A stretch of DNA of 64,000 bases, taken from assembly GCA_002319075.1 (NCBI GenBank), contig NVQB01000001.1, forward strand, positions 558,001-622,000, read 5' to 3'. How positions within the stretch are numbered: the stretch's first letter is position 1; every line of letters starts with the position of its first letter. A program made the translations under genes and the position numbers. The stretch is from Sphingobacteriaceae bacterium. GTDB lineage: Bacteria; Bacteroidota; Bacteroidia; B-17B0; Aurantibacillaceae. The notes beneath the pieces were generated by a model, which was not told the origin of the DNA, did not search any database, and saw only the letters and a program-made list of their open reading frames with translations. Below, in pieces: positions 1 to 64,000 of this stretch.

Positions 1-2
1 GC

Positions 3-1577
3 CTGCAAAAAATCCATCTGGGTGGCGGAAAAGCGCGGACCGAAAAATTAAAGGAACAAGGTAAAATGTCTGCCCGTGAAAGGATTGATTTTTTACTGGA
101 TAAAGATACTCCACGTTTCGAAATGGGTGCTTTTGCCGGCTATGAAATGTATGCTGAACACGGTGGTTGTCCTGGAGGCGGTGTGGTTATTGTGATTGGT
201 TATGTGAGTGGAAAACAGTGTATCGTTGTTGCCAATGATGCTACCGTAAAAGCTGGTGCATGGTTTCCAATAACGGGAAAGAAAAATTTACGCGCACAGG
301 AAATTGCTATGGAGAACCGTTTACCCATCATTTATTTGGTAGACAGTGCCGGCGTTTATTTGCCACTGCAGGACGAGATCTTTCCGGATAAAGAACATTT
401 TGGGCGTATCTTCCGTAACAACGCGGTAATGAGCAGTATGGGTATATTGCAGATCGCCGCGGTAATGGGAAGCTGTGTAGCCGGAGGTGCTTATCTTCCT
501 ATTATGAGCGATGAGGCTATGATTGTAGATAAAACCGGATCTATTTTTCTTGCAGGAAGTTACCTGGTAAAAGCAGCTATTGGTGAACATATTGATAATG
601 AAACTTTAGGCGGAGCAACCACACATTGCGAAATAAGTGGTGTTACCGATTATAAATGCAAAGATGACGCAGATTGCCTTACGCGTATTCGCAATATAAT
701 GAGTAAGGTGGGCGATTACGACAAAGCCGGCTTTAACCGCATCGAAGCAGCTCTTCCTAAAAAAGATCCGAAAGAAATTTATGGCATTCTTCCTGATTCC
801 CGCGACAAACAATACGACATGCGTGAAATTATTGAACGTTTTGTAGATAACAGCGAACATGAAGAATACAAAGAATTATATGGTCAAAGTATCATCTGCA
901 CCTACGCGCGTGTTGATGGCTGGGCAGTGGGTATAGTAGCCAACCAAAGAAAAATTGTAAAAGGTAAAAAACCGGGCGGAAGTAATGAAATGCAATTTGG
1001 AGGCGTAATTTACAGTGATAGTGCCGATAAAGCTGCGCGTTTTATTATGAATTGTAATCAGAAAAAAATTCCTTTAATTTTTATTCAGGATGCAACAGGA
1101 TTTATGGTAGGGTCGCGCAGTGAACAGGGAGGAATAATTAAAGATGGCGCAAAACTTGTAAATGCCATGGCTAATAGCGTTGTTCCCAAATTTACTATAG
1201 TTGTTGGAAACAGTTATGGCGCTGCAAACTATGCCATGTGTGGAAAGGCTTATGATCCGCGACTGATCGTAGGTTGGCCAACGGCAAAAATTGCGGTAAT
1301 GGGCGGTTCTCAAGCAGCAAGGGTTTTAGTGCAAATTGAAGTGGCAAGCTTGAAAGCAAACGGAGAAGAAATTACTCCCGAAAAAGAAACAGAATTGTTT
1401 AATAAAACCAAAGATCGTTACGACAAACAAACTACGCCCTACTATGCAGCCTCGCGTTTATGGATTGATGCAATCATTGATCCATTAGAAACACGCAAAG
1501 TAATTGCTATGGGAATAGAAATGGCAAACCACTCCCCTATTACCAAACAGTACAACGTTGGGGTGCTACAAACCTAA
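3..1577 (+). CDS. Acyl-CoA carboxylase beta subunit (carboxyltransferase), truncated by window edge
   Basis: Biotin-dependent carboxyltransferase subunit, of the propionyl-CoA or methylcrotonyl-CoA carboxylase beta type. It transfers carboxyl from carboxybiotin to an acyl-CoA. The first ATG in the window is at 66, but the frame is open to the left edge and reads LQKIHLGGGKAR... before it, as in longer homologues, so the true start lies outside and at least 21 further codons belong to the gene. Visible carboxyltransferase features are a glycine-rich stretch GGSNEMQFGG, the QDATGFMVG segment, and GNSYGAANYAM followed by WPTAKIAVMGG. The last two are the oxyanion-hole and CoA/biotin regions of the crotonase-like fold. 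Over 500 residues with both N and C carboxyltransferase halves fits the family. The substrate cannot be decided from sequence alone. A small STAS-like gene follows after 17 bp. Confidence 0.9.
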   Translation: MQKIHLGGGKARTEKLKEQGKMSARERIDFLLDKDTPRFEMGAFAGYEMYAEHGGCPGGGVVIVIGYVSGKQCIVVANDATVKAGAWFPITGKKNLRAQEIAMENRLPIIYLVDSAGVYLPLQDEIFPDKEHFGRIFRNNAVMSSMGILQIAAVMGSCVAGGAYLPIMSDEAMIVDKTGSIFLAGSYLVKAAIGEHIDNETLGGATTHCEISGVTDYKCKDDADCLTRIRNIMSKVGDYDKAGFNRIEAALPKKDPKEIYGILPDSRDKQYDMREIIERFVDNSEHEEYKELYGQSIICTYARVDGWAVGIVANQRKIVKGKKPGGSNEMQFGGVIYSDSADKAARFIMNCNQKKIPLIFIQDATGFMVGSRSEQGGIIKDGAKLVNAMANSVVPKFTIVVGNSYGAANYAMCGKAYDPRLIVGWPTAKIAVMGGSQAARVLVQIEVASLKANGEEITPEKETELFNKTKDRYDKQTTPYYAASRLWIDAIIDPLETRKVIAMGIEMANHSPITKQYNVGVLQT

Positions 1578-1594
1578 TAATCGGTTCATATAAG

Positions 1595-1999
1595 ATGGTG
1601 CTAACACCAAACATAACATTTTTAAAGGTTATCGAAATACCCGAAGCCAATATCGTTTTGAGGAGCGATGATATTATACATGTAGACTATAATAAAGATG
1701 TTACACTGGATGTAGAGCTGCAGATTAGGATGCGGGCTATTTTCGATAAACTTGCTGACGGGAAAAAAAAGCTTTTTATTTTCTCAGCAGCCGAGGGCTT
1801 CACACTTACAAAAGAGGCCAGGAACAACTCAGATATTATGAATGGTGATTCGCCTATTGCCGCTTATGCCGTGGTTGCCAATAATCTGGCCTATAAACTC
1901 ATTGCTAATTTTTATTTAAAAGTTAACAAGCCAAAAGTTCCTTTTAAAATCTTTTTAACTATTGATGATGCCGCTAAATGGCTTAATACACAACGCTAG
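1595..1999 (+). CDS. Small STAS/SpoIIAA-like protein of unknown function
   Basis: A 134-residue soluble protein without signal peptide or membrane segment. The alternation of predicted beta strands and helices (VELQIRMRAIFDKLADGKKKLFIFSAAEG, then a middle helix rich in Ala/Asn, then KIFLTIDDAAKWLN) resembles the SpoIIAA/STAS-like fold annotated in many Bacteroidota hypotheticals. That assignment is inference from pattern, not a firm family hit. It lies 17 bp after the carboxylase gene and 80 bp before a SpoIIE-type phosphatase. STAS-domain proteins are the classical substrates of SpoIIE/RsbU phosphatases, so a functional pair is possible, although the conserved phosphorylatable Ser was not identified. 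Confidence 0.6.
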   Translation: MVLTPNITFLKVIEIPEANIVLRSDDIIHVDYNKDVTLDVELQIRMRAIFDKLADGKKKLFIFSAAEGFTLTKEARNNSDIMNGDSPIAAYAVVANNLAYKLIANFYLKVNKPKVPFKIFLTIDDAAKWLNTQR

Positions 2000-2079
2000 T
2001 ATTGCTCAACTTTCTTCCTTATCTTGGAGCGCAATTTAGCACTGTATAATCTTCATTAATCGTAACTCAAAAGATCAAC

Positions 2080-3522
2080 ATGCAGGAAACAAGCATAGCT
2101 GACAGTGTTGTAAAACATGAATTCAACAGGTCCACCGAAAAATTTCATGTTATTGCCAGCTGGGTAGGTCTTATTTTAAACATCGTTTGGTTTATCAGCG
2201 ATTATTTTATTATTAAAGAGTACCTGGTTCCCTTTTTTATTTTTCGTATCGCAGTATCAACTGTTAGCGCCATTATTCTTCTTCTGAGAAAATCGCTTGG
2301 CATTAACATTTACACCTGTATGTTCATTCTTGTTTTGGGAATCTCTATCCAGAATGCCTACATGTGGAGTGTTATGGATATCTCACATTTTCAAAAGCAT
2401 GCCTTCGCCTATATGGTTCTTTTTATTGGCGTTGGAATGCTTGTGCTTTGGGAACTCCGACTATCTCTGCTCCTTGTGGCAATGACACTGGTGGCCAATT
2501 TTATTTTTTACATGCTTAACAGCGAACTTTCAATTGATGATTTTCTTATTAATGGCGGATTAATCACACTCACGGTGGTTATATTTTGTGTGTTTCTTAT
2601 ACGCACACGCTACCGTTTAACTTACAACGATATTAAAATCCGTTTAGAACTTGAACGTTCAAAAAAAGTAATTGAACAGAAACACGAAGAAGTCGTTTTG
2701 CAAAAAGTAGAAATACAAAATCAAAAAGATACGCTAGAAGAAAAAAATCGTGAAATAACAGACAGTATCAATTACGCGAAAAACATTCAAAGTGCATTTA
2801 TCCCTTCTGAACAAAAATTTAATTCTCATTTTAAAGATAGTTTTGTTCTTTTTAAACCTAAAGATATTGTAAGTGGAGATTTTTATTGGGTACACGAAAA
2901 AGACGATATGCTTTTTTATGTCACCGCAGACTGCACCGGGCATGGCGTTCCTGGAGGTTTTATGACCATGCTTGGATTATCTTTCCTGGACGAAATTATA
3001 GCAAGTCAGAATATTTCTGACCCGTCAGAAGTTTTGAATTTAATGCGTGATAAAATTATCAGCACTTTAAACCAAACAGGAAATTTTGGTCAGAATAAAG
3101 ACGGAATGGATATTACTGTTTGCTGCATTCACAAATCTAAAAAGGAATTGGAGTTCTCATCAGCAAATAATGACCTTTATATTATCCGCAATAACCCTTC
3201 ATTGCCCGAAGGAAAAGAATTTTTCGAATACAAAGCCAACAGGCAGCCTTGTGGGTACAGTGATTTCAATAAGCCTTTTACAAAACACATTATTCCTTTA
3301 AGCGATGGCGACAGTATTTATACCTTTACAGATGGATTTGCCGATCAATTCGGTGGCCCTAAAGGCAAAAAATTCAGGTACAAACAATTCGAAGAAATGC
3401 TTCTTAAGAATTCTCACATTGGATTCTCTGCTCAGAAAAATCTTTTAAATAATGCTAACGAAACCTGGAAAGGTACATTAGAGCAAGTTGACGATATCCT
3501 GGTAGTGGGAATAAAAATTTAG
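2080..3522 (+). CDS. Membrane-bound SpoIIE/PP2C-family serine phosphatase
   Basis: 480 residues in three parts. Residues about 25-185 hold roughly six hydrophobic segments forming a membrane sensor. Residues about 190-235 form a charged coiled coil (ELERSKKVIEQKHEEVVLQKVEIQ...). The C-terminal half is a SpoIIE/RsbU-type PP2C phosphatase. Metal-binding motifs are visible: KDIVSGDFYW, TADCTGHGVPGGFMTMLG, DGMDITVC and TDGFADQFGG, so the catalytic aspartates are intact. Such enzymes dephosphorylate anti-sigma antagonists or STAS proteins in response to a membrane signal. The preceding STAS-like gene is a candidate partner. The gene is convergent with the SurA-like lipoprotein gene and overlaps its end by 4 bp. 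Confidence 0.88.
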   Translation: MQETSIADSVVKHEFNRSTEKFHVIASWVGLILNIVWFISDYFIIKEYLVPFFIFRIAVSTVSAIILLLRKSLGINIYTCMFILVLGISIQNAYMWSVMDISHFQKHAFAYMVLFIGVGMLVLWELRLSLLLVAMTLVANFIFYMLNSELSIDDFLINGGLITLTVVIFCVFLIRTRYRLTYNDIKIRLELERSKKVIEQKHEEVVLQKVEIQNQKDTLEEKNREITDSINYAKNIQSAFIPSEQKFNSHFKDSFVLFKPKDIVSGDFYWVHEKDDMLFYVTADCTGHGVPGGFMTMLGLSFLDEIIASQNISDPSEVLNLMRDKIISTLNQTGNFGQNKDGMDITVCCIHKSKKELEFSSANNDLYIIRNNPSLPEGKEFFEYKANRQPCGYSDFNKPFTKHIIPLSDGDSIYTFTDGFADQFGGPKGKKFRYKQFEEMLLKNSHIGFSAQKNLLNNANETWKGTLEQVDDILVVGIKI

Positions 3523-4403
3523 TACAGGATAAACTTCTTATCTGCTTTCGCTTTTTCCAGAAGTGTTTTCTTGTACGTCATTATCAATTGAGCTTTGCGC
3601 ATATTGATAATGAATTTCTTAATATTCTGAGCTTCAAAATTTATAGGCGATAATCCATTTTTAACTTTTACATCTTTTACTTTCAGGTAATAGAAGTATA
3701 AATCGTCTGTGAACTCTACCACGCGACCTGCACTTAGATTAAAGTCGGGTTGTTCTTTCAACGCGGGAATTTCTTTCTTGATATCATCCAGAAATAACCA
3801 GGTACTATCATTCATGAAAAAATTTTCGGCATTCTGTATACAAAGTGTTTTAAGCTGCTCTTTATCTTTAACAGTAGAAGATCCCAAAAGTTTCTTAATT
3901 TTAGGAAGCGCTGGAGTTCTTACCGGAATTTTAAAATAATTTACTTTGATAATATTTTCCTTCAAAATAAAATTTGCCCGGTGCTCATTGTAGTAATTTT
4001 CTATTTCTTGTTTTGAAATAGCTGTATCCAGGTTAGCTTCAATAAGTTTTGTTTCATAAACATAATTTATCAGCGACTTGCGATATGCAGCAACCTGTTC
4101 TTCCACATTAAGCTCCTCCTCATTAAGCTTACCCAATGCTTCCTGATTAAATAAAGCCTCTATAGCCCAGCTCTCAATCGATCTTTTGGCATTGTAAATA
4201 CTATCCTTGCTGTTTCCGGAAGAAACAAACTCTTCCATAAATTCGTTTACATCAAGGTTTTCCTCTCCGGCCTTCGCTACAATTTTCGCATCCGTTTGCT
4301 TTTCTTCTACAGATGTTTTACACGAGAATGTGATCAGAAAAATAAGTATGTAAAAAAAATATCTCACTCGAATAATTAAGTTAAAGTTAAATGAAACTTT
4401 CAA
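3519..4403 (-). CDS. SurA/PpiC-like periplasmic lipoprotein
   Basis: 294 residues with an N-terminal hydrophobic stretch ending in LIFLITFSC (lipid-modified Cys about residue 28), so probably an outer-membrane or periplasmic lipoprotein. The rest resembles the N-terminal and parvulin-like part of SurA/PpiC chaperone-isomerases: KVNEFMEEFVSS-type start of the chaperone domain, a long helical region with NYYNEHRANFILKE, and a short C-terminal module. No clear parvulin active-site signature is present, so it is more likely a chaperone than an isomerase. It sits downstream of the two-domain PPIase gene but is separated from it by a strong terminator at 4425-4475. A later internal start is possible. 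Confidence 0.68.
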   Translation of the reverse strand: MKVSFNFNLIIRVRYFFYILIFLITFSCKTSVEEKQTDAKIVAKAGEENLDVNEFMEEFVSSGNSKDSIYNAKRSIESWAIEALFNQEALGKLNEEELNVEEQVAAYRKSLINYVYETKLIEANLDTAISKQEIENYYNEHRANFILKENIIKVNYFKIPVRTPALPKIKKLLGSSTVKDKEQLKTLCIQNAENFFMNDSTWLFLDDIKKEIPALKEQPDFNLSAGRVVEFTDDLYFYYLKVKDVKVKNGLSPINFEAQNIKKFIINMRKAQLIMTYKKTLLEKAKADKKFILY

Positions 4404-4424
4404 AAAGTACTAAGAATTAAAATA

Positions 4425-4475
4425 AAAAAACCGGATGGTCTCCTGATACTATCGGGAGGAACATCCGGTTCTCTT
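4425..4475 (-). terminator. Intrinsic terminator after the PpiC-type isomerase gene
   Basis: On the minus strand an AACCGGATG arm and its complement CATCCGGTT enclose a further internal inverted repeat (CTCCCGATAGTATCAGGAG) and are followed by a run of seven T. It lies 13 bp past the stop of the gene at 4488-6581 and upstream of the SurA-like lipoprotein gene, so it would separate the two transcripts. Confidence 0.85.
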
Positions 4476-4487
4476 TTCAGTCAAAGA

Positions 4488-6581
4488 TTATTTTATGGTA
4501 TCTAAAACATCCTGGTTAACTTTCACGGTATACTTACTCTTAAGATAAGCAAGCCATTCTGCGTCAAGGTAATTTTGATAATCAGCAGTTACGTTACCAC
4601 GACTCTCTCCTAGTGTTTTTGGACTTTTAGGCATAATTGTATTAACAACAAGTACAGAAACATTTTTTTCATCCTTAATGTCATTTGCTGCAACTCCTTT
4701 CGCCCAGTTTGCATCAACATTTTTATTTTCACCTTTTAGGTAAGTAATATTTTCAGCTGACACGTTTAACTGAGAAGTTTTATTCAGACTCTCTGTAATT
4801 TGTTTTTCTGTTTTTCCAGCTTTTAACATCTTACGAACTTCTTTCGCAACTTTTTCGTTCTGACATTTATAAATTGTCACGTCAGCGCGCTCTTCCCATA
4901 AATAATTATTTTTATTTTTTTCATAAAAAACTCTTAAACCAGCGGTGTCTTTAACGGCCTTACTCCAAACCTTTTGATCGGTAAGGTCGAATAATAAAAT
5001 CCCATCGCGGTACTCACGATAAAGATTAGCAAACTCAACATATTTTTTATCCAACTGAGAATCTTCATAAGCTACAATACTTTCTTCTACCCAGGTTTTG
5101 TACATACCTTTCATAAGATTATCGGCATCGCCATTAGGACGGAAAGTCATTTGTGTTTCCAGAAACTTAGCAAAATCATTTTGGGTGTAAGATTTACCAC
5201 CAAGATTAAAAATTTCTTTATTCCCCAGTTTAGCTGCTCTCTCTGCTTTCCAGGTCGCTTTTAAATAGGTTGAATCTAAAACCTTACTTAATTCATCGCG
5301 GTTTTTTAAATTTTCTTTAAACGCACTTTCTTTCTTAACACGCTCAATTAAAGCTACTCTACCCATTTGCGAGCGGCTATCACGTGCAATGCGCGCTTTA
5401 AGTTCATTTTTAATCTCATTAAAAGGAGGAACACCCTTTAACTCAACGCGTTTAATGAGATGCCATCCGATCGGAGTTTCAACTGGTTCGCTTACATCAC
5501 CATTGTTTTTTAATGCGAATGCTGCGTCTTCAAATGATTTAGGATACTTATCTCCTTTAAAGGGTTGTAATTGCCCACCTTTGTCGCTGCTTTGTTTGTC
5601 ATCACTGAACTGACGAGCCAGGTCTTCAAAGCTTTGTCCTGCTTTTACTTTAGCATAAATCTCATCGATCTTGGCCTTTGCATTAGCTTTGTCTTTGTCA
5701 GAAGCGTTTTTTGGAAACTTCGCCATGATATGCTCTACAACTATTTCTCCTCTGCTTGTTCTTTTGTCGTAAACTTTCAGGATGTGGTATCCAAAACGGG
5801 TACGCACAATCTGGCTTACATCCCCCACTTTGGTGGCAAATGCAGCTACTTCAAACGGATACACCATGTCTAAAGTAGAAAAATAAGGAAGGTAACCTTT
5901 ATTATCTGCGGCAGAAGGATCTTCACTTAAAGCAACAGCTGAAGCCTCAAATTTATCAGCGTTTTGTGATGTTGCGCCGAGTACTTTAATGAGTTTACTT
6001 TTTGTTTTATAAGTTGTGCTGTCTTTGGCTTTAAATTGTTTAACAACCTCTGTAGTATTTTTCAATAGTTTATCATAACTCGCAACTTCAGCGGCTGTTG
6101 GCATTTTTCCCATCACAGCATTTCTGATTATAGTTATTCTTGTCCAGGCTTCAAGCGTATCTTTAGGTAAAGCTGTTTCATCTATCTTCACAAGAATATG
6201 ACAGGCTTTCACCTCCGTTTTCATACGTTCATATCCTTCTGTCAACAAATTCTCATTTGTATTTTTGTCGGTTAAATAAGGAGCCGCCAGCTGGCGTCTA
6301 TAACCAGCTAATTCTGTTTTAAAAGAGCTTAAAGTATCCAATCCAAGGCTTTCAGCTTCGTAAACTTTACTTTTGTATAGTGAGAAAAGGTCTACATACT
6401 CCTTAACAGGTTTACTTGTAGCACTCGACTCTTTACCATTGTTTTTATGATAAACGGCTTCAAATTCGGATTTTTTAATGGGTTTGTCATTAATTGTCAT
6501 TACAGTTGGATCCTGAGCCTTGGCTGTGTTCACAAATGTCGTAACGGCTAAAGCAACAACAACTAGTCTACTATTCTTCAT
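4488..6581 (-). CDS. Peptidylprolyl isomerase with two parvulin (PpiC/SurA) domains
   Basis: 697-residue exported folding catalyst. A signal peptide (residues 1-22, ending NTAKA) precedes a SurA-like N domain. Two parvulin-type rotamase domains follow, at about residues 125-275 (CHILVK ... FGYHILKVYD) and 280-385 (VEHIMAKF ... DKGGQLQPF ... IGWHLIKRVE). A roughly 300-residue C-terminal region of unknown fold follows. It acts in the periplasm on outer-membrane proteins, and the neighbouring T9SS cluster is a plausible client or co-regulated set. A TAAATTTG -7 element at 6606-6599 suggests its own promoter between it and the TlpA-like gene upstream. Length is typical of Bacteroidota two-domain isomerases. 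Confidence 0.9.
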   Translation of the reverse strand: MKNSRLVVVALAVTTFVNTAKAQDPTVMTINDKPIKKSEFEAVYHKNNGKESSATSKPVKEYVDLFSLYKSKVYEAESLGLDTLSSFKTELAGYRRQLAAPYLTDKNTNENLLTEGYERMKTEVKACHILVKIDETALPKDTLEAWTRITIIRNAVMGKMPTAAEVASYDKLLKNTTEVVKQFKAKDSTTYKTKSKLIKVLGATSQNADKFEASAVALSEDPSAADNKGYLPYFSTLDMVYPFEVAAFATKVGDVSQIVRTRFGYHILKVYDKRTSRGEIVVEHIMAKFPKNASDKDKANAKAKIDEIYAKVKAGQSFEDLARQFSDDKQSSDKGGQLQPFKGDKYPKSFEDAAFALKNNGDVSEPVETPIGWHLIKRVELKGVPPFNEIKNELKARIARDSRSQMGRVALIERVKKESAFKENLKNRDELSKVLDSTYLKATWKAERAAKLGNKEIFNLGGKSYTQNDFAKFLETQMTFRPNGDADNLMKGMYKTWVEESIVAYEDSQLDKKYVEFANLYREYRDGILLFDLTDQKVWSKAVKDTAGLRVFYEKNKNNYLWEERADVTIYKCQNEKVAKEVRKMLKAGKTEKQITESLNKTSQLNVSAENITYLKGENKNVDANWAKGVAANDIKDEKNVSVLVVNTIMPKSPKTLGESRGNVTADYQNYLDAEWLAYLKSKYTVKVNQDVLDTIK

Positions 6582-6598
6582 ACTTTAAAAATTTTGTG

Positions 6599-6606
6599 CA
6601 AATTTA
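6599..6606 (-). promoter_or_regulatory. Bacteroidota -7 promoter element for the PPIase gene
   Basis: Minus strand TAAATTTG matches the TAnnTTTG element used by the Bacteroidota primary sigma factor. It lies 18 bp before the ATG at 6581. No good -33 TTTG was found at the expected spacing, so this is moderate evidence only. Confidence 0.5.
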
Positions 6607-6620
6607 ATTTTTCTCTTGGA

Positions 6621-7736
6621 TTATTTGATGATTTCAGCGAGTTTTTCATCAAGAGCAGCGCCACGCAGATCTTTCGCTACGATTTTGCCTTCTTTATCAA
6701 TAAGATAATTTTGTGGGATACCGGTAACGCCATAAATTTTTCCTACTTCATTCCCCCAGCCTTTTAAATCACTAACATGTGTCCATGTTAAGTTATCTTG
6801 CTGTATTGCGTTTAACCACGGGTCTTTATTTGAGTCCATAGAAACACCTAGCACTGTAAACCCCTTATCTTTATAACGGTTGTAAGCTGCAACAACATTT
6901 GGATTTTCAGCGCGGCATGGCCTGCACCAGCTTGCCCAGAAATCGATTAACACATACTTACCTCTGAAATCCTTAAGGCTAACTAATTTTCCATCAGGTG
7001 TAGTTTGTGAAAAATTTGTAGCAGTATATCCTACCATCGTCCCCTTCGAATCTTCTACACGTTTGTTACTGGCCTTTATGAAAGAATTGTTTTCAAGACT
7101 CTTATCCACATAACTTAAAGCTTCTATAACTTCAGTTAAAGGAATTGCGGCATTGTTTAAGTCATTCCCAATCACATATGCGCTAACCGCTGATTTTGGA
7201 TGCGTTTTAATGAAGGTTTTTAAGCCCGTCATGTATTGACCGTTCAAATTTTGGTATTCTGCCTTAATAGCATTCTGTGCGTTTACATCGTTGTTTTGTG
7301 CAGCCGTGTTAAAGTCCGCCTGCATTTTTTGTTGAACAGCAATGAGATTATTTATAAAAGCTCTGTATTCCAAATAATCTAAATTTGCAGAGCCCGCCTC
7401 TACTTTCGAAAATGCCATTGAATCCGCTTTCAAAAATGCTTTTGCAGGATTCTCATCGGCGAAAAAATAAACACCGGTGGGATCATTAGCGATGGTAAAC
7501 CAATAAAGAGTTGGCTCTGTACTTTTTAAATTAAAGACAAATTTGCCGTTAGAAACTTTCGCGGAATCTATTAACTCTTTTTCACCAGACTTATGCGTTA
7601 AATAAACGGTTTTACCAGAGTAGTTTTTAATAGTTCCATCCACTTTAACCGAGAACTTTTTTTCAAGAGCTTGTTTTTGACCAAAACTTTGAACGAAAAC
7701 AAACGCTGAAACAATAAGAAGCATTCTTTTTTTCAT
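6621..7736 (-). CDS. TlpA-like thioredoxin-fold lipid/periplasmic disulfide protein with DUF4369-like N domain
   Basis: 371 residues. The signal peptide is residues 1-19 (ending QSFG). The N-terminal beta-rich domain, about residues 25-120 (KVDGTIKNYSGKTVYL...), is of the DUF4369 type. A helical linker follows, then a C-terminal thioredoxin domain (about 235-371) with the redox motif FWASWCRPCRAENP near residue 270 and the cis-proline GIPQNYLIDKEG. The active-site CxxC is intact, so a periplasmic thiol reductant is likely, in line with TlpA/ResA-type proteins of the phylum. It is followed after 39 bp by the isomerase gene, so both could contribute to folding of exported proteins. Its upstream region is unusually long and carries an imperfect duplication (see 7734-7958). 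Confidence 0.9.
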   Translation of the reverse strand: MKKRMLLIVSAFVFVQSFGQKQALEKKFSVKVDGTIKNYSGKTVYLTHKSGEKELIDSAKVSNGKFVFNLKSTEPTLYWFTIANDPTGVYFFADENPAKAFLKADSMAFSKVEAGSANLDYLEYRAFINNLIAVQQKMQADFNTAAQNNDVNAQNAIKAEYQNLNGQYMTGLKTFIKTHPKSAVSAYVIGNDLNNAAIPLTEVIEALSYVDKSLENNSFIKASNKRVEDSKGTMVGYTATNFSQTTPDGKLVSLKDFRGKYVLIDFWASWCRPCRAENPNVVAAYNRYKDKGFTVLGVSMDSNKDPWLNAIQQDNLTWTHVSDLKGWGNEVGKIYGVTGIPQNYLIDKEGKIVAKDLRGAALDEKLAEIIK

Positions 7737-7958
7737 ATGTCGATATAATTGCTTTTTTAGGTCATATGTAATAGCCTCCTGATACTACCAGGATTATCGT
7801 CGTTGACTGATTGTTATCGGTAAACCTGGCTATTCATATCTTTTTAATAGTGTTTTTAATTTCATGTGGTATAGCCGTGTTAACTTCCCTAGCTTTCGCC
7901 TGGTGAAACATGGCTGTTTCATATGTCAATAATATTGCTTTGTAAGTGTCATGTAATA
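7734..7958 (-). repeat. Imperfect direct repeat of the start-codon region (7734-7773 and 7920-7958)
   Basis: Both copies read, on the minus strand, tATTACATatGACnnTnnnAAAGCAATTaTATcGACATATGAAA with small differences. The downstream copy contains the true ATG of the TlpA-like gene. A second weaker similarity (minus: ATATGAATAGCCAGGTTTACCG versus ATATGAAACAGCCATGTTTCACC) follows each copy, consistent with an old tandem duplication of about 186 bp. Confidence 0.55.
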
Positions 7959-8099
7959 CAGTTCTATTGCACAATTAGTACATTCCATAAACATGTAGAT
8001 TACATAATTACCAGCGTATCAACAAATATACCAAGATTTGAAATGAGTTTTTGAAATTTAGAATTTTTAACCTTTAATAGGCATATTTTTGGGCAAAAA
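7737..8099. other. Gene-free interval: long leader of the TlpA-like gene
   Basis: About 360 bp without a convincing gene. A minus-strand TATATTTG at about 8028-8021 could be the -7 element of the TlpA-like gene, giving a leader of about 280 nt. The leader holds an imperfect duplication of the sequence around the start codon and a possible 30-codon upstream reading frame (7922 to 7830, minus) that begins in the upstream copy. No tRNA or known riboswitch was recognised. Confidence 0.5.
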
Positions 8100-8127
8100 A
8101 AAACCTCTTGTTTTCACAAGAGGTTTT
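8095..8127 (-). terminator. Intrinsic terminator of the T9SS operon after gldN
   Basis: A perfect 11-bp stem (AAAACCTCTTG / CAAGAGGTTTT, 8100-8110 with 8117-8127) with a 6-nt loop, followed on the minus strand by a continuous T run. It lies 15 bp beyond the gldN stop and closes the porP-gldKLMN transcript. Confidence 0.92.
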
Positions 8128-8141
8128 CAGATTCTCCTACT

Positions 8142-9008
8142 CTAGAAGTGCCACAAATCGTGTTCCTTCTGAAAAATATCCTGTTTAATCTTATCTGATT
8201 CAAGAAGAGCATCCAGGCCTTTAGAATACTGGTCTATGGTGCGATCATAAACGTTTGACTCCTTTTTAATAGCGCTAGAAAATTGTCTCTTCCAGAAAAT
8301 ATCTTCGAAAGTTCTTCTCTCGCTATCATTTCTTGTGTTAAACACTTCGTGTTTAGCAAAGAAAGGTCTGCAAGCTGGGAAATAAACATAAAACTGATTT
8401 ACACAACCTAAATCTTCTTTCCCTTTAAGAGAAGCACTGAAACCCAATCCAATAATCCTAACTTCAAGAGTAGATTTTTGTTTATCGAAAAACCAGTCTT
8501 CTTTTAATTCAATCTCGCAAAAATTTTGATAAAGCCAGGTAGAATCCACTGACCCCGGAACTTTAATAGTGAAAGAATTACCTTGATCGTCAAATTGTTC
8601 TTGCTCTACCGAATCACCTTTAATAACCATTTTCTCACGAATTTGAGCTCTTTCCCATGGAATTAAGAACTCTTCGTCAGTAAAAGCAATAATCTGTCCA
8701 GATAAAATATACTTGGTCATTAATTGCATGATCGAAATTCTACTTACTACCGGATCAACAGGAAAATAAAGGGGCTGATTCACTTTCTCACGGATATCTA
8801 TAATCCGCCAAATGCGTTTCTCCCACGTTACATCTCCTTCACGCAAATGCGTGTAAGGAATAAAACGACGGTTTACAGCGTTTTCCTTGTCATAAACCCC
8901 GTCTTTGTAATCACCAGGTTGAAAAATACTTTGTTGAGCCGTGATTGAACTTACAACCAAAACCATCAAAGCCAATAGCAAATTATGAGAGGAAATTTTC
9001 ATGGTCAT
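8142..9008 (-). CDS. gldN: Type IX secretion/gliding motility protein GldN (PorN)
   Basis: 288-residue periplasmic protein with a signal peptide (ending SSITAQ at about residue 25). In the T9SS, GldN/PorN associates with the lipoprotein GldK/PorK to form the large periplasmic ring under the outer membrane and contacts the GldM stalk. Family hallmarks are the early GDYKDGVYDKENAVNRRFIPYTHLREGDVTWEKRIWR segment followed by DIREKVNQPLYFP. It is the last gene of the cluster, 11 bp after gldM, and is followed by a strong terminator. It is somewhat short but within the family range. Function is assigned by family and by gene order. Confidence 0.93.
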   Translation of the reverse strand: MTMKISSHNLLLALMVLVVSSITAQQSIFQPGDYKDGVYDKENAVNRRFIPYTHLREGDVTWEKRIWRIIDIREKVNQPLYFPVDPVVSRISIMQLMTKYILSGQIIAFTDEEFLIPWERAQIREKMVIKGDSVEQEQFDDQGNSFTIKVPGSVDSTWLYQNFCEIELKEDWFFDKQKSTLEVRIIGLGFSASLKGKEDLGCVNQFYVYFPACRPFFAKHEVFNTRNDSERRTFEDIFWKRQFSSAIKKESNVYDRTIDQYSKGLDALLESDKIKQDIFQKEHDLWHF

Positions 9009-9019
9009 TATTTGTTAAA

Positions 9020-10699
9020 TTATCTAAGAACTTTAATACCACAAGTCGACGCATACGACTGGCCATCCGGTCCTTTTACTTTAATATCAATATACAATTT
9101 AGTTCCAACGTCAGCCGATTTAAAAATTGCAATAGCGTCAGGGGCTAAATTCGCGCCGTTTCCATTTGCTATCTTAACTGCGCCTTTAACTTTACCTACA
9201 ATCTCGTAGCTCTGAACAATGTAATTAGCTGCAAAATCAAATCCGTTTGCGCCAGCTCCAATAGCACCTACAGTACTAAGGTCGCCTTTTTTCATCTCAG
9301 CTGGTGCAAATTTACCACCAATCTTAGCTTCCGGTTTAGGAAGTGGTTTTACCCTGAATTTTTGCGGTGGTCCAACAGGTTTAACACCGTCAGGCCCCCT
9401 TTTAGAAACAGTAATCATACAATCACCAGTTCCTGTGAATGTGAAATCATATTTCCCAGCTTCACTTTTAGGAGTAAATTTAACGCCTGCACCACTAGCT
9501 GTGATTACGATGTCACTTGGAGAAACTCCGGCAGCACCAGCAGAAACCGGATTTGTAACTCCACGGTAAAACACATTCATTTGGTCAGCAGAAACAGCCA
9601 CAGCTGATTTAGCCACTTTGTACTCTTGTTTAAAATTATAATACTCAAAACTACCATCGGGTTTTTTATATTTGATAACTCCGAAGTATTTTACGTCACC
9701 AGGAGCACCAGTTCCTGCCTGGTATTTCCCCATCCCTCCTTCAATTGGTAACAAAGTACCCTTACCGCCTTTAGCAGCAGCAGCCGAGTCAATACCTAAC
9801 ATCACTTCCATGTCACCTGCACCCAATTTTGAATTGGTAGCTGCTAAGAAAATTTCAGCTTTGTAAGGCTCACCTGCAGAAATGTAATTAGATGGAGCTA
9901 TAACTTTCGCATAAATGTTATCAAATTTGATAGCTAATTTACCGCTTGCACTACTAAATACCTGTAATAACTCTGCTTCAAGGTTTTTAAGATCCTGCTG
10001 AATTTTATTCATGTTAACAAACACAGCAGCCATAGGTAAATGGTCAACCATATCCATTTCCCACGTGAATTTTATTCCATCCTCTTCAAATCCACTTGCA
10101 ACCGGCTTGATGTAGCCAATTTTCTTTTTCAAGTTGTTATAGTCATCAGGCAATAAATGGGTTCCGTCTGTTTTCTGCATTTTATCCAATTGGCCAACCA
10201 ATTTATCATGCAATGCTTCCAGTTTTGCTTTCAATTCAAATGCAGACAATGGACCTTTATTTGGATTATGCTCATCTGCTCCAATTAAAACCTGAGTTGG
10301 AACGTCGTAGTTATCAATAATTGGTTCCCAGGGAATGTGTCTAAGGTTAATTGTATCGCCTTTTACTTTAACACTCTCTTCAAATCCACCAACAACGCGC
10401 ATAAAATTACCCTTCACTTCATCAACATATTTGTACAATTCATTGATGTCCTTTTGAGCAAGTAATGCCTGGTTGTAGTATGGTTCTGCAGCTTTATTAC
10501 CATTAATAGTTGCTTTAAAAGCATCCGTAACGCGGGCATTGTTCTCAACAATATTCTTTTTGGACTTCTCCAAGCTATCGTTCACTGAAAGATAACCCTT
10601 AAGAATCGCTTTTGAAACGTTTAGAGCTAACATGGCCGTTAGTACCAGGTACATTAAGCCAATCATCTTCTGCCTGGGGGTTTCTTTTCCGCCTGCCAT
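9020..10699 (-). CDS. gldM: Type IX secretion motor stalk protein GldM (PorM)
   Basis: 559 residues. The N-terminus has the conserved KETPRQKMIGLMYLVLTAM start: Arg9 sits just before the single transmembrane helix (about residues 12-30) and corresponds to the conserved arginine of the GldLM proton motor. The rest is periplasmic and forms the elongated stalk of four beta domains. GldM dimers with a GldL ring use proton motive force to drive T9SS export and gliding. It lies between gldL (72 bp) and gldN (11 bp). The C-terminal domains are Gly/Ala/Lys-rich but without frame disruption. Confidence 0.95.
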   Translation of the reverse strand: MAGGKETPRQKMIGLMYLVLTAMLALNVSKAILKGYLSVNDSLEKSKKNIVENNARVTDAFKATINGNKAAEPYYNQALLAQKDINELYKYVDEVKGNFMRVVGGFEESVKVKGDTINLRHIPWEPIIDNYDVPTQVLIGADEHNPNKGPLSAFELKAKLEALHDKLVGQLDKMQKTDGTHLLPDDYNNLKKKIGYIKPVASGFEEDGIKFTWEMDMVDHLPMAAVFVNMNKIQQDLKNLEAELLQVFSSASGKLAIKFDNIYAKVIAPSNYISAGEPYKAEIFLAATNSKLGAGDMEVMLGIDSAAAAKGGKGTLLPIEGGMGKYQAGTGAPGDVKYFGVIKYKKPDGSFEYYNFKQEYKVAKSAVAVSADQMNVFYRGVTNPVSAGAAGVSPSDIVITASGAGVKFTPKSEAGKYDFTFTGTGDCMITVSKRGPDGVKPVGPPQKFRVKPLPKPEAKIGGKFAPAEMKKGDLSTVGAIGAGANGFDFAANYIVQSYEIVGKVKGAVKIANGNGANLAPDAIAIFKSADVGTKLYIDIKVKGPDGQSYASTCGIKVLR

Positions 10700-10771
10700 T
10701 TTATATTTTTATTTTTTTTAAGTAAAAGATATCTATTTAAATAATACTAAAATCAATTTTAGTTACACCAA

Positions 10772-11572
10772 TTAAGATGGTCTAACGTTCATTGCGCTTA
10801 ACATGTTACCATAAACTGTGTTTAGGGCCGTTAAGTTAGTAGATAAGGTTGCCATTTCCTGACGGTATTTTTTAGTATCGTCAACAGAATCGTGAAGGTT
10901 TTTCATCAGATCAGCTAAACCATCATAGAATTTAGTTGTAGCTTCCAAATGCGATTGACTTCCTTGCAATTGCAATTCGTAAGTAGCATTTAAAGCTGAT
11001 AAATTTTTAGAAACCTTAGTTAAAGAATCACCAATAGAAGAACCAGCGTCATTAGAATCTGCAAGGTTTGCCATGGCATCTGCAGCTCTGCTATAAGTAT
11101 CAGATAATTGTGTTACGTTTTTAGAAGCGTTTTTCACACTGTCAACGTATTCGTTTGTAGCGATAGTCGCATTGCTAATATCAGAAATTTTACCAGTTGT
11201 GTCTGTTAAAGCTCTGATTCCTGTTCCTAAACTTTCGATTAATTCAGGTCCGATCTTAGCATCTGCCAATAAATTATCTAATTGTTGAGTTATAGGTAAA
11301 TTTTCTTCTTCTTCTTCGTGTATTTTTTCTTCATGTCCCATACCTGCCAATTCAGGATAAGCAAGTGTCCAGTCAACCTCTTCGTGCGGAATATCAAGAC
11401 CGAAAGCGATAAATAAACCGGTTTCAACTATCAGACCTACAGGTAACATGATTGAGGCCCCTGGATAGTGCATAATTTTAAATAGGGCTCCTAGAATAAC
11501 AATAGCCGCACCGAAACAGGAGGCAATGTGCATTATTTTTTTTCCGCCTTTTACTTTAGGTAATCTACTCAT
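10772..11572 (-). CDS. gldL: Type IX secretion motor protein GldL (PorL)
   Basis: 266 residues with two transmembrane helices (about 15-34 and 39-59) connected by the short HYPG turn. Helix 2 carries a buried glutamate (E50 in LIVETGLF), the acidic residue expected in the proton pathway of the GldLM motor. A long cytoplasmic part follows, Asp/Ser/Thr-rich and largely helical with heptad-like spacing. GldL forms the pentameric stator-like ring around the GldM helices in the inner membrane. The order porP-gldK-gldL-gldM-gldN is the canonical one. Confidence 0.95.
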   Translation of the reverse strand: MSRLPKVKGGKKIMHIASCFGAAIVILGALFKIMHYPGASIMLPVGLIVETGLFIAFGLDIPHEEVDWTLAYPELAGMGHEEKIHEEEEENLPITQQLDNLLADAKIGPELIESLGTGIRALTDTTGKISDISNATIATNEYVDSVKNASKNVTQLSDTYSRAADAMANLADSNDAGSSIGDSLTKVSKNLSALNATYELQLQGSQSHLEATTKFYDGLADLMKNLHDSVDDTKKYRQEMATLSTNLTALNTVYGNMLSAMNVRPS

Positions 11573-11625
11573 AGCTGTTTTTTATTAGTTGTGTTGGTTA
11601 TTTTTTATGTTAGTTGTTAGTTTTT

Positions 11626-13164
11626 TTAGAAATTGTCGTATTTAGAACGACCGAGGAAAGTCATCACATTTCTGAAACCAAGGTAGCATTTAGCTGTATC
11701 CTGGTATTCATAAGTGCGGGCACTTGTTTGCAGATAGTAACCAACGTCTTTCCAGCTTCCTCCACGAATTACTTTACGTTTTAAAACGTTAGCATCTTTT
11801 TCCTGAGCTTCGTAAACATAATCAGGATTGAGATCGTGTTGGAAATCATAAGCAGATTCATCAAACGCATTGCTAGTCCACTCAGAAGCGTTACCAGCCA
11901 TACAATACAAACCGTAATCATTAGGGTTATACTGATAAATGTAAAGCGTGTGAAAACCACCATCATCAATATAAGAACCTCTTAAAGGTTTAAAGTTACC
12001 GAGGAAACATCCTTTAGAGTTGCGGATATATGGACCTCCCCAAGGATACGGAGATTTTTCCAGTCCACCACGAGCTGCATATTCCCATTCACTTTCAGTT
12101 GGTAAACGGAAGTCGTTAATAATTGACTGACCAGTACCGATTAAAAAATTGTTTAATAAGTTAGATCTCCAAACACTAAAGGCGCGAGCTTGTTTCCATG
12201 TTACACCTACAACCGGATAATCATCATAAGATGGATGCCAGAAATACATGTTTGTTAGAGGCTCGTTAAATGAATAAGTAAAATCGTGTATCCAGGCTAA
12301 AGTATCAGGATAAACATTAATAATATCTTTTATAATAAATGCAGATCGGTCAACACCCTTGCGTTCTCTAGGAACGTAGTTCCCCTGACCAACAGAAACC
12401 TGATCCTTAACGTTATATGTACCCAGCGTTTTTGTATCTTTTGAAGGATCTGTAACGCCTGTTGCAGGAGTACCTGCGGCGCCATTCTGACCATCATTTA
12501 AGGTTACACCATTAATATAATCTGCTTTTTTATACTCATGAGCGGCATCCTGTACATCTGGAGATTTATTTGGAATAAATCTGTTTGATTTAGAGGCAGC
12601 CAGACGTATGTCTACTCTGTAATATTCATAATTCAACTTACGGGTATCAATTTCTTTTCTGTTATAGAAACGCTCTCCCTCAGGTAAGTACATAGGTTGT
12701 AAAATACCACGGATCTCCTCGTCGCCCGACGCCCAGTCAATTTCATTCTCCCAATTTACGTAAGGCTCCTGTAGATTATTGTCACCTGTATAAACAGGCC
12801 ATGTTTGCAAGAAGTCTTCCTGAGTTATACCAAAAGCCTCCTCTTGACCACCTGCAATTAATAAGCGGCGTGCTATAGAGTCACGCACCCAATATACAAA
12901 CTGGCGGTATTCATTATTAGAGATCTCAGAATCGTCAATATAAAACGCCTGTACCGAAACCATTTTAGATTTGGTTGTATGCGCCATAGGAGACTCCTCA
13001 TCATCGGGCCCCATGTGGTAGCTTCCCATTGGAATAAAAAGCGTTCCAAAAGGATCAGGCTGATACCATTTCTCGCGGCCAACGACACCGATCAACTCAC
13101 CGGAACGTTTGTTGCAACCTGCAACAACAGCTACGAAGGACGCTAATATCAAGAGTTTTTTCAT
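11626..13164 (-). CDS. gldK: Type IX secretion lipoprotein GldK (PorK), SUMF1/FGE fold
   Basis: 512 residues. The signal peptide ends in a lipobox (VVAGC, lipidated Cys17). Most of the protein is a formylglycine-generating-enzyme/SUMF1-like domain: start at PMGSYHMGPDD, then YDDYPVVGVTWKQARAFSVWRS, RLPTESEWEYAARGG, GLYCMAGNASEWTSNAFD and VIRGGSWKD near the end. In GldK this fold is structural and forms, with GldN, the periplasmic ring of the T9SS. A low-complexity insert rich in Gly, Asn, Thr and Ala near residues 215-245 separates the two halves of the fold. The gene is 53 bp upstream of gldL. Confidence 0.94.
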   Translation of the reverse strand: MKKLLILASFVAVVAGCNKRSGELIGVVGREKWYQPDPFGTLFIPMGSYHMGPDDEESPMAHTTKSKMVSVQAFYIDDSEISNNEYRQFVYWVRDSIARRLLIAGGQEEAFGITQEDFLQTWPVYTGDNNLQEPYVNWENEIDWASGDEEIRGILQPMYLPEGERFYNRKEIDTRKLNYEYYRVDIRLAASKSNRFIPNKSPDVQDAAHEYKKADYINGVTLNDGQNGAAGTPATGVTDPSKDTKTLGTYNVKDQVSVGQGNYVPRERKGVDRSAFIIKDIINVYPDTLAWIHDFTYSFNEPLTNMYFWHPSYDDYPVVGVTWKQARAFSVWRSNLLNNFLIGTGQSIINDFRLPTESEWEYAARGGLEKSPYPWGGPYIRNSKGCFLGNFKPLRGSYIDDGGFHTLYIYQYNPNDYGLYCMAGNASEWTSNAFDESAYDFQHDLNPDYVYEAQEKDANVLKRKVIRGGSWKDVGYYLQTSARTYEYQDTAKCYLGFRNVMTFLGRSKYDNF

Positions 13165-13292
13165 ATTACTTGTTTTTGTTTATAACCGCAACTTTAACTA
13201 AGGTTACATTGCTGCTTTTTTGTAAAGTTATTAACATTAATTGTTAGTTGTAAAAGGTTTAAACGAAATTTTCACTTAAAGGTTACACTATT

Positions 13293-14279
13293 TTATTCCA
13301 AAAATCTATCATTACGGTAACTTGTCTTAGTCTTAGGAATAGGTGTGTAACAAACACCTACGACAAATTCAACTGAACCGGTAGAATAAGTTTTTAATTT
13401 TGGATTTGTAAAATCATAAGATAAACCTACTTTATAACTTAAAGCGTTTCCTTTTAAAGCTTGTCTTTGGAAACCTGCAAGGATTGCAGCAGCATCGTTA
13501 ACGCGGTAAGTTCCACCAATCCAGATCATGTCGCTCCACAAGAATGTTAAGTTAGCATCTAAGGAAGATGCAGCTAAGTCATTTTTATACAAAACGTTTG
13601 GTGTAATCTTGCTCCATTTGTTAATTTGAAAAGTGTAACCAGCCATCAAATAATAATGGGCTTTTTCTTTAAATTTTAATTTACCTTGCTCAATTTCCTG
13701 AGAAGGAAGGTGAGTAGATGATAAACCAATATATGCTTTGCCAGGGATGTTATAAAAAACTCCTAAACCAAGATCATAAGTCACTTTGTTTAAATTTCCA
13801 TTTGTAAAAAGTGGACTGCCATTTGGGTTCGTTCCGCCAGTTCCAGGGATTGAATTATCGACTTCTAAAGGTTCTGGTACAATCCATGTTGAACTGATAG
13901 TTTTTTGCAGAATACCCGCATCGATACCTACTCCTAATGTTCCTGCGCCTAATTTTTTGTTGAAAGACCCAGCTAAACGTACATAATTTGTGGTCATTGG
14001 TCCGATTTTATCACTCATAACAGTAATACCAAGACCAATTGGAGCGGCTTTTAAACGCATATCAGCAGCCAAAGCAAAAGTTGTTGGCGCACCTGTAAAA
14101 CCCAGCCATTGTTTTCTGTACTGCAAAACTCCACAAATAGCACCTGTAGTACCGGCATAGCCTGGGTTGTAAATGAGTTTGTTGTACATGAACTGAGTAA
14201 ACTGAGGATCCTGTTGAGCGGATGCAACCCCAGTAAAACCTGCTACTGCAAAGGCAATTTTAACGAAAAGTTTTTTCAT
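13293..14279 (-). CDS. PorP/SprF-family type IX secretion outer-membrane protein
   Basis: 328-residue beta-barrel protein with a signal peptide (residues 1-21, ending GVASA) and the family start QQDPQFTQFMYNKLIYNPGYAG. PorP/SprF proteins are outer-membrane partners of the T9SS needed for secretion or surface anchoring of particular substrates. The copy next to gldKLMN is the usual first gene of the core operon. Alternating amphipathic strands run to the C-terminus. A consensus promoter (14362-14332) precedes it and 128 bp separate it from gldK. Confidence 0.92.
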   Translation of the reverse strand: MKKLFVKIAFAVAGFTGVASAQQDPQFTQFMYNKLIYNPGYAGTTGAICGVLQYRKQWLGFTGAPTTFALAADMRLKAAPIGLGITVMSDKIGPMTTNYVRLAGSFNKKLGAGTLGVGIDAGILQKTISSTWIVPEPLEVDNSIPGTGGTNPNGSPLFTNGNLNKVTYDLGLGVFYNIPGKAYIGLSSTHLPSQEIEQGKLKFKEKAHYYLMAGYTFQINKWSKITPNVLYKNDLAASSLDANLTFLWSDMIWIGGTYRVNDAAAILAGFQRQALKGNALSYKVGLSYDFTNPKLKTYSTGSVEFVVGVCYTPIPKTKTSYRNDRFLE

Positions 14280-14331
14280 ACTTTGTTTTTAAGAAATTAC
14301 GTCGCACATTTAATAGAATGTACTTAGGCTG

Positions 14332-14362
14332 CTAAATTAGTTAAAGAATTTTAAAAAACAAA
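14332..14362 (-). promoter_or_regulatory. Promoter of the porP-gldKLMN cluster
   Basis: Minus strand TTTG at 14362-14359, exactly 19 bp, then TAATTTAG at 14339-14332 (one mismatch to TAnnTTTG). The expected start of transcription is about 45-50 nt before the porP ATG. Confidence 0.7.
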
Positions 14363-14595
14363 TACTCAATGTCAATTTTATTGGGGCCCTAGATGAAATT
14401 ACTCATTTTAAAGGCTTTAAGTTCAAATTTTGTTAACTTTAACTGGTTGAAAAACCAGTTTATTTAGATAGGTTTGCTTTCTATTTTAGATTTTTAAAAA
14501 GTTAAATAAGTGACTTAAACGTTAATTTAGTGTTAAAACATCAAATCAGGTTTTAACATTCAAAAACAAATTTAAATGCACCGCATAACTATAAA
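14363..14595. other. Intergenic AT-rich region between divergent porP and rpmE2
   Basis: Part of a 376-bp gap. The two outward promoters lie at its ends. The centre is AT-rich with a short self-complementary stretch (AACTGGTTGAAAAACCAGTT, about 14441-14460), and no gene or RNA was recognised. Confidence 0.5.
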
Positions 14596-14626
14596 TTTGC
14601 CAGATAAAATATTACTTGTATATTTG
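14596..14626 (+). promoter_or_regulatory. Promoter of rpmE2
   Basis: TTTG at 14596-14599, 19-bp spacer, TATATTTG at 14619-14626: a complete match to the Bacteroidota primary promoter. It is 30 bp before the ATG. Confidence 0.85.
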
Positions 14627-14655
14627 CAGCCCGAAATAAAATAAAACTAAATATA

Positions 14656-14907
14656 ATGAAAAAAGAAATTCATCCGGAAAATTATAGAATGGTCATCTTT
14701 AAAGACATGAGTAATGGCTACTCTTTTTTGACACGTTCTTGCGCTGATACTAAAGAAACTTTAACATGGGAAGACGGTAATGAGTATCCTCTTGTAAAAT
14801 TAGATATTTCAATGACTTCTCACCCTTTTTATACTGGTAAACAAGTATTAGTAGATACTGCTGGTCGTGTGGATAAATTCCGTACGCGTTATGCAAAAAA
14901 GAAATAA
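14656..14907 (+). CDS. rpmE2: 50S ribosomal protein L31 type B
   Basis: 83-residue ribosomal protein of the large subunit. The start [20 protein letters not shown] and the segment [24 protein letters not shown] are typical of L31 type B. The zinc-binding cysteines of type A L31 are absent, so this is the zinc-independent form. It is monocistronic, with a consensus promoter 30 bp upstream and a GC-rich terminator 25 bp downstream. Confidence 0.97.
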
Positions 14908-14930
14908 TCTTAAATTGATTTTGATTTGAA

Positions 14931-14958
14931 AAGCCCCGTTACCAGCGGGGTTTTTTTA
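14931..14958 (+). terminator. Intrinsic terminator of rpmE2
   Basis: Stem CCCCG / CGGGG with a 7-nt loop, then seven T. Confidence 0.88.
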
Positions 14959-15272
14959 TTTAGCTTTTTTTGAAATCTTTTCGTTATTGGAGGTAGAATG
15001 GTGCTACGGTACAGATGTATCCTGAAGTTTGAAAGCCAATAATTAAATCAAATTCAAAAGTTTTTCCATCTAGGATCCTGAATGGTGTTCTGCCAAACCA
15101 TACTTCTTGCTACAGTATAAAATCTTAAGCGCTTCCTGTTTTTCTTAGTTTGATGCTCTTGCATTCTCTATCATTAAAGAGTTTGCTACAAACTTTTTTT
15201 TATTATAGGCTTGGATTATCAGGGCACCTGCGCCTGAGAAGCAATTTGAAAAAAACTATGATGTCTTTTTTA
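14959..15272. other. Gene-free interval between rpmE2 and mnmE
   Basis: About 310 bp beyond the rpmE2 terminator with no open frame of note, repeat or RNA gene recognised. The GC content is closer to coding than to intergenic sequence, so a decayed gene is possible but was not identified. Confidence 0.4.
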
Positions 15273-16667
15273 CTACTTTCCGATACAGAATTTGGTAAAA
15301 ATATTTTCTAATAAATCTTCGTTAGTGACCTGACCGGTAATATTTCCAAGTTCCTCAAGGGCATATCGAATGTCTAAAGCCAATAGATCACTCGCGATAT
15401 TTGTATTTAATCCTTTTGTAACATTGTCTAAAGCTAAGCCTGCATTCTTAAGTGCATTTGCGTGGCGGGCGTTTGTTACGATTGTATCAGAGGTGTCAAG
15501 TGTTCGCATATCAAAAAGCGAAACGAGTTTTTGCTGGAGCACATTAATGTTCTTATGTTCTTTCGCAGAGATTAAGATCATATCCTCAAATTCAGAAAAT
15601 TCTGCTTTAAGATCGTCATAATTCTCAGTGTCAATTTTATTTGCAACCACCAGTAATTGAGATGTGCCGATGTATTCTTTTAAAAGTTCAATTTCGTTTT
15701 TGAGATCGCCACTACTCAGGTCATGGGAGTCGAAAAGGTAGATAATGATGGCTGATTTTTTCATTACCTCAAGCGCTTTGTTCACGCCAATCTGCTCGAT
15801 GATATCGGTTGTTGTGCGGAGACCGGCTGTATCAATAAAGCGAAACAAGACACCATCAATAGTTATTTCATCTTCTATGGTATCGCGCGTAGTTCCAGGA
15901 ATTTCGCTAACTATGGCTCTGTCGTCATCCAACAGAACGTTCAGTAAAGTAGATTTTCCGGCATTTGGTTTTCCGACAATCGCCACCGGAACACCATTCT
16001 TTATAACATTTCCAAGTTCGAAGCTATTTATGAGTTTATGAATAACCGAATTAATAGTGGTGATAAGATTTTTAAGATCTTTACGGTCTGCAAACTCCAC
16101 GTCTTCTTCACTAAAATCAAGTTCAAGTTCAATCAGGGAGGCAAAGTTTACAAGATTACTCCGAAGTACTTTTATTTTATCGCTAAAGCCTCCACGCATT
16201 TGTTGCATAGCTACCTGATGCGACACTGAAGAATTGCTGGCAATAAGATCTGCCACGGCTTCAGCCTGACTAAGATCTAATTTTTTATTCAGGAAAGCGC
16301 GCATTGTAAATTCCCCAGGTTGGGCCATGCGGGCTCCAGCGTCTAAAAAAATCTGGAGTAACTGTTGTTGTATAAAATAGGAGCCGTGGCACGAAATCTC
16401 TGCACTGTCCTGTCCTGTGTAAGAATTAGATCCTTTGAAAATAGTTACCAGAACCTCGTCGATAATCACTTCCTGATGAATAATTAATCCAAAGTTTGCA
16501 GAGTGTGAAGGTTTAGAAGCGAGTGATTTTTTCTTGAGTGACTTTGTAAAAAAAAATTGATCTACAATGTGGATGGCCTTTGGGCCGCTTAGCCTTAATA
16601 CGGCAATAGCAGCACTACCGTGAGCAGTTGCCAGAGCCACTATAGTGTCGTCTGTTATAAATTTCAT
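15273..16667 (-). CDS. mnmE: tRNA modification GTPase MnmE
   Basis: 464 residues. With MnmG it installs the cmnm5 group on U34 of tRNAs reading NNA/NNG codons. Order of parts: N-terminal tetrahydrofolate-binding domain (DTIVALATAHGSAAIAVLRLSG; GEFTMRAFLNKKLDLSQAEAVADLI), helical domain, inserted G domain with P-loop VGKPNAGKSTLLN (about residue 225-240), switch DDRAIVSEIPGTTRDTIED, DTAGLR, and NKID-like ANKID. The C-terminus FCIGK carries the catalytic cysteine. All expected motifs are intact and the length is normal. It is transcribed alone. Confidence 0.97.
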   Translation of the reverse strand: MKFITDDTIVALATAHGSAAIAVLRLSGPKAIHIVDQFFFTKSLKKKSLASKPSHSANFGLIIHQEVIIDEVLVTIFKGSNSYTGQDSAEISCHGSYFIQQQLLQIFLDAGARMAQPGEFTMRAFLNKKLDLSQAEAVADLIASNSSVSHQVAMQQMRGGFSDKIKVLRSNLVNFASLIELELDFSEEDVEFADRKDLKNLITTINSVIHKLINSFELGNVIKNGVPVAIVGKPNAGKSTLLNVLLDDDRAIVSEIPGTTRDTIEDEITIDGVLFRFIDTAGLRTTTDIIEQIGVNKALEVMKKSAIIIYLFDSHDLSSGDLKNEIELLKEYIGTSQLLVVANKIDTENYDDLKAEFSEFEDMILISAKEHKNINVLQQKLVSLFDMRTLDTSDTIVTNARHANALKNAGLALDNVTKGLNTNIASDLLALDIRYALEELGNITGQVTNEDLLENIFTKFCIGK

Positions 16668-16864
16668 GAAGACACTAAAGTATCTAAAATTCTCTGGTTA
16701 AAAAATAATGACGGAATAGAAATATTTTGTTATTTATCTTGTGACTAGCTGCGGAAGTAGTAAACTCCGGGCTTATGCTGAGTCTTATTTTTTTTTGTCA
16801 ATATCATTAATTTTTGTTTACTTGCAGTAAAATTTAATCTACCTTTAAACTTCAAATTTTGCCG

Positions 16865-17776
16865 ATGAATCTTTTTAAATACATGTTTAATAAACATTTT
16901 TTGGTACTTGCCTTAACGGCAGTTTTTTTTGCTTCCTGCAATGAAACTAAAACAGAAGATGATAAGGATGATTTAATAGAAACTCCGGATACAGTAAAAG
17001 CTGCAGTATTAAATATTGGCGGAGAACTTTTCAGTGTACCTTCTCCTATTCAAACAGCACTTCTGGTTCAGAAGAGCGGTGTGACATATGATAAATCTAT
17101 TCTGAGCGCACCTAACAAAGTTAATACTTACTCTACTGATTTTACACGCGCTTTGAACCTTGGCATATACGGTGCAGATCTTGGTTACGTTTCACTTTAC
17201 AATCAAACACAGGACGCTTTGGGCTACCTGGCGTCTATAAAACAACTTACTGATAAATTAGGTATATCTGCGGCTTTTGATGGTCCGACCATGGAGCGAA
17301 TTAAAAATAATATTACGAATAAAGACAGTATGATGGTGCTGGTGGGTATTGCTTATAGAGGGAGTGACGCTTATTTAAAAGAAAATCAAAGAACAGATAT
17401 CAGCAGTTTGATTCTTACAGGAGGATGGATTGAAAGCATGCATTTTTCATTAAATGCTTATAAGAATAAATCGACCGATGTTATTCGTTTTCGAATAGCT
17501 GAGCAGAAACAAGCTCTCGGAAGTATTATAAAAATACTTGGCGGGTACCCTTCACCAGAAGTTGCAGAGTTAACAAAAATGCTGACTGATCTTTCAAAAG
17601 TATACGACGGCATACAATTCAAGTACAATTTTGTTGAACCTGTTACAGATACTTTAAAAAAAGTTACCTATATCAACAGTACAACAGAAGTAATTGTTAC
17701 AGATGACCAATTGAAAAAGATTGGTGATAAGTTAGGTGAGATCAGGAATAAAATCGTTAATACAACAAAATCATAA
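16865..17776 (+). CDS. Predicted lipoprotein of unknown function
   Basis: About 303 residues from the ATG at 16865; a TTG two codons upstream is less likely. The signal peptide ends in LTAVFFASC, a lipobox with Cys25, followed by an acidic linker (TKTEDDKDD). The mature part is mostly helical and resembles conserved Bacteroidota hypotheticals. I do not recognise a catalytic motif. Distinctive stretches are LGIYGADLGYVSLYNQTQDALGYL and LILTGGWIESMHFSL. It is followed after 8 bp by a small secreted protein gene, with which it probably forms an operon closed by the terminator at 18234-18265. Confidence 0.75.
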   Translation: MNLFKYMFNKHFLVLALTAVFFASCNETKTEDDKDDLIETPDTVKAAVLNIGGELFSVPSPIQTALLVQKSGVTYDKSILSAPNKVNTYSTDFTRALNLGIYGADLGYVSLYNQTQDALGYLASIKQLTDKLGISAAFDGPTMERIKNNITNKDSMMVLVGIAYRGSDAYLKENQRTDISSLILTGGWIESMHFSLNAYKNKSTDVIRFRIAEQKQALGSIIKILGGYPSPEVAELTKMLTDLSKVYDGIQFKYNFVEPVTDTLKKVTYINSTTEVIVTDDQLKKIGDKLGEIRNKIVNTTKS

Positions 17777-17784
17777 TAAATCAG

Positions 17785-18210
17785 ATGAAGAAATTTATTT
17801 TAGTCCTGACATTTGTTGCAGCAGGCACTTGTATTAATTTGAAAGCACAGTGCGACACTATTGCAAGCATGTGTGCCAAACATATTATTTCGAGCTTTAT
17901 TTCTGACGGGCAACAATACCGTTCACTTTTACTTAACTCTGAAGAATACGCCGAATTTCACACTACTTTTTTCGGAGAAACAACTTATCGCATTGCTGCG
18001 TGTAGTGGAAGATCGGATGGTAATCTGATCTTTAATATTTACGATCAGGACCGTCATCTATTATTCAGCAATCACGGTCAAAAAAATGCTCCGTATTGGG
18101 ATTTTAAAGTGAAATCCACTGTAGAAACTATTATTGAGGCGCAACTGGATGTTAACAAAAATCCAGGTTCAGGATGTGCCGTTATTTTGATCGGCTTCAA
18201 GCAAAAATAA
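17785..18210 (+). CDS. Small secreted protein of unknown function
   Basis: 141 residues with a signal peptide (MKKFILVLTFVAAGTCINLKAQ). The mature protein of about 120 residues has four cysteines, three in the first third after cleavage (CDTIASMC ... C) and one near the end (SGCAVILIGFKQK). Its beta-rich pattern (ETTYRIAACSGRSDGNLIFNIYDQDRHLLFSN) is consistent with a small periplasmic jelly-roll domain. No family name can be given with confidence. It is co-transcribed with the lipoprotein gene 8 bp upstream, and a perfect 12-bp hairpin terminator follows. Confidence 0.7.
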   Translation: MKKFILVLTFVAAGTCINLKAQCDTIASMCAKHIISSFISDGQQYRSLLLNSEEYAEFHTTFFGETTYRIAACSGRSDGNLIFNIYDQDRHLLFSNHGQKNAPYWDFKVKSTVETIIEAQLDVNKNPGSGCAVILIGFKQK

Positions 18211-18233
18211 TTCTGAAAAAATAATTTTCTTTT

Positions 18234-18265
18234 AAGGATAAAAACGCTGTTTTTATCCTTTTTTT
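18234..18265 (+). terminator. Intrinsic terminator after the lipoprotein/secreted-protein pair
   Basis: A perfect 12-bp stem (AAGGATAAAAAC / GTTTTTATCCTT) with a 3-nt loop and a T run. The T run merges into a TATCTTGG sequence that may be the -7 element of the next gene, so terminator and promoter abut. Confidence 0.9.
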
Positions 18266-18308
18266 GTATCTTGGAGCTCCTAAATCATTACACAGGATTA
18301 CATTCTTA

Positions 18309-18806
18309 ATGAAGCTTAAATTCATTTTATTTGCATTGATTTTTTTTAGCACTGTTTGTAAGAGTCAAACAGCGTGCGAATTTGAATTTTTAAATGACAC
18401 ACTGACACTTCCTGAAGAAGGAAAGGTGTTGCAGGGAACATCGCTCGAAACTACACTCAAAAATTTATCCGTTATAAAAATCTTTCAATCCAGTAATCCC
18501 AAAGATGATTATTTGTACCTGAGAATTCTTGTAACAAAAAATTTCTACTTCAATAAAGTAGATAAACTTGAATTACGATCAGGGAGTAAAAGCTATTGGG
18601 TAAAGCCTGATAGCAAGCAATACAAGATAAGCAAGACTATGGGATTATTTGTAGTTCGCGTTGCCAAAAATTACATTGTTACTTTAAAAGAGGAGGGAAT
18701 AACATCCATTGTATTTGGTGGTGCTGAAACAGACTTCACTAAACAGGACGCCCTACAAATTAAAAAAATATCACGTTGTTTCTATGAAACTATTTATAGA
18801 AAATAA
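18309..18806 (+). CDS. Exported protein of unknown function upstream of ABC transporter
   Basis: 165 residues from the ATG at 18309, chosen because it starts directly with a signal peptide (MKLKFILFALIFFSTVCKSQ). The longer TTG-started frame at 18264 begins inside the terminator T run. The mature protein has one Cys near the start and one near the end (ISRCFYETIYRK) and mixed alpha/beta character. No family recognised. It ends 12 bp before the large ABC transporter gene, so an accessory periplasmic role for that transporter is possible but is inference from position only. Confidence 0.7.
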   Translation: MKLKFILFALIFFSTVCKSQTACEFEFLNDTLTLPEEGKVLQGTSLETTLKNLSVIKIFQSSNPKDDYLYLRILVTKNFYFNKVDKLELRSGSKSYWVKPDSKQYKISKTMGLFVVRVAKNYIVTLKEEGITSIVFGGAETDFTKQDALQIKKISRCFYETIYRK

Positions 18807-18818
18807 TAAAAACAAACC

Positions 18819-21800
18819 ATGAGTGAACGAATATTAAGAGCCCTGATGCAAATGTTCGCAATTATTGCGAAGGTGGACGGCATTAACAATACGGGAAGAC
18901 AGATTGTGCAATCCTTCTTAAAGCAACAATTAAATCTCGAGCAGGTTGAAACTTATTTAAAGATTTTTGATGAGTACCTGGAGTCTCACCAAAACGCCAG
19001 TAAACGTAAAGAAGGCGCTGCAAAAAGAACCTCTCTGAATTCTGTAAAGGTTTTAAAAATATGTACCCAAATAAATCAGGAATTAGAACAACCTCAAAAA
19101 GTGATTGTGCTTATTCGTTTGCTGGAGTTTATTTATTCTAGTAACGAAATTTCTGAGCAGGAATATGAATTCGTTTTAACGGTAGCTGACACGTTTAATA
19201 TTCCAATGAATGAGTTTCAAATGTTGAAAGCATTTATTGAAGATAGCGCCGAAAGTATTCCTGATAGCCCGAACATTCTGGTAATTAATGATAAGCCAAA
19301 TGGTTATCAAAATCAAAGCAGACATGTTTATTGCGAGCCCATGCATGAAGACGTTCGTATTGTGCAGATAGAAAGCGTGTCGATGTATGCTTTGAGGATT
19401 TACGGGAAGATAGAATTACAATTAAACGGTCAAGGCATTTCGCGGGAACGCGTTCACATTTTCACACCTGGATCTTCGATTCGTTCAAGCAAAATAAAGC
19501 CCATTTATTATAGTGATGTTATCGGTCGTTTTTTAAGTGATGAATCACGTCCGAGAATCACCTTTGAAGTTACCAATCTTGAATACAAATTTAAAGGTGG
19601 TAAACTTGGCCTGAGAGACATTAATATCAGTGAAGAAAGCGGTAAGCTCATTGGCATAATGGGCGGCTCTGGTGCCGGAAAATCAACCTTACTCAATGTA
19701 CTTAACAGTATGGAAACTCCCAGCGGGGGATCTGTAAAAATTAATGGGAAAAATATTCATACAGAACAAGATCAGATTAAAGGCGTTATTGGTCACGTTA
19801 GCCAGGATGACTTATTGATTGAAGAGTTAACCGTTTATGAAAATTTATTTTACAACGCGAAACTTTGTTTTGGAAATCTTCCGGATGAGGAAATTGCAAA
19901 AAACTGTAATGATCTTTTAGCCAGCTTAGGCTTAAGTGAAACCCGGCATTTAAAAGTAGGCTCACCATTAGAGAAAACTATTTCCGGTGGGCAACGTAAA
20001 CGCTTAAATATTTCGTTAGAATTAATTCGTGAGCCAAGTGTTTTATTTGTAGATGAGCCAACATCCGGTTTATCATCGCGTGACTCTGAAAATATTATGG
20101 ACCTTTTAAAGGAGCTTGCTTTGAAAGGAAAATTAATTTTTGTTGTTATCCATCAACCGTCATCAGACATTTATAAAATGTTTGATAAGTTAATGATTCT
20201 TGACGTGGGCGGTTACCCGATCTATTACGGAAATCCGGTAGATGCTGTGAGTTATTTCAAGCGCTTGGTGAATCATGTAAATGCTGAAGAGTCTGAATGT
20301 GGCTATTGCGGGAATGTTAACCCCGAACAGATTTTCAATATTATTGAAAGCAAGGTGTTGGATGAATATGGGAATTTAACTTATAATCGTAAAGTTAGTC
20401 CGGTGACGTGGAATACACATTACAAAGAACTTATTGAAACCGATATTCATACCGAACGGAAGCATACAGAGATACCGGAAAGTATTTTTAAAATTCCAAA
20501 TATCTTAAAGCAATTTAAAGTGTTTTTAACGCGTGATGTAAAAAGTAAACTTACAAATACGCAGTACCTTTTGATTAACTTTATAGAGGCTCCCCTACTC
20601 GCCTTTATCCTCGCTTATCTTGTACGTTATTTTAATACAGACGAAGAAAACAGCAGGGGCTACATTTTTAAAAACAATGAGAATATTCCGGCCTACATGT
20701 TTATGTCGGTTGTAGTTGCTCTCTTTATAGGTTTAACGGTAAGCGCCGAGGAAATTATTCGTGACCGTAAAATACGTAAGCGTGAATCGTTCTTAAATTT
20801 AAGCAAAGGCAGTTATTTGTGGAGTAAAATCGTTATCATGATTGCGCTTTCGGCTATACAGACACTGACATTTGTTCTGGTTGGAAATTCCATTTTAGGC
20901 ATTCAAGGGATGTATTTAGATTATTGGATCATCCTGTTTACATCTTCGTGCTTTGCAAATATCTTAGGGTTAAATATTTCGTCTGCCTTTAACAGCGCAG
21001 TGACCATTTACATTTTAATTCCTTTCCTTATTATTCCGCAATTATTACTGGCAGGTGTTGTAGTGAAGTTTGACAAATTAAATCCAACATTAGCTACGCA
21101 GGGAAGTGTTCCCATTGCAGGCGAAATAATGGCAAGCAGATGGGCTTTTGAGGCATTAGCTGTAAATCAGTTCAAAGAAAATAAATATGAAAAGACCTTC
21201 TACAAAGAAGATAAGCGTATTAGTATTGCCTCCTATAAGAAAGATTATTGGATGCAAAAGATCATTAACAAGGTTGGGAAAATTGACAATGAACTGAAAG
21301 CTGGTAAAAAAACTACAGATTTAAAAGAAGACATTGACTTATTGTATAATGAACTTAAAAAAGAAGAAAAATACAGTAAGAAAAAGTGCCCTGTATTGGC
21401 AGATATAAATCCGGAAAAGTATGCGGAGACTACTAGCAGAGGAATTAAAGACTATTTAGGAAATACTTTAAAGACACACTATATCAACGTAGACATAGCA
21501 GCCAGGAAGAAACATAATGATCTAACTCTGCAGCTGATAAAAGAAGTTGGTAACGATGGGCTGGTGGCTCTTAAAGACGCCTCAGAGAACGAGAGCTTAA
21601 CCCAGCTTGTAAAAAACGCCAACGATATAAGTGGAGAACGTTGTCTTGAGAAAAACGGACGTCTCATTCAGCAAACTGATCCGGTATTTCAGGATCCGAT
21701 AGATTCTAAATTTGGTCGCGCTCATTTCTTCGCCCCGCGTAAAAACTTTTTTGGCTCGTACTATTCTACTTTCTGGTTTAATATTTGTGTTATTTGGGGT

Positions 21801-21905
21801 ATGAGCGTGAGCCTCATCATTACACTTTATTTTGATGTATTTAAAAAAGTGCTGGATGGTATTGAAAATTTATTTTCTATGTTTAAGAAAAAGAAAGTTT
21901 ATTAA
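18819..21905 (+). CDS. ABC transporter, ATPase and ABC-2 permease fused, with TerB-like N-terminal domain
   Basis: 1028-residue single-chain half-transporter of the ABCG type. Residues 1-140 form a helical TerB-like domain (LMQMFAIIAKVDGINNTGRQIV ... LLEFIYSSNEISEQEYEFV). Residues about 150-250 are a beta-rich segment. The ATPase domain follows with Walker A GGSGAGKST (about 285), signature ISGGQRKRLNISLE, Walker B VLFVDEPTSGLSS and switch His in VVIHQPSSD. After residue 585 come five ABC-2 type transmembrane helices, a hydrophilic segment of about 200 residues rich in Lys/Glu, and a last helix near 985-1005. ATPase motifs are intact. ABCG-like organisation suggests export or lipid movement; the substrate is unknown. 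Confidence 0.9.
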   Translation: MSERILRALMQMFAIIAKVDGINNTGRQIVQSFLKQQLNLEQVETYLKIFDEYLESHQNASKRKEGAAKRTSLNSVKVLKICTQINQELEQPQKVIVLIRLLEFIYSSNEISEQEYEFVLTVADTFNIPMNEFQMLKAFIEDSAESIPDSPNILVINDKPNGYQNQSRHVYCEPMHEDVRIVQIESVSMYALRIYGKIELQLNGQGISRERVHIFTPGSSIRSSKIKPIYYSDVIGRFLSDESRPRITFEVTNLEYKFKGGKLGLRDINISEESGKLIGIMGGSGAGKSTLLNVLNSMETPSGGSVKINGKNIHTEQDQIKGVIGHVSQDDLLIEELTVYENLFYNAKLCFGNLPDEEIAKNCNDLLASLGLSETRHLKVGSPLEKTISGGQRKRLNISLELIREPSVLFVDEPTSGLSSRDSENIMDLLKELALKGKLIFVVIHQPSSDIYKMFDKLMILDVGGYPIYYGNPVDAVSYFKRLVNHVNAEESECGYCGNVNPEQIFNIIESKVLDEYGNLTYNRKVSPVTWNTHYKELIETDIHTERKHTEIPESIFKIPNILKQFKVFLTRDVKSKLTNTQYLLINFIEAPLLAFILAYLVRYFNTDEENSRGYIFKNNENIPAYMFMSVVVALFIGLTVSAEEIIRDRKIRKRESFLNLSKGSYLWSKIVIMIALSAIQTLTFVLVGNSILGIQGMYLDYWIILFTSSCFANILGLNISSAFNSAVTIYILIPFLIIPQLLLAGVVVKFDKLNPTLATQGSVPIAGEIMASRWAFEALAVNQFKENKYEKTFYKEDKRISIASYKKDYWMQKIINKVGKIDNELKAGKKTTDLKEDIDLLYNELKKEEKYSKKKCPVLADINPEKYAETTSRGIKDYLGNTLKTHYINVDIAARKKHNDLTLQLIKEVGNDGLVALKDASENESLTQLVKNANDISGERCLEKNGRLIQQTDPVFQDPIDSKFGRAHFFAPRKNFFGSYYSTFWFNICVIWGMSVSLIITLYFDVFKKVLDGIENLFSMFKKKKVY

Positions 21906-21925
21906 TTGTCTTCTCTTCAAATTAA

Positions 21926-21950
21926 GCGCCGGTTTATCCGGCGTTTTTTT
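21926..21950 (+). terminator. Terminator between ABC transporter and MBOAT genes
   Basis: CGCCGG / CCGGCG stem with a 5-nt loop and seven T on the plus strand, 21 bp after the ABC gene stop. Confidence 0.85.
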
Positions 21951-21973
21951 ATTAAGAAAAGTAACTGCCCAGT

Positions 21974-23581
21974 CTAGAATTGAAAATAGATGAATGGTTG
22001 CATTTCACCACTCATAAGCTGGTACATTAAAAAGATAGCCATGATGGCCAGAATTCCCATTACTAGAAAAGAACGGGAAGCGAACCATGTTCTGTAGCTT
22101 TCTTTCATCCTTTCGGGAAGCCAATGTATAAGATACCCCAAAATAACCAAAGCAAAAACAAATTTGTAACCGCTTAGTATATTTATTATTAGATCGGAAC
22201 CCATATGATTTTTTATGCGGTCGAAAATAGCTTCAACAGTAGTTAAACTTGAACTTCTAAAAAAAATACGTGTGAAGCTAATAAAAGTAAGGGTGAGGAG
22301 CATGAGGATTATTTTTACGCCAAGATTTTGTGTATCTCGAAAAGGCGATATTTTTTTCCAGAGCTTATGCGCTATCAAACCAAGCCCGTTGAGTCCTCCC
22401 CAAATGATAAACAACCAACTGCTACCGTGCCAGAGTCCACCAAGTAACATGGTTACCATGAGATTGATATTTGTATTGATGCTTTTTCTAACTGCAGAAG
22501 AAAAATAAGCTATTAATAATAAGAGGATAGCAATAAAAAGAAACACTAAAATGAGCCAGAGTTTACCGCTCAATAAAACGAGAAAAATAATTAGAATAGA
22601 AATAGCTAAATAAGAACCCAGTGTTCCCTTCCTGTTTCCACCCAGAGGAATGTAAAGGTATTCCTGCAACCAGGTGGACAAAGAAATGTGCCAACGCTTC
22701 CAGAATTCGCTAGTGCTTGTTGCTTTGTAAGGAGAATTAAAATTCATTTTTAAGCGAAAGCCCAGTATAAGGGCGATTCCGATTGCCATGTCGGTGTAAC
22801 CGCTGAAATCCATATAGATTTGCAAGGAGTAGGCGAAAATTCCGATGATAGTTTCAATACCTGTATAAAAATTGGGATTGTCGAAAATCCTGTCTATGTA
22901 ATTTACAGCGATGTAATCTGCGATAATTTTTTTGCAAAACCCGTTTATGATCCAGAAAAAAGCAAGTCCAAATTCTTTTCTCTCTAACTTATAAGGCTCG
23001 TAAATCTGGTAGATAAAATCGTGAGCTTTTACAATGGGACCCGCTACCAGATGTGGGAAAAAGCAAACAAAAAACCCATAGTCGAAAATACTTTTAACAG
23101 GCTCAACTTTGCCACGGTAGAGGTCTATGGTGTATGACAAAGATTGAAAGGTGAAAAAAGAAACGCCAACCGGCAAGAGTAATTTATCGACACTAAAATG
23201 CGTTGAGAAAAAAGTATTCGAGAACTGCGCGAAGTGATTGTGAAAAATTACATGATCGCCGGTTATTTGGTTAAAACTTTCTGTAAAAAAATAAGCGTAT
23301 TTAAAATAACAAAGCAGGGCTAGGTTCAAGATAACACTAACTGTTAAGAAAAGTTTCCTGTGTAATGGTGAAGAAGACTTATGGATCTTTTTGCCCCAGA
23401 AATAATCACTACAAATAGTGAAGAGTAATAAGATTACAAAAACTCCGCTGGTTTTAAAATAAAAGAATAAACTAACAGCTAACAAATATATTGTACGAAG
23501 TTTGTTGACTTTATAGACGAAAGAATAAAAAACGAGAACGATAAAAAAGAATGCCCAAAACACCAATTGCGTAAAAAGCAA
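21974..23581 (-). CDS. MBOAT-family membrane O-acyltransferase (AlgI/DltB type)
   Basis: 535 residues with about ten to twelve transmembrane helices. MBOAT signatures are present: FFPHLVAGPIVKAHDF, MDFSGYTDMAIGIALILGFRLKMNFNSPY, STSEFWKRWHISLSTWLQEYLYIPLGGNRKG and GGLWHGSSWLFIIWGGLNG, where the His near residue 380 is the catalytic one. Such proteins move acyl (often acetyl) groups across the membrane for O-acylation of exopolysaccharide or cell-wall polymers. The start is TTG with an AGGA upstream; MLFTQLVFW matches the usual N-terminus of AlgI proteins. It follows two SGNH hydrolase genes transcribed in the same direction, the typical partner arrangement in which the SGNH protein finishes acyl transfer in the periplasm. 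Confidence 0.93.
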   Translation of the reverse strand: MLFTQLVFWAFFFIVLVFYSFVYKVNKLRTIYLLAVSLFFYFKTSGVFVILLLFTICSDYFWGKKIHKSSSPLHRKLFLTVSVILNLALLCYFKYAYFFTESFNQITGDHVIFHNHFAQFSNTFFSTHFSVDKLLLPVGVSFFTFQSLSYTIDLYRGKVEPVKSIFDYGFFVCFFPHLVAGPIVKAHDFIYQIYEPYKLERKEFGLAFFWIINGFCKKIIADYIAVNYIDRIFDNPNFYTGIETIIGIFAYSLQIYMDFSGYTDMAIGIALILGFRLKMNFNSPYKATSTSEFWKRWHISLSTWLQEYLYIPLGGNRKGTLGSYLAISILIIFLVLLSGKLWLILVFLFIAILLLLIAYFSSAVRKSINTNINLMVTMLLGGLWHGSSWLFIIWGGLNGLGLIAHKLWKKISPFRDTQNLGVKIILMLLTLTFISFTRIFFRSSSLTTVEAIFDRIKNHMGSDLIINILSGYKFVFALVILGYLIHWLPERMKESYRTWFASRSFLVMGILAIMAIFLMYQLMSGEMQPFIYFQF

Positions 23582-23627
23582 AGGTTTGTCCTGGGAATAA
23601 GTAATTATTTGATTTAAAATATCGATG

Positions 23628-24875
23628 TTATTTCTTTTTTTGATTAGTCATATAAGATTTTCTCACGGCTTCATACATGAGGTTTCCCAGGATAGTATAG
23701 CCTTTGTTAGTGAAATGCACTTTGTCTTTAGAGGCGAGTCCAACCTTTTGCCATTGCAATATCGATTTGTATCCTCCCATTACTGAAAACAAATCCCAAA
23801 CTGCAACATTATGTTTAGTCATTAATTCAAACATAGCATCCTTTGCAGTGATTGTTCTTTTATTAGAAGTTTTTCTTTTTATATAATTATCTGTGGTTGT
23901 TGTAAGAATGATAGCTGCGTCGGGGTTTGCTTTTCGAATGCTTGCAATGAGTGTATCATAGTGCTCAATGTATTCTTCTTTTTCGAATGTTTTTGATTGC
24001 GTATCATTTACACCCAGTGAAATGATAAACAAATCGCCCTCAATTGCTTTCAGTTGTTTTACAAAATCGGCGCAGCGTAAAAAAGAACTGCTGGAGGCTC
24101 CGTTGGCCCCAAGTCCGGCAAGATAAAAGCCGGAGGTAAGATCGTTTTCCATGCTCATGCCGTAAAGAATAAAATCTTTGGTAAGCGTATCTACGCGTGT
24201 CATTTCAAAAAGAACTGAATCGATAGGTGTAGTGAACTTAAAAAGGGTATAGCCATCTTCCTTAAACTCGGCGCGTTCGTATGTGGCGCTATCTTTTGAA
24301 ATTACTTTGAAACTAAAACTAGAATTAAAATTATGAAATACTTTAACCACGTTTACCAATTTGCAAACCGCTTTTTTAGTAAGCGCTACACCAAAAGTAT
24401 TGGCACTGTCGTTTGAGGTAATACTCATAGCATTCATACCAAGTGGTAAACAAAATTCTTTCCCAACAGCCCTGCAGCGCTTCCATTTTCCATTTGAAAA
24501 AGAAGTTGCATACGGTTGACTATTTGTTTTAGCAATCTTATAAGGAAAAGTAAAATAACCGCCACCTGTAGTATTATTTTCGGCCTGGAAAGCTGAAAGG
24601 AAAACATTGCTCCATGTTCCACCCTGGATATGAGATCCACCTATGTGCACAATGTTTACGCGTACATTCTTTTCATCTTTCAACCGGTCTAATTTTTTAT
24701 AGAACTTTAAAAAAGATGAACTATCGTTTGAAAAAGCCAAATGATTGTGCTGAAATTTGATAAAGGGATATTCTGAAACGGTATCCTGGGCAGATAATTC
24801 GAAAAGAAAACATAACGCAAGTGTCAGGAAGGACAAGCGTTTAAAAGATAATAATTTGGTTAAGAGCAGGTTCAA
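23628..24875 (-). CDS. Secreted SGNH/GDSL-family hydrolase or acyltransferase
   Basis: 415 residues with signal peptide (ending LFELSAQ). SGNH blocks: block I VHIGGSHIQGG with the nucleophile Ser in a GGSH variant of GDS, block III SLGVNDTQ with the Asn, and block V KDKVHFTNKGY with the Asp-x-x-His pair. The region between blocks I and III is a beta-sandwich-like insertion of about 150 residues. It overlaps the second SGNH gene by 4 bp and precedes the MBOAT gene by 46 bp, so it probably acts with it in O-acetylation of an envelope polysaccharide. Activity as an esterase is also possible. Confidence 0.85.
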   Translation of the reverse strand: MNLLLTKLLSFKRLSFLTLALCFLFELSAQDTVSEYPFIKFQHNHLAFSNDSSSFLKFYKKLDRLKDEKNVRVNIVHIGGSHIQGGTWSNVFLSAFQAENNTTGGGYFTFPYKIAKTNSQPYATSFSNGKWKRCRAVGKEFCLPLGMNAMSITSNDSANTFGVALTKKAVCKLVNVVKVFHNFNSSFSFKVISKDSATYERAEFKEDGYTLFKFTTPIDSVLFEMTRVDTLTKDFILYGMSMENDLTSGFYLAGLGANGASSSSFLRCADFVKQLKAIEGDLFIISLGVNDTQSKTFEKEEYIEHYDTLIASIRKANPDAAIILTTTTDNYIKRKTSNKRTITAKDAMFELMTKHNVAVWDLFSVMGGYKSILQWQKVGLASKDKVHFTNKGYTILGNLMYEAVRKSYMTNQKKK

Positions 24876-26404
24876 TGGATTGTTTTTAGATAGAGGTTAT
24901 ATTCTTTAATTAGTTCAGAGTAAAAAACAGTTGCGATCTTGCGTGCACCCTGGGGGCTAAAATGCGTGTAATCCGTGGCCGCTAATTTCTGATCAACCCA
25001 TGAAGGCATACTGTTTTTGCCTCCCATAGCATCGTACATATCAAAAAAAGCACAATCACTGTCGAGTACTACTTTTTTAAGAGCGTTACGCATAGTTTCT
25101 AACAGAGGGTAAGTCACATAATCTGTTCCTTCTTTAATGCTCATATCTGAGGGGCCAATAAACAAGATGCTTGCATCAGGAGCCATTTTTTTTATTAACG
25201 AAATTTGATACCTGATATAATTTGAAAAATTCACAGCCATTTCTTTATCTCTTATGGCAGGCAATGAATTGCCTCCAAACTGAAGTATGATGAGTTTCAC
25301 GTTCAGGTAATCGTAAAACTGTTTTAACTGAGAATTATTTATCTGGTGAAAAAATGTGCCACTACTTCCCCGCAGAGCTATATTATCGACCATTACGCCA
25401 GTTTCAGTTTCCAAAGACATGGCGTAAAAATCGGGACTATCCTTTCCTTTAAATTTTAAAGTATGTGTATTGGACCCATTACCCACAGAATACTCCTTCA
25501 TGCGGAGAATTCCCCCAGCTTCAAGACTATCGGCGGCAATTAACGCCGGACCGTCGTATACTTCGCACCAGGTTCTTTTTTTTGCGCCACCGTAAAATAA
25601 TTTTACTTTTTTGTAACCCATCGCATTCGCACCACCAAATTTTGTAGTTGTAACCATAATACTTGAAGACACAACAGCATTAGTGTCTCCCACTTTTTTA
25701 TAAGGACTAAATCTGCTGAATCCAGCTAAAACGCCATAATTACTGTGAGGTACGCGCTTATCTTTCATTGTAAATACATTGTATCTGTCCCACCCTTCGC
25801 CTGTAGTAATCCTGTTGATAGCACTTGAAGCGATTGGCATAAGCGAAATGAGCCCCGGACCCTGGCCACCAAATTGGCCTTGTAATTTTATCCGTAAATA
25901 ATCTGTTATACGATCGCCTTCTATTTGACTGTCGCCATAGTGAAGAACCCTTATTGCCGTTGGATCTTCTTTGAGTTGATACAAGGCATCGAAAAACTTT
26001 CGCAGTGCATTCTTATTTCGCATTTGAATGGAGGTGATCAATTTTGCTGAAGAATCGGTATTGTAAAATTCTGAACTACTTGAAGCCGTATCCGGGCTTG
26101 AAGCTCCAGTTCTTTTTCTATTTTCAATTTCTGCTGTTATCGAACTGTCTACATCACTAAGCGGTCTTTTAGTATCTGCAGGATCAACAATAGTAAAAGA
26201 AGTATCAATCGCGTCAACGGCTGTTATAATCTTCGAAATATCTTTTTTACTGGAATGAATTCCCAGAAGAGTATTCAGATCCGGAAAATTTAGGGCCAGG
26301 GAACTATTTAACCTCACTCCTTGTTCAGGAAATGAAAAACTTAAGAGTCCGAGCACTGAAAAAATCAGAATCCCAAAAACCAGACTATGCCAAGGTTTGT
26401 GCAT
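24872..26404 (-). CDS. Secreted SGNH/GDSL-family protein, membrane anchored
   Basis: 510 residues. The N-terminal hydrophobic helix (residues about 7-25) is a signal anchor, followed by a Ser/Asp/Thr-rich linker to about residue 125. The SGNH domain has HYGDSQIEGDRITDYLR (block I), LIILQFGGNS (block III) and DYTHFSPQGARKIA (block V with Asp-x-x-His). A beta-rich insertion lies between blocks I and III as in the neighbouring gene, so the two look like paralogues. They are translationally coupled (4-bp overlap). The context with the MBOAT gene suggests polysaccharide acylation. Confidence 0.85.
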   Translation of the reverse strand: MHKPWHSLVFGILIFSVLGLLSFSFPEQGVRLNSSLALNFPDLNTLLGIHSSKKDISKIITAVDAIDTSFTIVDPADTKRPLSDVDSSITAEIENRKRTGASSPDTASSSSEFYNTDSSAKLITSIQMRNKNALRKFFDALYQLKEDPTAIRVLHYGDSQIEGDRITDYLRIKLQGQFGGQGPGLISLMPIASSAINRITTGEGWDRYNVFTMKDKRVPHSNYGVLAGFSRFSPYKKVGDTNAVVSSSIMVTTTKFGGANAMGYKKVKLFYGGAKKRTWCEVYDGPALIAADSLEAGGILRMKEYSVGNGSNTHTLKFKGKDSPDFYAMSLETETGVMVDNIALRGSSGTFFHQINNSQLKQFYDYLNVKLIILQFGGNSLPAIRDKEMAVNFSNYIRYQISLIKKMAPDASILFIGPSDMSIKEGTDYVTYPLLETMRNALKKVVLDSDCAFFDMYDAMGGKNSMPSWVDQKLAATDYTHFSPQGARKIATVFYSELIKEYNLYLKTIH

Positions 26405-26586
26405 TTTATAAAAATAAGAAAGAAGCCTGTGTGCGGGAAAAAGAGACCTGAAGAGTTGTTCACAAACAGCCTTGGATAAGATGTAGGATTTTATGGTTAA
26501 AAGACAAGAATAAAAAGAAAAACAAGCGTTATTAGCCTTAGCCGGGAATTCCTATATTGCGGGCTCTTTAAAGGAATATCAACAGC

Positions 26587-27495
26587 TTGAATAAATATTT
26601 AGTCGTAATCGCGGGGCCAACAGCAGTTGGCAAGACGGCACTTGCTATAGAATTGGCAAAACATTATCAAAGTGTTATTTTATCGGCCGATTCGCGCCAA
26701 TTTTATAAAGAGCTAACTATTGGTACTGCTAAGCCCACAGCTGAACAACTTTCAGAAGTTCCACACTTTTTTATAAATACAAAAAACATCGGCGAGCTTT
26801 ATGGCGCAGGTCATTTTGAAAAAGATGTTTTAAGATTACTCAATGAACAATTCAAAGAGCATTCTGTGGTTTTTATAGTTGGAGGATCGGGACTCTACAT
26901 CGACGCTGTTTTAAATGGTGTTGACGATTTTGCAGAAGTTCCCCCTGAAATCCGAAGCGCTTTAAACAAAAAATTTGAAGAAAACGGCTTAAATTGGTTA
27001 CAACAAGAATTAGAAAAAAAAGACCCAGACTACTTTCAATCCGTAGATATAAATAATCCACAACGTTTGATCAGGGCTCTGGAAGTTATTGAACACACGG
27101 GTCTACCCTACTCTGGTTTTCTCAATAAAAAAGAAAACGACCGTCCATTTACAGCGATAAAAATCCTTGTCAATCTCGATCGTACTGAACTTTATCAGCG
27201 CATTAATGAGCGAGTTGATCAAATGATGAAAGAGGGTTTGCTAGAGGAAGCAAAACAATTTTCAGAGAAAAAACACCTTAATGCCCTAAAAACAGTAGGC
27301 TACAAAGAACTCTATGATTATCTTGACGGGACACTAAGCCTTGAGTCTGCCATAGACAAGATCAAACAACACACCCGAAATTATGCCAAAAGGCAAATCA
27401 CCTGGTTTAAAAATAAGGATGACTTCGACGAATTTAATCCGAAAGATGTCGCAAAAATCTCTGCGTATATCGATATTATCATGAGTCATGGCTAA
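26587..27495 (+). CDS. miaA: tRNA dimethylallyltransferase MiaA
   Basis: 302 residues. Transfers dimethylallyl to A37 of tRNAs reading UNN codons. Motifs: P-loop AGPTAVGKTALAIELA, substrate-binding LSADSRQFYKELTIGTAKPT, VPHFFINTKNIGELYGAGHFEKDV, GGSGLYIDAVLNG, NPQRLIRALEVIEHTG, and TVGYKELYDYLDG near the end. The start must be TTG at 26587, because in-frame stops lie just upstream and no ATG precedes the P-loop; AAAGGA lies about 13 bp upstream. It overlaps the MFS gene by 8 bp. Confidence 0.96.
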   Translation: MNKYLVVIAGPTAVGKTALAIELAKHYQSVILSADSRQFYKELTIGTAKPTAEQLSEVPHFFINTKNIGELYGAGHFEKDVLRLLNEQFKEHSVVFIVGGSGLYIDAVLNGVDDFAEVPPEIRSALNKKFEENGLNWLQQELEKKDPDYFQSVDINNPQRLIRALEVIEHTGLPYSGFLNKKENDRPFTAIKILVNLDRTELYQRINERVDQMMKEGLLEEAKQFSEKKHLNALKTVGYKELYDYLDGTLSLESAIDKIKQHTRNYAKRQITWFKNKDDFDEFNPKDVAKISAYIDIIMSHG

Positions 27496-28756
27496 ACCCT
27501 TTGCCTTCATAAAAGATTATCGGAAAATTGAATTGCCCATTAAAAATGCAATTGCTTCTGAATTTTTTATTCAGACCGTTAATGCAACGTTCATGAATAT
27601 TTTGCCTTTGTATATGACCCGCAAAGGATTTTCTGATAAAGAAATTGCTCTCTTTATTACCTTCCGTTTTATTGGTGTTTTTGTTTTGGCTTTCCCTTTG
27701 GGTAAATTAATCAAAGGAAGAAAGGTTATGCCCTTGTTTTATCTTTCGTCAATTTGTGTTCCTTTTTTCGGCATTGCCATTGTGCTATCAATTGCGTTTC
27801 AACTAAAATTACTAACCTTGATTACACTTGTACTTTGGGGCGCTTCCTTCACCTTTATGCAGATCCCGATCTTTCCGTATATTCTTCGCAATTCTAAAAA
27901 GGAGCATCAAACAGCTGCCATATCCTTAAGCTACAGTACGTGGAGTTTTGGCGGGATCATAAGTGGTGTTGTAATTGCGTTATTAGATTTTTTAAGCCCT
28001 CAAATTTTTGACGAACAATTCATCTTACTTTTATTTTCGATGTTTGGATTTGGTGGATTATTTTTTTTGAAGCGAATTAAAAATTTCAATGAAAATTCTG
28101 TAGAAGAAATTCCTGAAAAACCAATACATAAAATCACTTCATCAAAAACTGACTGGCCACTGATTATGAGAGCGCTCTTGCCAACGCTTATCATTGCCAC
28201 CGGCGCAGGATTGACCATTCCATTCATTAGTTTGTTTTTTGATAAAGTACACCATTTAGGAAAGGGTGGATTTTCTATTTTAAGCTTTGTCGCGTCACTT
28301 CTGGTAGCTTATTTTGCCATGTTAGTTCCTAAAATAAAACAAAAAATAGGGTATAAAATTGCTATTCCGACTACCCAATCACTTGCCGTTATTTCTTTAG
28401 TAGCATTAGCAACAACCCAATATTACAGTCAATATTCTATCGCCCTAATAATTGCTTCGGTTTGCTACCTACTGCGCCAGCCTTTGATGAACATGGCAGG
28501 ACCCATGACTTCAGAACTCGTTTTAAATTATGTGGGGAGAAACAACAGGGAAATTACAAGTGCGCTTACATCTGCCATCTGGAGTGGAAGTTGGGTAATC
28601 AGTGGTTTTATGGTAACTATTTTATTCGCTTACAACTTTAGTTTTGGAAATATTTTCCTGATTACGTCCTTACTCTATGCTTTTGGAATTGTACTTTATT
28701 ATTTGCTTATATTAGATTACTCTAAACGAGAAGAAAAAGGCCTCATTGAAGAATAA
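27488..28756 (+). CDS. Major facilitator superfamily transporter
   Basis: 422 residues with about twelve hydrophobic helices in two bundles around a central hydrophilic loop (residues about 195-230, NENSVEEIPEKPIHKITSSKTDW). The loop between helices 2 and 3 reads GKLIKGRKVMPL, a degenerate form of the MFS GxxxDRxGRR motif. The substrate cannot be told. It overlaps miaA by 8 bp and the following secreted-protein gene by 11 bp, so the three are translationally linked. Confidence 0.85.
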   Translation: MAKPFAFIKDYRKIELPIKNAIASEFFIQTVNATFMNILPLYMTRKGFSDKEIALFITFRFIGVFVLAFPLGKLIKGRKVMPLFYLSSICVPFFGIAIVLSIAFQLKLLTLITLVLWGASFTFMQIPIFPYILRNSKKEHQTAAISLSYSTWSFGGIISGVVIALLDFLSPQIFDEQFILLLFSMFGFGGLFFLKRIKNFNENSVEEIPEKPIHKITSSKTDWPLIMRALLPTLIIATGAGLTIPFISLFFDKVHHLGKGGFSILSFVASLLVAYFAMLVPKIKQKIGYKIAIPTTQSLAVISLVALATTQYYSQYSIALIIASVCYLLRQPLMNMAGPMTSELVLNYVGRNNREITSALTSAIWSGSWVISGFMVTILFAYNFSFGNIFLITSLLYAFGIVLYYLLILDYSKREEKGLIEE

Positions 28757-30233
28757 GATTTTTATACTTACAATTTTCTTTTTGTCGTTTCATATGCATG
28801 GACAAGTAAAAACATTTGGCCTAAGTAAAGCTAATAGCCAGCTTTTTGGAAGCAATCTCTATGTGTATGGCATCAAACAAAATGGTTCTTTCTGTATTTA
28901 TAAACTCGATTTTAAGCCCGAAATTCTTGATAGTATAACTGTCGAAACAAGCAAAGGAGCGGCAGACAACTATCTTCAATGCTGGTCTGACACGTTGCAT
29001 GGATTTTTGAATATCTATTTACAAAAAAAAGAAAAAAAAGATCTGAGCATTTATCGTCTCACAAAAAGATTCGAACTTATCGCCAAGATAGAAAATACGG
29101 AAATAGCAAGACTTAACAATACTTCTTTATTTAGCGCTGAAACTTTTTATTTTAATAACTCCGTTTATTCGATAAAGGCCGAAACAGATACCTCTGGGAA
29201 GCAATTTTACCTTAATAAATACAGTCTAAAGTCTACCACCGAAAATTTCGATTACACGTTTAAATGGCAATTCCCTTTTGAACGAAAAAACATCCATTCG
29301 GCACATATCTTTTACGCTACTAAAATGTATGTTTATCTTTATGTAAATGTTTTTGGTGGTTTAAAAACCGGTCAATGGCTTTTAAAGCTTGAAGCTGAAA
29401 CTGCAAAACTTATAAAAGCCACAAAAATTAATGATAAAGGGGACTCTGGTAGTTACCTTTTTGGTGAATTCTTAGTCGATAAAACCTCTAATTCCATTCA
29501 ATTTATCGGACAAAAACTAAAGGACGCAGAAATTAATTACAAGGAAAATAAATTTAATCCTGCTTCCAATTTCCTTATCCTCTATTCCTTTCAAATCGAT
29601 TCCTTAGGTGACATTTCGGGCAGGCAAGAGTTTAAAGTGCCGGTATCAGACCTTAAATCATCCAAACCCGGTAGCAAAAAAGACCTTAGTTATTACATGC
29701 TTAAGATATTAAAACCTTTAAAAAATGAGGGTGGAGATATTCTATTTACAGGCGATTTGTATAAGACAAACAAAGGAAATCCATGCTATCTCTACTCGAA
29801 TACACTTACTTTTTGCTTAAAACCAGCTGAAGAAAATTTATTTACCCTTGATAAAAACACCATTCAACCTAATATTCAGTTAGAAGACTATTATTTTACA
29901 AGCGATAAACTAGATATGAATGGCAGATTGTGTACAGACTCAACTGCAGCAATAGAAAAATTATTTTATGGTCGTCCAGGCTTTCCAATAAAACAGGATT
30001 TTAAACTGGATACAGAAAAAAATCCTATGTGGATCCTTTCTAAACACTTACTTAAAAATAATAACGTTAATTATTCTTTTTTAAGTCCGGTAAAGAAAAT
30101 TTACCAGATCACTAAAATTGAGGACTTGAGTGAAGCAAACACACCTGTCTTGATCATTTTATCTCAAAATTCATTCCTTATTTCTTCGCAACCTGAAGAA
30201 GGAAAATATCAATTGAAACTTTACAATTGGTAA
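28746..30233 (+). CDS. Exported protein of unknown function
   Basis: 495 residues from a TTG start overlapping the end of the MFS gene. The TTG is supported because the signal peptide (KNKIFILTIFFLSFHMHGQ) would be cut by any later ATG. The mature part is beta-rich with many Lys, Tyr and Asn and repeated strand-turn-strand segments such as GSFCIYKLDFKPE and DLSIYRLTKRFEL, which suggests a propeller-like fold. No catalytic motif, sorting domain or lipobox is seen. It is the third gene of the miaA operon; its role is unknown. Confidence 0.65.
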   Translation: MKNKIFILTIFFLSFHMHGQVKTFGLSKANSQLFGSNLYVYGIKQNGSFCIYKLDFKPEILDSITVETSKGAADNYLQCWSDTLHGFLNIYLQKKEKKDLSIYRLTKRFELIAKIENTEIARLNNTSLFSAETFYFNNSVYSIKAETDTSGKQFYLNKYSLKSTTENFDYTFKWQFPFERKNIHSAHIFYATKMYVYLYVNVFGGLKTGQWLLKLEAETAKLIKATKINDKGDSGSYLFGEFLVDKTSNSIQFIGQKLKDAEINYKENKFNPASNFLILYSFQIDSLGDISGRQEFKVPVSDLKSSKPGSKKDLSYYMLKILKPLKNEGGDILFTGDLYKTNKGNPCYLYSNTLTFCLKPAEENLFTLDKNTIQPNIQLEDYYFTSDKLDMNGRLCTDSTAAIEKLFYGRPGFPIKQDFKLDTEKNPMWILSKHLLKNNNVNYSFLSPVKKIYQITKIEDLSEANTPVLIILSQNSFLISSQPEEGKYQLKLYNW

Positions 30234-30244
30234 ATTTGTATTCT

Positions 30245-30252
30245 TAAATTTG
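30245..30252 (+). promoter_or_regulatory. -7 promoter element directly before the DUF4293 gene
   Basis: TAAATTTG ends only 4 bp before the ATG at 30257, so transcription would begin at or next to the start codon (leaderless mRNA). The -33 element is weak. Confidence 0.5.
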
Positions 30253-30256
30253 CACT

Positions 30257-30700
30257 ATGATACAACGTAAACAAACTCTTTTTCTTTTAGCATTAGCACT
30301 CACAAGCATATCGTTATTATTCATTCCTGTTGGCACAGCCAGTATTAATGGCGTTCCAATGAACTTTTCCTTGCTTCTTAAAAATGCAGGTGAGTTTCAT
30401 TCGACTATCTGGCATTTTCTTGCCGTGTCTTTGAACGCTCTTGCAATTGTTCTTAGTGTAGTTACCATTTTTATATACCGAAAAAGGATTTTACAAATAA
30501 AACTATGTTATGTGCTGATGCTTATTGAACTTGCTATCGCACTTATCATTTCTTTTTGCCCACAAAGTCAGCTTTTTCAAACCGAGAGCTCCGGATTTGG
30601 AATAATTATCTGTGTTATAGGGGTTATGTGCGCCTATCTTGCTGCAAGGTATATTAAAAAGGATATCGAACTTTTGAAAAGTGCGGATAGAATTCGCTAG
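30257..30700 (+). CDS. DUF4293-family membrane protein
   Basis: 147 residues with four predicted transmembrane helices. The start MIQRKQTLFLLALALTSISLLFIP is characteristic of the DUF4293 family, restricted largely to Bacteroidota and without known function. The short extramembrane loop between helices 1 and 2 contains NGVPMNFSLLLKN. The C-terminus is cytoplasmic and charged (RYIKKDIELLKSADRIR). It is 23 bp after the secreted-protein gene and has its own putative -7 element. Confidence 0.8.
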   Translation: MIQRKQTLFLLALALTSISLLFIPVGTASINGVPMNFSLLLKNAGEFHSTIWHFLAVSLNALAIVLSVVTIFIYRKRILQIKLCYVLMLIELAIALIISFCPQSQLFQTESSGFGIIICVIGVMCAYLAARYIKKDIELLKSADRIR

Positions 30701-30804
30701 CATTTTAATTCGAAATTTTCTAAAGTCTGCGAGATTATGGCAGGCGCCAGATCAAAAAAAAATTTAGAAGTTCAATTTTAAAAGAGAATTTATTTACCTG
30801 TTGG

Positions 30805-31515
30805 TTAGATGCCTGATTCAACAAAAATCAGCGAAAGGACCGAAAAATACAAGGCGAAAAAAATTGCAGCTCCACCGAGTGCCGTGCCTATTATTCCTAA
30901 AATAAGCGTTGATCTTTTTTTCTGCCCATTTCTTTTGTCTTCCTTGTATTGTTTAATGCCCATGATTCCCATAACTAAAGCAATAATTCCAAGCGCCAGA
31001 CCTGCCGCTATAAGAGTCATGAAGAGATATTCTGCAGAGATTACCGTTAAAATAAATCCCACTACCTCCAGCGTTAAACCTCCGGCTCCAAGAAAAACCG
31101 AGAGTAATGATTTTGATGATTTTCCATCCGAAGATGCTACCATTTTTGAAGATACAGAGCTTTTCTCTTTATTTAGAGATAGTACTGTCTTACTTTTTCC
31201 AGGTAGAACTTTTGTTTTTCCTGGGACAGGGGACAAGCTTAAATCAGACCTTTTCGCTTGAGTAACCACTGAATGAGACAAAGCCTGTGGTTCGACAATC
31301 TGTGAGTTAGATGAAACCTGAGCAGTTGCAGTTTCAGAACGTTCAGCCGCCTTTGCAATCTTTTCGTTTTCACTAGCAGACCGCGAAACCCTCTCCTTAT
31401 GCTTAGCATAAGTTACATAACGTCCACTCGTATATTTGCGTGAAGTGAATTTTTTGCCTGTTGAACAAGCGCTAATTAAACAACTGAATAAAATTAGAAA
31501 AGTGAATAATCTCAT
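30805..31515 (-). CDS. Predicted lipoprotein with C-terminal DUF4190-like membrane segment
   Basis: 236 residues from ATG at 31515, chosen because a lipoprotein signal (MRLFTFLILFSCLISAC, Cys17) starts there; an upstream in-frame ATG at 31551 would add twelve residues. A Ser/Lys/Thr-rich disordered region (residues about 20-120) follows. Then come hydrophobic segments at about 130-180 and 205-232 separated by a basic loop GIKQYKEDKRNGQKKR. The pattern of two hairpins with Gly/Ala-rich helices resembles DUF4190 proteins. Function unknown. Confidence 0.65.
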   Translation of the reverse strand: MRLFTFLILFSCLISACSTGKKFTSRKYTSGRYVTYAKHKERVSRSASENEKIAKAAERSETATAQVSSNSQIVEPQALSHSVVTQAKRSDLSLSPVPGKTKVLPGKSKTVLSLNKEKSSVSSKMVASSDGKSSKSLLSVFLGAGGLTLEVVGFILTVISAEYLFMTLIAAGLALGIIALVMGIMGIKQYKEDKRNGQKKRSTLILGIIGTALGGAAIFFALYFSVLSLIFVESGI

Positions 31516-31617
31516 GAGTTTAGGGTTTTGGTAAAAATAAGAAAATATCACAAAAAATTAACCTGAAATCTAGCGGATGATTTTACCGGATGTTTCCTAT
31601 AGGTTCTGTGAAATAAC

Positions 31618-31625
31618 TATCTTTG
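31618..31625 (+). promoter_or_regulatory. -7 promoter element of purK
   Basis: TATCTTTG (TAnnTTTG) 17 bp before the ATG at 31643. It lies inside the longer open frame that starts at 31577, which argues that 31643 is the real start. Confidence 0.6.
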
Positions 31626-31642
31626 CAGCGAAATTATTTTTC

Positions 31643-32782
31643 ATGAGCAAGACCATACAACAACTTCATATAGGTATTCTGGGCGGGGGGCAACTTGGAA
31701 GAATGCTGATACAAAACGCGATCAATCTAAATTTAACTATTTCCGTTTTAGATCCTGATAAAAATGCACCCTGCAAGAACCTTGTGAAAAAATTCACACA
31801 AGGAAGTCTTACAGACTACGAAACAGTTTACGATTTTGGAAAAGACAAAGATCTTATTACGATTGAAATTGAGAATGTAAATATTGAAGCTTTAAAAGCT
31901 CTTGAAAAAGAAGGAAAAAAAGTATTTCCTCAGCCTCACATTATTGAACTTATCCAGGACAAAGGTTCGCAGAAGATGTTTTATCAGCGCAACAACATTC
32001 CGAGTCCTGATTTTTTTCTTGTAGAAAACAAAAAACAAATTGCGAAGTATGCCGACTATTTTCCATTTTTTCAAAAACTGAGAAAAGGCGGTTATGATGG
32101 AAAGGGTGTAACAAAACTTGTGAGTCCACATCATCTTGATAAAGCTTTTGAAGAGCCAAGTGTTTTAGAGCGTCTTGTAGATTTTGATAAAGAATTGGCA
32201 GTGGTAGTGGCCCGTAGTGAAAGTGGAGAGATAAAATGTTTCCCTGTAGTTGAATGTGAGTTTAACCCGGAAGCGAATCTTGTAGAGTTTTTGTTTAGTC
32301 CAGCCAATATAAAAAAAACAGTTGAAAAGGAAGCTATCAGACTTGCCACTACAGTAGCGGAGAAGTTAGGTGTAGTAGGACTACTTGCGGTTGAATTCTT
32401 TTTAACCAAAGATGGAAAACTTCTTGTAAATGAAGTGGCTCCTCGCCCGCATAACAGCGGTCACCACACGATTGAAGCCAATGTTACATCTCAATTCGAG
32501 CAGCATTTAAGAGCCATTTTAAACTTACCATTGGGCGACACTTCCATTGTAAGAGCAGGTGTAATGGTAAATCTTTTAGGAGATTTTGGTTACGAAGGAA
32601 CAGCTATTTACCAGGGCATGGAAGACGTTTTAAAATTCAGCGGCGTCTATGTTCACCTTTACGGTAAAGCTACTACGAAGCCTTTCCGCAAAATGGGTCA
32701 CGCAACAATTGTAGATGACGATATTTTGAAAGCAAAACAAAAAGCAAGAATGGTTAAGACTACACTTAAAATTATTGCTTAG
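31643..32782 (+). CDS. purK: 5-(carboxyamino)imidazole ribonucleotide synthase PurK
   Basis: 379 residues. ATP-grasp enzyme that carboxylates AIR to N5-CAIR in purine synthesis, using bicarbonate. Motifs: N-terminal GILGGGQLGRMLIQ, KLRKGGYDGKGV in the ATP-binding loop, and NEVAPRPHNSGHHTIEA near the catalytic centre. The start at 31643 gives the usual N-terminus just before the Rossmann-like strand and lies downstream of a -7 promoter element; an ORF from 31577 would include the promoter. Monocistronic as far as can be seen; purE is not in this window. Confidence 0.95.
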   Translation: MSKTIQQLHIGILGGGQLGRMLIQNAINLNLTISVLDPDKNAPCKNLVKKFTQGSLTDYETVYDFGKDKDLITIEIENVNIEALKALEKEGKKVFPQPHIIELIQDKGSQKMFYQRNNIPSPDFFLVENKKQIAKYADYFPFFQKLRKGGYDGKGVTKLVSPHHLDKAFEEPSVLERLVDFDKELAVVVARSESGEIKCFPVVECEFNPEANLVEFLFSPANIKKTVEKEAIRLATTVAEKLGVVGLLAVEFFLTKDGKLLVNEVAPRPHNSGHHTIEANVTSQFEQHLRAILNLPLGDTSIVRAGVMVNLLGDFGYEGTAIYQGMEDVLKFSGVYVHLYGKATTKPFRKMGHATIVDDDILKAKQKARMVKTTLKIIA

Positions 32783-32877
32783 TTCCTGTGTAAAGCCTTT
32801 TTGTTTAAGACATTTAACAAATAGGAAACCAAACCGGTAAAAAATTTAAGATTTAAAATAATTACTATTTTTAATCT

Positions 32878-33237
32878 ATGGAAAAACGTACATGTCCTGA
32901 ATGCGGTGAGCTAATTAAAGGCAGAATAGATAAAAAATTCTGCAGCGACATGTGCCGCAATTCTTTTAATAACAAGCAAAACAGCGATACCAACAATTAC
33001 GTAAGGAATGTAAATAATTCATTACGTAAAAACAGGCGCATTCTAGAAGAAACTCTTGTTGGTGATAAAACTACCATTTCAAAACAAAAACTTGTAGACA
33101 AAGGATTTAATTTTGGTTTTAATACCCACCAGGTTAAAACCAATAATAATCACGTTTATACCTTCTGTTATGAATTTGGGTATCTACCCATTGAAGATAA
33201 AGACCTTATCTTAATTGTAAAAAGAAAAGCAGACTAA
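32878..33237 (+). CDS. Small zinc-ribbon protein of unknown function
   Basis: 119 residues. The N-terminus carries a treble-clef/zinc-ribbon motif, CPECG ... KKFCSDMCRN, i.e. two pairs of cysteines (positions about 6, 9, 21, 25). A basic Asn-rich linker and a C-terminal domain (ISKQKLVDKGFNFGFNTHQVKT ... YTFCYEFGYLPIEDKDLILIVKRK) follow. Comparable small Zn-ribbon proteins occur throughout Bacteroidota; the role is unknown, and nucleic-acid binding is a guess. It converges with the nucleoid-associated protein gene and overlaps it by 4 bp. Confidence 0.75.
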   Translation: MEKRTCPECGELIKGRIDKKFCSDMCRNSFNNKQNSDTNNYVRNVNNSLRKNRRILEETLVGDKTTISKQKLVDKGFNFGFNTHQVKTNNNHVYTFCYEFGYLPIEDKDLILIVKRKAD

Positions 33238-34292
33238 TTGCTGCTTTCCTCGTTTATGTAGTATAATTTATAATATTTAAGTCCGCGTTCATCATCAAAT
33301 CCGCGTTCTACGTAATCGTGTTTAGAATGAATGTAGATGTGGAAATTTTTATCCAGCTTTACAACACTTTTCATGTATTTGGCGTTCTTTTTAACGGCGG
33401 TTTGCGATACATCAAATTCGTCAATGGCAGTAAGGTCCATCTTCTTATTGTAATCGCCACGGTACTCGTTAAAAGCCTCTATAATTTCGGGTTGAACCAA
33501 TACTTCCTTTTCGAAATCCTTTAAATTAAAAGTATCTTTCTCTTTAAAGTAAGACGCACTTTTATTGAGCATCATCATCTGATCTTTCTTCTCCACATTG
33601 TTTGCCTCTGTTAGAATCTCTTCACAAAATCCCCGGGACGCGTCCATAAAATTTTTCGTGTGATAGTATCCATTTGGTTTAATAACCGCATTTAAAAAAT
33701 CTTCTTCCCAGTACAAAGCACATTCTGCAACTTTGTTGTTAGTATCTACAATACTCATTTTGTAGCCTTTATTTTTCTCAGTGTTAAAAACAATACAGCC
33801 TTTATCCAGTTTATTGATATTAATGCCGTTGTCGCAATCTACGTCGAACTCATCCACATGCTGGTAGACTTTCAGAAAAGTTTCTTTATTTTCTGTTTTG
33901 AAGTAACCTATCGCATCGGCTAATTCACCATCCACCATAGCATCTTTGAAATAGCAAACAAAAAATTCGCCGCCACTTATTTTTGGGTGCATGCTTTGAT
34001 TGTAAAGATGAGAAGCTACTTGCTTTGAAAGATTAACAAAATCACTTTGTGAATTAAACAAATCTTCTGTAGCATTTGCCACGCTTGCCAGAGACACGTC
34101 AACCTTTCCTTTGAACTGATAGTAGATATCTGTTTTAAATGGCGTTAAGAAATATCTGAGTACTGTTTCTTTTACAAAATCATCTTTAAACTGTATTAAT
34201 TTTTCGCTGTAGGTTAACTCTTCTCCCAAACCTTTATTCCCAACAAAATGTACTATAAAATGTGTTAGCTGCGCTCTTGAAAAATCTATCAT
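33234..34292 (-). CDS. Nucleoid-associated protein, NdpA/YejK family
   Basis: 352 residues, no signal peptide. The start MIDFSRAQLTHFIVHFVGNKGLGEELTYSEKLI matches Bacteroidota members of the NA37/YejK nucleoid-associated family, as does the GEFFVCYFKDAMVDGELADAIGYFKTENK segment. Proteins of this family bind the nucleoid; in Bacteroidota their function has not been worked out. The C-terminal part is acidic and ends in a short basic strand. It is convergent with the zinc-ribbon gene. Confidence 0.82.
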   Translation of the reverse strand: MIDFSRAQLTHFIVHFVGNKGLGEELTYSEKLIQFKDDFVKETVLRYFLTPFKTDIYYQFKGKVDVSLASVANATEDLFNSQSDFVNLSKQVASHLYNQSMHPKISGGEFFVCYFKDAMVDGELADAIGYFKTENKETFLKVYQHVDEFDVDCDNGININKLDKGCIVFNTEKNKGYKMSIVDTNNKVAECALYWEEDFLNAVIKPNGYYHTKNFMDASRGFCEEILTEANNVEKKDQMMMLNKSASYFKEKDTFNLKDFEKEVLVQPEIIEAFNEYRGDYNKKMDLTAIDEFDVSQTAVKKNAKYMKSVVKLDKNFHIYIHSKHDYVERGFDDERGLKYYKLYYINEESSN

Positions 34293-34419
34293 AGTTGAAT
34301 ATCTAAAGCCTTAAATATACTGTTCTTCCGGCTGTTGCTTTTAACAATATTTAAACAAGTTTTAAGTCAAAGATTCTAAAATAAATGACCGGCGTACTGG
34401 CATATCTTAATTAAAAAAT

Positions 34420-34427
34420 TAATTTTG
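34420..34427 (+). promoter_or_regulatory. -7 promoter element of the processing protease gene
   Basis: TAATTTTG fits TAnnTTTG. It overlaps a GTG codon at 34427 that opens a longer frame, so the ATG at 34454 is the better start. The -33 element is not obvious. Confidence 0.5.
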
Positions 34428-34453
34428 TGTGTACCGATACAAATTATCACACT

Positions 34454-36631
34454 ATGCAGAAATTCACTTCTAAAATCACTAAAAAGGTCGTTATCATTTT
34501 TAGTGTCGTTATATTATCTTCTTTTACTCTTATAAATTTTGTTTTTGACAAAAACGACGTTATTATGGGATTACTCTACGATAGTTTAAGAGAAGCCCAT
34601 TACGCGCCTCCAAAACTGGATGATACGTTCAGTGAAAAAGTTTTCGATCTGTATATTAATACTCCCTTTAACAAACAATTTCTTTTGCAGGAAGACATTG
34701 ACGCCTTAGGCAAATTCCGTCATGATATTGACGATCAAATTGCCGGCCAGAGACACGAGCTCTACACGGCTACTCAGGCCATTGTTAATAAGCGCGTCAC
34801 AGAAAAAGAAGGATGGAGTACTGAAATTCTTTCTAAACCTTTTGATTACACGGTTGAAGAGGAATATGAAACAGATTATAAAAAAATGACTTATGCCAAA
34901 TCTAACGAAGATTTAAAAAATGAGTGGCGTAAAATGTTGAAGTACCGTGTGCTTTACCGTTTGGATGATATGTTGATCAAAGCTGAGAAAAAAGATTCAG
35001 TGGGAAATGTAAAAAATACTGCAAAAACGAATCACGGAAGCAAACAAAGTACGACCACTGAACCCCTGATAAACTCTTTAGTGTTAGAGGGCATTACCAA
35101 AGGTGTGCTATTCGATTCTCTTGAGGCTGATGCACGTAAAAAAGTTCTAAAAGAACAGGATGACTGGTTTAAACGTTTGAATAAAATCACATCTCGTGAC
35201 CGCTTTTCTGAATTTGCCAATGCGGTGACCGGTGTTTTTGATCCCCACACCCAGTATTTTGCTCCAAGAGAGAAGAAAAAATTCTATGAAAATATGAGTG
35301 GTCAGTTTGAAGGGATCGGCGCGAAGCTTCAACAAAAAGATGGTGTTTTAAAGGTGAGCGAGATAATTGTGGGTAGTCCAAGTTACAAGCAAGGAGAACT
35401 AAAAGAAGGAGACGACATCGTGAAAGTTGCTCAGGGAAACGGAGATCCGGTTGATATTACTAATATGGACATGGAAGATGCCATTGAACTTATAAAAGGA
35501 AGAAAAGGAACCGAAGTTCGTCTGACTATTAAGAGAAGCAGTGACAACACTACTAAAGTTATCCCTATTGTAAGAGATGTGATTGAGTTAGATGATACTT
35601 TTCCAAGAACTGCTATTATCGACAATAAAGAAAAACTTGGGTATATTTATTTACCTACCTTTTATACAGACTTTACACGTAACGGCGCTCGTCACTGTTC
35701 TCAAGACATGCGCAAAGAAATTGAAAAATTAAAAAAACAGAACATTAAGGGTTTGATCATTGATTTACGTAACAATGGTGGAGGTTCGTTGCAGGAAGCT
35801 GTTGATATGGCCGGATTATTTTTTCCTAAAGGCCCTGTTGTTCAGATTAAGGGCAAAGTAAATGTGCCTTTGAATGTTATGGAAGACAGAAATCCAGATG
35901 TTGCCTGGGATGGTCCATTAACGGTATTAATTAATCATAACAGCGCCAGTGCGAGTGAGATCGTTGCTGCGGCTATACAGGATTATAAACGTGGTGTGGT
36001 GATTGGCACTACGAGTTTTGGAAAAGGAACTGTACAATCGGTTTTAAGTTTGGACGATTATCTTTTAAAACAATTTGATAGCATTAAACCGATCGGTTCA
36101 GTGAAAATGACTCAACAAAAATTCTACCGCATAACCGGCGGCGCCACTCAGTTAAAAGGAGTAACTCCTGATATCATATTACCCGATCCGTATGCGTTTA
36201 TTGAATTAGGTGAAAAGGAATACGAAAACCACATGCCTTGGGATGAGATTTCGAGGGCTAATTACACGGAGTTCAGTGCGATCAACTATCCAAAGGTTAT
36301 TAAAAATAGTCACAAACGTGTAACGGCAAGTAGTCAGTTTAATCTCATAGAATTACAGGCTAAAGAAGTAAAACTTAAAAAAGACGATACAAAATATAAT
36401 CTGAAATTAACGACATTCAGAGAAGAGCAAAAACAATTGCGTGAGCAAAATAAAAAATATGAAGACCTCAATAAAGAAATGAAAGGTTTCAACGCGAACA
36501 TTCTTGATGAAGAGAAAACAAGATTGGCAAATGATACAGTGCGTTTGAACAGAGAGAAAAAATGGGCGCAAAGTGTTTCTAAAGATATTTATATCCGTGA
36601 GGCTGCTGATGTTTTAAATGATATGAGATAG
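34454..36631 (+). CDS. Carboxy-terminal processing protease, Tsp/Prc type
   Basis: 725 residues from ATG 34454. The N-terminus has a signal-anchor/signal sequence (KVVIIFSVVILSSFTLINFVF). An unusual long N-terminal helical region precedes the PDZ domain (GIGAKLQQKDGVLKVSEIIVGSPSYKQ ... GDDIVKV, about residues 300-350). The S41 protease core has GLIIDLRNNGGGSLQEAVDMAG, the catalytic Ser in NHNSASASEIVAAA (about residue 498) and the catalytic Lys in TSFGKGTVQ (about 523). The C-terminal tail is of the Tsp/Prc DUF3340 kind, charged and helical. It degrades or trims periplasmic proteins. A terminator follows 42 bp after the stop. Confidence 0.93.
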   Translation: MQKFTSKITKKVVIIFSVVILSSFTLINFVFDKNDVIMGLLYDSLREAHYAPPKLDDTFSEKVFDLYINTPFNKQFLLQEDIDALGKFRHDIDDQIAGQRHELYTATQAIVNKRVTEKEGWSTEILSKPFDYTVEEEYETDYKKMTYAKSNEDLKNEWRKMLKYRVLYRLDDMLIKAEKKDSVGNVKNTAKTNHGSKQSTTTEPLINSLVLEGITKGVLFDSLEADARKKVLKEQDDWFKRLNKITSRDRFSEFANAVTGVFDPHTQYFAPREKKKFYENMSGQFEGIGAKLQQKDGVLKVSEIIVGSPSYKQGELKEGDDIVKVAQGNGDPVDITNMDMEDAIELIKGRKGTEVRLTIKRSSDNTTKVIPIVRDVIELDDTFPRTAIIDNKEKLGYIYLPTFYTDFTRNGARHCSQDMRKEIEKLKKQNIKGLIIDLRNNGGGSLQEAVDMAGLFFPKGPVVQIKGKVNVPLNVMEDRNPDVAWDGPLTVLINHNSASASEIVAAAIQDYKRGVVIGTTSFGKGTVQSVLSLDDYLLKQFDSIKPIGSVKMTQQKFYRITGGATQLKGVTPDIILPDPYAFIELGEKEYENHMPWDEISRANYTEFSAINYPKVIKNSHKRVTASSQFNLIELQAKEVKLKKDDTKYNLKLTTFREEQKQLREQNKKYEDLNKEMKGFNANILDEEKTRLANDTVRLNREKKWAQSVSKDIYIREAADVLNDMR

Positions 36632-36673
36632 AATTGTAAGTTCTTGCGATGTCTGTTGCGATAGTTTAAATAG

Positions 36674-36704
36674 AAAAACCAGGATAAACTCCTGGTTTTT
36701 TTTT
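36674..36704 (+). terminator. Intrinsic terminator of the processing protease gene
   Basis: A perfect 11-bp stem (AAAAACCAGGA / TCCTGGTTTTT) with a 5-nt loop and a T run of nine. Confidence 0.9.
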
Positions 36705-36707
36705 GCG

Positions 36708-36930
36708 TCTCGACTACGCTCGACGTGACAATCTGGGCTAGGCTGTAACTGTTCTCGACTACGCTCGAACTGACATTTTCGGCTACGCTCTAAATGTTCT
36801 CGACTACGCTCGAACTGACAATCTCGACTACGCTCGAACTGACATTCACGGCTACGCTCGAACTGTTCTCGACTACGCTCGAACTGACAATCTGGGCAGG
36901 CTCGAACTGACAATCTCGGCCAGGCCTTAT
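36708..36930. repeat. Cluster of about ten degenerate 20-24 bp repeats (CTCGACTACGCTCGAACTGACA)
   Basis: The unit TCTCGACTACGCTCGAACTG followed by ACA(A/T)T or nothing occurs about ten times head to tail without spacers, some copies intact and others changed (for example CGGCTACGCTCTAAATG, GGGCAGGCTCGAACTG). Each unit contains TCGA-CTACGC-TCGA, a short inverted repeat. The minus strand reads as a repetitive peptide (CQFERSRE...), which is an artefact of the repeat. Clusters of this kind occur in intergenic regions of other Bacteroidota. It lies between the convergent processing-protease and infC genes and between their two terminators. Confidence 0.9.
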
Positions 36931-36989
36931 TTGATAATCCCAACAACTTTTACTTTGACCCTGACCTGAGACTGATTTCGATAATGGAA

Positions 36990-37026
36990 ACAAAAAAACC
37001 GTAGTAGATATCTACCACGGTTTTTC
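36990..37026 (-). terminator. Intrinsic terminator of the thrS-infC operon
   Basis: ACCGTGGTAGATATCTACTACGGT on the minus strand is a near-perfect palindrome (one A-C mismatch per arm) followed by seven T, 27 bp after the infC stop. Confidence 0.88.
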
Positions 37027-37051
37027 TTAAATATACTTTACCAGGAAAGGT

Positions 37052-37681
37052 TTACTTTTTTCTTGGCCCAATAAGCATCAACATTTTTTTACCTTCTAAA
37101 GTTGGTAATTGTTCTGCTTTGCCCCACTCTTCTAATTCATTGGCGAAACGTAATAATAAGATTTCACCTTGTACTTTAAACACGATCTCTCTACCTCTGA
37201 AGAATACATATGCTTTCACTTTACAGCCATCCTGTAAAAATTTAATTGCATGGTTCTTTTTAAAGTTGAAATCATGATCATCGGTATGTGGTCCGAAACG
37301 AATATCTTTCACAACAACTTTAGCAGCTTTGGCTTTAATTTCCTTGGCTTTCTTTTTTTGTTCGTAGAGGAATTTTCCGTAATCCACAATTTTACAAACC
37401 GGTGGATCAACGTTTGGTGCAATTTCTACAAGATCTAATCCTTTTTCGCGGGCCATTTCAAGAGCCTTTGAAATAGGATAAACTCCTGCTTCTATATCGT
37501 CGCCAACAACACGAACTTGTGGTGAATTAATTCGTCCGTTGACTTTATGTAATTCTTCTTTTACTCCCGGACGTTTGAAGCCCGCTTTTAAACCTCTTGG
37601 TTGTTTGAAAACCGGTTTTTGTTCTCCTCCTGCAGTTGTTGTAGCAGGTGATGGGATGTTTGGTTTCTTTTGGTTGATAAT
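37052..37681 (-). CDS. infC: Translation initiation factor IF-3, with non-canonical start codon
   Basis: About 209 residues. IF-3 binds the 30S subunit and checks start-codon pairing. The first ATG (37456) would give only 134 residues and would delete most of the N-terminal domain. The frame continues upstream with clear IF-3 sequence: [18 protein letters not shown] ... [23 protein letters not shown]. It continues with a Pro/Lys-rich extension back to a stop at 37694-37696, with no ATG, GTG or TTG. Available starts are ATT at 37681 or ATC at 37678, right after GCGGAGG (ribosome-binding site at 37684-37688), so a rare AUU/AUC start like that of E. coli infC is inferred. It lies downstream of thrS. 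The usual partners rpmI and rplT do not follow. Confidence 0.92.
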
Positions 37682-37709
37682 TGCCTCCGCTTTTTAATTG
37701 TTCTTTTTT

Positions 37710-37784
37710 AGTCAATGGTCGCTAGTTTGAAGTTGTCAGTATTAAGCATTCCTACTATAGACTGCTGACTTTAAACTATTGACT
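37710..37784 (-). repeat. Long imperfect inverted repeat between thrS and infC
   Basis: Arms AGTCAATggtcgctAGTTTGAAGTTGTCAGT and AGTCAATAGTTTAAAGTCAGCAGTC face each other across a central segment, directly after the thrS stop. It could fold as an RNA hairpin between the two coding regions. It may be an intergenic repeat element rather than a regulator. Confidence 0.6.
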
Positions 37785-37786
37785 TT

Positions 37787-39736
37787 TTATATTTCTGTTT
37801 TTTGTTTAAAATCGCTTTCAATAAGTTCTTTTACATAATTTGCAAAATCTCCTGCTGTAAACGATCCAATATCTCCTTTGCTTCTCGCTCTTACTGAAAC
37901 AGTTTTTTCTGCTTCTTCTTTTTCTCCTACCACAAGCATGAAAGGAATTTTGTTCATCTCATTATCACGAATTTTCTTGCCTATCTTCTCGTTTCTATCA
38001 TCAACAAATCCACGAATATCAAAATTACTCAATAAATTTAATACATTTTGGGCGTATTCGTTATATTTTTCTGAAATAGGAAGAATTGCGACCTGGTCGG
38101 GCGTTAACCATAAAGGGAAACTTCCGGCACAGTGTTCAATTAAAACAGCTATAAAACGTTCCAGACTTCCAAAAGGCGCCCTGTGGATCATTACCGGACG
38201 GTGTTTTAAATTATCGCTTCCGGTATATTCTAATTCAAAACGCTCTGGTAAGTTATAGTCTACCTGGATGGTTCCCAGCTGCCACTTTCTTCCCAAGGCA
38301 TCTTTTACCATGAAATCCAGTTTTGGGCCATAAAAAGCAGCTTCTCCGAGTTCAGTAACAGTTTTCAGTCCTTTTTCTGCGGCAGACTCAATAATTGCAT
38401 CTTCTGCAAGTTTCCAGTTTTCGTCAGAACCAATGTATTTCTCTTTATTTTCGGGATCACGTAGAGAGATTTGCGCGGTATATTCTTTAAAATCCAGAGC
38501 ATTAAACACGTGCATCACCAGATCAATTACTTTGCAAAATTCTTCTTTTACCTGATCGGGACGCACAAATAAATGCGCATCATCCTGGGTAAAGCCCCGT
38601 ACACGGGTTAAGCCATGCAACTCCCCTTTTTGCTCGTAACGGTAAACAGTTCCGAATTCGGCAAAACGCACAGGCAGGTCTTTGTAAGACTTTGGTGATG
38701 ATTTATATATTTCGCAGTGATGCGGACAGTTCATCGGTTTTAAAAAGAATTCTTCGCCCTCATGCGGTGTTTTAATGGGTTGAAAAGAATCTTTACCGTA
38801 TTTTTCGTAGTGACCTGACGTGATATATAGTTCTTTTTGCGCAATGTGCGGAGTTACAACCGGAAGATAACCGGCTTTTAACTGGGCTTTTTGCATAAAC
38901 TGGATCAATCGCTCGCGCAGCATGGCACCTTTCGGCAACCATAATGGCAAACCAAGACCTACTTTTTCTGAGAATGTAAATAATTCCAGTTCTTTCCCTA
39001 ATTTACGGTGATCACGTTTCTTTGCTTCCTCCAATAAAACAAGATATTCTTTCAAATCCTTGTCTTTAGGAAAAGTAATTCCATAAATACGCGTTAACAT
39101 TTTATTTTTTTCATCGCCTTTCCAATATGCACCGGCAATGTTTAAAATTTTAGCAGCCTTAATAAAACCTGTTGATGGGATATGTGGTCCACGGCAAAGA
39201 TCCGTAAAATTGCCTTGTGTGTACAAAGTAATATTACCATCGTCGAGACGCTCTAACAAATCTAATTTGTACTCATCACCTTTGTCTTTGAAGTAAGTAA
39301 TGGCGTCATTTTTAGAAATTTCTTTCCGCACATATTCGTTATTCTGACGCGCAAGCTCTAACATTTTTTGCTCAATTTTTTCGAAATCGGCAGGAGTTAA
39401 AGATTGTCCGTCAAGATCCACGTCGTAATAAAAACCATTTTCAAGTGGCGGTCCTACCCAAAACTTTACACCGGGATACAGGGCTTCCAGTGCTTCGGCC
39501 ATAATATGTGCAGATGAGTGCCACATGGTTTCTTTACCAAGCTCATCGTTCCACGTTAACAAGTTTACAGAAGCGTCAGAAATGATAGGGCGTGTTGCAT
39601 CCCAAACTTCGTTATTTACTTTGGCGGCTAAAACGTTTCTTGCCAGGCCTTCGCTAATGCTTTTAGCGATTTGCAGTGATGAAGTTCCTTTTTCATATTC
39701 GCGAACAGAACCATCGGGGAGAGTTATTTTTATCAT
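37787..39736 (-). CDS. thrS: Threonyl-tRNA synthetase
   Basis: 649 residues with all domains in order: TGS domain ([24 protein letters not shown]), editing domain with HxxxH ([16 protein letters not shown]) and the later [10 protein letters not shown] Cys/His motif, class II catalytic core with motif 1 ([15 protein letters not shown]), zinc ligand in [14 protein letters not shown], motif 2 ([34 protein letters not shown]) and motif 3 ([20 protein letters not shown]), and C-terminal anticodon-binding domain ([20 protein letters not shown]). Length is standard. The leader carries a hairpin with anticodon-like loop (39748-39766), which may make it autoregulated. Confidence 0.98.
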
Positions 39737-39747
39737 AAATGTTATTT

Positions 39748-39766
39748 ACCTGCAAACAACGCAGGT
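39748..39766 (-). promoter_or_regulatory. Leader hairpin of thrS with anticodon-like UGU loop
   Basis: Minus strand: ACCTGC - GTTGTTT - GCAGGT, a perfect 6-bp stem with a 7-nt loop, ending 11 nt before the ATG at 39736. If the loop is aligned with a tRNA anticodon loop, position 33 is U and 34-36 are UGU, the anticodon of tRNA-Thr(UGU). Position 37 is U, not the usual A. The descending arm contains AGG that could act as ribosome-binding site. A TATCTTTA -7 element (39790-39783, minus) lies upstream. Confidence 0.5.
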
Positions 39767-40072
39767 TTATTTTTCAAGAGTAAAGATAGGAAATATTTCG
39801 CGTAAAAATTCTTTGATTTATTTTAACTCATTTATGAGAGCATTATTTTATTCTTAAACTCATTTTTGGCCGCTGCTTATGAAAATATTCCTTTGGTACG
39901 AAACGCAATGATCATACGAGTTTGATTTAGACTTTTACAGATTGAGGGGTTGAAATTTTGAGATTTGACTGAGAACAAGGGCTAACAAATATTAACAGCG
40001 AAGCACGCAATAGCCTGAAAAATCAGGCGTTTGCCATTTACAGAATTTATATATCTTCACACTTTACATTTT
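39767..40072. other. Intergenic region between divergent thrS and lepB
   Basis: About 300 bp. It contains a thrS -7-like element near 39783-39790. No open frame, RNA gene or repeat was recognised. Confidence 0.5.
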
Positions 40073-41863
40073 ATGGGAAATTATATTTTTTTACTACTGG
40101 TTATAGCCTCCTTTTTTGGACTAAGTAAGTTATTTGCAAAAGCCAATGTGGAGAGCTGGAAAGCATGGATACCGATCTACAATTTTTATATGCTCGCCAA
40201 ATTACTCGATAAGCCTTGGTGGTGGTGCCTTATCATGATCGTTCCGGGTGTAAATATTCTTATGTATGGTGTTTATGGTTTTAATGTTGCCCGCGCCTTT
40301 AATAAACCCAGTAACCAGGATCTTTTGTTTGCTTCTATTTTACCCTATCTCTTTTTTGTGAAAATTGGATTTGATGATACGGCGAAATTTGTAGGTCTGA
40401 GTAAATTTAAAATTGAACCCAGTTCACTGATAAAAAACTGGATTGATCCCATTGTTTTCGCTGTGATTGCGGCTTCCATTATACGTGGATATTTTATTGA
40501 AGCTTTTACTATTCCTACTTCTTCTCTTGAAAAATCTTTGATGGTAGGTGATTTTCTTTTTGTAAACAAATTCGCTTATGGTCCGAAAATACCACAAACT
40601 CCTTTGTCTTTTCCTTTTGCACACTCAACCCTTCCTTTAAGTGAGACTAAGAAATCTTATCTTGAGTGGATAAAGTTGCCTTATTTTCGTTTACCTGGAT
40701 TTGGTTCGGTTAAAAATAATCAGATAGTTGTTTTTAATTATCCCGATGGTGACACCGTTGCGCTTATGCAGCAAAATGCCAGCTATTACCAATTAGTAAG
40801 AGACAGAGCGCACGATTTAAAAACTTACGATAACAATTCGCACCCTGATAATTTTTATATGGGACGGGCGTGGGAAGATATTAATGGCGCACAAAAACCT
40901 TATGGAGAAATTACATCGCGTCCGGTTGACAAAAGAGATCACTATGTAAAACGCTGCGTTGGTATTGCTGGTGATAATTTTGAGGTACGAGATGGTCAAG
41001 TTTACATTAATGGAAAAATGCAAGGCATGCCAGAACGTGCACAACATCGCTACATTGTAAAAACCAACGGGCCTGTTTTTGGTGAAAACAGTGTTACTCA
41101 AAAAAACACGCATGCATTAAGCAATTATACGCTACTCGATGAACTGGACATTTATGTGTCGGAAGCAGGTAAAATTGATGGGGCACCAAACGACACCAAT
41201 TATTACGACCTCAATATGCCTTTGGATGTTGTTGAAAAGGTTAAAGCAATTCCCGGAGTATATTCTACGAAGCTGAAGATTGAACCGAAAAATTATTACG
41301 ATTACCGTGTGTTCCCTCATCATCCTTCTTATGCCTGGAACAATGATAATTTTGGTCCTTTATTAATTCCGAAAGCCGGATTAACTGTTCAAATTGACAC
41401 ACACAATGTTTATTTGTATCAAAAAGCAATGAACACATACGATGATGGAATTCATACTGTAGAAATAAAAGGTGATAAAGTTTATTATGATGGAACTCCG
41501 ATTACCAGCTATACCTTTAAACAAGACTATTATTTTATGATGGGAGATAACCGTCATAATAGCGCTGACAGCAGAAGCTGGGGTTTAGTACCGTATGATC
41601 ACATTGTAGGATCACCTTTCTTCGTGTGGTTTAGTATGAAATATTCTGAGAACAATCCTATAAGTGGAAAGTCTGTTTTGGGATCTTTATTTAAAAACAG
41701 TAAAGAAGGTAAATTCAGGTGGGAGCGTTTCTTATGTTACGTTCAGGATGGTAAACTTCATTCGGTAAAAATTCCATTTATATTAATCATAGTAGCTATC
41801 TGGGGTTTTAGTAAATGGAATAACAGACGCAAACTGAAATTAAAAGAGCAATCGGTAAAATAA
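40073..41863 (+). CDS. lepB: Signal peptidase I (large Bacteroidota form)
   Basis: 596 residues from ATG 40073; the TTG at 40031 is less likely. An N-terminal region of about 120 residues with two or three membrane helices (MGNYIFLLLVIASFFGLSKLFAK; WWWCLIMIVPGVNILMYGVY) precedes the S26 domain. The catalytic Ser151 lies in IPTSSLEKSLMVGD and the catalytic Lys293 in DHYVKRCVGIAGD. The C-terminal box is YYFMMGDNRHNSADSRSWG. A long insertion between the Lys box and the C-terminal box is normal for this phylum. It cleaves Sec signal peptides, including those of the T9SS components here. A paralogue and wbqC follow in an overlapping operon. Confidence 0.95.
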   Translation: MGNYIFLLLVIASFFGLSKLFAKANVESWKAWIPIYNFYMLAKLLDKPWWWCLIMIVPGVNILMYGVYGFNVARAFNKPSNQDLLFASILPYLFFVKIGFDDTAKFVGLSKFKIEPSSLIKNWIDPIVFAVIAASIIRGYFIEAFTIPTSSLEKSLMVGDFLFVNKFAYGPKIPQTPLSFPFAHSTLPLSETKKSYLEWIKLPYFRLPGFGSVKNNQIVVFNYPDGDTVALMQQNASYYQLVRDRAHDLKTYDNNSHPDNFYMGRAWEDINGAQKPYGEITSRPVDKRDHYVKRCVGIAGDNFEVRDGQVYINGKMQGMPERAQHRYIVKTNGPVFGENSVTQKNTHALSNYTLLDELDIYVSEAGKIDGAPNDTNYYDLNMPLDVVEKVKAIPGVYSTKLKIEPKNYYDYRVFPHHPSYAWNNDNFGPLLIPKAGLTVQIDTHNVYLYQKAMNTYDDGIHTVEIKGDKVYYDGTPITSYTFKQDYYFMMGDNRHNSADSRSWGLVPYDHIVGSPFFVWFSMKYSENNPISGKSVLGSLFKNSKEGKFRWERFLCYVQDGKLHSVKIPFILIIVAIWGFSKWNNRRKLKLKEQSVK

Positions 41864-42738
41864 AACACATATTCGATTTTGTAATCCGGATCAGGTGGTT
41901 TATTAGCGCATTTATTGCCCTGGGATTATTTTTCGTTCTTAAGAAATTTGCATTTGATGTTGTAAGAATTAATAGTTACGACATGGCCTCTACCTATAAA
42001 TTTGGCGATGCTGTACTAATAAAAAAAGCTATAAATACTTATACTGCAAATGAGGTCATCTATTTTGAATATCCTATAAAAGATAGCCTCATTACAAGAA
42101 CTTTCGTATTTCAACGCATTGCAGCTTTACCGGGGGACACCCTTGAAGTGGCCGATAAACTGATTTACCGCAATGGTCGTGAATTAAAAGATACCACCAC
42201 TGTAAAACACAATTACTTTATCACGACAAAAAGTAAACGACCACAAACTATTTTCAAAATGTATTATGGTTTAACGGAGGGCGGACAAGTTTCGGATGAA
42301 TTTGATTACTGCTATTCCCTCACAAATATAGAATGTGAACGCCTCAGAGAAGATTCTGCGATTAAGAGTGTGGTAATGAAAACGGAGAAAAAGAATACTT
42401 TTGATGAAACCTGTTTTCCCGGAACGGTTCATTATAAATGGAATATGGATCACTATGGAAAAGTATATATTCCGAAAGTTAATGACACTTTGCAATTGGA
42501 CAGCATCTCTTTAAATCTCTACTATGACCTTATTTCGCAACACGAAAAAAATAATTTAGAGATTCGTCACGATAGTATTTTTATAAATGGGGATCTAACT
42601 AAAACTTATGTCGTAAAGAAGAATTATTATTTTGTAATGGGTGACAACCGCGATAACTCAAATGATTCGAGGGTATGGGGATTTCTACCAGAAAATTGCA
42701 TTCTTGGAAAAGTAATAGCTACGGTTAGAAGAAAATGA
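41860..42738 (+). CDS. Signal peptidase I-like protein lacking both catalytic residues
   Basis: Family S26 homologue of about 292 residues. The first ATG is at 41983, but the frame upstream encodes a transmembrane helix (WFISAFIALGLFFVLKKF) and the start of the S26 active-site segment, so translation probably starts earlier. No ATG, GTG or TTG is available back to the stop at 41821; ATA at 41860 overlaps the lepB TAA as ATAA. In the active-site box RINSYDMASTYKFGD the Ser nucleophile is replaced by Asp (D41). In FVFQRIAALPGD the catalytic Lys is replaced by Gln (Q85). The C-terminal box YYFVMGDNRDNSNDSRVWG is intact. It is therefore probably an inactive partner or regulator of LepB. It overlaps wbqC by 4 bp (ATGA). 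Confidence 0.85.
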   Translation: MKHIFDFVIRIRWFISAFIALGLFFVLKKFAFDVVRINSYDMASTYKFGDAVLIKKAINTYTANEVIYFEYPIKDSLITRTFVFQRIAALPGDTLEVADKLIYRNGRELKDTTTVKHNYFITTKSKRPQTIFKMYYGLTEGGQVSDEFDYCYSLTNIECERLREDSAIKSVVMKTEKKNTFDETCFPGTVHYKWNMDHYGKVYIPKVNDTLQLDSISLNLYYDLISQHEKNNLEIRHDSIFINGDLTKTYVVKKNYYFVMGDNRDNSNDSRVWGFLPENCILGKVIATVRRK

Positions 42739-43358
42739 AAGTCCTTTTGAGTACTGCCTATTGGCCCAATCTCCATTATTTCTGTTATGTATTGAATTCA
42801 GATTCAATTTACATAGAGCAATTTGAAAATTACCAGAAACAAAGTTTTAGAAACAGAACGCAAATTCTCACCGCGAACGGAGCATTAGATCTTTCAATTC
42901 CGGTAAAAAAAAACGCTCCTAAGGAATTTACAAAAGACATCACTATCTCCTACCAGGAAAAGTGGCAGATCAAGCATTGGCGGGCTATTACAAGTGCGTA
43001 TAAAAACTCTCCCTACTTCGAACACTTTGAGAGTGAAATAGAACCCTTTTATACGCAGGAATTTGAAAATCTTTCTGAATATAATTTTTTGCAACTGGAG
43101 ACAGTTCTTAGAATTTTAAAATTAAAAAAGGATCTTCAGTATAGCAGTGCCTATATCAAAACGCCGGAGAACCTTTTAGATCTGAGAGGAGCTATCCATC
43201 CGAAAAAAGAGTTTAAGACGGATAGTTTAGTGATTGAAAGGCTAAATACCAGTTACTATCAGACCTTTGAAAATAAGTTCACCTTTGTTCCTAATTTGAG
43301 CATTCTTGATTTAATCTTTAACACGGGTTTAGAGACTATAGATTATTTACAATCTTGA
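42735..43358 (+). CDS. WbqC-family protein
   Basis: 207 residues, cytoplasmic. The start MKVLLSTAYWPNLHYFCYVLNSD and the segments ENYQKQSFRNRTQILTANGALDLSIPVKK and WRAITSAYKNSPYFEHFESEIEPFY are typical of the WbqC family, proposed to take part in O-antigen/polysaccharide synthesis (possibly acyl or aminoacyl transfer to nucleotide sugars). It is the third gene of the lepB operon, start overlapping the upstream stop as ATGA. It is convergent with the M23 peptidase gene 2 bp away. Confidence 0.9.
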   Translation: MKVLLSTAYWPNLHYFCYVLNSDSIYIEQFENYQKQSFRNRTQILTANGALDLSIPVKKNAPKEFTKDITISYQEKWQIKHWRAITSAYKNSPYFEHFESEIEPFYTQEFENLSEYNFLQLETVLRILKLKKDLQYSSAYIKTPENLLDLRGAIHPKKEFKTDSLVIERLNTSYYQTFENKFTFVPNLSILDLIFNTGLETIDYLQS

Positions 43359-43360
43359 TC

Positions 43361-45028
43361 CTATTTTTTAAGTGTGTATTCAAAAAATGTTTTGTTTCCT
43401 ACTTTATCCTGCACTTCCAGTTTAAACTGCAATAAGCCCATAGGCGTATCTTCATCAAAATAATAGGTAAGCAAGTCTGTTTTGGCGTCATACTCCGCTA
43501 CTACCCAACTGTTGTTCAGCCAAAGATTATACTTTCCTATTCCACAGCCATTATCGGAAATCGCGAAAGAAAAGGAATCCATCATCCAGGCGTCCTTTAA
43601 TTTTTTATCAGAATAGTTCATACGAACTTTGGGAGGAACCGTATCCAGACTTAAATAAAATTTCCCTAACTCTCTGACGCTATAAAAAACAGAATCGTTT
43701 CGATACAGTGGAATGGCCTGAGAACTAGAGCCTTTTAAAAGTACTTTTTCACGGTTATTCCAATAAACAGCGGGCAGTTTAAAACCAAGAGTAATATTTT
43801 GTTTTAAACTCACATTAGGTAACAGGCTTAGTTTTCCGTCGATCTCGAGCGTGTTGTTTATAAAAAAGGAAGAGGAATAAAAAAGCACTTTGGGAGGGAT
43901 AGAAATGGTGAGGTTATTTTTATCACTATCAAATTTTTGTGCACAGTTTACAAAAATATCACCGGCCATCTCCTGGTTTTTGAAGCTATTAATTTGTCTG
44001 GCCTTTAAATAAAATTGTAAGGGACTAGCATTGCCGGATTCGTCCGTGAAAATAATTTTTATCTTTCTAAAAGCTGAGTCAGTAAGAAAAGTCCTGCCCT
44101 TGTTTACAGATGGACCAAAAAGACCTTCCGGATAAATGGTAGGTAAAAACAATTTTTGGAATTTATTCTTTCCAATGTTATCGCTAAAAACATTAATGAA
44201 GCGAGACTCATCGAAAGCAATATTATTTAATTGATGTGAGTATATTAACGTATCGTCCAGATAAATTCGAACCGAAAAAACATTGTTTGAATTTCCATTG
44301 GGATAACACCTGTCGATTCCTGAAAAAGCCAGGCCAACAATGGATTGATTAAGGATAAGATGATCCTCTTCCAAAATCAGAGTATCTTTTCTCACTGATT
44401 GAATTTTGCGAGTGTTCATTAAAACAGGCTGCGTTGTGTCTGAAAGATTGTAAAACGCAATAGCATGAATTTCAGGCGAAGTACGATCAGAGATTCGAAA
44501 AAAGCCGAGTGGGTTTAACGGGATCTCGGTTAGTTCATCACGAATTTCAAAATGAAGATGTGGTCCGGTAGAACCTCCGGTATTGCCGCTCAGGCCTATA
44601 ATTTCATTTCTTCTTACATACACCGACCTTGGCTTTGGTGTAAAGTCGATTTCAAAATTCTGAACGGCATATTGATTTTCTTTTGCAAGATTCGCGATCT
44701 TCATACTAAAAGCATTCAGATGAGCATAAACACTTACCTTGCCATTTGGGTGCGTTATGTAAACACATTTACCATAACCGTAGGGACTCACACGAATTCT
44801 AGAGACATAGCCTTCCTCTATGCTATAAATTGGTAAGTTTATTTTTCCACTGGTAGTAAAATCAATACCTGCATGAAAATGGTTGGGACGTAACTCGCCG
44901 TAGTTAGCTGTAATTACCCCGGGAGAATCAATTGGCCAGACGTATCGGAAAGGACTTTGAGAAAAACAGAAAACGGAATTTAAAAATGCAACAACCGCAC
45001 AGATAGATGATCTAATTATACTCTGCAT
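43361..45028 (-). CDS. M23-family (LytM) peptidoglycan endopeptidase
   Basis: 555 residues with signal peptide (ending SVFCFSQS). The LytM domain lies at about residues 45-180. All zinc ligands are visible: His and Asp in NHFHAGIDF, and the last His of HLHFEIRD. VYAHL also carries the conserved catalytic His, so it is probably active. The remaining 370 residues are beta-rich and may form Ig-like domains for wall or surface contact. It lies 3 bp after the O-antigen ligase-like gene. It likely cleaves cell-wall cross-links. Confidence 0.92.
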   Translation of the reverse strand: MQSIIRSSICAVVAFLNSVFCFSQSPFRYVWPIDSPGVITANYGELRPNHFHAGIDFTTSGKINLPIYSIEEGYVSRIRVSPYGYGKCVYITHPNGKVSVYAHLNAFSMKIANLAKENQYAVQNFEIDFTPKPRSVYVRRNEIIGLSGNTGGSTGPHLHFEIRDELTEIPLNPLGFFRISDRTSPEIHAIAFYNLSDTTQPVLMNTRKIQSVRKDTLILEEDHLILNQSIVGLAFSGIDRCYPNGNSNNVFSVRIYLDDTLIYSHQLNNIAFDESRFINVFSDNIGKNKFQKLFLPTIYPEGLFGPSVNKGRTFLTDSAFRKIKIIFTDESGNASPLQFYLKARQINSFKNQEMAGDIFVNCAQKFDSDKNNLTISIPPKVLFYSSSFFINNTLEIDGKLSLLPNVSLKQNITLGFKLPAVYWNNREKVLLKGSSSQAIPLYRNDSVFYSVRELGKFYLSLDTVPPKVRMNYSDKKLKDAWMMDSFSFAISDNGCGIGKYNLWLNNSWVVAEYDAKTDLLTYYFDEDTPMGLLQFKLEVQDKVGNKTFFEYTLKK

Positions 45029-45031
45029 CGT

Positions 45032-46273
45032 TTAAGACGGAATGGTTTTAGAAGGATCTGTATTCTCTTTAAGTTCTTGTTCGGAAACCTTTTCGAAAAA
45101 ACATGAAAAGAAAACAAAAAACAACACTCCGGCAGAGGTTTGCAACATACTTTCTACAAGGAAATTTAAGATAATTAGGAAGGCAAAAATGCAGAGCAGA
45201 AAATTGCGATCACGAAATCCTTTAAATACAGCCCCGAAAGTCATTAACGCCAACACTGTAAATCCTACAAGTCCAAGTCCTATAAATGTTTGAAAAAACT
45301 GGTTATGGGCATTAAAATGGTGTTCATACGCACCCGTTAAGCCATTGTCTCCATAAGACTTAGTAAGTTTGTCGTTAGCATCACCAACTCCTGTACCGAA
45401 AATAAAATTGTCTTTAATCAGTTTTACAGACTCTTTCCAGATCAGAATTCTTACCGTTGTGCTTTCAGAAGAAGTTTTATCAATATTTTCGAGGGAAGCT
45501 GGATTTAAGGAGTTGAAGCGATTAAAGGGTGCAGGAAATATTTTTACTAAAAGAAAAAGTACAACCAAAAGCGTTGCGCCTACAGCAAAAATTCTTTTTA
45601 AAGTGAAATGTTCTTTGAATTTATAGATCATGAGCAATGGCATGGAAATAAAAAAGCTAATAAGGCCGAGTTTAGACGAGCATAAAAAAATGCTGGTAAC
45701 AAAAATAGAAATGAAAAAATAAGAACTATAGATAACGCTCTTCTGTGTCTTAAACCATTCGTTATAAAACACAACCACAAAAATAATTGCCAAAAGCAAA
45801 TACATTGCAAAATAAGACGCGTGTATAAAATCGGAAAAGAGTGAATAGAAAAAGTAGTCTGATTGTCCGTTAAAAGCGTAAAGAAAGGCTCTGGCTATAA
45901 GATAGAGACAGGCAAAAAAGCAGCCGGAAACAAAAGCAACTACACAGCGTTTCAGAATTTCTACCGGCCATTTAAAACAGAAGAATAAATAGGGGAAAAT
46001 AAAAAAAGTCAGTTTTATTTCAATGCTAAATCCAGCTTCTACTTTATTTTCAGAAAGCAACGCGCTGGCAACTGTAAGGAAAAAAAAAGAAAAAAGCAGA
46101 ATGAGTTTTCTGTTCATAAAACCTTTTTTCAGTGTTTGTTTATCGATGTTCAAAAACGAAGAAAGAAACCAAAGCGCAGCAAGGAGCGATAAAACAAGAG
46201 ATCCAAAAGGAAGGCAGAAGCAGAAGAGAACCGGAAAAAAATAAAAAAGTTTCTGCTTAAATGTTACTTCCAT
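45032..46273 (-). CDS. O-antigen ligase/polymerase-like membrane protein (Wzy_C)
   Basis: 413 residues with about ten to twelve transmembrane helices. The large periplasmic loop near residues 285-325 has the family signature GVGDANDKLTKSYG ... HFNAHNQFFQTFIGLGLVG, with NAHNQFFQ the core motif of the O-antigen ligase/polymerase superfamily. It joins or polymerises surface polysaccharide. It follows the GT4 glycosyltransferase gene by 37 bp and precedes the M23 peptidase by 3 bp. Whether it acts as ligase (WaaL) or polymerase (Wzy) cannot be decided from the sequence. Confidence 0.88.
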   Translation of the reverse strand: MEVTFKQKLFYFFPVLFCFCLPFGSLVLSLLAALWFLSSFLNIDKQTLKKGFMNRKLILLFSFFFLTVASALLSENKVEAGFSIEIKLTFFIFPYLFFCFKWPVEILKRCVVAFVSGCFFACLYLIARAFLYAFNGQSDYFFYSLFSDFIHASYFAMYLLLAIIFVVVFYNEWFKTQKSVIYSSYFFISIFVTSIFLCSSKLGLISFFISMPLLMIYKFKEHFTLKRIFAVGATLLVVLFLLVKIFPAPFNRFNSLNPASLENIDKTSSESTTVRILIWKESVKLIKDNFIFGTGVGDANDKLTKSYGDNGLTGAYEHHFNAHNQFFQTFIGLGLVGFTVLALMTFGAVFKGFRDRNFLLCIFAFLIILNFLVESMLQTSAGVLFFVFFSCFFEKVSEQELKENTDPSKTIPS

Positions 46274-46310
46274 TGTATATGATTAAAGTATAAAGATAGA
46301 CTTTGCCGGA

Positions 46311-47534
46311 CTATAATTCCAGTAATTGACGATAGAATTTCTCAGCAATAATTTCACGGTTAAAATTGGCATTCACGAACCGGCGACCATTTTCACCCAG
46401 TTGTTGTGCTAAGGTCTTGTCACTTTTAAGGTCTGAGACCGCTTTTACTAGTTCTTCCACATTCTCAGGTTCAAAATACATGCCGCACTTACCCTGAGTG
46501 ATAAACAGTTGCCTCGCTTCTCCGTCCACTCCAAGCAGAACCGGAATTTCCATAGAGAGATTTTCAAATAATTTAGAAGGGATTGCTCCAAGGAAAAGAT
46601 CTAATTTTCGAAGCGGCACAATAGCGGCGTCAATATCTTTAAGAACTGAAGGCATTTCTTTTTTAGTAACGGGATCCAGGAAAACCACGTTGGAAAGAGA
46701 AAGTTCTTCCTTAAGAGCCTGAAGCCGGGGTTTCTCAGGGCCACTTCCCATTAAAACAAATTTTATATCTGGCGTTGAACTAAAAGATTTCGCGGCATTC
46801 AGAATAACCTCTAATCCCTGCGCTATACCAATAATGCCTGCATATAAGAAGATAAAATCACTTTCAGGGAAACCATTTTTCGCTCTCCAATTGGCTTTAG
46901 AAATCGTTGCAGGATCATAATATTTAAGATCTACGCCGTTGGGTAACCAATAGGTTTTCACCGAAGGAAAACGCTTATTGATATTTGCGCAAATACCCTG
47001 TGTTTGTCCTGTAACAAGAACTGCCCTTTTGTACAGTCGTTCTTCGAGATTATACGCCAACTTTAAAAGGTATTTATTATTTACGACACCTAATTTTTCG
47101 GCGCTCTCTGGCCATAGATCACTCACGTTAAAAATCAGTTTTGCTTTTTTGCGTCGCGCCAGGTACAAAGCCGAGTATCCCAAGAACAAAGGTGGAGACT
47201 CGCAAAGCAGAAAATCGAAACTACCCAATTTTTTATTTCCAATTCTTGCACTTGACCAGACAAAAGAAAAATAGTTGCGTAAACGATTAACAATCGATTT
47301 ACTTTTCGATGCGTAGATTGATGAACGATGAACCTTTAGCCCTTCCATTTCCTCATAGAAGTAATTTTTACCCTTGTATGTTTCGTAGATTTGCATCTGC
47401 GGGTAATTCGGCATTGCAGTTAAAACCGTAACATCCACTCCCGATTTAAACAAACGCACAGCCAATTCAAACAACCTGTTTTGAGGCGCGCCCACTTCCG
47501 GAGGAAAATATTGCGTAAGAATTAAAAGTTTCAC
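46311..47534 (-). CDS. Glycosyltransferase family 4 (WbuB-like)
   Basis: About 407 residues from GTG at 47534 (VKLLILTQYFPPEVGAPQNRLFELA). GT-B fold: the N-terminal acceptor domain with GVDVTVLTAMPNYPQMQIY and the C-terminal donor domain with LYAGIIGIAQGLEVILNAA, FVLMGSGPEKPRL and PSKLFENLSMEIPVL. These are features of the GT4 nucleotide-sugar site. It adds a sugar to a surface glycan. A longer frame starts at TTG 47567, but a full consensus promoter lies between 47569 and 47538, so the GTG is preferred and the mRNA may be leaderless. Operon with the downstream O-antigen ligase-like gene. Confidence 0.9.
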   Translation of the reverse strand: MKLLILTQYFPPEVGAPQNRLFELAVRLFKSGVDVTVLTAMPNYPQMQIYETYKGKNYFYEEMEGLKVHRSSIYASKSKSIVNRLRNYFSFVWSSARIGNKKLGSFDFLLCESPPLFLGYSALYLARRKKAKLIFNVSDLWPESAEKLGVVNNKYLLKLAYNLEERLYKRAVLVTGQTQGICANINKRFPSVKTYWLPNGVDLKYYDPATISKANWRAKNGFPESDFIFLYAGIIGIAQGLEVILNAAKSFSSTPDIKFVLMGSGPEKPRLQALKEELSLSNVVFLDPVTKKEMPSVLKDIDAAIVPLRKLDLFLGAIPSKLFENLSMEIPVLLGVDGEARQLFITQGKCGMYFEPENVEELVKAVSDLKSDKTLAQQLGENGRRFVNANFNREIIAEKFYRQLLEL

Positions 47535-47537
47535 GTT

Positions 47538-47569
47538 CAAATTTAACACAATCCCGCAAATTATCAAAA
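47538..47569 (-). promoter_or_regulatory. Consensus promoter of the GT4 gene, almost at the start codon
   Basis: Minus strand TTTTG at 47569-47565, exactly 19 bp, then TAAATTTG at 47545-47538. Only 3 nt separate the -7 element from the GTG at 47534, so transcription would begin at about the start codon. Confidence 0.75.
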
Positions 47570-47572
47570 CTT

Positions 47573-47619
47573 AAAATGACCGAAATCCATCAGTTTAATA
47601 TTGGATTATCGGTAATATA
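47573..47619. repeat. Left palindromic element flanking the AAA ATPase gene
   Basis: AAAATGACCGAAATCCATCAG... ; 35 of 47 positions equal the element at 48818-48864 in an ungapped comparison. It is a degenerate palindrome and overlaps the -33 region (47601-47603) of the ATPase promoter. Confidence 0.8.
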
Positions 47620-47631
47620 AATATATATTTG
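47601..47631 (+). promoter_or_regulatory. Promoter of the AAA ATPase gene
   Basis: TTG at 47601-47603, 20-bp spacer, TATATTTG at 47624-47631, 8 bp before the ATG. The left palindromic element covers the -33 region and part of the spacer. Confidence 0.65.
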
Positions 47632-47639
47632 AAGTAGTA

Positions 47640-48824
47640 ATGATCAAGCGTAATAAAGAAAAAGAAATTATCAGCTACATGAAACAATTTCCTGTAGTTG
47701 CCATCATTGGCCCACGACAAAGCGGTAAAACAACTCTTGCGAAACAACTTTATTACACAAAAAAAAGCACTAATTTATATTTCGATCTTGAAAGTCCCGC
47801 TGACCGGAGCAAATTTAATAACCCGGAATATTTTTTAAGTTCTTTAAAAGCGCAAACCATTATCATTGATGAAGTTCAGCGCATGCCTGAACTATATGCT
47901 CTGTTACGTTCGCTGGTAGATAAAAAAAAGATAAAAGGCAAATATCTTTTATTAGGCTCGGCATCACCGCATCTAATACAGGGCGTTTCAGAAACTCTTG
48001 CCGGGAGAATAGCTTATACAGAAATTGACCCTTTTAATTTAACGGAGATTTACAACAAACCAGCTGATATAAATAAACATTGGTTCCGGGGAGGCTTCCC
48101 TGATGCCTGGATGGCAAAAAACGAGGAACAATGCTTTCAATGGTTAAATAATTTTTTCAGAACTTTTATCGAACGGGATCTGAACACTCTGTTTGGAGTT
48201 ACTTTTTCTGGCGACCTCATGTTTAAGCTTTGGAGAATGTTGGGCCATTTTCATGGAAGTGTATGGAATGCTCAATCTTTTGCAAAGGGGTTGGATGTTA
48301 GTCCAACTACTATTAACCGGTACATCGAGTACCTGGAAGGCGCTTTTATGCTCAGAAAACTTCCAGCTTATGCTACAAATGCAAAAAAAAGATTGGTAAA
48401 AAGTCCAAAGGTTTATATAAGAGACAGCGGAGTACTTAATTACCTCACCAATATTCATTCTTCGAAGGAGATGTTTTTTAATCCTGCTATAGGCAATGCC
48501 TGGGAAGGATATGTATTGGAACAAATCATTCAGTTATTGCCTGCTACAATTGTTCCCTATTTTTACAGAACACATGATGGCAGCGAAATGGATCTTGTAT
48601 TGGTTAAAGGGATAAAGCCAATTGTATGCATTGAGATAAAAACAAATAATGAACCCAATCTTACCCGAGGGTTTTATGAATGCCTGGAAGATTTAAAATG
48701 TAAAACAGCAATTGTAATTACACCCTATCAACAAACGCCGTATGCCATTGCTGAAAACATAATGGTATACGGTCTTCATGACTTTCTAACTACAAAACTC
48801 CCTCAAATACTAAAACTAAAATGA
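47640..48824 (+). CDS. AAA_14/DUF4143 ATPase with C-terminal PD-(D/E)XK-like domain
   Basis: 394 residues. The N-terminal AAA domain has Walker A GPRQSGKTTLAKQLY (about residues 24-38) and Walker B IIIDEVQRMPELY, followed by a sensor-like LLLGSASPHLIQG. The middle part is a winged-helix-like segment (GLDVSPTTINRYIEYLEGAFMLRKLPAYATNAKKRLVKSPKVYIRDSGVLNYLT), the DUF4143 region. Near the C-terminus GSEMDLVLVKG ... VCIEIKTNN fits a PD-(D/E)XK nuclease-like core. Paralogues are numerous in Bacteroidota and archaea and their function is unknown. The gene stands alone between two related palindromes; its TGA stop is within the right one. Confidence 0.92.
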   Translation: MIKRNKEKEIISYMKQFPVVAIIGPRQSGKTTLAKQLYYTKKSTNLYFDLESPADRSKFNNPEYFLSSLKAQTIIIDEVQRMPELYALLRSLVDKKKIKGKYLLLGSASPHLIQGVSETLAGRIAYTEIDPFNLTEIYNKPADINKHWFRGGFPDAWMAKNEEQCFQWLNNFFRTFIERDLNTLFGVTFSGDLMFKLWRMLGHFHGSVWNAQSFAKGLDVSPTTINRYIEYLEGAFMLRKLPAYATNAKKRLVKSPKVYIRDSGVLNYLTNIHSSKEMFFNPAIGNAWEGYVLEQIIQLLPATIVPYFYRTHDGSEMDLVLVKGIKPIVCIEIKTNNEPNLTRGFYECLEDLKCKTAIVITPYQQTPYAIAENIMVYGLHDFLTTKLPQILKLK

Positions 48825-48864
48825 CCGAAAATCATCAGTTCAACTGACGATTTTCGGTCATTTT
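48818..48864. repeat. Right palindromic element, 47 bp, with stop codons of both convergent genes; likely bidirectional terminator
   Basis: AAAATGACCGAAAATCaTCAGTT-C-AACTGAcGATTTTCGGTCATTTT: 22 of 23 base pairs match. The TGA of the ATPase gene (48822-48824) and the TGA of the GH3 fusion gene (48860-48858, minus) are at symmetric positions. The long stem ending in a T run on either strand would act as a terminator in both directions. Confidence 0.9.
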
Positions 48865-51788
48865 GTAAGCGCATCGTAGAAAGCTTTATGTATTTTTCCA
48901 CGTATTCCCATCTTTGCAAGCTTGTTTTCGTCAGCGTTAGGATACACACGGTTACTTAAAAAAACCACCACTAAATTATTTTTCGGATCTGCCCAGGCAA
49001 AGGTACCTGTAAAACCACTGTGGCCAAAACTTTCAAGACTGCAATTAGAAATTACAGGGCTGTCTTTTTTCAAATCACTTTCCGGTTTCTCAAAACATAA
49101 ACCTCTTCTGTTACCAGGGCAAAATCTACAGCTTGTAAATTCTTTTACGACATTACTATCTAAAACACGCACGCCATTCAGCTGTCCCTTATTTAAATAT
49201 AATTGCATAACCTTTGCAACATCCATCGCGCTTCCGAACAAACCCGCATGTCCCGCAACGCCCCCCATCATAGCCGCTCCGGGATCATGTACATAGCCCT
49301 GTAGAATTTGTTTTCTGAATTTTTCATCGTTTTCGGTTGGTGCAACCTGTGTTTTCGAGAAATAGTTCAGCGGCCTATACGTTAAGCTTACTCCGATCTT
49401 AAAATAGATATCCGCCACGTATTCATTTAATTTTTTCTGGCTTTGTTGCTCAATAATTTGCTGCATAAAATAATAACCTACGTCACTGTATAAATATTTT
49501 CCAGGACTTTCGAGTTTAGAATCTACGATGCGTTTATAGATAGAATCATTAAATCCTTTGAAAATAAAGAGATTTTTAGCAACCTGAGTTGGATATTCTT
49601 CTGATTTTGTCTTAGCATAGATCCCGGGTTTATAGTCTCCTCTGCGGTCGATAGTTCTGATGTAAAATGGAATAGTGGCCTGCAGGCCAGCCTGGTGAGA
49701 TAATACATCCTCTATTAAGATATTTTCTTTGTCGGTACCCTTTAAATAAGGTAAATAAAATCCAAGTGTTTTTGAATAGTCAAAATTTCCTTCGCTGCGT
49801 AATTTCATAAGTGCGAGAGAACTAGACATAATTTTCGTGAGACTTGCCAAGTCGTAAATCGTTCCGTTATCTACTTTTTTAGAATCAGAATTGTAAGTGA
49901 ATTTTCCGAATGATTTTTGATAGATTACCTGGCCATCTTTTAAAGCTACGATTTCACAACCTGGATAAGCTTTTTCCTGTATTCCCATAAGAGCAATACT
50001 GTCGATCATTCCAAATTTCTTTGCCATGAAAATTTCTTTCACATAATTTTTTGTTTGTGCATCAAGAGGTTCCAGCGTGAGTCCGGACTCGCTTTTAAAT
50101 TGATTTGTACTCACAGGTAACTTCCCATTCACACGACTATTTCCCATAATAGCGTTTGCTGAAGCCCGTAAAAGAGAAGGGATGTATTCATAAGCCACAA
50201 TAATGGCTTTAAAATTTGAAACAGGTGGCATTTTATTTAAAAGGTAGGGATTGGTCATCATTACTAAAACGGTGGGACGCATTTTAGAAATGGAATCGAC
50301 TAATCTTAAAGTCTGCTTTCCTACGCCATAATTATTATCTGCTTTTAACGTAGCCTTGTTTATCTGCAGAATAACCAGATCTGTTTCTTTAATTTTTTCA
50401 AAAGCTTTTACAATCTCAGCAGGTTTGGCATCGTGTGTTAATCCAATATGCTCCACATAGGCGTAATTTTTTAAAGTACTTCCCAATGTATTTGTTTCTT
50501 CCACACCAAAAGAAACTTCCGCAATCCTTATACTATCTGTTCCTTTAAGCGGAAGAAAATTATTTTCATTTTTTAGGAGTGTGATAGAGGCCTCCGCTAA
50601 TTTTTCATTCAGATCTTCGCTTTGTTTTGTGTTTAATTCTTTAGTAAGATTTCGCGTCACAATTTCCTGCTTACTATTTAAGCCGCACCAGTATTTTGCT
50701 TTGAGAATTTTTCTACAACGTTCGTCAATTTCTTCCTGCGTAATTTTACCTTCTTTTATTGCTTTCGTAATTTCATCCAAAGCTATTCCCACATTTCCAC
50801 TAAACAATAAAACATCATTGCCTGCCAAAAGTGCCTTCACATCAACTATTCCCGGCGCATAAAATTTAGCTACTCCTTTCATGTTGAGGGCGTCGGTAAA
50901 AATCAAGCCCTTGTAGTTCATTTTTGTTTTAAGAAGATCGTTAACCACATTTGGTGACAAAGTAGAGGCCAGATTCTTAGTAGTATCGAGACTCGGAATA
51001 TTTAAGTGAGCAACCATAACGCTTGATAGTCCGCGATCAAACAAGTAATGAAAAGGATATAACTCTAAAGAATCTAATCTCTCACGTGTATGTGTAATGG
51101 AAGGCAGTGTGTGATGCGAATCGCTATCCGTATCACCATGTCCCGGAAAATGTTTCCCGTTGGCCATCACCTGTTCATCCTGCAGGCCTTGCATATACAT
51201 GAAAGCTTTTTGCGCGACTTTGTATTTGTTCTCCCCAAAGCTGCGCATACCTATTACAGGATTTAAAGGGTTGTTATTTACATCTGCTACTGGCGCAAAA
51301 TTCACGTGAATTCCTAAACGTTTGCATTCCTTCGCGATTTGTTTTCCCATCTGGTAAATCAGTGAATCGTTCTGAATGGCACCAAGCGTCATTTGTTTAG
51401 GATACCGCGGTGTTGAATCCAGTCGCATAGCCAGGCCCCATTCTCCATCAATACCGTAGAGTAAAGGTGTTTTTGCGATGCTTTGAAAATAATTTGCTAA
51501 TTGTCCCTGTCGCACCGGTCCACCCTGCATCCAAATCAATCCACCGATGTTGTAATTTATAATGAGTTCCTTTATTTCCTTTACATGTTTTAGATCTTTG
51601 TTACTGTATGCTGCAACCATGAATAACTGACCTAAACGTTCCTTAGGCGAAAGGGAGTTAAAAACGGAATCCACCCATCTGTTTTGAATGGAAATAAAAT
51701 CAGGGTCTTTCTTTTTTTGAGAAGGAGGGATAAATGCTACCATGACAAAGGTCACCAGCACACAAAGCGTTCTAAAAATGCGATTCAT
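48858..51788 (-). CDS. Exported GH3 beta-N-acetylhexosaminidase fused to a beta-lactamase-family serine hydrolase
   Basis: 976 residues. Signal peptide residues 1-22. A glycoside hydrolase family 3 (NagZ-like) domain occupies about residues 30-590, with MANGKHFPGHGDTDSDSHHTLPSI (catalytic Asp-His loop of NagZ) and LIFTDALNMKGVAKFY carrying the nucleophile Asp. A class C beta-lactamase-like domain follows from about 610, with SxxK in LASLTKIMSS (about 649), a Tyr motif in YSDVGYYFM and HSGFTGT in place of KTG. Both active sites look complete. A periplasmic role in peptidoglycan turnover or muropeptide trimming fits. This fusion is a recurrent Bacteroidota architecture. It is convergent with the ATPase gene through the shared palindrome. 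Confidence 0.93.
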   Translation of the reverse strand: MNRIFRTLCVLVTFVMVAFIPPSQKKKDPDFISIQNRWVDSVFNSLSPKERLGQLFMVAAYSNKDLKHVKEIKELIINYNIGGLIWMQGGPVRQGQLANYFQSIAKTPLLYGIDGEWGLAMRLDSTPRYPKQMTLGAIQNDSLIYQMGKQIAKECKRLGIHVNFAPVADVNNNPLNPVIGMRSFGENKYKVAQKAFMYMQGLQDEQVMANGKHFPGHGDTDSDSHHTLPSITHTRERLDSLELYPFHYLFDRGLSSVMVAHLNIPSLDTTKNLASTLSPNVVNDLLKTKMNYKGLIFTDALNMKGVAKFYAPGIVDVKALLAGNDVLLFSGNVGIALDEITKAIKEGKITQEEIDERCRKILKAKYWCGLNSKQEIVTRNLTKELNTKQSEDLNEKLAEASITLLKNENNFLPLKGTDSIRIAEVSFGVEETNTLGSTLKNYAYVEHIGLTHDAKPAEIVKAFEKIKETDLVILQINKATLKADNNYGVGKQTLRLVDSISKMRPTVLVMMTNPYLLNKMPPVSNFKAIIVAYEYIPSLLRASANAIMGNSRVNGKLPVSTNQFKSESGLTLEPLDAQTKNYVKEIFMAKKFGMIDSIALMGIQEKAYPGCEIVALKDGQVIYQKSFGKFTYNSDSKKVDNGTIYDLASLTKIMSSSLALMKLRSEGNFDYSKTLGFYLPYLKGTDKENILIEDVLSHQAGLQATIPFYIRTIDRRGDYKPGIYAKTKSEEYPTQVAKNLFIFKGFNDSIYKRIVDSKLESPGKYLYSDVGYYFMQQIIEQQSQKKLNEYVADIYFKIGVSLTYRPLNYFSKTQVAPTENDEKFRKQILQGYVHDPGAAMMGGVAGHAGLFGSAMDVAKVMQLYLNKGQLNGVRVLDSNVVKEFTSCRFCPGNRRGLCFEKPESDLKKDSPVISNCSLESFGHSGFTGTFAWADPKNNLVVVFLSNRVYPNADENKLAKMGIRGKIHKAFYDALTK

Positions 51789-51884
51789 TCCCCTAAAGTT
51801 AGGGCTTATAAAAGGTGCGCATTCAGCGCTCCTGTTAATGTTTTTAACAAAAGGGACTTGATTTGTTTTTTTTAACGAAAGCGC

Positions 51885-54233
51885 TTATCGCTCAAGAATA
51901 ATTTTTTTTGTTACTTCTTTATTTCCCGATTTAATTTTCACGAAATAAAGTCCGGAAGAATAATCAGAAAGATCAAGCTTAGTAGTTGGTTCACTGTTAT
52001 TTTCCGCATTAAAAATAAGCTGACCCATCGCATTATAAACACTTAAGTCAATTACCTTGTGATTGGGATTACTTAGATGAAATATTCCATTAGAAGGATT
52101 GGGACTTAGTATAAGATCGTCTGCCAGAAGCAAGCTTTCCATACCTGTAGACGTTGAAACTAATTTTCGTACGAGAATATCATCAAGATAGATGCCATCT
52201 TCCTCTGTATAAAAGTCTGAATTTAACGTAAACCGAATCTTAACATTTTGTCCCAGATATGCCGAAAGGTCTATCTCCTCTTTTACCCATTCGTCCTGGC
52301 GGCCGTCGTAGAGCGGATATGTTCCACCGAAAGATGCAGGAGAGGTTTCATATTTTCCGCAGAGAGGATTAAAACTTACTCCATTATTTGTACTTATCTG
52401 TATTTGCGCTTCATCAAAAGTTTTTTCGATTGCGAATTTTATGTAGAACTGAAGATGTGCATAGATGGCATTTTGAAGATTCAATTGATTTTTTGTTGTA
52501 ATGCTTTTGTGGTCGTTTTCTGCGTAATCCATTCCCGGACTATCAGTTATACAGGATGGTGCAGAAACATAAGTAGATTGTTCTATGCCCCATGAACCAA
52601 CAGTATCCATATTTGCAACAGCAGAATTTCCTATATCGTTTAATAGTGTTACGGGTGATCCAGCTATTTTTGTGATGGTATCGTTGCGAGTAATTGAACC
52701 ATTGTTCACGGAGAGAGCATATTGTATTTTCTGACCTTGAGAAAGGCCACCAGCTAAGACAAACGAAATAGAATCTACCAGAGTTTGATTTTGCGCTGGT
52801 GAAGAATAAACCTTTGATGAACCAACAGCTGCAATTCCTGAAGTGAGAGGAATAACGCTAACCGTGTAGTTTCCGCCTGTTAATCCAAGACGCTGTACTT
52901 TATAGTTAATGTAACCACTTGAAGAAATAAACTGATCTTCTTCATCATAGATTTTCGCATAGTTTCCAGCTAATCTTGCCAGGTTATAATTTTGACTAAA
53001 GGTGGTTTTACATATATCTACAATCCTGTTGGAAGCCGGCCAGAATCCATCGTTGTAAGTTCCGGCTTCAGGCGTCATTGCCATTATTTTTGGTTTCGAA
53101 ATTTGTTCGCCATACATCCAGTCATCACTTCCTCCATTGGTAAGATAATGAAGCGTTTGATAGCAAGTACCGTAAAGAAATCGTGTATCACGTGTAAGCA
53201 ATGTCCCCCAGTGCACATAGGTAGCGCTATCGGGTGTGTAGATGCTGGGAAGGTGTCCAAATGGATAAATAAGAACATTACTAAAAGTATGGGCATTTAA
53301 TGCATTTTTAAATTGACGTGAATTGCAAAAACTTTGCATTGCTTGTGTTTCAGGCTCACTGAAAGGACCTGTGCCGCGGTACACATCACTCGATGTATTT
53401 GGAGAGGACCCCAGATTGTCGTAGCCCCAGTTTAATCCGTAATTTCTATTTAAGTCAACACCGTATGTAAAATCTGCATTGAGCCGGCGGTTACGCCTCC
53501 ACATACCACCACCATTTGGATTGGTAGTTTGATTGTAATAATAACCGTCAGGATTGACGCAAGGCACAAAAAACAATTCAGAGTTATTTAATGTTTCCTG
53601 GATATCCGGATCGGTTGCGTAGTTCTCCAGTAAGTACCACATGTAAAAAATTAACTGCGACAAACTCGCGCCTTCCCGGGCATGATGCAGCGCAGTGTAC
53701 AACACTTCACTTTCATTTTCATCACTGTTCGGGTTATCGCTAAACTTCACATACCAAATATTTCTTCCTTCAAAACTTTGAGTGCTACTAATAGGCTGTT
53801 TTGCTTTTACTAGCGAAGGATACAATAAAGCCATACTATCCAGAATATTTTCCATTTCCAGTAATGTAAAATATCCCCCCATACTACCGAGGTGAAAATG
53901 AGCCGGCACTTTTACATCAGGAGCATTGCAAACCCCTGAAGGTCGTCGTGCCGATAGGACGGAAGCGTTACGGGCCTCATAAAATCTGGCCAAATCATAA
54001 ATTACTATTTTGTACGGGATAGAATTATCTTTCAGGATTTTTATTTCAGTTTCACTAATTTCTGTTTCAATTCCCCCACCCTGGTTATGACTGTGATCGA
54101 TAGTAATTCCGAGTTCCTGAATTTTTTCGCGCATTGCTTTGTCAGCGGGAATTAAGACGCGATGGTATTTTTCAGTTTGCGAAGAAGCAGCTAAAGCGTT
54201 TAGAAAAAAGAAAAGAATGAGAATTTTTTTCAT
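51885..54233 (-). CDS. M14 zinc carboxypeptidase with T9SS C-terminal sorting domain
   Basis: 782 residues. Signal peptide ending LAASSQ. A short propeptide-like region, then the M14 domain at about 115-430: zinc ligands HHAREGAS (His and Glu near residue 181) and the later His in LNAHTFSNVLIYP, the substrate-binding NPDGYYYNQ and RRNRR, and catalytic Glu in MTPEAGTYNDGFWP. A beta-sandwich region follows, of the kind found in extracellular proteins (HLQFYIKFAIEKTFDEAQIQIS). The last 80 residues are a type A T9SS sorting domain, NPSNGIFHLSNPNHKVIDLSVYNAMGQLI ... SGLYFVKI, so it is a predicted cargo of the T9SS encoded at 8-14 kb. It is 5 bp after the S9 peptidase gene. Confidence 0.94.
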   Translation of the reverse strand: MKKILILFFFLNALAASSQTEKYHRVLIPADKAMREKIQELGITIDHSHNQGGGIETEISETEIKILKDNSIPYKIVIYDLARFYEARNASVLSARRPSGVCNAPDVKVPAHFHLGSMGGYFTLLEMENILDSMALLYPSLVKAKQPISSTQSFEGRNIWYVKFSDNPNSDENESEVLYTALHHAREGASLSQLIFYMWYLLENYATDPDIQETLNNSELFFVPCVNPDGYYYNQTTNPNGGGMWRRNRRLNADFTYGVDLNRNYGLNWGYDNLGSSPNTSSDVYRGTGPFSEPETQAMQSFCNSRQFKNALNAHTFSNVLIYPFGHLPSIYTPDSATYVHWGTLLTRDTRFLYGTCYQTLHYLTNGGSDDWMYGEQISKPKIMAMTPEAGTYNDGFWPASNRIVDICKTTFSQNYNLARLAGNYAKIYDEEDQFISSSGYINYKVQRLGLTGGNYTVSVIPLTSGIAAVGSSKVYSSPAQNQTLVDSISFVLAGGLSQGQKIQYALSVNNGSITRNDTITKIAGSPVTLLNDIGNSAVANMDTVGSWGIEQSTYVSAPSCITDSPGMDYAENDHKSITTKNQLNLQNAIYAHLQFYIKFAIEKTFDEAQIQISTNNGVSFNPLCGKYETSPASFGGTYPLYDGRQDEWVKEEIDLSAYLGQNVKIRFTLNSDFYTEEDGIYLDDILVRKLVSTSTGMESLLLADDLILSPNPSNGIFHLSNPNHKVIDLSVYNAMGQLIFNAENNSEPTTKLDLSDYSSGLYFVKIKSGNKEVTKKIILER

Positions 54234-54238
54234 GACAT

Positions 54239-56338
54239 TTATTTTATTCCTAAGTTATGAAAAACAAAGCTCCACATATCAGAAAATTCATCTATTTGTT
54301 TGGAAGTGGGTTTACCCGCTCCGTGTCCAGCATTCACATCGATTCTAATGAGCATAGGCTGCGAGCTTTTATTTTTTTCCTGCAAAGTCGCTGCAAACTT
54401 AAAAGAGTGTGCGGGTACAACACGGTCGTCGTGATCGCCCGTTAAAACAAGTGTGGCCGGATAATTTGTTTCTTTAATATTATGAAGCGGTGAATATTTT
54501 ATGAGACAATCAAACTCTTCTTTGGTTTCGCTGTTACCATAATCTACAGACCAGGCACGACCAATCGTAAAAAGATGAAAACGCAACATATCTAAAACCC
54601 CTACCGTTGGCAGAGCCACTTTACAAATATCCGGTCTTTGGGTCATAACGGCGCCAATAAGCAGGCCACCATTACTTCGACCGTGAATTGCTATTTTATT
54701 ATAAGACGTGTATTTTTGAGCAACCAAATAATCACATGCAGAAATAAAATCATCGAAGACATTTTGTTTTTTGCACTTTGTACCTGCTTTATGCCAGTTC
54801 TCGCCATACTCGCCACCACCGCGTAAATTGGGAACACAGTAAATGCCTCCAGCTTCCAGGAAAATAGATCTATCGATCCTGAATTCAGGTGCTATTGAGA
54901 TATTAAAACCTCCATATCCGTAAACGAAACAAGGCGTTTCAGGGTTCATCTTTACATCTTTTCGACGCGTAATAAACATGGGTACTTTTGTACCGTCTTT
55001 ACTTGTAAAAAAGACCTGTTCAGTGATGTAGTTTTCAGAAGCGAATTTACAGTCGGGTTTAAAGATCAGTTTACTTATCCAAGTTTTTGCATCTAAAAAA
55101 TAAGTTTGCTCTGGCGCTGTAAATTGGGAAACGCTATAAGTTGCAAAATCATCTTCCTTATCCGTATTAAAACTATTTAACCTGCAAAGGCCCGGAAGTT
55201 TTATTTCGCGTTCCAGTTTGCCATCCAAATCGTAACAATAAAGTTTTGAAATCACGTCTGAAAAGTAATTCACAAGAAGTTTGTTATTACAAATTCTTGC
55301 CCCTTCGAGAGGGTTTACCGACTCAGGAATCAGGGTTTTCCAGGCTGAAGGATTTGTATTTTCATAAGTGAAAGAAACCAATTTATATTTTGGAGCGTCT
55401 TTGTTCGTTGTCATGTAAAAGACATTTCCTATATTCTCTACAACCGAATATTCAGAATCGAAATTGCTGGAAATAATTTTAAACTCAGCTTTAGGGTCTT
55501 TCAAATCCTTCACCATCAGCTTCTCTCCGCTGGTACTTTGACTTGTGCTCACAAATAAATAATTCTCATCGTCCGTTGTAAAAGCACCGAAATTATAATC
55601 CGGATGATCTTTGTCCTCGAAAAATAAAATATCTTCTTCCTGGCTTGTACCAAGTTCGTGAAAGTAAACCTTGTGAAATTGGTTGCTCTGCGAAAGCTCG
55701 CTACCCGTAGGTTCAGCGTAACGGCTGTAGTAGATACCATTTCCCTTCCAGCTCATACCGCTAAATTTCACCCATTTTATTACGTCTGGCAGGTCTTTTT
55801 TAGAAACAATATCTTTGAAATGAATCTCCACCCAATCGCTTCCCGCTTTCGAAATTCCGTAGGCTAAAGTTTTTCCATCTTTAGAAATAGAGGTGCCGCT
55901 CAGGGAAATCGTTCCATCAGCGGAAAGTGTATTTGGATCTAATAGAATCTCTCCTTTATCCTCCAAATTCTTCATTATGAATAAAACACTTTGATTTTGA
56001 AGACCATTGTTACGGTAGCAAAAAAAGAAGTTTCCCTTTTTAAAAGGAGCTGATTGCTTATTGTAATTCCATAATTCTGTTAAACGCGTTTTAATTTTCT
56101 CCCGCGAGGGTATGGTTTTTAAATAAGTCTCAGTGATGACATTCTCCTGTTTTACCCAAGCTTCTGTTTTTGGACTTCTATCATCCTCAAGCCAGCGGTA
56201 GGGATCTTCCACCTTAGCTCCAAAATACATGTCGCTAACATTTTCTTTTTCAGTTTTAGGGTAATTAAAGCTGCTTTGCGCATTTAATAAAGGATTTATC
56301 AGTACAGACATACAAATAAGTGTGACTTGTTTTTTCAT
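54239..56338 (-). CDS. Prolyl oligopeptidase family S9A serine peptidase
   Basis: 699 residues with an N-terminal signal peptide (ending NPLLNAQ), then YPKTEKENVSDMYFGAKVEDPYRWLEDDRSPKTEAWVKQ, the typical S9A N-terminus. A seven-bladed propeller fills the middle. The alpha/beta hydrolase domain has the Ser nucleophile in GRSNGGLLIGAVMTQRP (about residue 555), the acid in GDHDDRVVPAHSFKFAATLQ and the His in NAGHGAGKPT. It cleaves after proline in short peptides in the periplasm. The downstream M14 carboxypeptidase gene (5 bp) is presumably co-transcribed. Confidence 0.95.
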   Translation of the reverse strand: MKKQVTLICMSVLINPLLNAQSSFNYPKTEKENVSDMYFGAKVEDPYRWLEDDRSPKTEAWVKQENVITETYLKTIPSREKIKTRLTELWNYNKQSAPFKKGNFFFCYRNNGLQNQSVLFIMKNLEDKGEILLDPNTLSADGTISLSGTSISKDGKTLAYGISKAGSDWVEIHFKDIVSKKDLPDVIKWVKFSGMSWKGNGIYYSRYAEPTGSELSQSNQFHKVYFHELGTSQEEDILFFEDKDHPDYNFGAFTTDDENYLFVSTSQSTSGEKLMVKDLKDPKAEFKIISSNFDSEYSVVENIGNVFYMTTNKDAPKYKLVSFTYENTNPSAWKTLIPESVNPLEGARICNNKLLVNYFSDVISKLYCYDLDGKLEREIKLPGLCRLNSFNTDKEDDFATYSVSQFTAPEQTYFLDAKTWISKLIFKPDCKFASENYITEQVFFTSKDGTKVPMFITRRKDVKMNPETPCFVYGYGGFNISIAPEFRIDRSIFLEAGGIYCVPNLRGGGEYGENWHKAGTKCKKQNVFDDFISACDYLVAQKYTSYNKIAIHGRSNGGLLIGAVMTQRPDICKVALPTVGVLDMLRFHLFTIGRAWSVDYGNSETKEEFDCLIKYSPLHNIKETNYPATLVLTGDHDDRVVPAHSFKFAATLQEKNKSSQPMLIRIDVNAGHGAGKPTSKQIDEFSDMWSFVFHNLGIK

Positions 56339-56401
56339 CTTGTGAAAAGTGAGTTGTTAATATGTAAATAAAGTAAGCGAAAGAGGCAAGCCTTGCAGGC
56401 A

Positions 56402-56409
56402 TATTTTTG
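56402..56409 (+). promoter_or_regulatory. -7 promoter element of the glucosaminidase gene
   Basis: TATTTTTG matches TAnnTTTG and lies 9 bp before the ATG at 56419. A good -33 element was not found. Confidence 0.5.
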
Positions 56410-56418
56410 TAAATGTAG

Positions 56419-57162
56419 ATGATTAAAGTTGGATTTTCAATATCGCGACAGGCAAAGCTTTTGGGCGTTAAGTTTGTTTTTGCACTTGTCTTCCTGTCAA
56501 CTTTTATAAACGCCCAGCCTCCGCAATTTAAAGCTTACAACTATATTGAACAGTACTCGCAGACGGCCATTCGCCAGATGGTGTTGTATAAAATTCCGGC
56601 GAGTGTTATTTTAGCGCAAGCTATTTTTGAAAGTAGCAGCGGCACCAGTATGCTCGCTAAAAAATCGAATAACCATTTTGGAATTAAATGTCACGCTGGA
56701 TGGAGCGGTGATACCATTGTAAAACATGATGACGAGCTGAATGAGTGTTTTAGAAGTTATGCAACTACTGAAGACTCGTATAAAGATCACAGCCTGTTTC
56801 TAATTTCCCGTCCCCGATATGCGGAGCTTTTTAAACTTTCTGTTTATGATTATAAAAGTTGGTGTATGGGTTTAAAAAATGCTGGTTACGCTACCTCTCC
56901 AACTTATGCTTATCAATTAATAAAACTTATTGAAGAGTTAAAACTCTATGAGTTGGATGGAGCAGAAATCTTATGTACCGAGATTCGCCGACTGGAAAAG
57001 GAACCTGAAATTAAATTTTCAAAATATACAGGAAAAGGATTTTCAGTTCGTGATCTTTCCCGCTCAGGTTGCTTGTGGCTTGATGCAGAAGATATTACCG
57101 CGCGGAGTCTTGACTTTATTGTAAACAAGGAAGTGCGTTCAGCCACCATTGCCGGCAATTAA
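56419..57162 (+). CDS. Exported glucosaminidase-domain protein (FlgJ/LytG type)
   Basis: 247 residues. Signal peptide to about residue 32 (ending TFINAQ). A GH73-type glucosaminidase domain covers about 35-175: YSQTAIRQMVLYKIPASVILAQAIFESSSGTSMLAKKSNNHFGIKCH, with the catalytic Glu in FESSSG, and YKDHSLFLISRPRYAELF. The domain ends with WCMGLKNAGYATSPTYAYQLIKLIEELKLYELD, typical of cell-wall hydrolases. The last 70 residues are basic with no LysM motif that I can confirm. It hydrolyses the peptidoglycan glycan strand. Divergent from the S9 peptidase gene. Confidence 0.92.
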   Translation: MIKVGFSISRQAKLLGVKFVFALVFLSTFINAQPPQFKAYNYIEQYSQTAIRQMVLYKIPASVILAQAIFESSSGTSMLAKKSNNHFGIKCHAGWSGDTIVKHDDELNECFRSYATTEDSYKDHSLFLISRPRYAELFKLSVYDYKSWCMGLKNAGYATSPTYAYQLIKLIEELKLYELDGAEILCTEIRRLEKEPEIKFSKYTGKGFSVRDLSRSGCLWLDAEDITARSLDFIVNKEVRSATIAGN

Positions 57163-57242
57163 AATTCCACCTATTATTTTTCAATTTACACTCTGCTAAT
57201 TCCCTATAATTACTACTTTTATAGCTCAAAAAATCAGTATTT

Positions 57243-58640
57243 ATGGAATTCAGAATAGAAACAGACACTATGGGCGAAGTGAAAGTACCTTCGCATGTTT
57301 ATTGGGGTGCACAAACAGAAAGAAGCCGTAACAATTTTAAGATCGGACCTGAAGCAAGTATGCCAAAAGAAATTATTTATGCTTTTGGTTATTTGAAGAA
57401 GGCAGCTGCGATGGCTAATCAGGACTTAGGAGTTTTAGCAAAAGAAAAATGCGATTTAATAGCAAAGGCTTGCGATGAAATTATTGCTGGAAAATTAGAT
57501 GACCAGTTTCCACTGGTTATCTGGCAAACAGGATCAGGCACGCAGAGTAACATGAACGCGAATGAGGTAATTGCTTATCGTGCTCACGTTATGAATGGGG
57601 GAAATTTAGCAGATGAGAAAAAAGTTTTACATCCGAATGATGACGTAAACAAATCTCAATCAAGTAACGATACTTACCCAACGGCTATGCACATTGCAGC
57701 TTACAAGCAAGTAGTAGAAATTACAATTCCAGGTTTGGAAAAAATGCGTAACTCCTTGCATAAAAAAGCAGAGTCGTGGAAAACTATTATTAAAACAGGA
57801 CGTACCCATTTTATGGACGCTACACCTTTGTCGTTAGGACAAGAATTCAGCGGTTACGTTCAGCAAATAGATATGAGTATCCGTGCTTTGAAAAATGCGC
57901 TGGAGGCTGTGAAAGAACTTGCACTCGGTGGAACAGCTGTAGGAACAGGATTAAATACTCCAAAAGGATACGATGTACTTGTTGCTAAAAAAATTGCAGA
58001 GTTAACAAATCTTCCTTTTGTTACTGCTCCAAATAAATTTGAAGCTTTAGCTGCACATGATGCAATGGTAGAATTAAGTGGCGCTTTAAAACGCACTGCA
58101 GTTGCTTTGATGAAAATCGCGAATGATGTTCGTATGCTATCATCAGGACCACGTTGTGGAATCGGCGAAATTATTATTCCTGACAACGAACCAGGTTCTT
58201 CTATCATGCCTGGAAAAGTAAATCCAACGCAACCGGAAGCCATGACAATGGTTTGCGCTCAAGTTATTGGTAATGATGTTGCTGTTTCTATCGGTGGTTC
58301 TATGGGTCATTTCGAATTAAATGTTTTTAAACCAGTAATAGCGGCTAACGTACTGCAATCTGCGCGTTTGATAGGCGATGCTTGTGTAAGTTTTACTGAA
58401 AAATGTGCTGATGGCATTGAACCGAATTTACCAGAATTGAAAAAACACCTTGAGAATTCATTGATGCTAGTAACTGCATTGAACACTCACATCGGTTATG
58501 AAAAAGCAGCGAAAATAGCTAAGACAGCACACAAAGGAAATAAAACCTTGCGTGAAGCGGCAATAGAATTAGGCTATGTAACGAATGAGCAATTTGACCA
58601 ATGGGTAAAACCAGAGGATATGATTGGAAGTTTGAAGTAG
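57243..58640 (+). CDS. fumC: Class II fumarate hydratase
   Basis: 465 residues, standard length. Converts fumarate to L-malate in the TCA cycle. Motifs: [15 protein letters not shown] at the N-terminus, the [16 protein letters not shown] and [15 protein letters not shown] substrate-binding stretches, [21 protein letters not shown] with the catalytic His, and the superfamily signature [24 protein letters not shown] (about residue 318), whose Ser is the catalytic base. Monocistronic, closed by a 12-bp stem terminator 19 bp after the stop. Confidence 0.97.
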
Positions 58641-58659
58641 TCTTCGTAATCTATTCATG

Positions 58660-58694
58660 AAGCCCTTTCATAAAAATGAAAGGGCTTTTTTTCT
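58660..58694 (+). terminator. Intrinsic terminator of fumC
   Basis: A perfect 12-bp stem (AAGCCCTTTCAT / ATGAAAGGGCTT) with a 4-nt loop, then a T run. Confidence 0.92.
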
Positions 58695-58749
58695 GGCTGA
58701 CTGAGAATGTCTCACTGTCAGGCATTCATAAATAAGAACTGGTATCCAT

Positions 58750-60273
58750 CTATTTTGTAAGTATAATTTTTCTAGTTGCTATTACAGCTTCTTTTGAGAT
58801 CACTTGCAAAATATAGATTCCCGGTGAAAAATTATTCAAATCTATTTTATGGATTTCAGATTGCATTAGGTCCAATTCTTCTCTCATTAAATATCCTGTA
58901 GGATTTAACACTCTGTATTTTAAAACGGCAGGCTTTTGTGAATCCCATTTTATTTCAAAAACTCCGTTTGAAGGATTAGGAAACAAAGAGAAAGAATCAT
59001 TTAATTTATTTTCTTTAAGCCCCACATAAACTACGTCGATACAACCGTTCCGTTGAGTTATATTATTTCTTACAGCACTTTTTAAAATAATTGCATTGGA
59101 ACTCCCTACGGTAACCTGTGTATAATTTTCAACCGCCGGATTAAATACAATCTGTGAATCATTAACACTCCAGGCTTCCGAGCAATAGCTATCTTGAAGT
59201 GAATCGATTCTTACAAGACCAATTTGGTCTGGAACAATTGATCTATAAGCAAGAAAAGGGCCATTACCAGAAACAAAATAGCCTCCGTTTGAACCATTTG
59301 CAACTGTTGTTAAATACGTTATACCTCGACTGCCCGAAACAAATTTACCAGAGGTATCAACACTTATTATTGCAGATTCGTCGAAGGTCAAAAAAAGTGA
59401 TTTATCTTTCGCTGGCTTAATCTTGTTGCCTTGCGGATTAAATGGATCGAAATATGTGTGAATATCATATTCAGTGACACTTATAACCGATCCATTGATA
59501 TTTGTAATCATTAGTATAGGTTTGTCTGAGATCAAATAAGAATAAATTTTAGAGCCAGCGATTAAGATATCTGCTATGCAAACGAGCGAAGCTCCCGGCT
59601 GATTATAACTTTTACACCACGATACATTTCCTGATTTATTCAACTTGACAAGGCATCCTTTTCCTCCTTGTATAGATCCGGATAAAATAAATCCGGAATC
59701 TGGCGTTTGTTTTACTGAACGAAAAACAGTGGATGTATCGCCAACTTTAATCGTTTTACTCCAGATCAAATTTCCATTCTTGTCAAGACGCGTTACAAAA
59801 GAATTTTCAGATTCAAGTGGCATATATCCGCAAGTAACAACTCCTGAATCGATTGTGGAGCTTATGGAAAAAGGAGAAAAATATTGATATGTGGAATAGG
59901 AGAGTTGACGCGACCAAATAATTCCACCATGTGAATTGATTTTGAGTATCACTGGATTACTTATTCCATAAGGTTGATTGGCCAAGGCATATAAAGTTGT
60001 ATCAAGATTTACGATAAGATCTACTATAACGTAACCAGAATCAATGGATTTATTCCATTTTAAATTACCAAGAGAATCTGTTTTAAGAAGGATACTGGAA
60101 ATGTAGTTTTTTCCGGCAATTAAACATCCTTTATCGGAAGTACCTACCAAAGGACCACTATAAATTCCGGATTGATCTGAATTTTGATAAACTTTCGCAA
60201 TAAAATTTTGCGCCTTTATGTTTAAAAGAAATAATAATTGAAGGGATAAATATAAATATCTGAAGTAAAGCAT
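58750..60273 (-). CDS. Secreted protein with T9SS type A sorting domain
   Basis: 507 residues. Signal peptide (ending LLNIKAQ). The body is made of recurring units of the form GNxxWSKTIKVGDTSTVFRSVKQTPDSGFILSGS, as in propeller-type repeat proteins of secreted Bacteroidota: a Trp/Lys strand, a Thr/Asp turn and GGxxxxG ends. The last 80 residues are a T9SS type A sorting domain (LFPNPSNGVFEIKWDSQKPAVLKYRVLNPTGYLM ... NFSPGIYILQV) with the terminal Lys motif TRKIILTK. Predicted cargo of the T9SS in this window. Substrate or ligand unknown. Confidence 0.85.
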   Translation of the reverse strand: MLYFRYLYLSLQLLFLLNIKAQNFIAKVYQNSDQSGIYSGPLVGTSDKGCLIAGKNYISSILLKTDSLGNLKWNKSIDSGYVIVDLIVNLDTTLYALANQPYGISNPVILKINSHGGIIWSRQLSYSTYQYFSPFSISSTIDSGVVTCGYMPLESENSFVTRLDKNGNLIWSKTIKVGDTSTVFRSVKQTPDSGFILSGSIQGGKGCLVKLNKSGNVSWCKSYNQPGASLVCIADILIAGSKIYSYLISDKPILMITNINGSVISVTEYDIHTYFDPFNPQGNKIKPAKDKSLFLTFDESAIISVDTSGKFVSGSRGITYLTTVANGSNGGYFVSGNGPFLAYRSIVPDQIGLVRIDSLQDSYCSEAWSVNDSQIVFNPAVENYTQVTVGSSNAIILKSAVRNNITQRNGCIDVVYVGLKENKLNDSFSLFPNPSNGVFEIKWDSQKPAVLKYRVLNPTGYLMREELDLMQSEIHKIDLNNFSPGIYILQVISKEAVIATRKIILTK

Positions 60274-60615
60274 AACTTGATTTCTGGGTTAAGTAAAGGT
60301 ATTACAATTTCTGAATTTTTAAATTAAATCTCTCAAGTCTGATTTCCTTTCAACTTAATATTTGAACTAACGAAAACTGAAATCGATTCTAATAAAGCAA
60401 AAAGAAATTAGGTAATCATTTACAAAACATCGAATTCGTTTTAAACACCCGGATGAGTTGGTAGGTAAAACCAAAAAACCCAGAATAAAATTGGAATATT
60501 TAGAAAGAAATTAATAACAGTTTGAATGTAGACTTTTACATTTCTTTAATATTCCCTTAAGATTCGGGACTGATACTGTAACTAAATTTGCAGGTAAATT
60601 GTAAGTACCCTTAAC
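60274..60615. other. Gene-free interval with outward promoters
   Basis: About 340 bp, AT-rich. A plus-strand TAAATTTG at 60583-60590 is a candidate -7 element for the gene at 60616. No open frame or RNA was recognised. Confidence 0.5.
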
Positions 60616-61074
60616 ATGAAAATCAAAGTCATTCCCGTTTCAACAGTCGAAGTAAAGCATGCACCCTTGTTGAGCGACATAGAACAAAAGTTAACTGAAT
60701 TTTTCCAGTCTAAAAATTACGGAGAAGATCTTAAAGAAGTTTATATAGGCGTAATTGCAGTAAAACCAAACCTTCAGAGATTTTATAAAAATCAAAAGCC
60801 TGAATACATCTTTGATCGTAAAAACTACGTTCGCAATACCATTTCCAATTCTGTTAACAGAGCTTTGAAATATTATATCAATCTAAATTTTGAGCTTTTT
60901 AATAATGCAAATGAAGCGGAAGCAACTGAAATGCTTAAACAAGAACTTCTTAGCTCCATGAGTTTATTCGATCGTTTTAAAAATAAAATCAAGGATTTTA
61001 ATGTGCTGCCTTTCAAACAAGACATGAAGCTCTTTTTTGAAGAGATGACTGGTCCTGCTATTTTAGCTTCCTAA
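60616..61074 (+). CDS. Small cytoplasmic protein of unknown function
   Basis: 152 residues, no signal peptide or membrane helix. It is mostly helical with a mixed alpha/beta start (MKIKVIPVSTVEVKHAPLLSDIEQKLTEFFQ) and conserved-looking aromatic-rich stretches (VKPNLQRFYKNQKPEYIFDRKNYVRNTISNSVNRALKYYINLNFELF). I do not recognise a family. It lies alone with a candidate -7 element 26 bp upstream, opposite to a frameshifted secreted-protein gene. Proteins of this size in accessory regions can be immunity or antitoxin-like, but nothing in the sequence proves that. Confidence 0.6.
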   Translation: MKIKVIPVSTVEVKHAPLLSDIEQKLTEFFQSKNYGEDLKEVYIGVIAVKPNLQRFYKNQKPEYIFDRKNYVRNTISNSVNRALKYYINLNFELFNNANEAEATEMLKQELLSSMSLFDRFKNKIKDFNVLPFKQDMKLFFEEMTGPAILAS

Positions 61075-61077
61075 TTC

Positions 61078-61546
61078 TCATAAAACTTCAATTTTTAGTA
61101 CTCTTGAAGCGATTTTCCATTCGTAAGCTAACTCTTTTCTATTTATCCTTAATCCCTTATTAAGTTCTATACCTCCTATCCGAAATCTTAAATCCTCCAC
61201 GGTATCGGACTTTACAAGCGTATAAATTTTAATTGTGAAAATTCCGGTTTTACTCATAGGAATTAGCGTAGCATACATATCTTTAGAAAGACTATCTTTT
61301 TTTTTGAGAGCTTACAAAGTCATACTTTTTAATCATAGAATCATTTAGGCATTCATCAACATATATATTTATGTATTTAGATTCGGGCGAAGGAAGATCA
61401 AACATAAAATAATTAACACCTGCCATATTCATACTTTCACTTAGGACCTCTGAATCTTTAACCGTCGCGATCTTAATGGAGTAATTTTGTCCGTAACTTA
61501 ACTTCATTAAAAAGAGAATTCCAATTAGGATCAGTTTATTTTTCAT
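61078..61546 (-). pseudogene. Secreted small protein gene interrupted by an A9 homopolymer frameshift
   Basis: Starts with a signal peptide (MKNKLILIGILFLMKLSYGQ, then NYSIKIATVKDSEVL). The first frame stops after VSSQKKR at 61292. The second half continues in another frame as DSLSKDMYATLIPMSKTGIFTIKIYTLVK...KIEVL up to 61078. The change occurs at a run of nine A (minus strand, 61305-61297). Removing one A joins the frames into one 155-residue protein. It may be a mutated gene, a phase-variable locus, or a sequencing error. The mature protein has no recognised family. Confidence 0.7.
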
Positions 61547-61669
61547 GATTTTGGGATATGTTTAACAAGGTATGAATATACTAGTCTTAAATAAAAAGCT
61601 TATTTCTGCAAAACATAGCAAGGTTATTTCTGAAATGCAGCTAGTTTTTATATACCCCATAAGTTAATC

Positions 61670-62209
61670 ATGACAAAAAAGGACGGAGCCGTTTTGATTC
61701 CCGATGAAATTATTTCGAATCAGATATATTTAATCCGAGATCAGAAGGTGATGCTGGATAAAGATTTAGCTAAATTGTATGAAGTAGATACTAAAGTTTT
61801 AAAACAGGCCGTTAGACGAAATCCTGATCGCTTTCCTGAAGACTTCATGTTCGAGTTAACCAAACCAGAGAGCGAGTCTTTAAGGTCACAATTTGTGACC
61901 TTAAAGAGAGGTGAACATATTAAATATCTTCCTATGGCTTTCACTGAGCAAGGCGTGGCAATGCTTTCCAGCGTTCTTAATAGTAGAAGAGCTATTTTAA
62001 TTAATATTCAAATTATAAGACTTTTCACAAAACTTAGAAGTATGCTAAGTGATAATACGGAAATTCGGCTTGAAATAGAGAAAATCAAAAAGAAAATAAA
62101 CAACCATTCGAAGAACATTGAACTAGTGTTCAAATACCTTGACGAACTTATTGAAAAAAAAGAAAATCCTAAGCCAAGAAAAAAAATTGGTTACAGTATG
62201 AAAAATTAA
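61670..62209 (+). CDS. ORF6N-domain DNA-binding protein
   Basis: 179 residues. The ORF6N/KilA-N-like domain covers residues about 12-110: IISNQIYLIRDQKVMLDKDLAKLYEVDTKVLKQAVRRNPDRFPEDFMFEL ... YLPMAFTEQGVAMLSSVLNSRRAI. A helical C-terminal coiled coil (EKIKKKINNHSKNIELVFKYLDELIEKK) follows, suggesting oligomerisation. ORF6N proteins come from phages and integrative elements and are common passengers in accessory islands of Bacteroidota. The gene stands alone, directly before a displaced ispG fragment. Confidence 0.88.
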   Translation: MTKKDGAVLIPDEIISNQIYLIRDQKVMLDKDLAKLYEVDTKVLKQAVRRNPDRFPEDFMFELTKPESESLRSQFVTLKRGEHIKYLPMAFTEQGVAMLSSVLNSRRAILINIQIIRLFTKLRSMLSDNTEIRLEIEKIKKKINNHSKNIELVFKYLDELIEKKENPKPRKKIGYSMKN

Positions 62210-62216
62210 TTCGAAA

Positions 62217-62333
62217 TTATTTTACCTTCTCTACCCAATCTCCATGTTCGCGGATGGGTTCAATGAGCTCGTCTACAGCAGTTTCGCTGATTACATTTTT
62301 TTAATCACTCTTGCCTTTGTACAAACTGACCCC
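62217..62333 (-). pseudogene. Fragment of an ispG 3' end (second copy)
   Basis: The minus strand encodes [35 protein letters not shown] and a stop, colinear without gaps with the end of the real ispG ([38 protein letters not shown]). One nonsense codon and several substitutions are present, and similarity ends abruptly near 62333. The fragment is separated from the real 3' end by the PIG-V-like gene. Confidence 0.85.
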
Positions 62334-62460
62334 TCCTTAACGAGCAATCTGAGTAGAGTGGTGAACGCTTCAGCATAAAGAAAATTCGAAACCGGGAAAG
62401 AAAACAGGATTCGTAATAAAAACAAACTAGTGTTATACTGTTCCGTTATGACGGTGCTGG
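62334..62460. other. Short gap after the PIG-V-like gene
   Basis: About 130 bp between the ispG fragment and the stop of the glycosyltransferase gene; no recognised feature. Confidence 0.4.
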
Positions 62461-63780
62461 TTAGTCAACCAAAATCCAGCCCATATGATAATTAAACATC
62501 AAACACTGTAAAACGGTTGAAAGGACAATGATACTAACAAAAACTATTTTCCATCTCCAATAATAATAAACTACGTATAAGAAATAAATAGCACACACTA
62601 CTACTAAAGCTTTGTACCGATAAAGAAAAACATAAAATTGAGGATCTAATCCAAACCAAATAAGATGAACAATAATTACTACTGGCACAAATAACCAAAA
62701 CGACTTAAGTTGCGTCTTAAAAAGAAATAAAATAAATAAAAGCATGAATGGATTGGGTTGTATATAACGATTTATACCATTCAGATAAGTGCCGTTGTAG
62801 TCACCATACCAGTACCACTCGGGATTAGTGAACACAATACTCATAAAACTCATCAGCAGAAAAAAGAGGGAAAATAGTTCAGCCGGTGAAATCGCTGCCA
62901 CAAAGTTTTTACTACTAAATCTTTTTCTAATAAGATTTACAGACATTGCTAGAAAAAGAACACCAAGGAGGCAATTAAACCAACTTAACCAGACCACTAA
63001 TTTTGGCGCTTCCCTGCTTAAAGGAAAACGCGGCAGGCCGAACTCTCGGCCCCAGGCGGTCGACTGGATGTCAAAGAATGCAAAAAAATGTCCGGTTTGA
63101 ATGAACTGAATAGTGCAAACGAGCAATAAGCCCAAAACAGAAGGGAGCAAAAAAGAAAATACTAAAGAACGCCAGGCAGAAAATTCAAGAAGATGTTTGT
63201 TAGTGTTGATAATCACTACCACTGCAATTGCAGCCGGAATAAAAAAAGCAAAGCTAGGGCGCGTTAAAGTTGCTATCAGAACTCCAGTAAACAACCACCA
63301 GGTCTGTTTTTTTTCCAAACCATATAATAAGACGGAGCAGGCTAAAAAAAACAGGGCCTCCGACAAGGGCGTAAATAAAAAAAACATAAAAGGCAAAGCC
63401 ATAAATATCACTAAAAGAGAGGGGTCTGGCTTAAAAGTGTTGCAAAGCAACAACAAAGCTACTCCATACAAAAACAGGTTTATTATGGATATAGTAAGAG
63501 GTCCGGAATTTGTAAGTGCCCAGAGATAAGAAAACAAAGGAAAAAAACCTGCATTACAGTTTTTATTTTCAAGATAAATGTACCCTTGATTTTTAAGAGA
63601 TTCGTAAAAAACAGAGTCACCCCTTACAAGGGTATTTGAAGAAGGCAGGAACTGAACTACATGAAGACCATGTAAAACTGCATAAACGAAAGAAAAGAAA
63701 AACAGATAGGATAGAATTAAAAACAAATAAGAAGAGTTGGTTCCACTTTTTATAAAATCTCTAAACACTTCGTATTTCAT
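62461..63780 (-). CDS. PIG-V-like (GT-C) membrane mannosyl/glycosyltransferase
   Basis: 439 residues from ATG 63780, which overlaps the ispG TGA as ATGA. A longer frame from 63801 would start inside ispG and is not needed. About ten transmembrane helices. The first periplasmic loop has [17 protein letters not shown] ... [16 protein letters not shown], the Asp-containing loop and FFP motif of GT-C enzymes such as PIG-V/GPI mannosyltransferase 2, and [13 protein letters not shown] resembles the second family motif. It likely transfers a sugar from a lipid donor in the envelope. Acceptor unknown. The placement between two copies of the ispG end suggests recent acquisition. Confidence 0.75.
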
Positions 63781-64000
63781 CCAACCGCCCTCTCCACCCA
63801 ATCTCCATGTTCACGGATGAGCCCTATGAGTTCATCCACAGCCGTTTCACTGGTGACGTTTTTCTTAACCACTTCTTTGCCCTTGTATAAACTGATCTTA
63901 CCCGGGCCCGTACCAACATAACCGTAATCGGCATCTGCCATTTCACCAGGACCATTTACTATACAGCCCATGATACCGATTTTAATTCCTTTAAGATGAT
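63777..64000 (-). CDS. ispG: 4-hydroxy-3-methylbut-2-enyl-diphosphate synthase, C-terminal part only
   Basis: The visible part encodes the last 74 residues of IspG (GcpE), the penultimate enzyme of the MEP isoprenoid pathway: [39 protein letters not shown] ... [11 protein letters not shown]. The Cys in [10 protein letters not shown] is one of the ligands of the [4Fe-4S] cluster. The gene runs off the right edge of the window. The PIG-V-like gene overlaps its stop by 4 bp. Confidence 0.95.

Follow-up and report, generated by a model that had tools for sequence, protein, structure and literature searches.

An AAA_14/DUF4143 ATPase-nuclease gene between two palindromes that its product may recognise: a candidate single-gene cassette

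The window analysed here is a stretch of 64,000 nt from a Sphingobacteriaceae bacterium (contig NVQB01000001.1, positions 558,001 to 622,000, forward strand). It contains an ATPase gene placed between two related palindromes and flanked by a glycosyltransferase and a GH3 gene. In window coordinates, the features are:

46311–47532, minus strand: flanking glycosyltransferase gene, its GTG start set by comparison with relatives, in which it adjoins the GH3 gene
47573–47619, no strand: left palindrome, a degenerate copy covering the promoter's -33 region upstream of the ATPase; a candidate for the operator and for the left end of the cassette
47624–47631, plus strand: probable -7 box, TATATTTG, 4 bp after the end of the left palindrome
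47640–48824, plus strand: AAA_14 (PF13173) and DUF4143 (PF13635) ATPase gene, 394 aa, PADLOC PDC-S01, by Pfam and PADLOC profiles
48300–48317, plus strand: ATPase codons 221–226, probable wHTH recognition helix, covarying with half-site positions 16–18
48573–48578, plus strand: ATPase codons 312–313 (His, Asp), in the hairpin of the nuclease; half-site position 7 is predicted from residue 313
48585–48641, plus strand: nuclease motif E316-x-D318 ... E332-x-K334, conserved in 50 aligned proteins
48818–48864, no strand: right palindrome, 47 bp; candidate right cassette end and terminator-like hairpin
48858–51788, minus strand: flanking GH3/beta-lactamase-fold gene, its stop codon within the right palindrome

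A preliminary description of this DNA had reported two such elements outside the ATPase gene, and re-measurement gave the same values: the right one pairs at 22 of 23 positions, and the left one is identical to it at 35 of 47 positions without gaps. Taken alone, the left copy pairs with itself at 12 of 23 positions only. As also described before, the right copy supplies the stop codons for both sides, which are the ATPase TGA (48822–48824) and, for the opposite strand, the stop codon of GH3, the convergent gene (48858–48860). The left copy ends 4 bp before TATATTTG, probably a -7 box of the Bacteroidota type. Therefore the left copy lies over the -33 region, in agreement with the earlier assignment, and the ATPase transcript, judged from the position of this box, is probably nearly leaderless. 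Within the window, the exact core AAAATGACCGAAAATC was confined to the right copy, where both arms contain it. The palindrome with its spacer, searched as an exact pattern, occurs at a single place in the 5.65-Mb genome, and a blast search with the whole unit against this genome returned the self-match only. None of the five neighbouring proteins scanned with Pfam is a defence gene.

The ATPase scored 98.2 bits with PF13173 (cut-off 27) and 122.4 bits with PF13635 (cut-off 28.1), and it matched the PADLOC profile PDC-S01 with an E value of 1.7e-82. The Pfam scan showed the AAA and DUF4143 families, no HUH domain and no transposase. Judged by these profiles, the protein is a member of the AAA_14/DUF4143 family, the PDC-S01 of PADLOC and an abundant defence candidate, for which we take COG1373 to be another name. 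The AlphaFold2 model of the whole protein has a pLDDT of 91.3, that of the C-terminal domain alone one of 90.7. The structures nearest to the whole model were RuvB and the archaeal AAA+ ATPases 2fna and 2qen (TM-scores 0.31–0.48). For the C-terminal domain, Foldseek placed the McrC nuclease 6ut7 first (E 1.6e-3), followed by DdmD and SfsA, with VRR_NUC lower among unrelated folds; with no E value under 0.001, this similarity of fold is weak. E316 and D318 are present in all 50 aligned proteins, E332 and K334 in 49 of them, the remaining row being gapped at this point. The motif E-x-D ... E-x-K and, weakly, the fold both point to a PD-(D/E)XK-like domain; since the motif is near-invariant in the 50 proteins, catalysis has probably been kept. 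The segment with helices at 211–218 and 222–234 is presumably a wHTH, judged from these helices.

We compared the best 80 of 311 homologous loci together with four from the genus, the own locus included; after removal of the near-duplicates L075 and L105, 82 loci were left, and 197 other ORFs in the same DNA served as controls. A palindrome (score of at least 13) was found upstream at 52/82 family loci vs 1/197 controls, downstream at 40/82 vs 7/197, and on both sides at 25/82 vs 0/197. A repeat matching between the two sides (score of at least 12) was seen at 43/82 family loci and at 1/197 controls. The palindromes beside these ATPase genes are neither a product of chance nor a local peculiarity, and their presence at other DUF4143 loci bears out a point on which the preliminary description had made its reading depend. 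Where both copies are present (41 loci after exclusion of two doubtful ones, positions being taken within the stretches searched), the left palindrome is in 36 centred 37–46 bp ahead of the start codon, and the right one in 40 centred 10–31 bp past the stop. Of the 82 tree rows, 41 are without a matching right copy, with at least 10 changes on the tree, and nine Pedobacter loci, in which the gene is at one common site, have kept the promoter copy alone. The two copies show a weak bias to direct repeats (22 vs 10 inverted, 7 equal, p 0.08), to which we give no weight.

The palindrome sequences vary by subfamily (CCGAAAATC, CCTTGAAAATC, CCTAGTAAATC, CCATGAAAAT, CCGTGAAAAT). The left and right copies match with a score of 26.6 within a locus vs 10.3 across loci (0/20000 permutations); as the 43 loci of this comparison were selected because their copies match, the value within a locus is biased upwards. 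Among nine loci sharing at least one flank, the score between the own left and right copies (33.0) was also higher than left-left (24.1) or right-right (27.4). Homologues of the ATPase were present at E 0.001 in 20 of 40 genus genomes. The palindrome type of the window occurs in three of the 40 (own, G015 and G018) at four places, all edging the three closest homologues: between the GH3 and glycosyltransferase genes in the own genome (G000) and in G015, and beside dnaE and aconitase genes, named by eye, in G018. A second type occurs in two of the 40 genomes, at one place each, edging a related ATPase or its broken copy. As an exact pattern, the window type has no site away from the ATPase in the 40 genomes (the reversed control also gave 0), and a REP-like dispersal was rejected on this ground.

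Several further observations were made at these loci. The right neighbour is convergent at 58/77 family loci, and among 28 loci that have both copies and such a neighbour, its stop is at most 5 bp from the outer end of the palindrome in 14, several of these sharing one site. Longer direct repeats of 128–471 bp flank the ATPase gene outside the palindromes at L147, L142, L128, L101 and L129. Several of the distant genus members L021–L025 and L033 (25–28% identical) carry palindromes or repeats of another kind, around TTGTCA/TGACAA or TGACTAAATTA, next to the gene, sometimes in more than one copy. At L157 and L158, on Rhizobium and Agrobacterium plasmids, the start codon is overlapped by the upstream palindrome, with a gene for an integrase/tyrosine recombinase immediately upstream. 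Such ATPase genes were counted in 373/72,556 plasmid records and in 22 of 114 candidate viral stretches; with 7/50,697 phage records, carriage by phages is weakly supported.

Does the protein follow the sequence of its palindromes? In a scan of protein columns against half-site bases at 78 loci, the pair of residue 313 and half-site position 7 came out on top with z 12.95, the next pair reaching 6.9. Within the outer box, which is of the CCnnG type, position 7 is the third base; residue 313 belongs to the hairpin of the nuclease, next to the catalytic Glu-x-Asp. The combinations D-C (34), A-T (13), T-T (11), N-A (7), H-G (5) and Q-A (4) cover 74 of the 78 loci and give the code D>C, A/T>T, N/Q>A and H>G. 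The same pairings are also usual in chemical terms, A being met by Asn or Gln, G by His, C by Asp and T by small side chains.

The code was fixed on these 78 loci and then applied to 134 new ones. Of 395 phylum genomes drawn, 76 matched at 1e-60; 29 new loci and 60 fetched ones came from this source, to which 22 viral contigs, 5 plasmid loci and 19 distant genus loci were added, with one of the 135 giving no gene. A single rule set the palindrome and its register, so that position 7 entered solely through the pairing count. No upstream palindrome pairing at 14 of 21 positions was present at 57 loci and the register failed at 10, leaving 67 testable loci; in 56 of them the code covers the residue present. 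Of these 56, 54 agreed with the code in both arms, L308 in one arm and L302 in neither, near-copies included; counted by clusters of 70% identity, the agreement was 32/34. Among residues outside the code, S went with T (3/4), V with T (1) and K with G (1/2), and G was mixed. When its pairing was learned from the training loci alone, residue 313 was right at 33/39 cluster representatives (33 of the 34 covered), compared with 17/39 for the next best column and 9/39 for the nearest training protein.

Shared descent was controlled for by independent pairs on a tree built without columns 300–326. N/Q changed together with A in 10 pairs, in the opposite sense in none and without a change in one (p 0.002); for H/K with G the counts were 6, 0 and 1 (p 0.03). 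Pairs were too few for a separate test of D with C (3, 0) and of the T class (about 3, 0, 2). Downstream palindromes fitted the code at 40/41 loci, the exception being D with T. A joint scan of 137 rows raised the pair 313–position 7 to z 28.4 (next 12.3), and its top seven pairs fall in two segments, 312–313 (positions 10 and 7) and the helix 221–226 (positions 16–18). Residue 313 alone transfers to new loci: the pairs of 312 with position 10 and of the wHTH (221–226) did not do so as single-column predictors, and the wHTH residues, which covary with the bases yet fail in this transfer, were rejected as predictors. Where residue 313 is glycine, a palindrome was mostly not detected: this residue was seen in 16/57 loci without a palindrome and in 4/67 testable loci (L275, L276, L278 and L297 are examples). 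For paralogues avoiding the same base, the figures were 5/33 pairs vs 24% between genomes.

The architecture, the co-occurrence and this residue-base code, together with the empty sites treated below, are computed results. Because residue 313 predicts a base of the palindrome, the ATPase very probably reads the palindromes that flank its own gene, and the covariation suggests that the wHTH probably reads them as well. The preliminary description had left two alternatives, cassette ends or an operator recognised by the protein. The second is strongly supported by a code that transfers to new loci, and the left palindrome is probably an operator: it has the position over the own promoter expected for autorepression, with the base specificity deduced from covariation.

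The first alternative concerns gain and loss of the unit. The GH3 protein is present in 35 of 40 genus genomes, and 30 GH3 loci were read. In two of them, the own one and that of G015, the unit is located between the GH3 and glycosyltransferase genes. In 21 these genes are contiguous without the unit, with the glycosyltransferase motif 43–165 bp after the GH3 stop; six of the remaining seven have no glycosyltransferase in the stretch, and one was left unresolved by the motif, the glycosyltransferase being next to GH3 by a separate placement. The unit is therefore present or absent at orthologous sites as is typical of a transposon (2 filled vs 21 contiguous of 30), and the segment-free sites which the preliminary description had named as a check make up most of the loci read. 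In G001, the closest relative, the junction holds no ATPase and one decayed palindrome. This scar aligns with the right palindrome over 45 columns with 32 identities (score 17; base shuffles 7.7 +/- 1.5, 0/2000 as high), and for the left copy 228/2000 shuffles score as well. It could also be a pre-existing palindrome. No scar was seen by eye at the junction of G039, nor such a palindrome at the other empty junctions inspected. The GH3 tree groups the own genome with G001 (support 99), G015 with G039 (90) and all four together (91), a pattern that fits one gain with losses and also two gains.

Between differently sited relatives with both copies, homology extends from about -60 to -80 to about +38 to +57, roughly from palindrome to palindrome. 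The clearest pairs are L076/L080/L092 vs L082/L084/L085, with proteins 82–86% identical and the right end at +38 or +39, the right flank of L082 comprising 265 bp only. In pairs with the promoter copy alone, homology ends at or inside the stop. A base-level reading of empty sites was rejected for the L084 and L092 groups, whose flanks belong to separate contigs; their flank homology stops at a stop codon or close by and is uninformative beyond that. A second, broken copy of the ATPase in the own genome (G000:C1:4970865-4972086; L005, L159) has one clear palindrome on its 3' side, 6 bp after an alpha-2-macroglobulin-like gene with pbpC beyond, both named by eye. Of 30 pbpC loci 23 were examined, and 8, the own included, have an alpha-2-macroglobulin-like gene within 1.5 kb; in four of these the two genes are directly adjacent without the unit, and in three 637–993 bp lie between them. 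Copies of the CCTTGAAA type, the G000 pseudogene and one in G001, were considered as two insertion sites and rejected: the gene left of the G001 copy is about 2.6 kb from the G000 copy, and both probably represent one old insertion, which we do not count as movement. No convincing target-site duplication was detected at 36 loci: among 400 offsets tried for each length none stood out, the z score reaching 3.6 at most. In the own genome, which holds this copy, one broken copy and one distant relative, there is no near-identical second copy.

With the empty sites, the homology stopping near the outer palindrome edges and the single-palindrome scar of G001, the reading as cassette ends gains support too, and the palindrome pair probably bounds a mobile cassette. 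We consider it fairly likely that the ATPase gene and its two palindromes are one self-recognising cassette which moves as a unit. In this model, a protein with an AAA+ ATPase, a probable wHTH and a PD-(D/E)XK domain would bind the palindromes by recognising particular bases, those of the outer box through the hairpin next to the nuclease site (residue 313, probably also 312) and inner ones through the wHTH recognition helix (221–226). The left palindrome on the promoter would act as an autoregulatory operator, and the right copy as the second end of the unit, providing the stop codons for both sides. Palindrome, gene and palindrome would move together, and a loss may leave one palindrome behind. 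Movement or loss via the palindromes is suggested because there are cognate sites at both ends, homology stops there and an empty site keeps one of them. Self-mobilisation is weakened because half of the tree rows (41/82) are without a matching right copy, no target duplication is convincing and near-identical copies are missing from the own genome. Also against the model are the nine Pedobacter loci with the promoter copy alone, the 57 and 10 of 134 new loci at which an upstream palindrome or the register failed, and the three exceptions to the code. That the protein binds its palindromes in vivo, controls its own gene, nicks or cuts at these sites and mobilises the unit itself is what we infer. 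Of the two earlier alternatives both are supported; cutting and self-movement belong to the inferred part. Only tentatively do we go further and propose that the DUF4143 ATPase-nucleases might be a new class of minimal single-gene mobile element, with a one-residue-one-base code, two cognate palindromes and a unit that is excised or copied. If true, one of the commonest prokaryotic 'defence systems' would be at least partly a selfish element.

A stationary, autoregulated single-gene defence of the PDC-S01 type is an alternative that we regard as rather unlikely, though it deserves serious attention. The protein would repress its own promoter via the left palindrome, the second copy would be an auxiliary operator (forming a DNA loop) or a terminator, and spread would occur by ordinary horizontal transfer. 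The upstream palindrome is indeed seen more often, and it is this copy that the nine Pedobacter loci at one site retain; the left centre is at the promoter, 37–46 bp before the start, in 36/41 loci, the protein matches PDC-S01 (E 1.7e-82), and PDC-S01 is, according to PMC12988326, very common and mostly unvalidated. By itself, however, such a defence leaves unexplained why homology ends near both palindromes, the insertion into a tight junction and the lone palindrome at an empty site, and reading of an operator by a nuclease hairpin beside an invariant active site would be odd for a pure repressor. That the palindromes are target sites, attB-like or terminators, which became duplicated on insertion of the gene, is improbable and already largely refuted: the empty site of G001 does keep one palindrome-like sequence, but the palindrome follows the protein and not the site (compare the neighbours in G000 and G015 with those in G018), its base tracks residue 313, and the other empty junctions inspected have no palindrome by eye. 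Ordinary bidirectional terminators alike by chance would suit a right copy that often lies between convergent stops (58/77), but can hardly be upheld with the left copy at a promoter and matching repeats at 43/82 loci vs 1/197 controls, and they are refuted by the residue-base code.

For PDC-S01, these results provide a predicted site of binding next to many of the genes and a residue predicted to determine specificity; we know of no earlier lead to the DNA on which the family acts. They bring its binding, cutting, regulation and mobility within reach of direct tests, and the code is a candidate specificity code of a nuclease domain. PMC12988326 ranks PDC-S01 as the fourth most common defence across prokaryotes, counting 9986 archaeal and 29494 bacterial instances, and describes most candidates of this kind as still awaiting validation; in PMC13356809 it is the most frequent individual locus in rumen genomes. 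In PMC4406477 a Thermus AAA_14/DUF4143 gene has a fold change of 6.6 with a plasmid present, and PMC10782964 places COG1373 among horizontally transferred genes. Counts of 'defence' genes may include self-propagating cassettes. No account of palindromes, code or cassette was found in the accessible texts of the freely available literature on DUF4143, COG1373/PF13173/PF13635 and PDC-S01, to which the search extended.

IS200/IS605 elements and the REP-associated tyrosine (RAYT) transposases consist of a single gene with end palindromes recognised by its product, an HUH tyrosine nuclease acting on hairpins. The likeness to REP-associated transposases put forward in the preliminary description holds for the layout, but not for the enzyme: the window protein has AAA+, wHTH and PD-(D/E)XK parts instead of HUH, a domain absent from its Pfam scan. 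Compared by description only, arCOG03166 shares the domain order of the window protein, an AAA+ ATPase followed by HTH and RecB nuclease, and is entered as a likely defence or plasmid gene; it differs in being archaeal, and flanking palindromes are unmentioned in the accessible part of its source (PMC4158269). With McrBC, the McrC nuclease and the McrB AAA+ protein, the window protein shares the combination of an ATPase and a PD-(D/E)XK nuclease, McrC being the nearest fold. In contrast to McrBC, the window protein unites both in one polypeptide, which is predicted to read the palindromes of its own gene.
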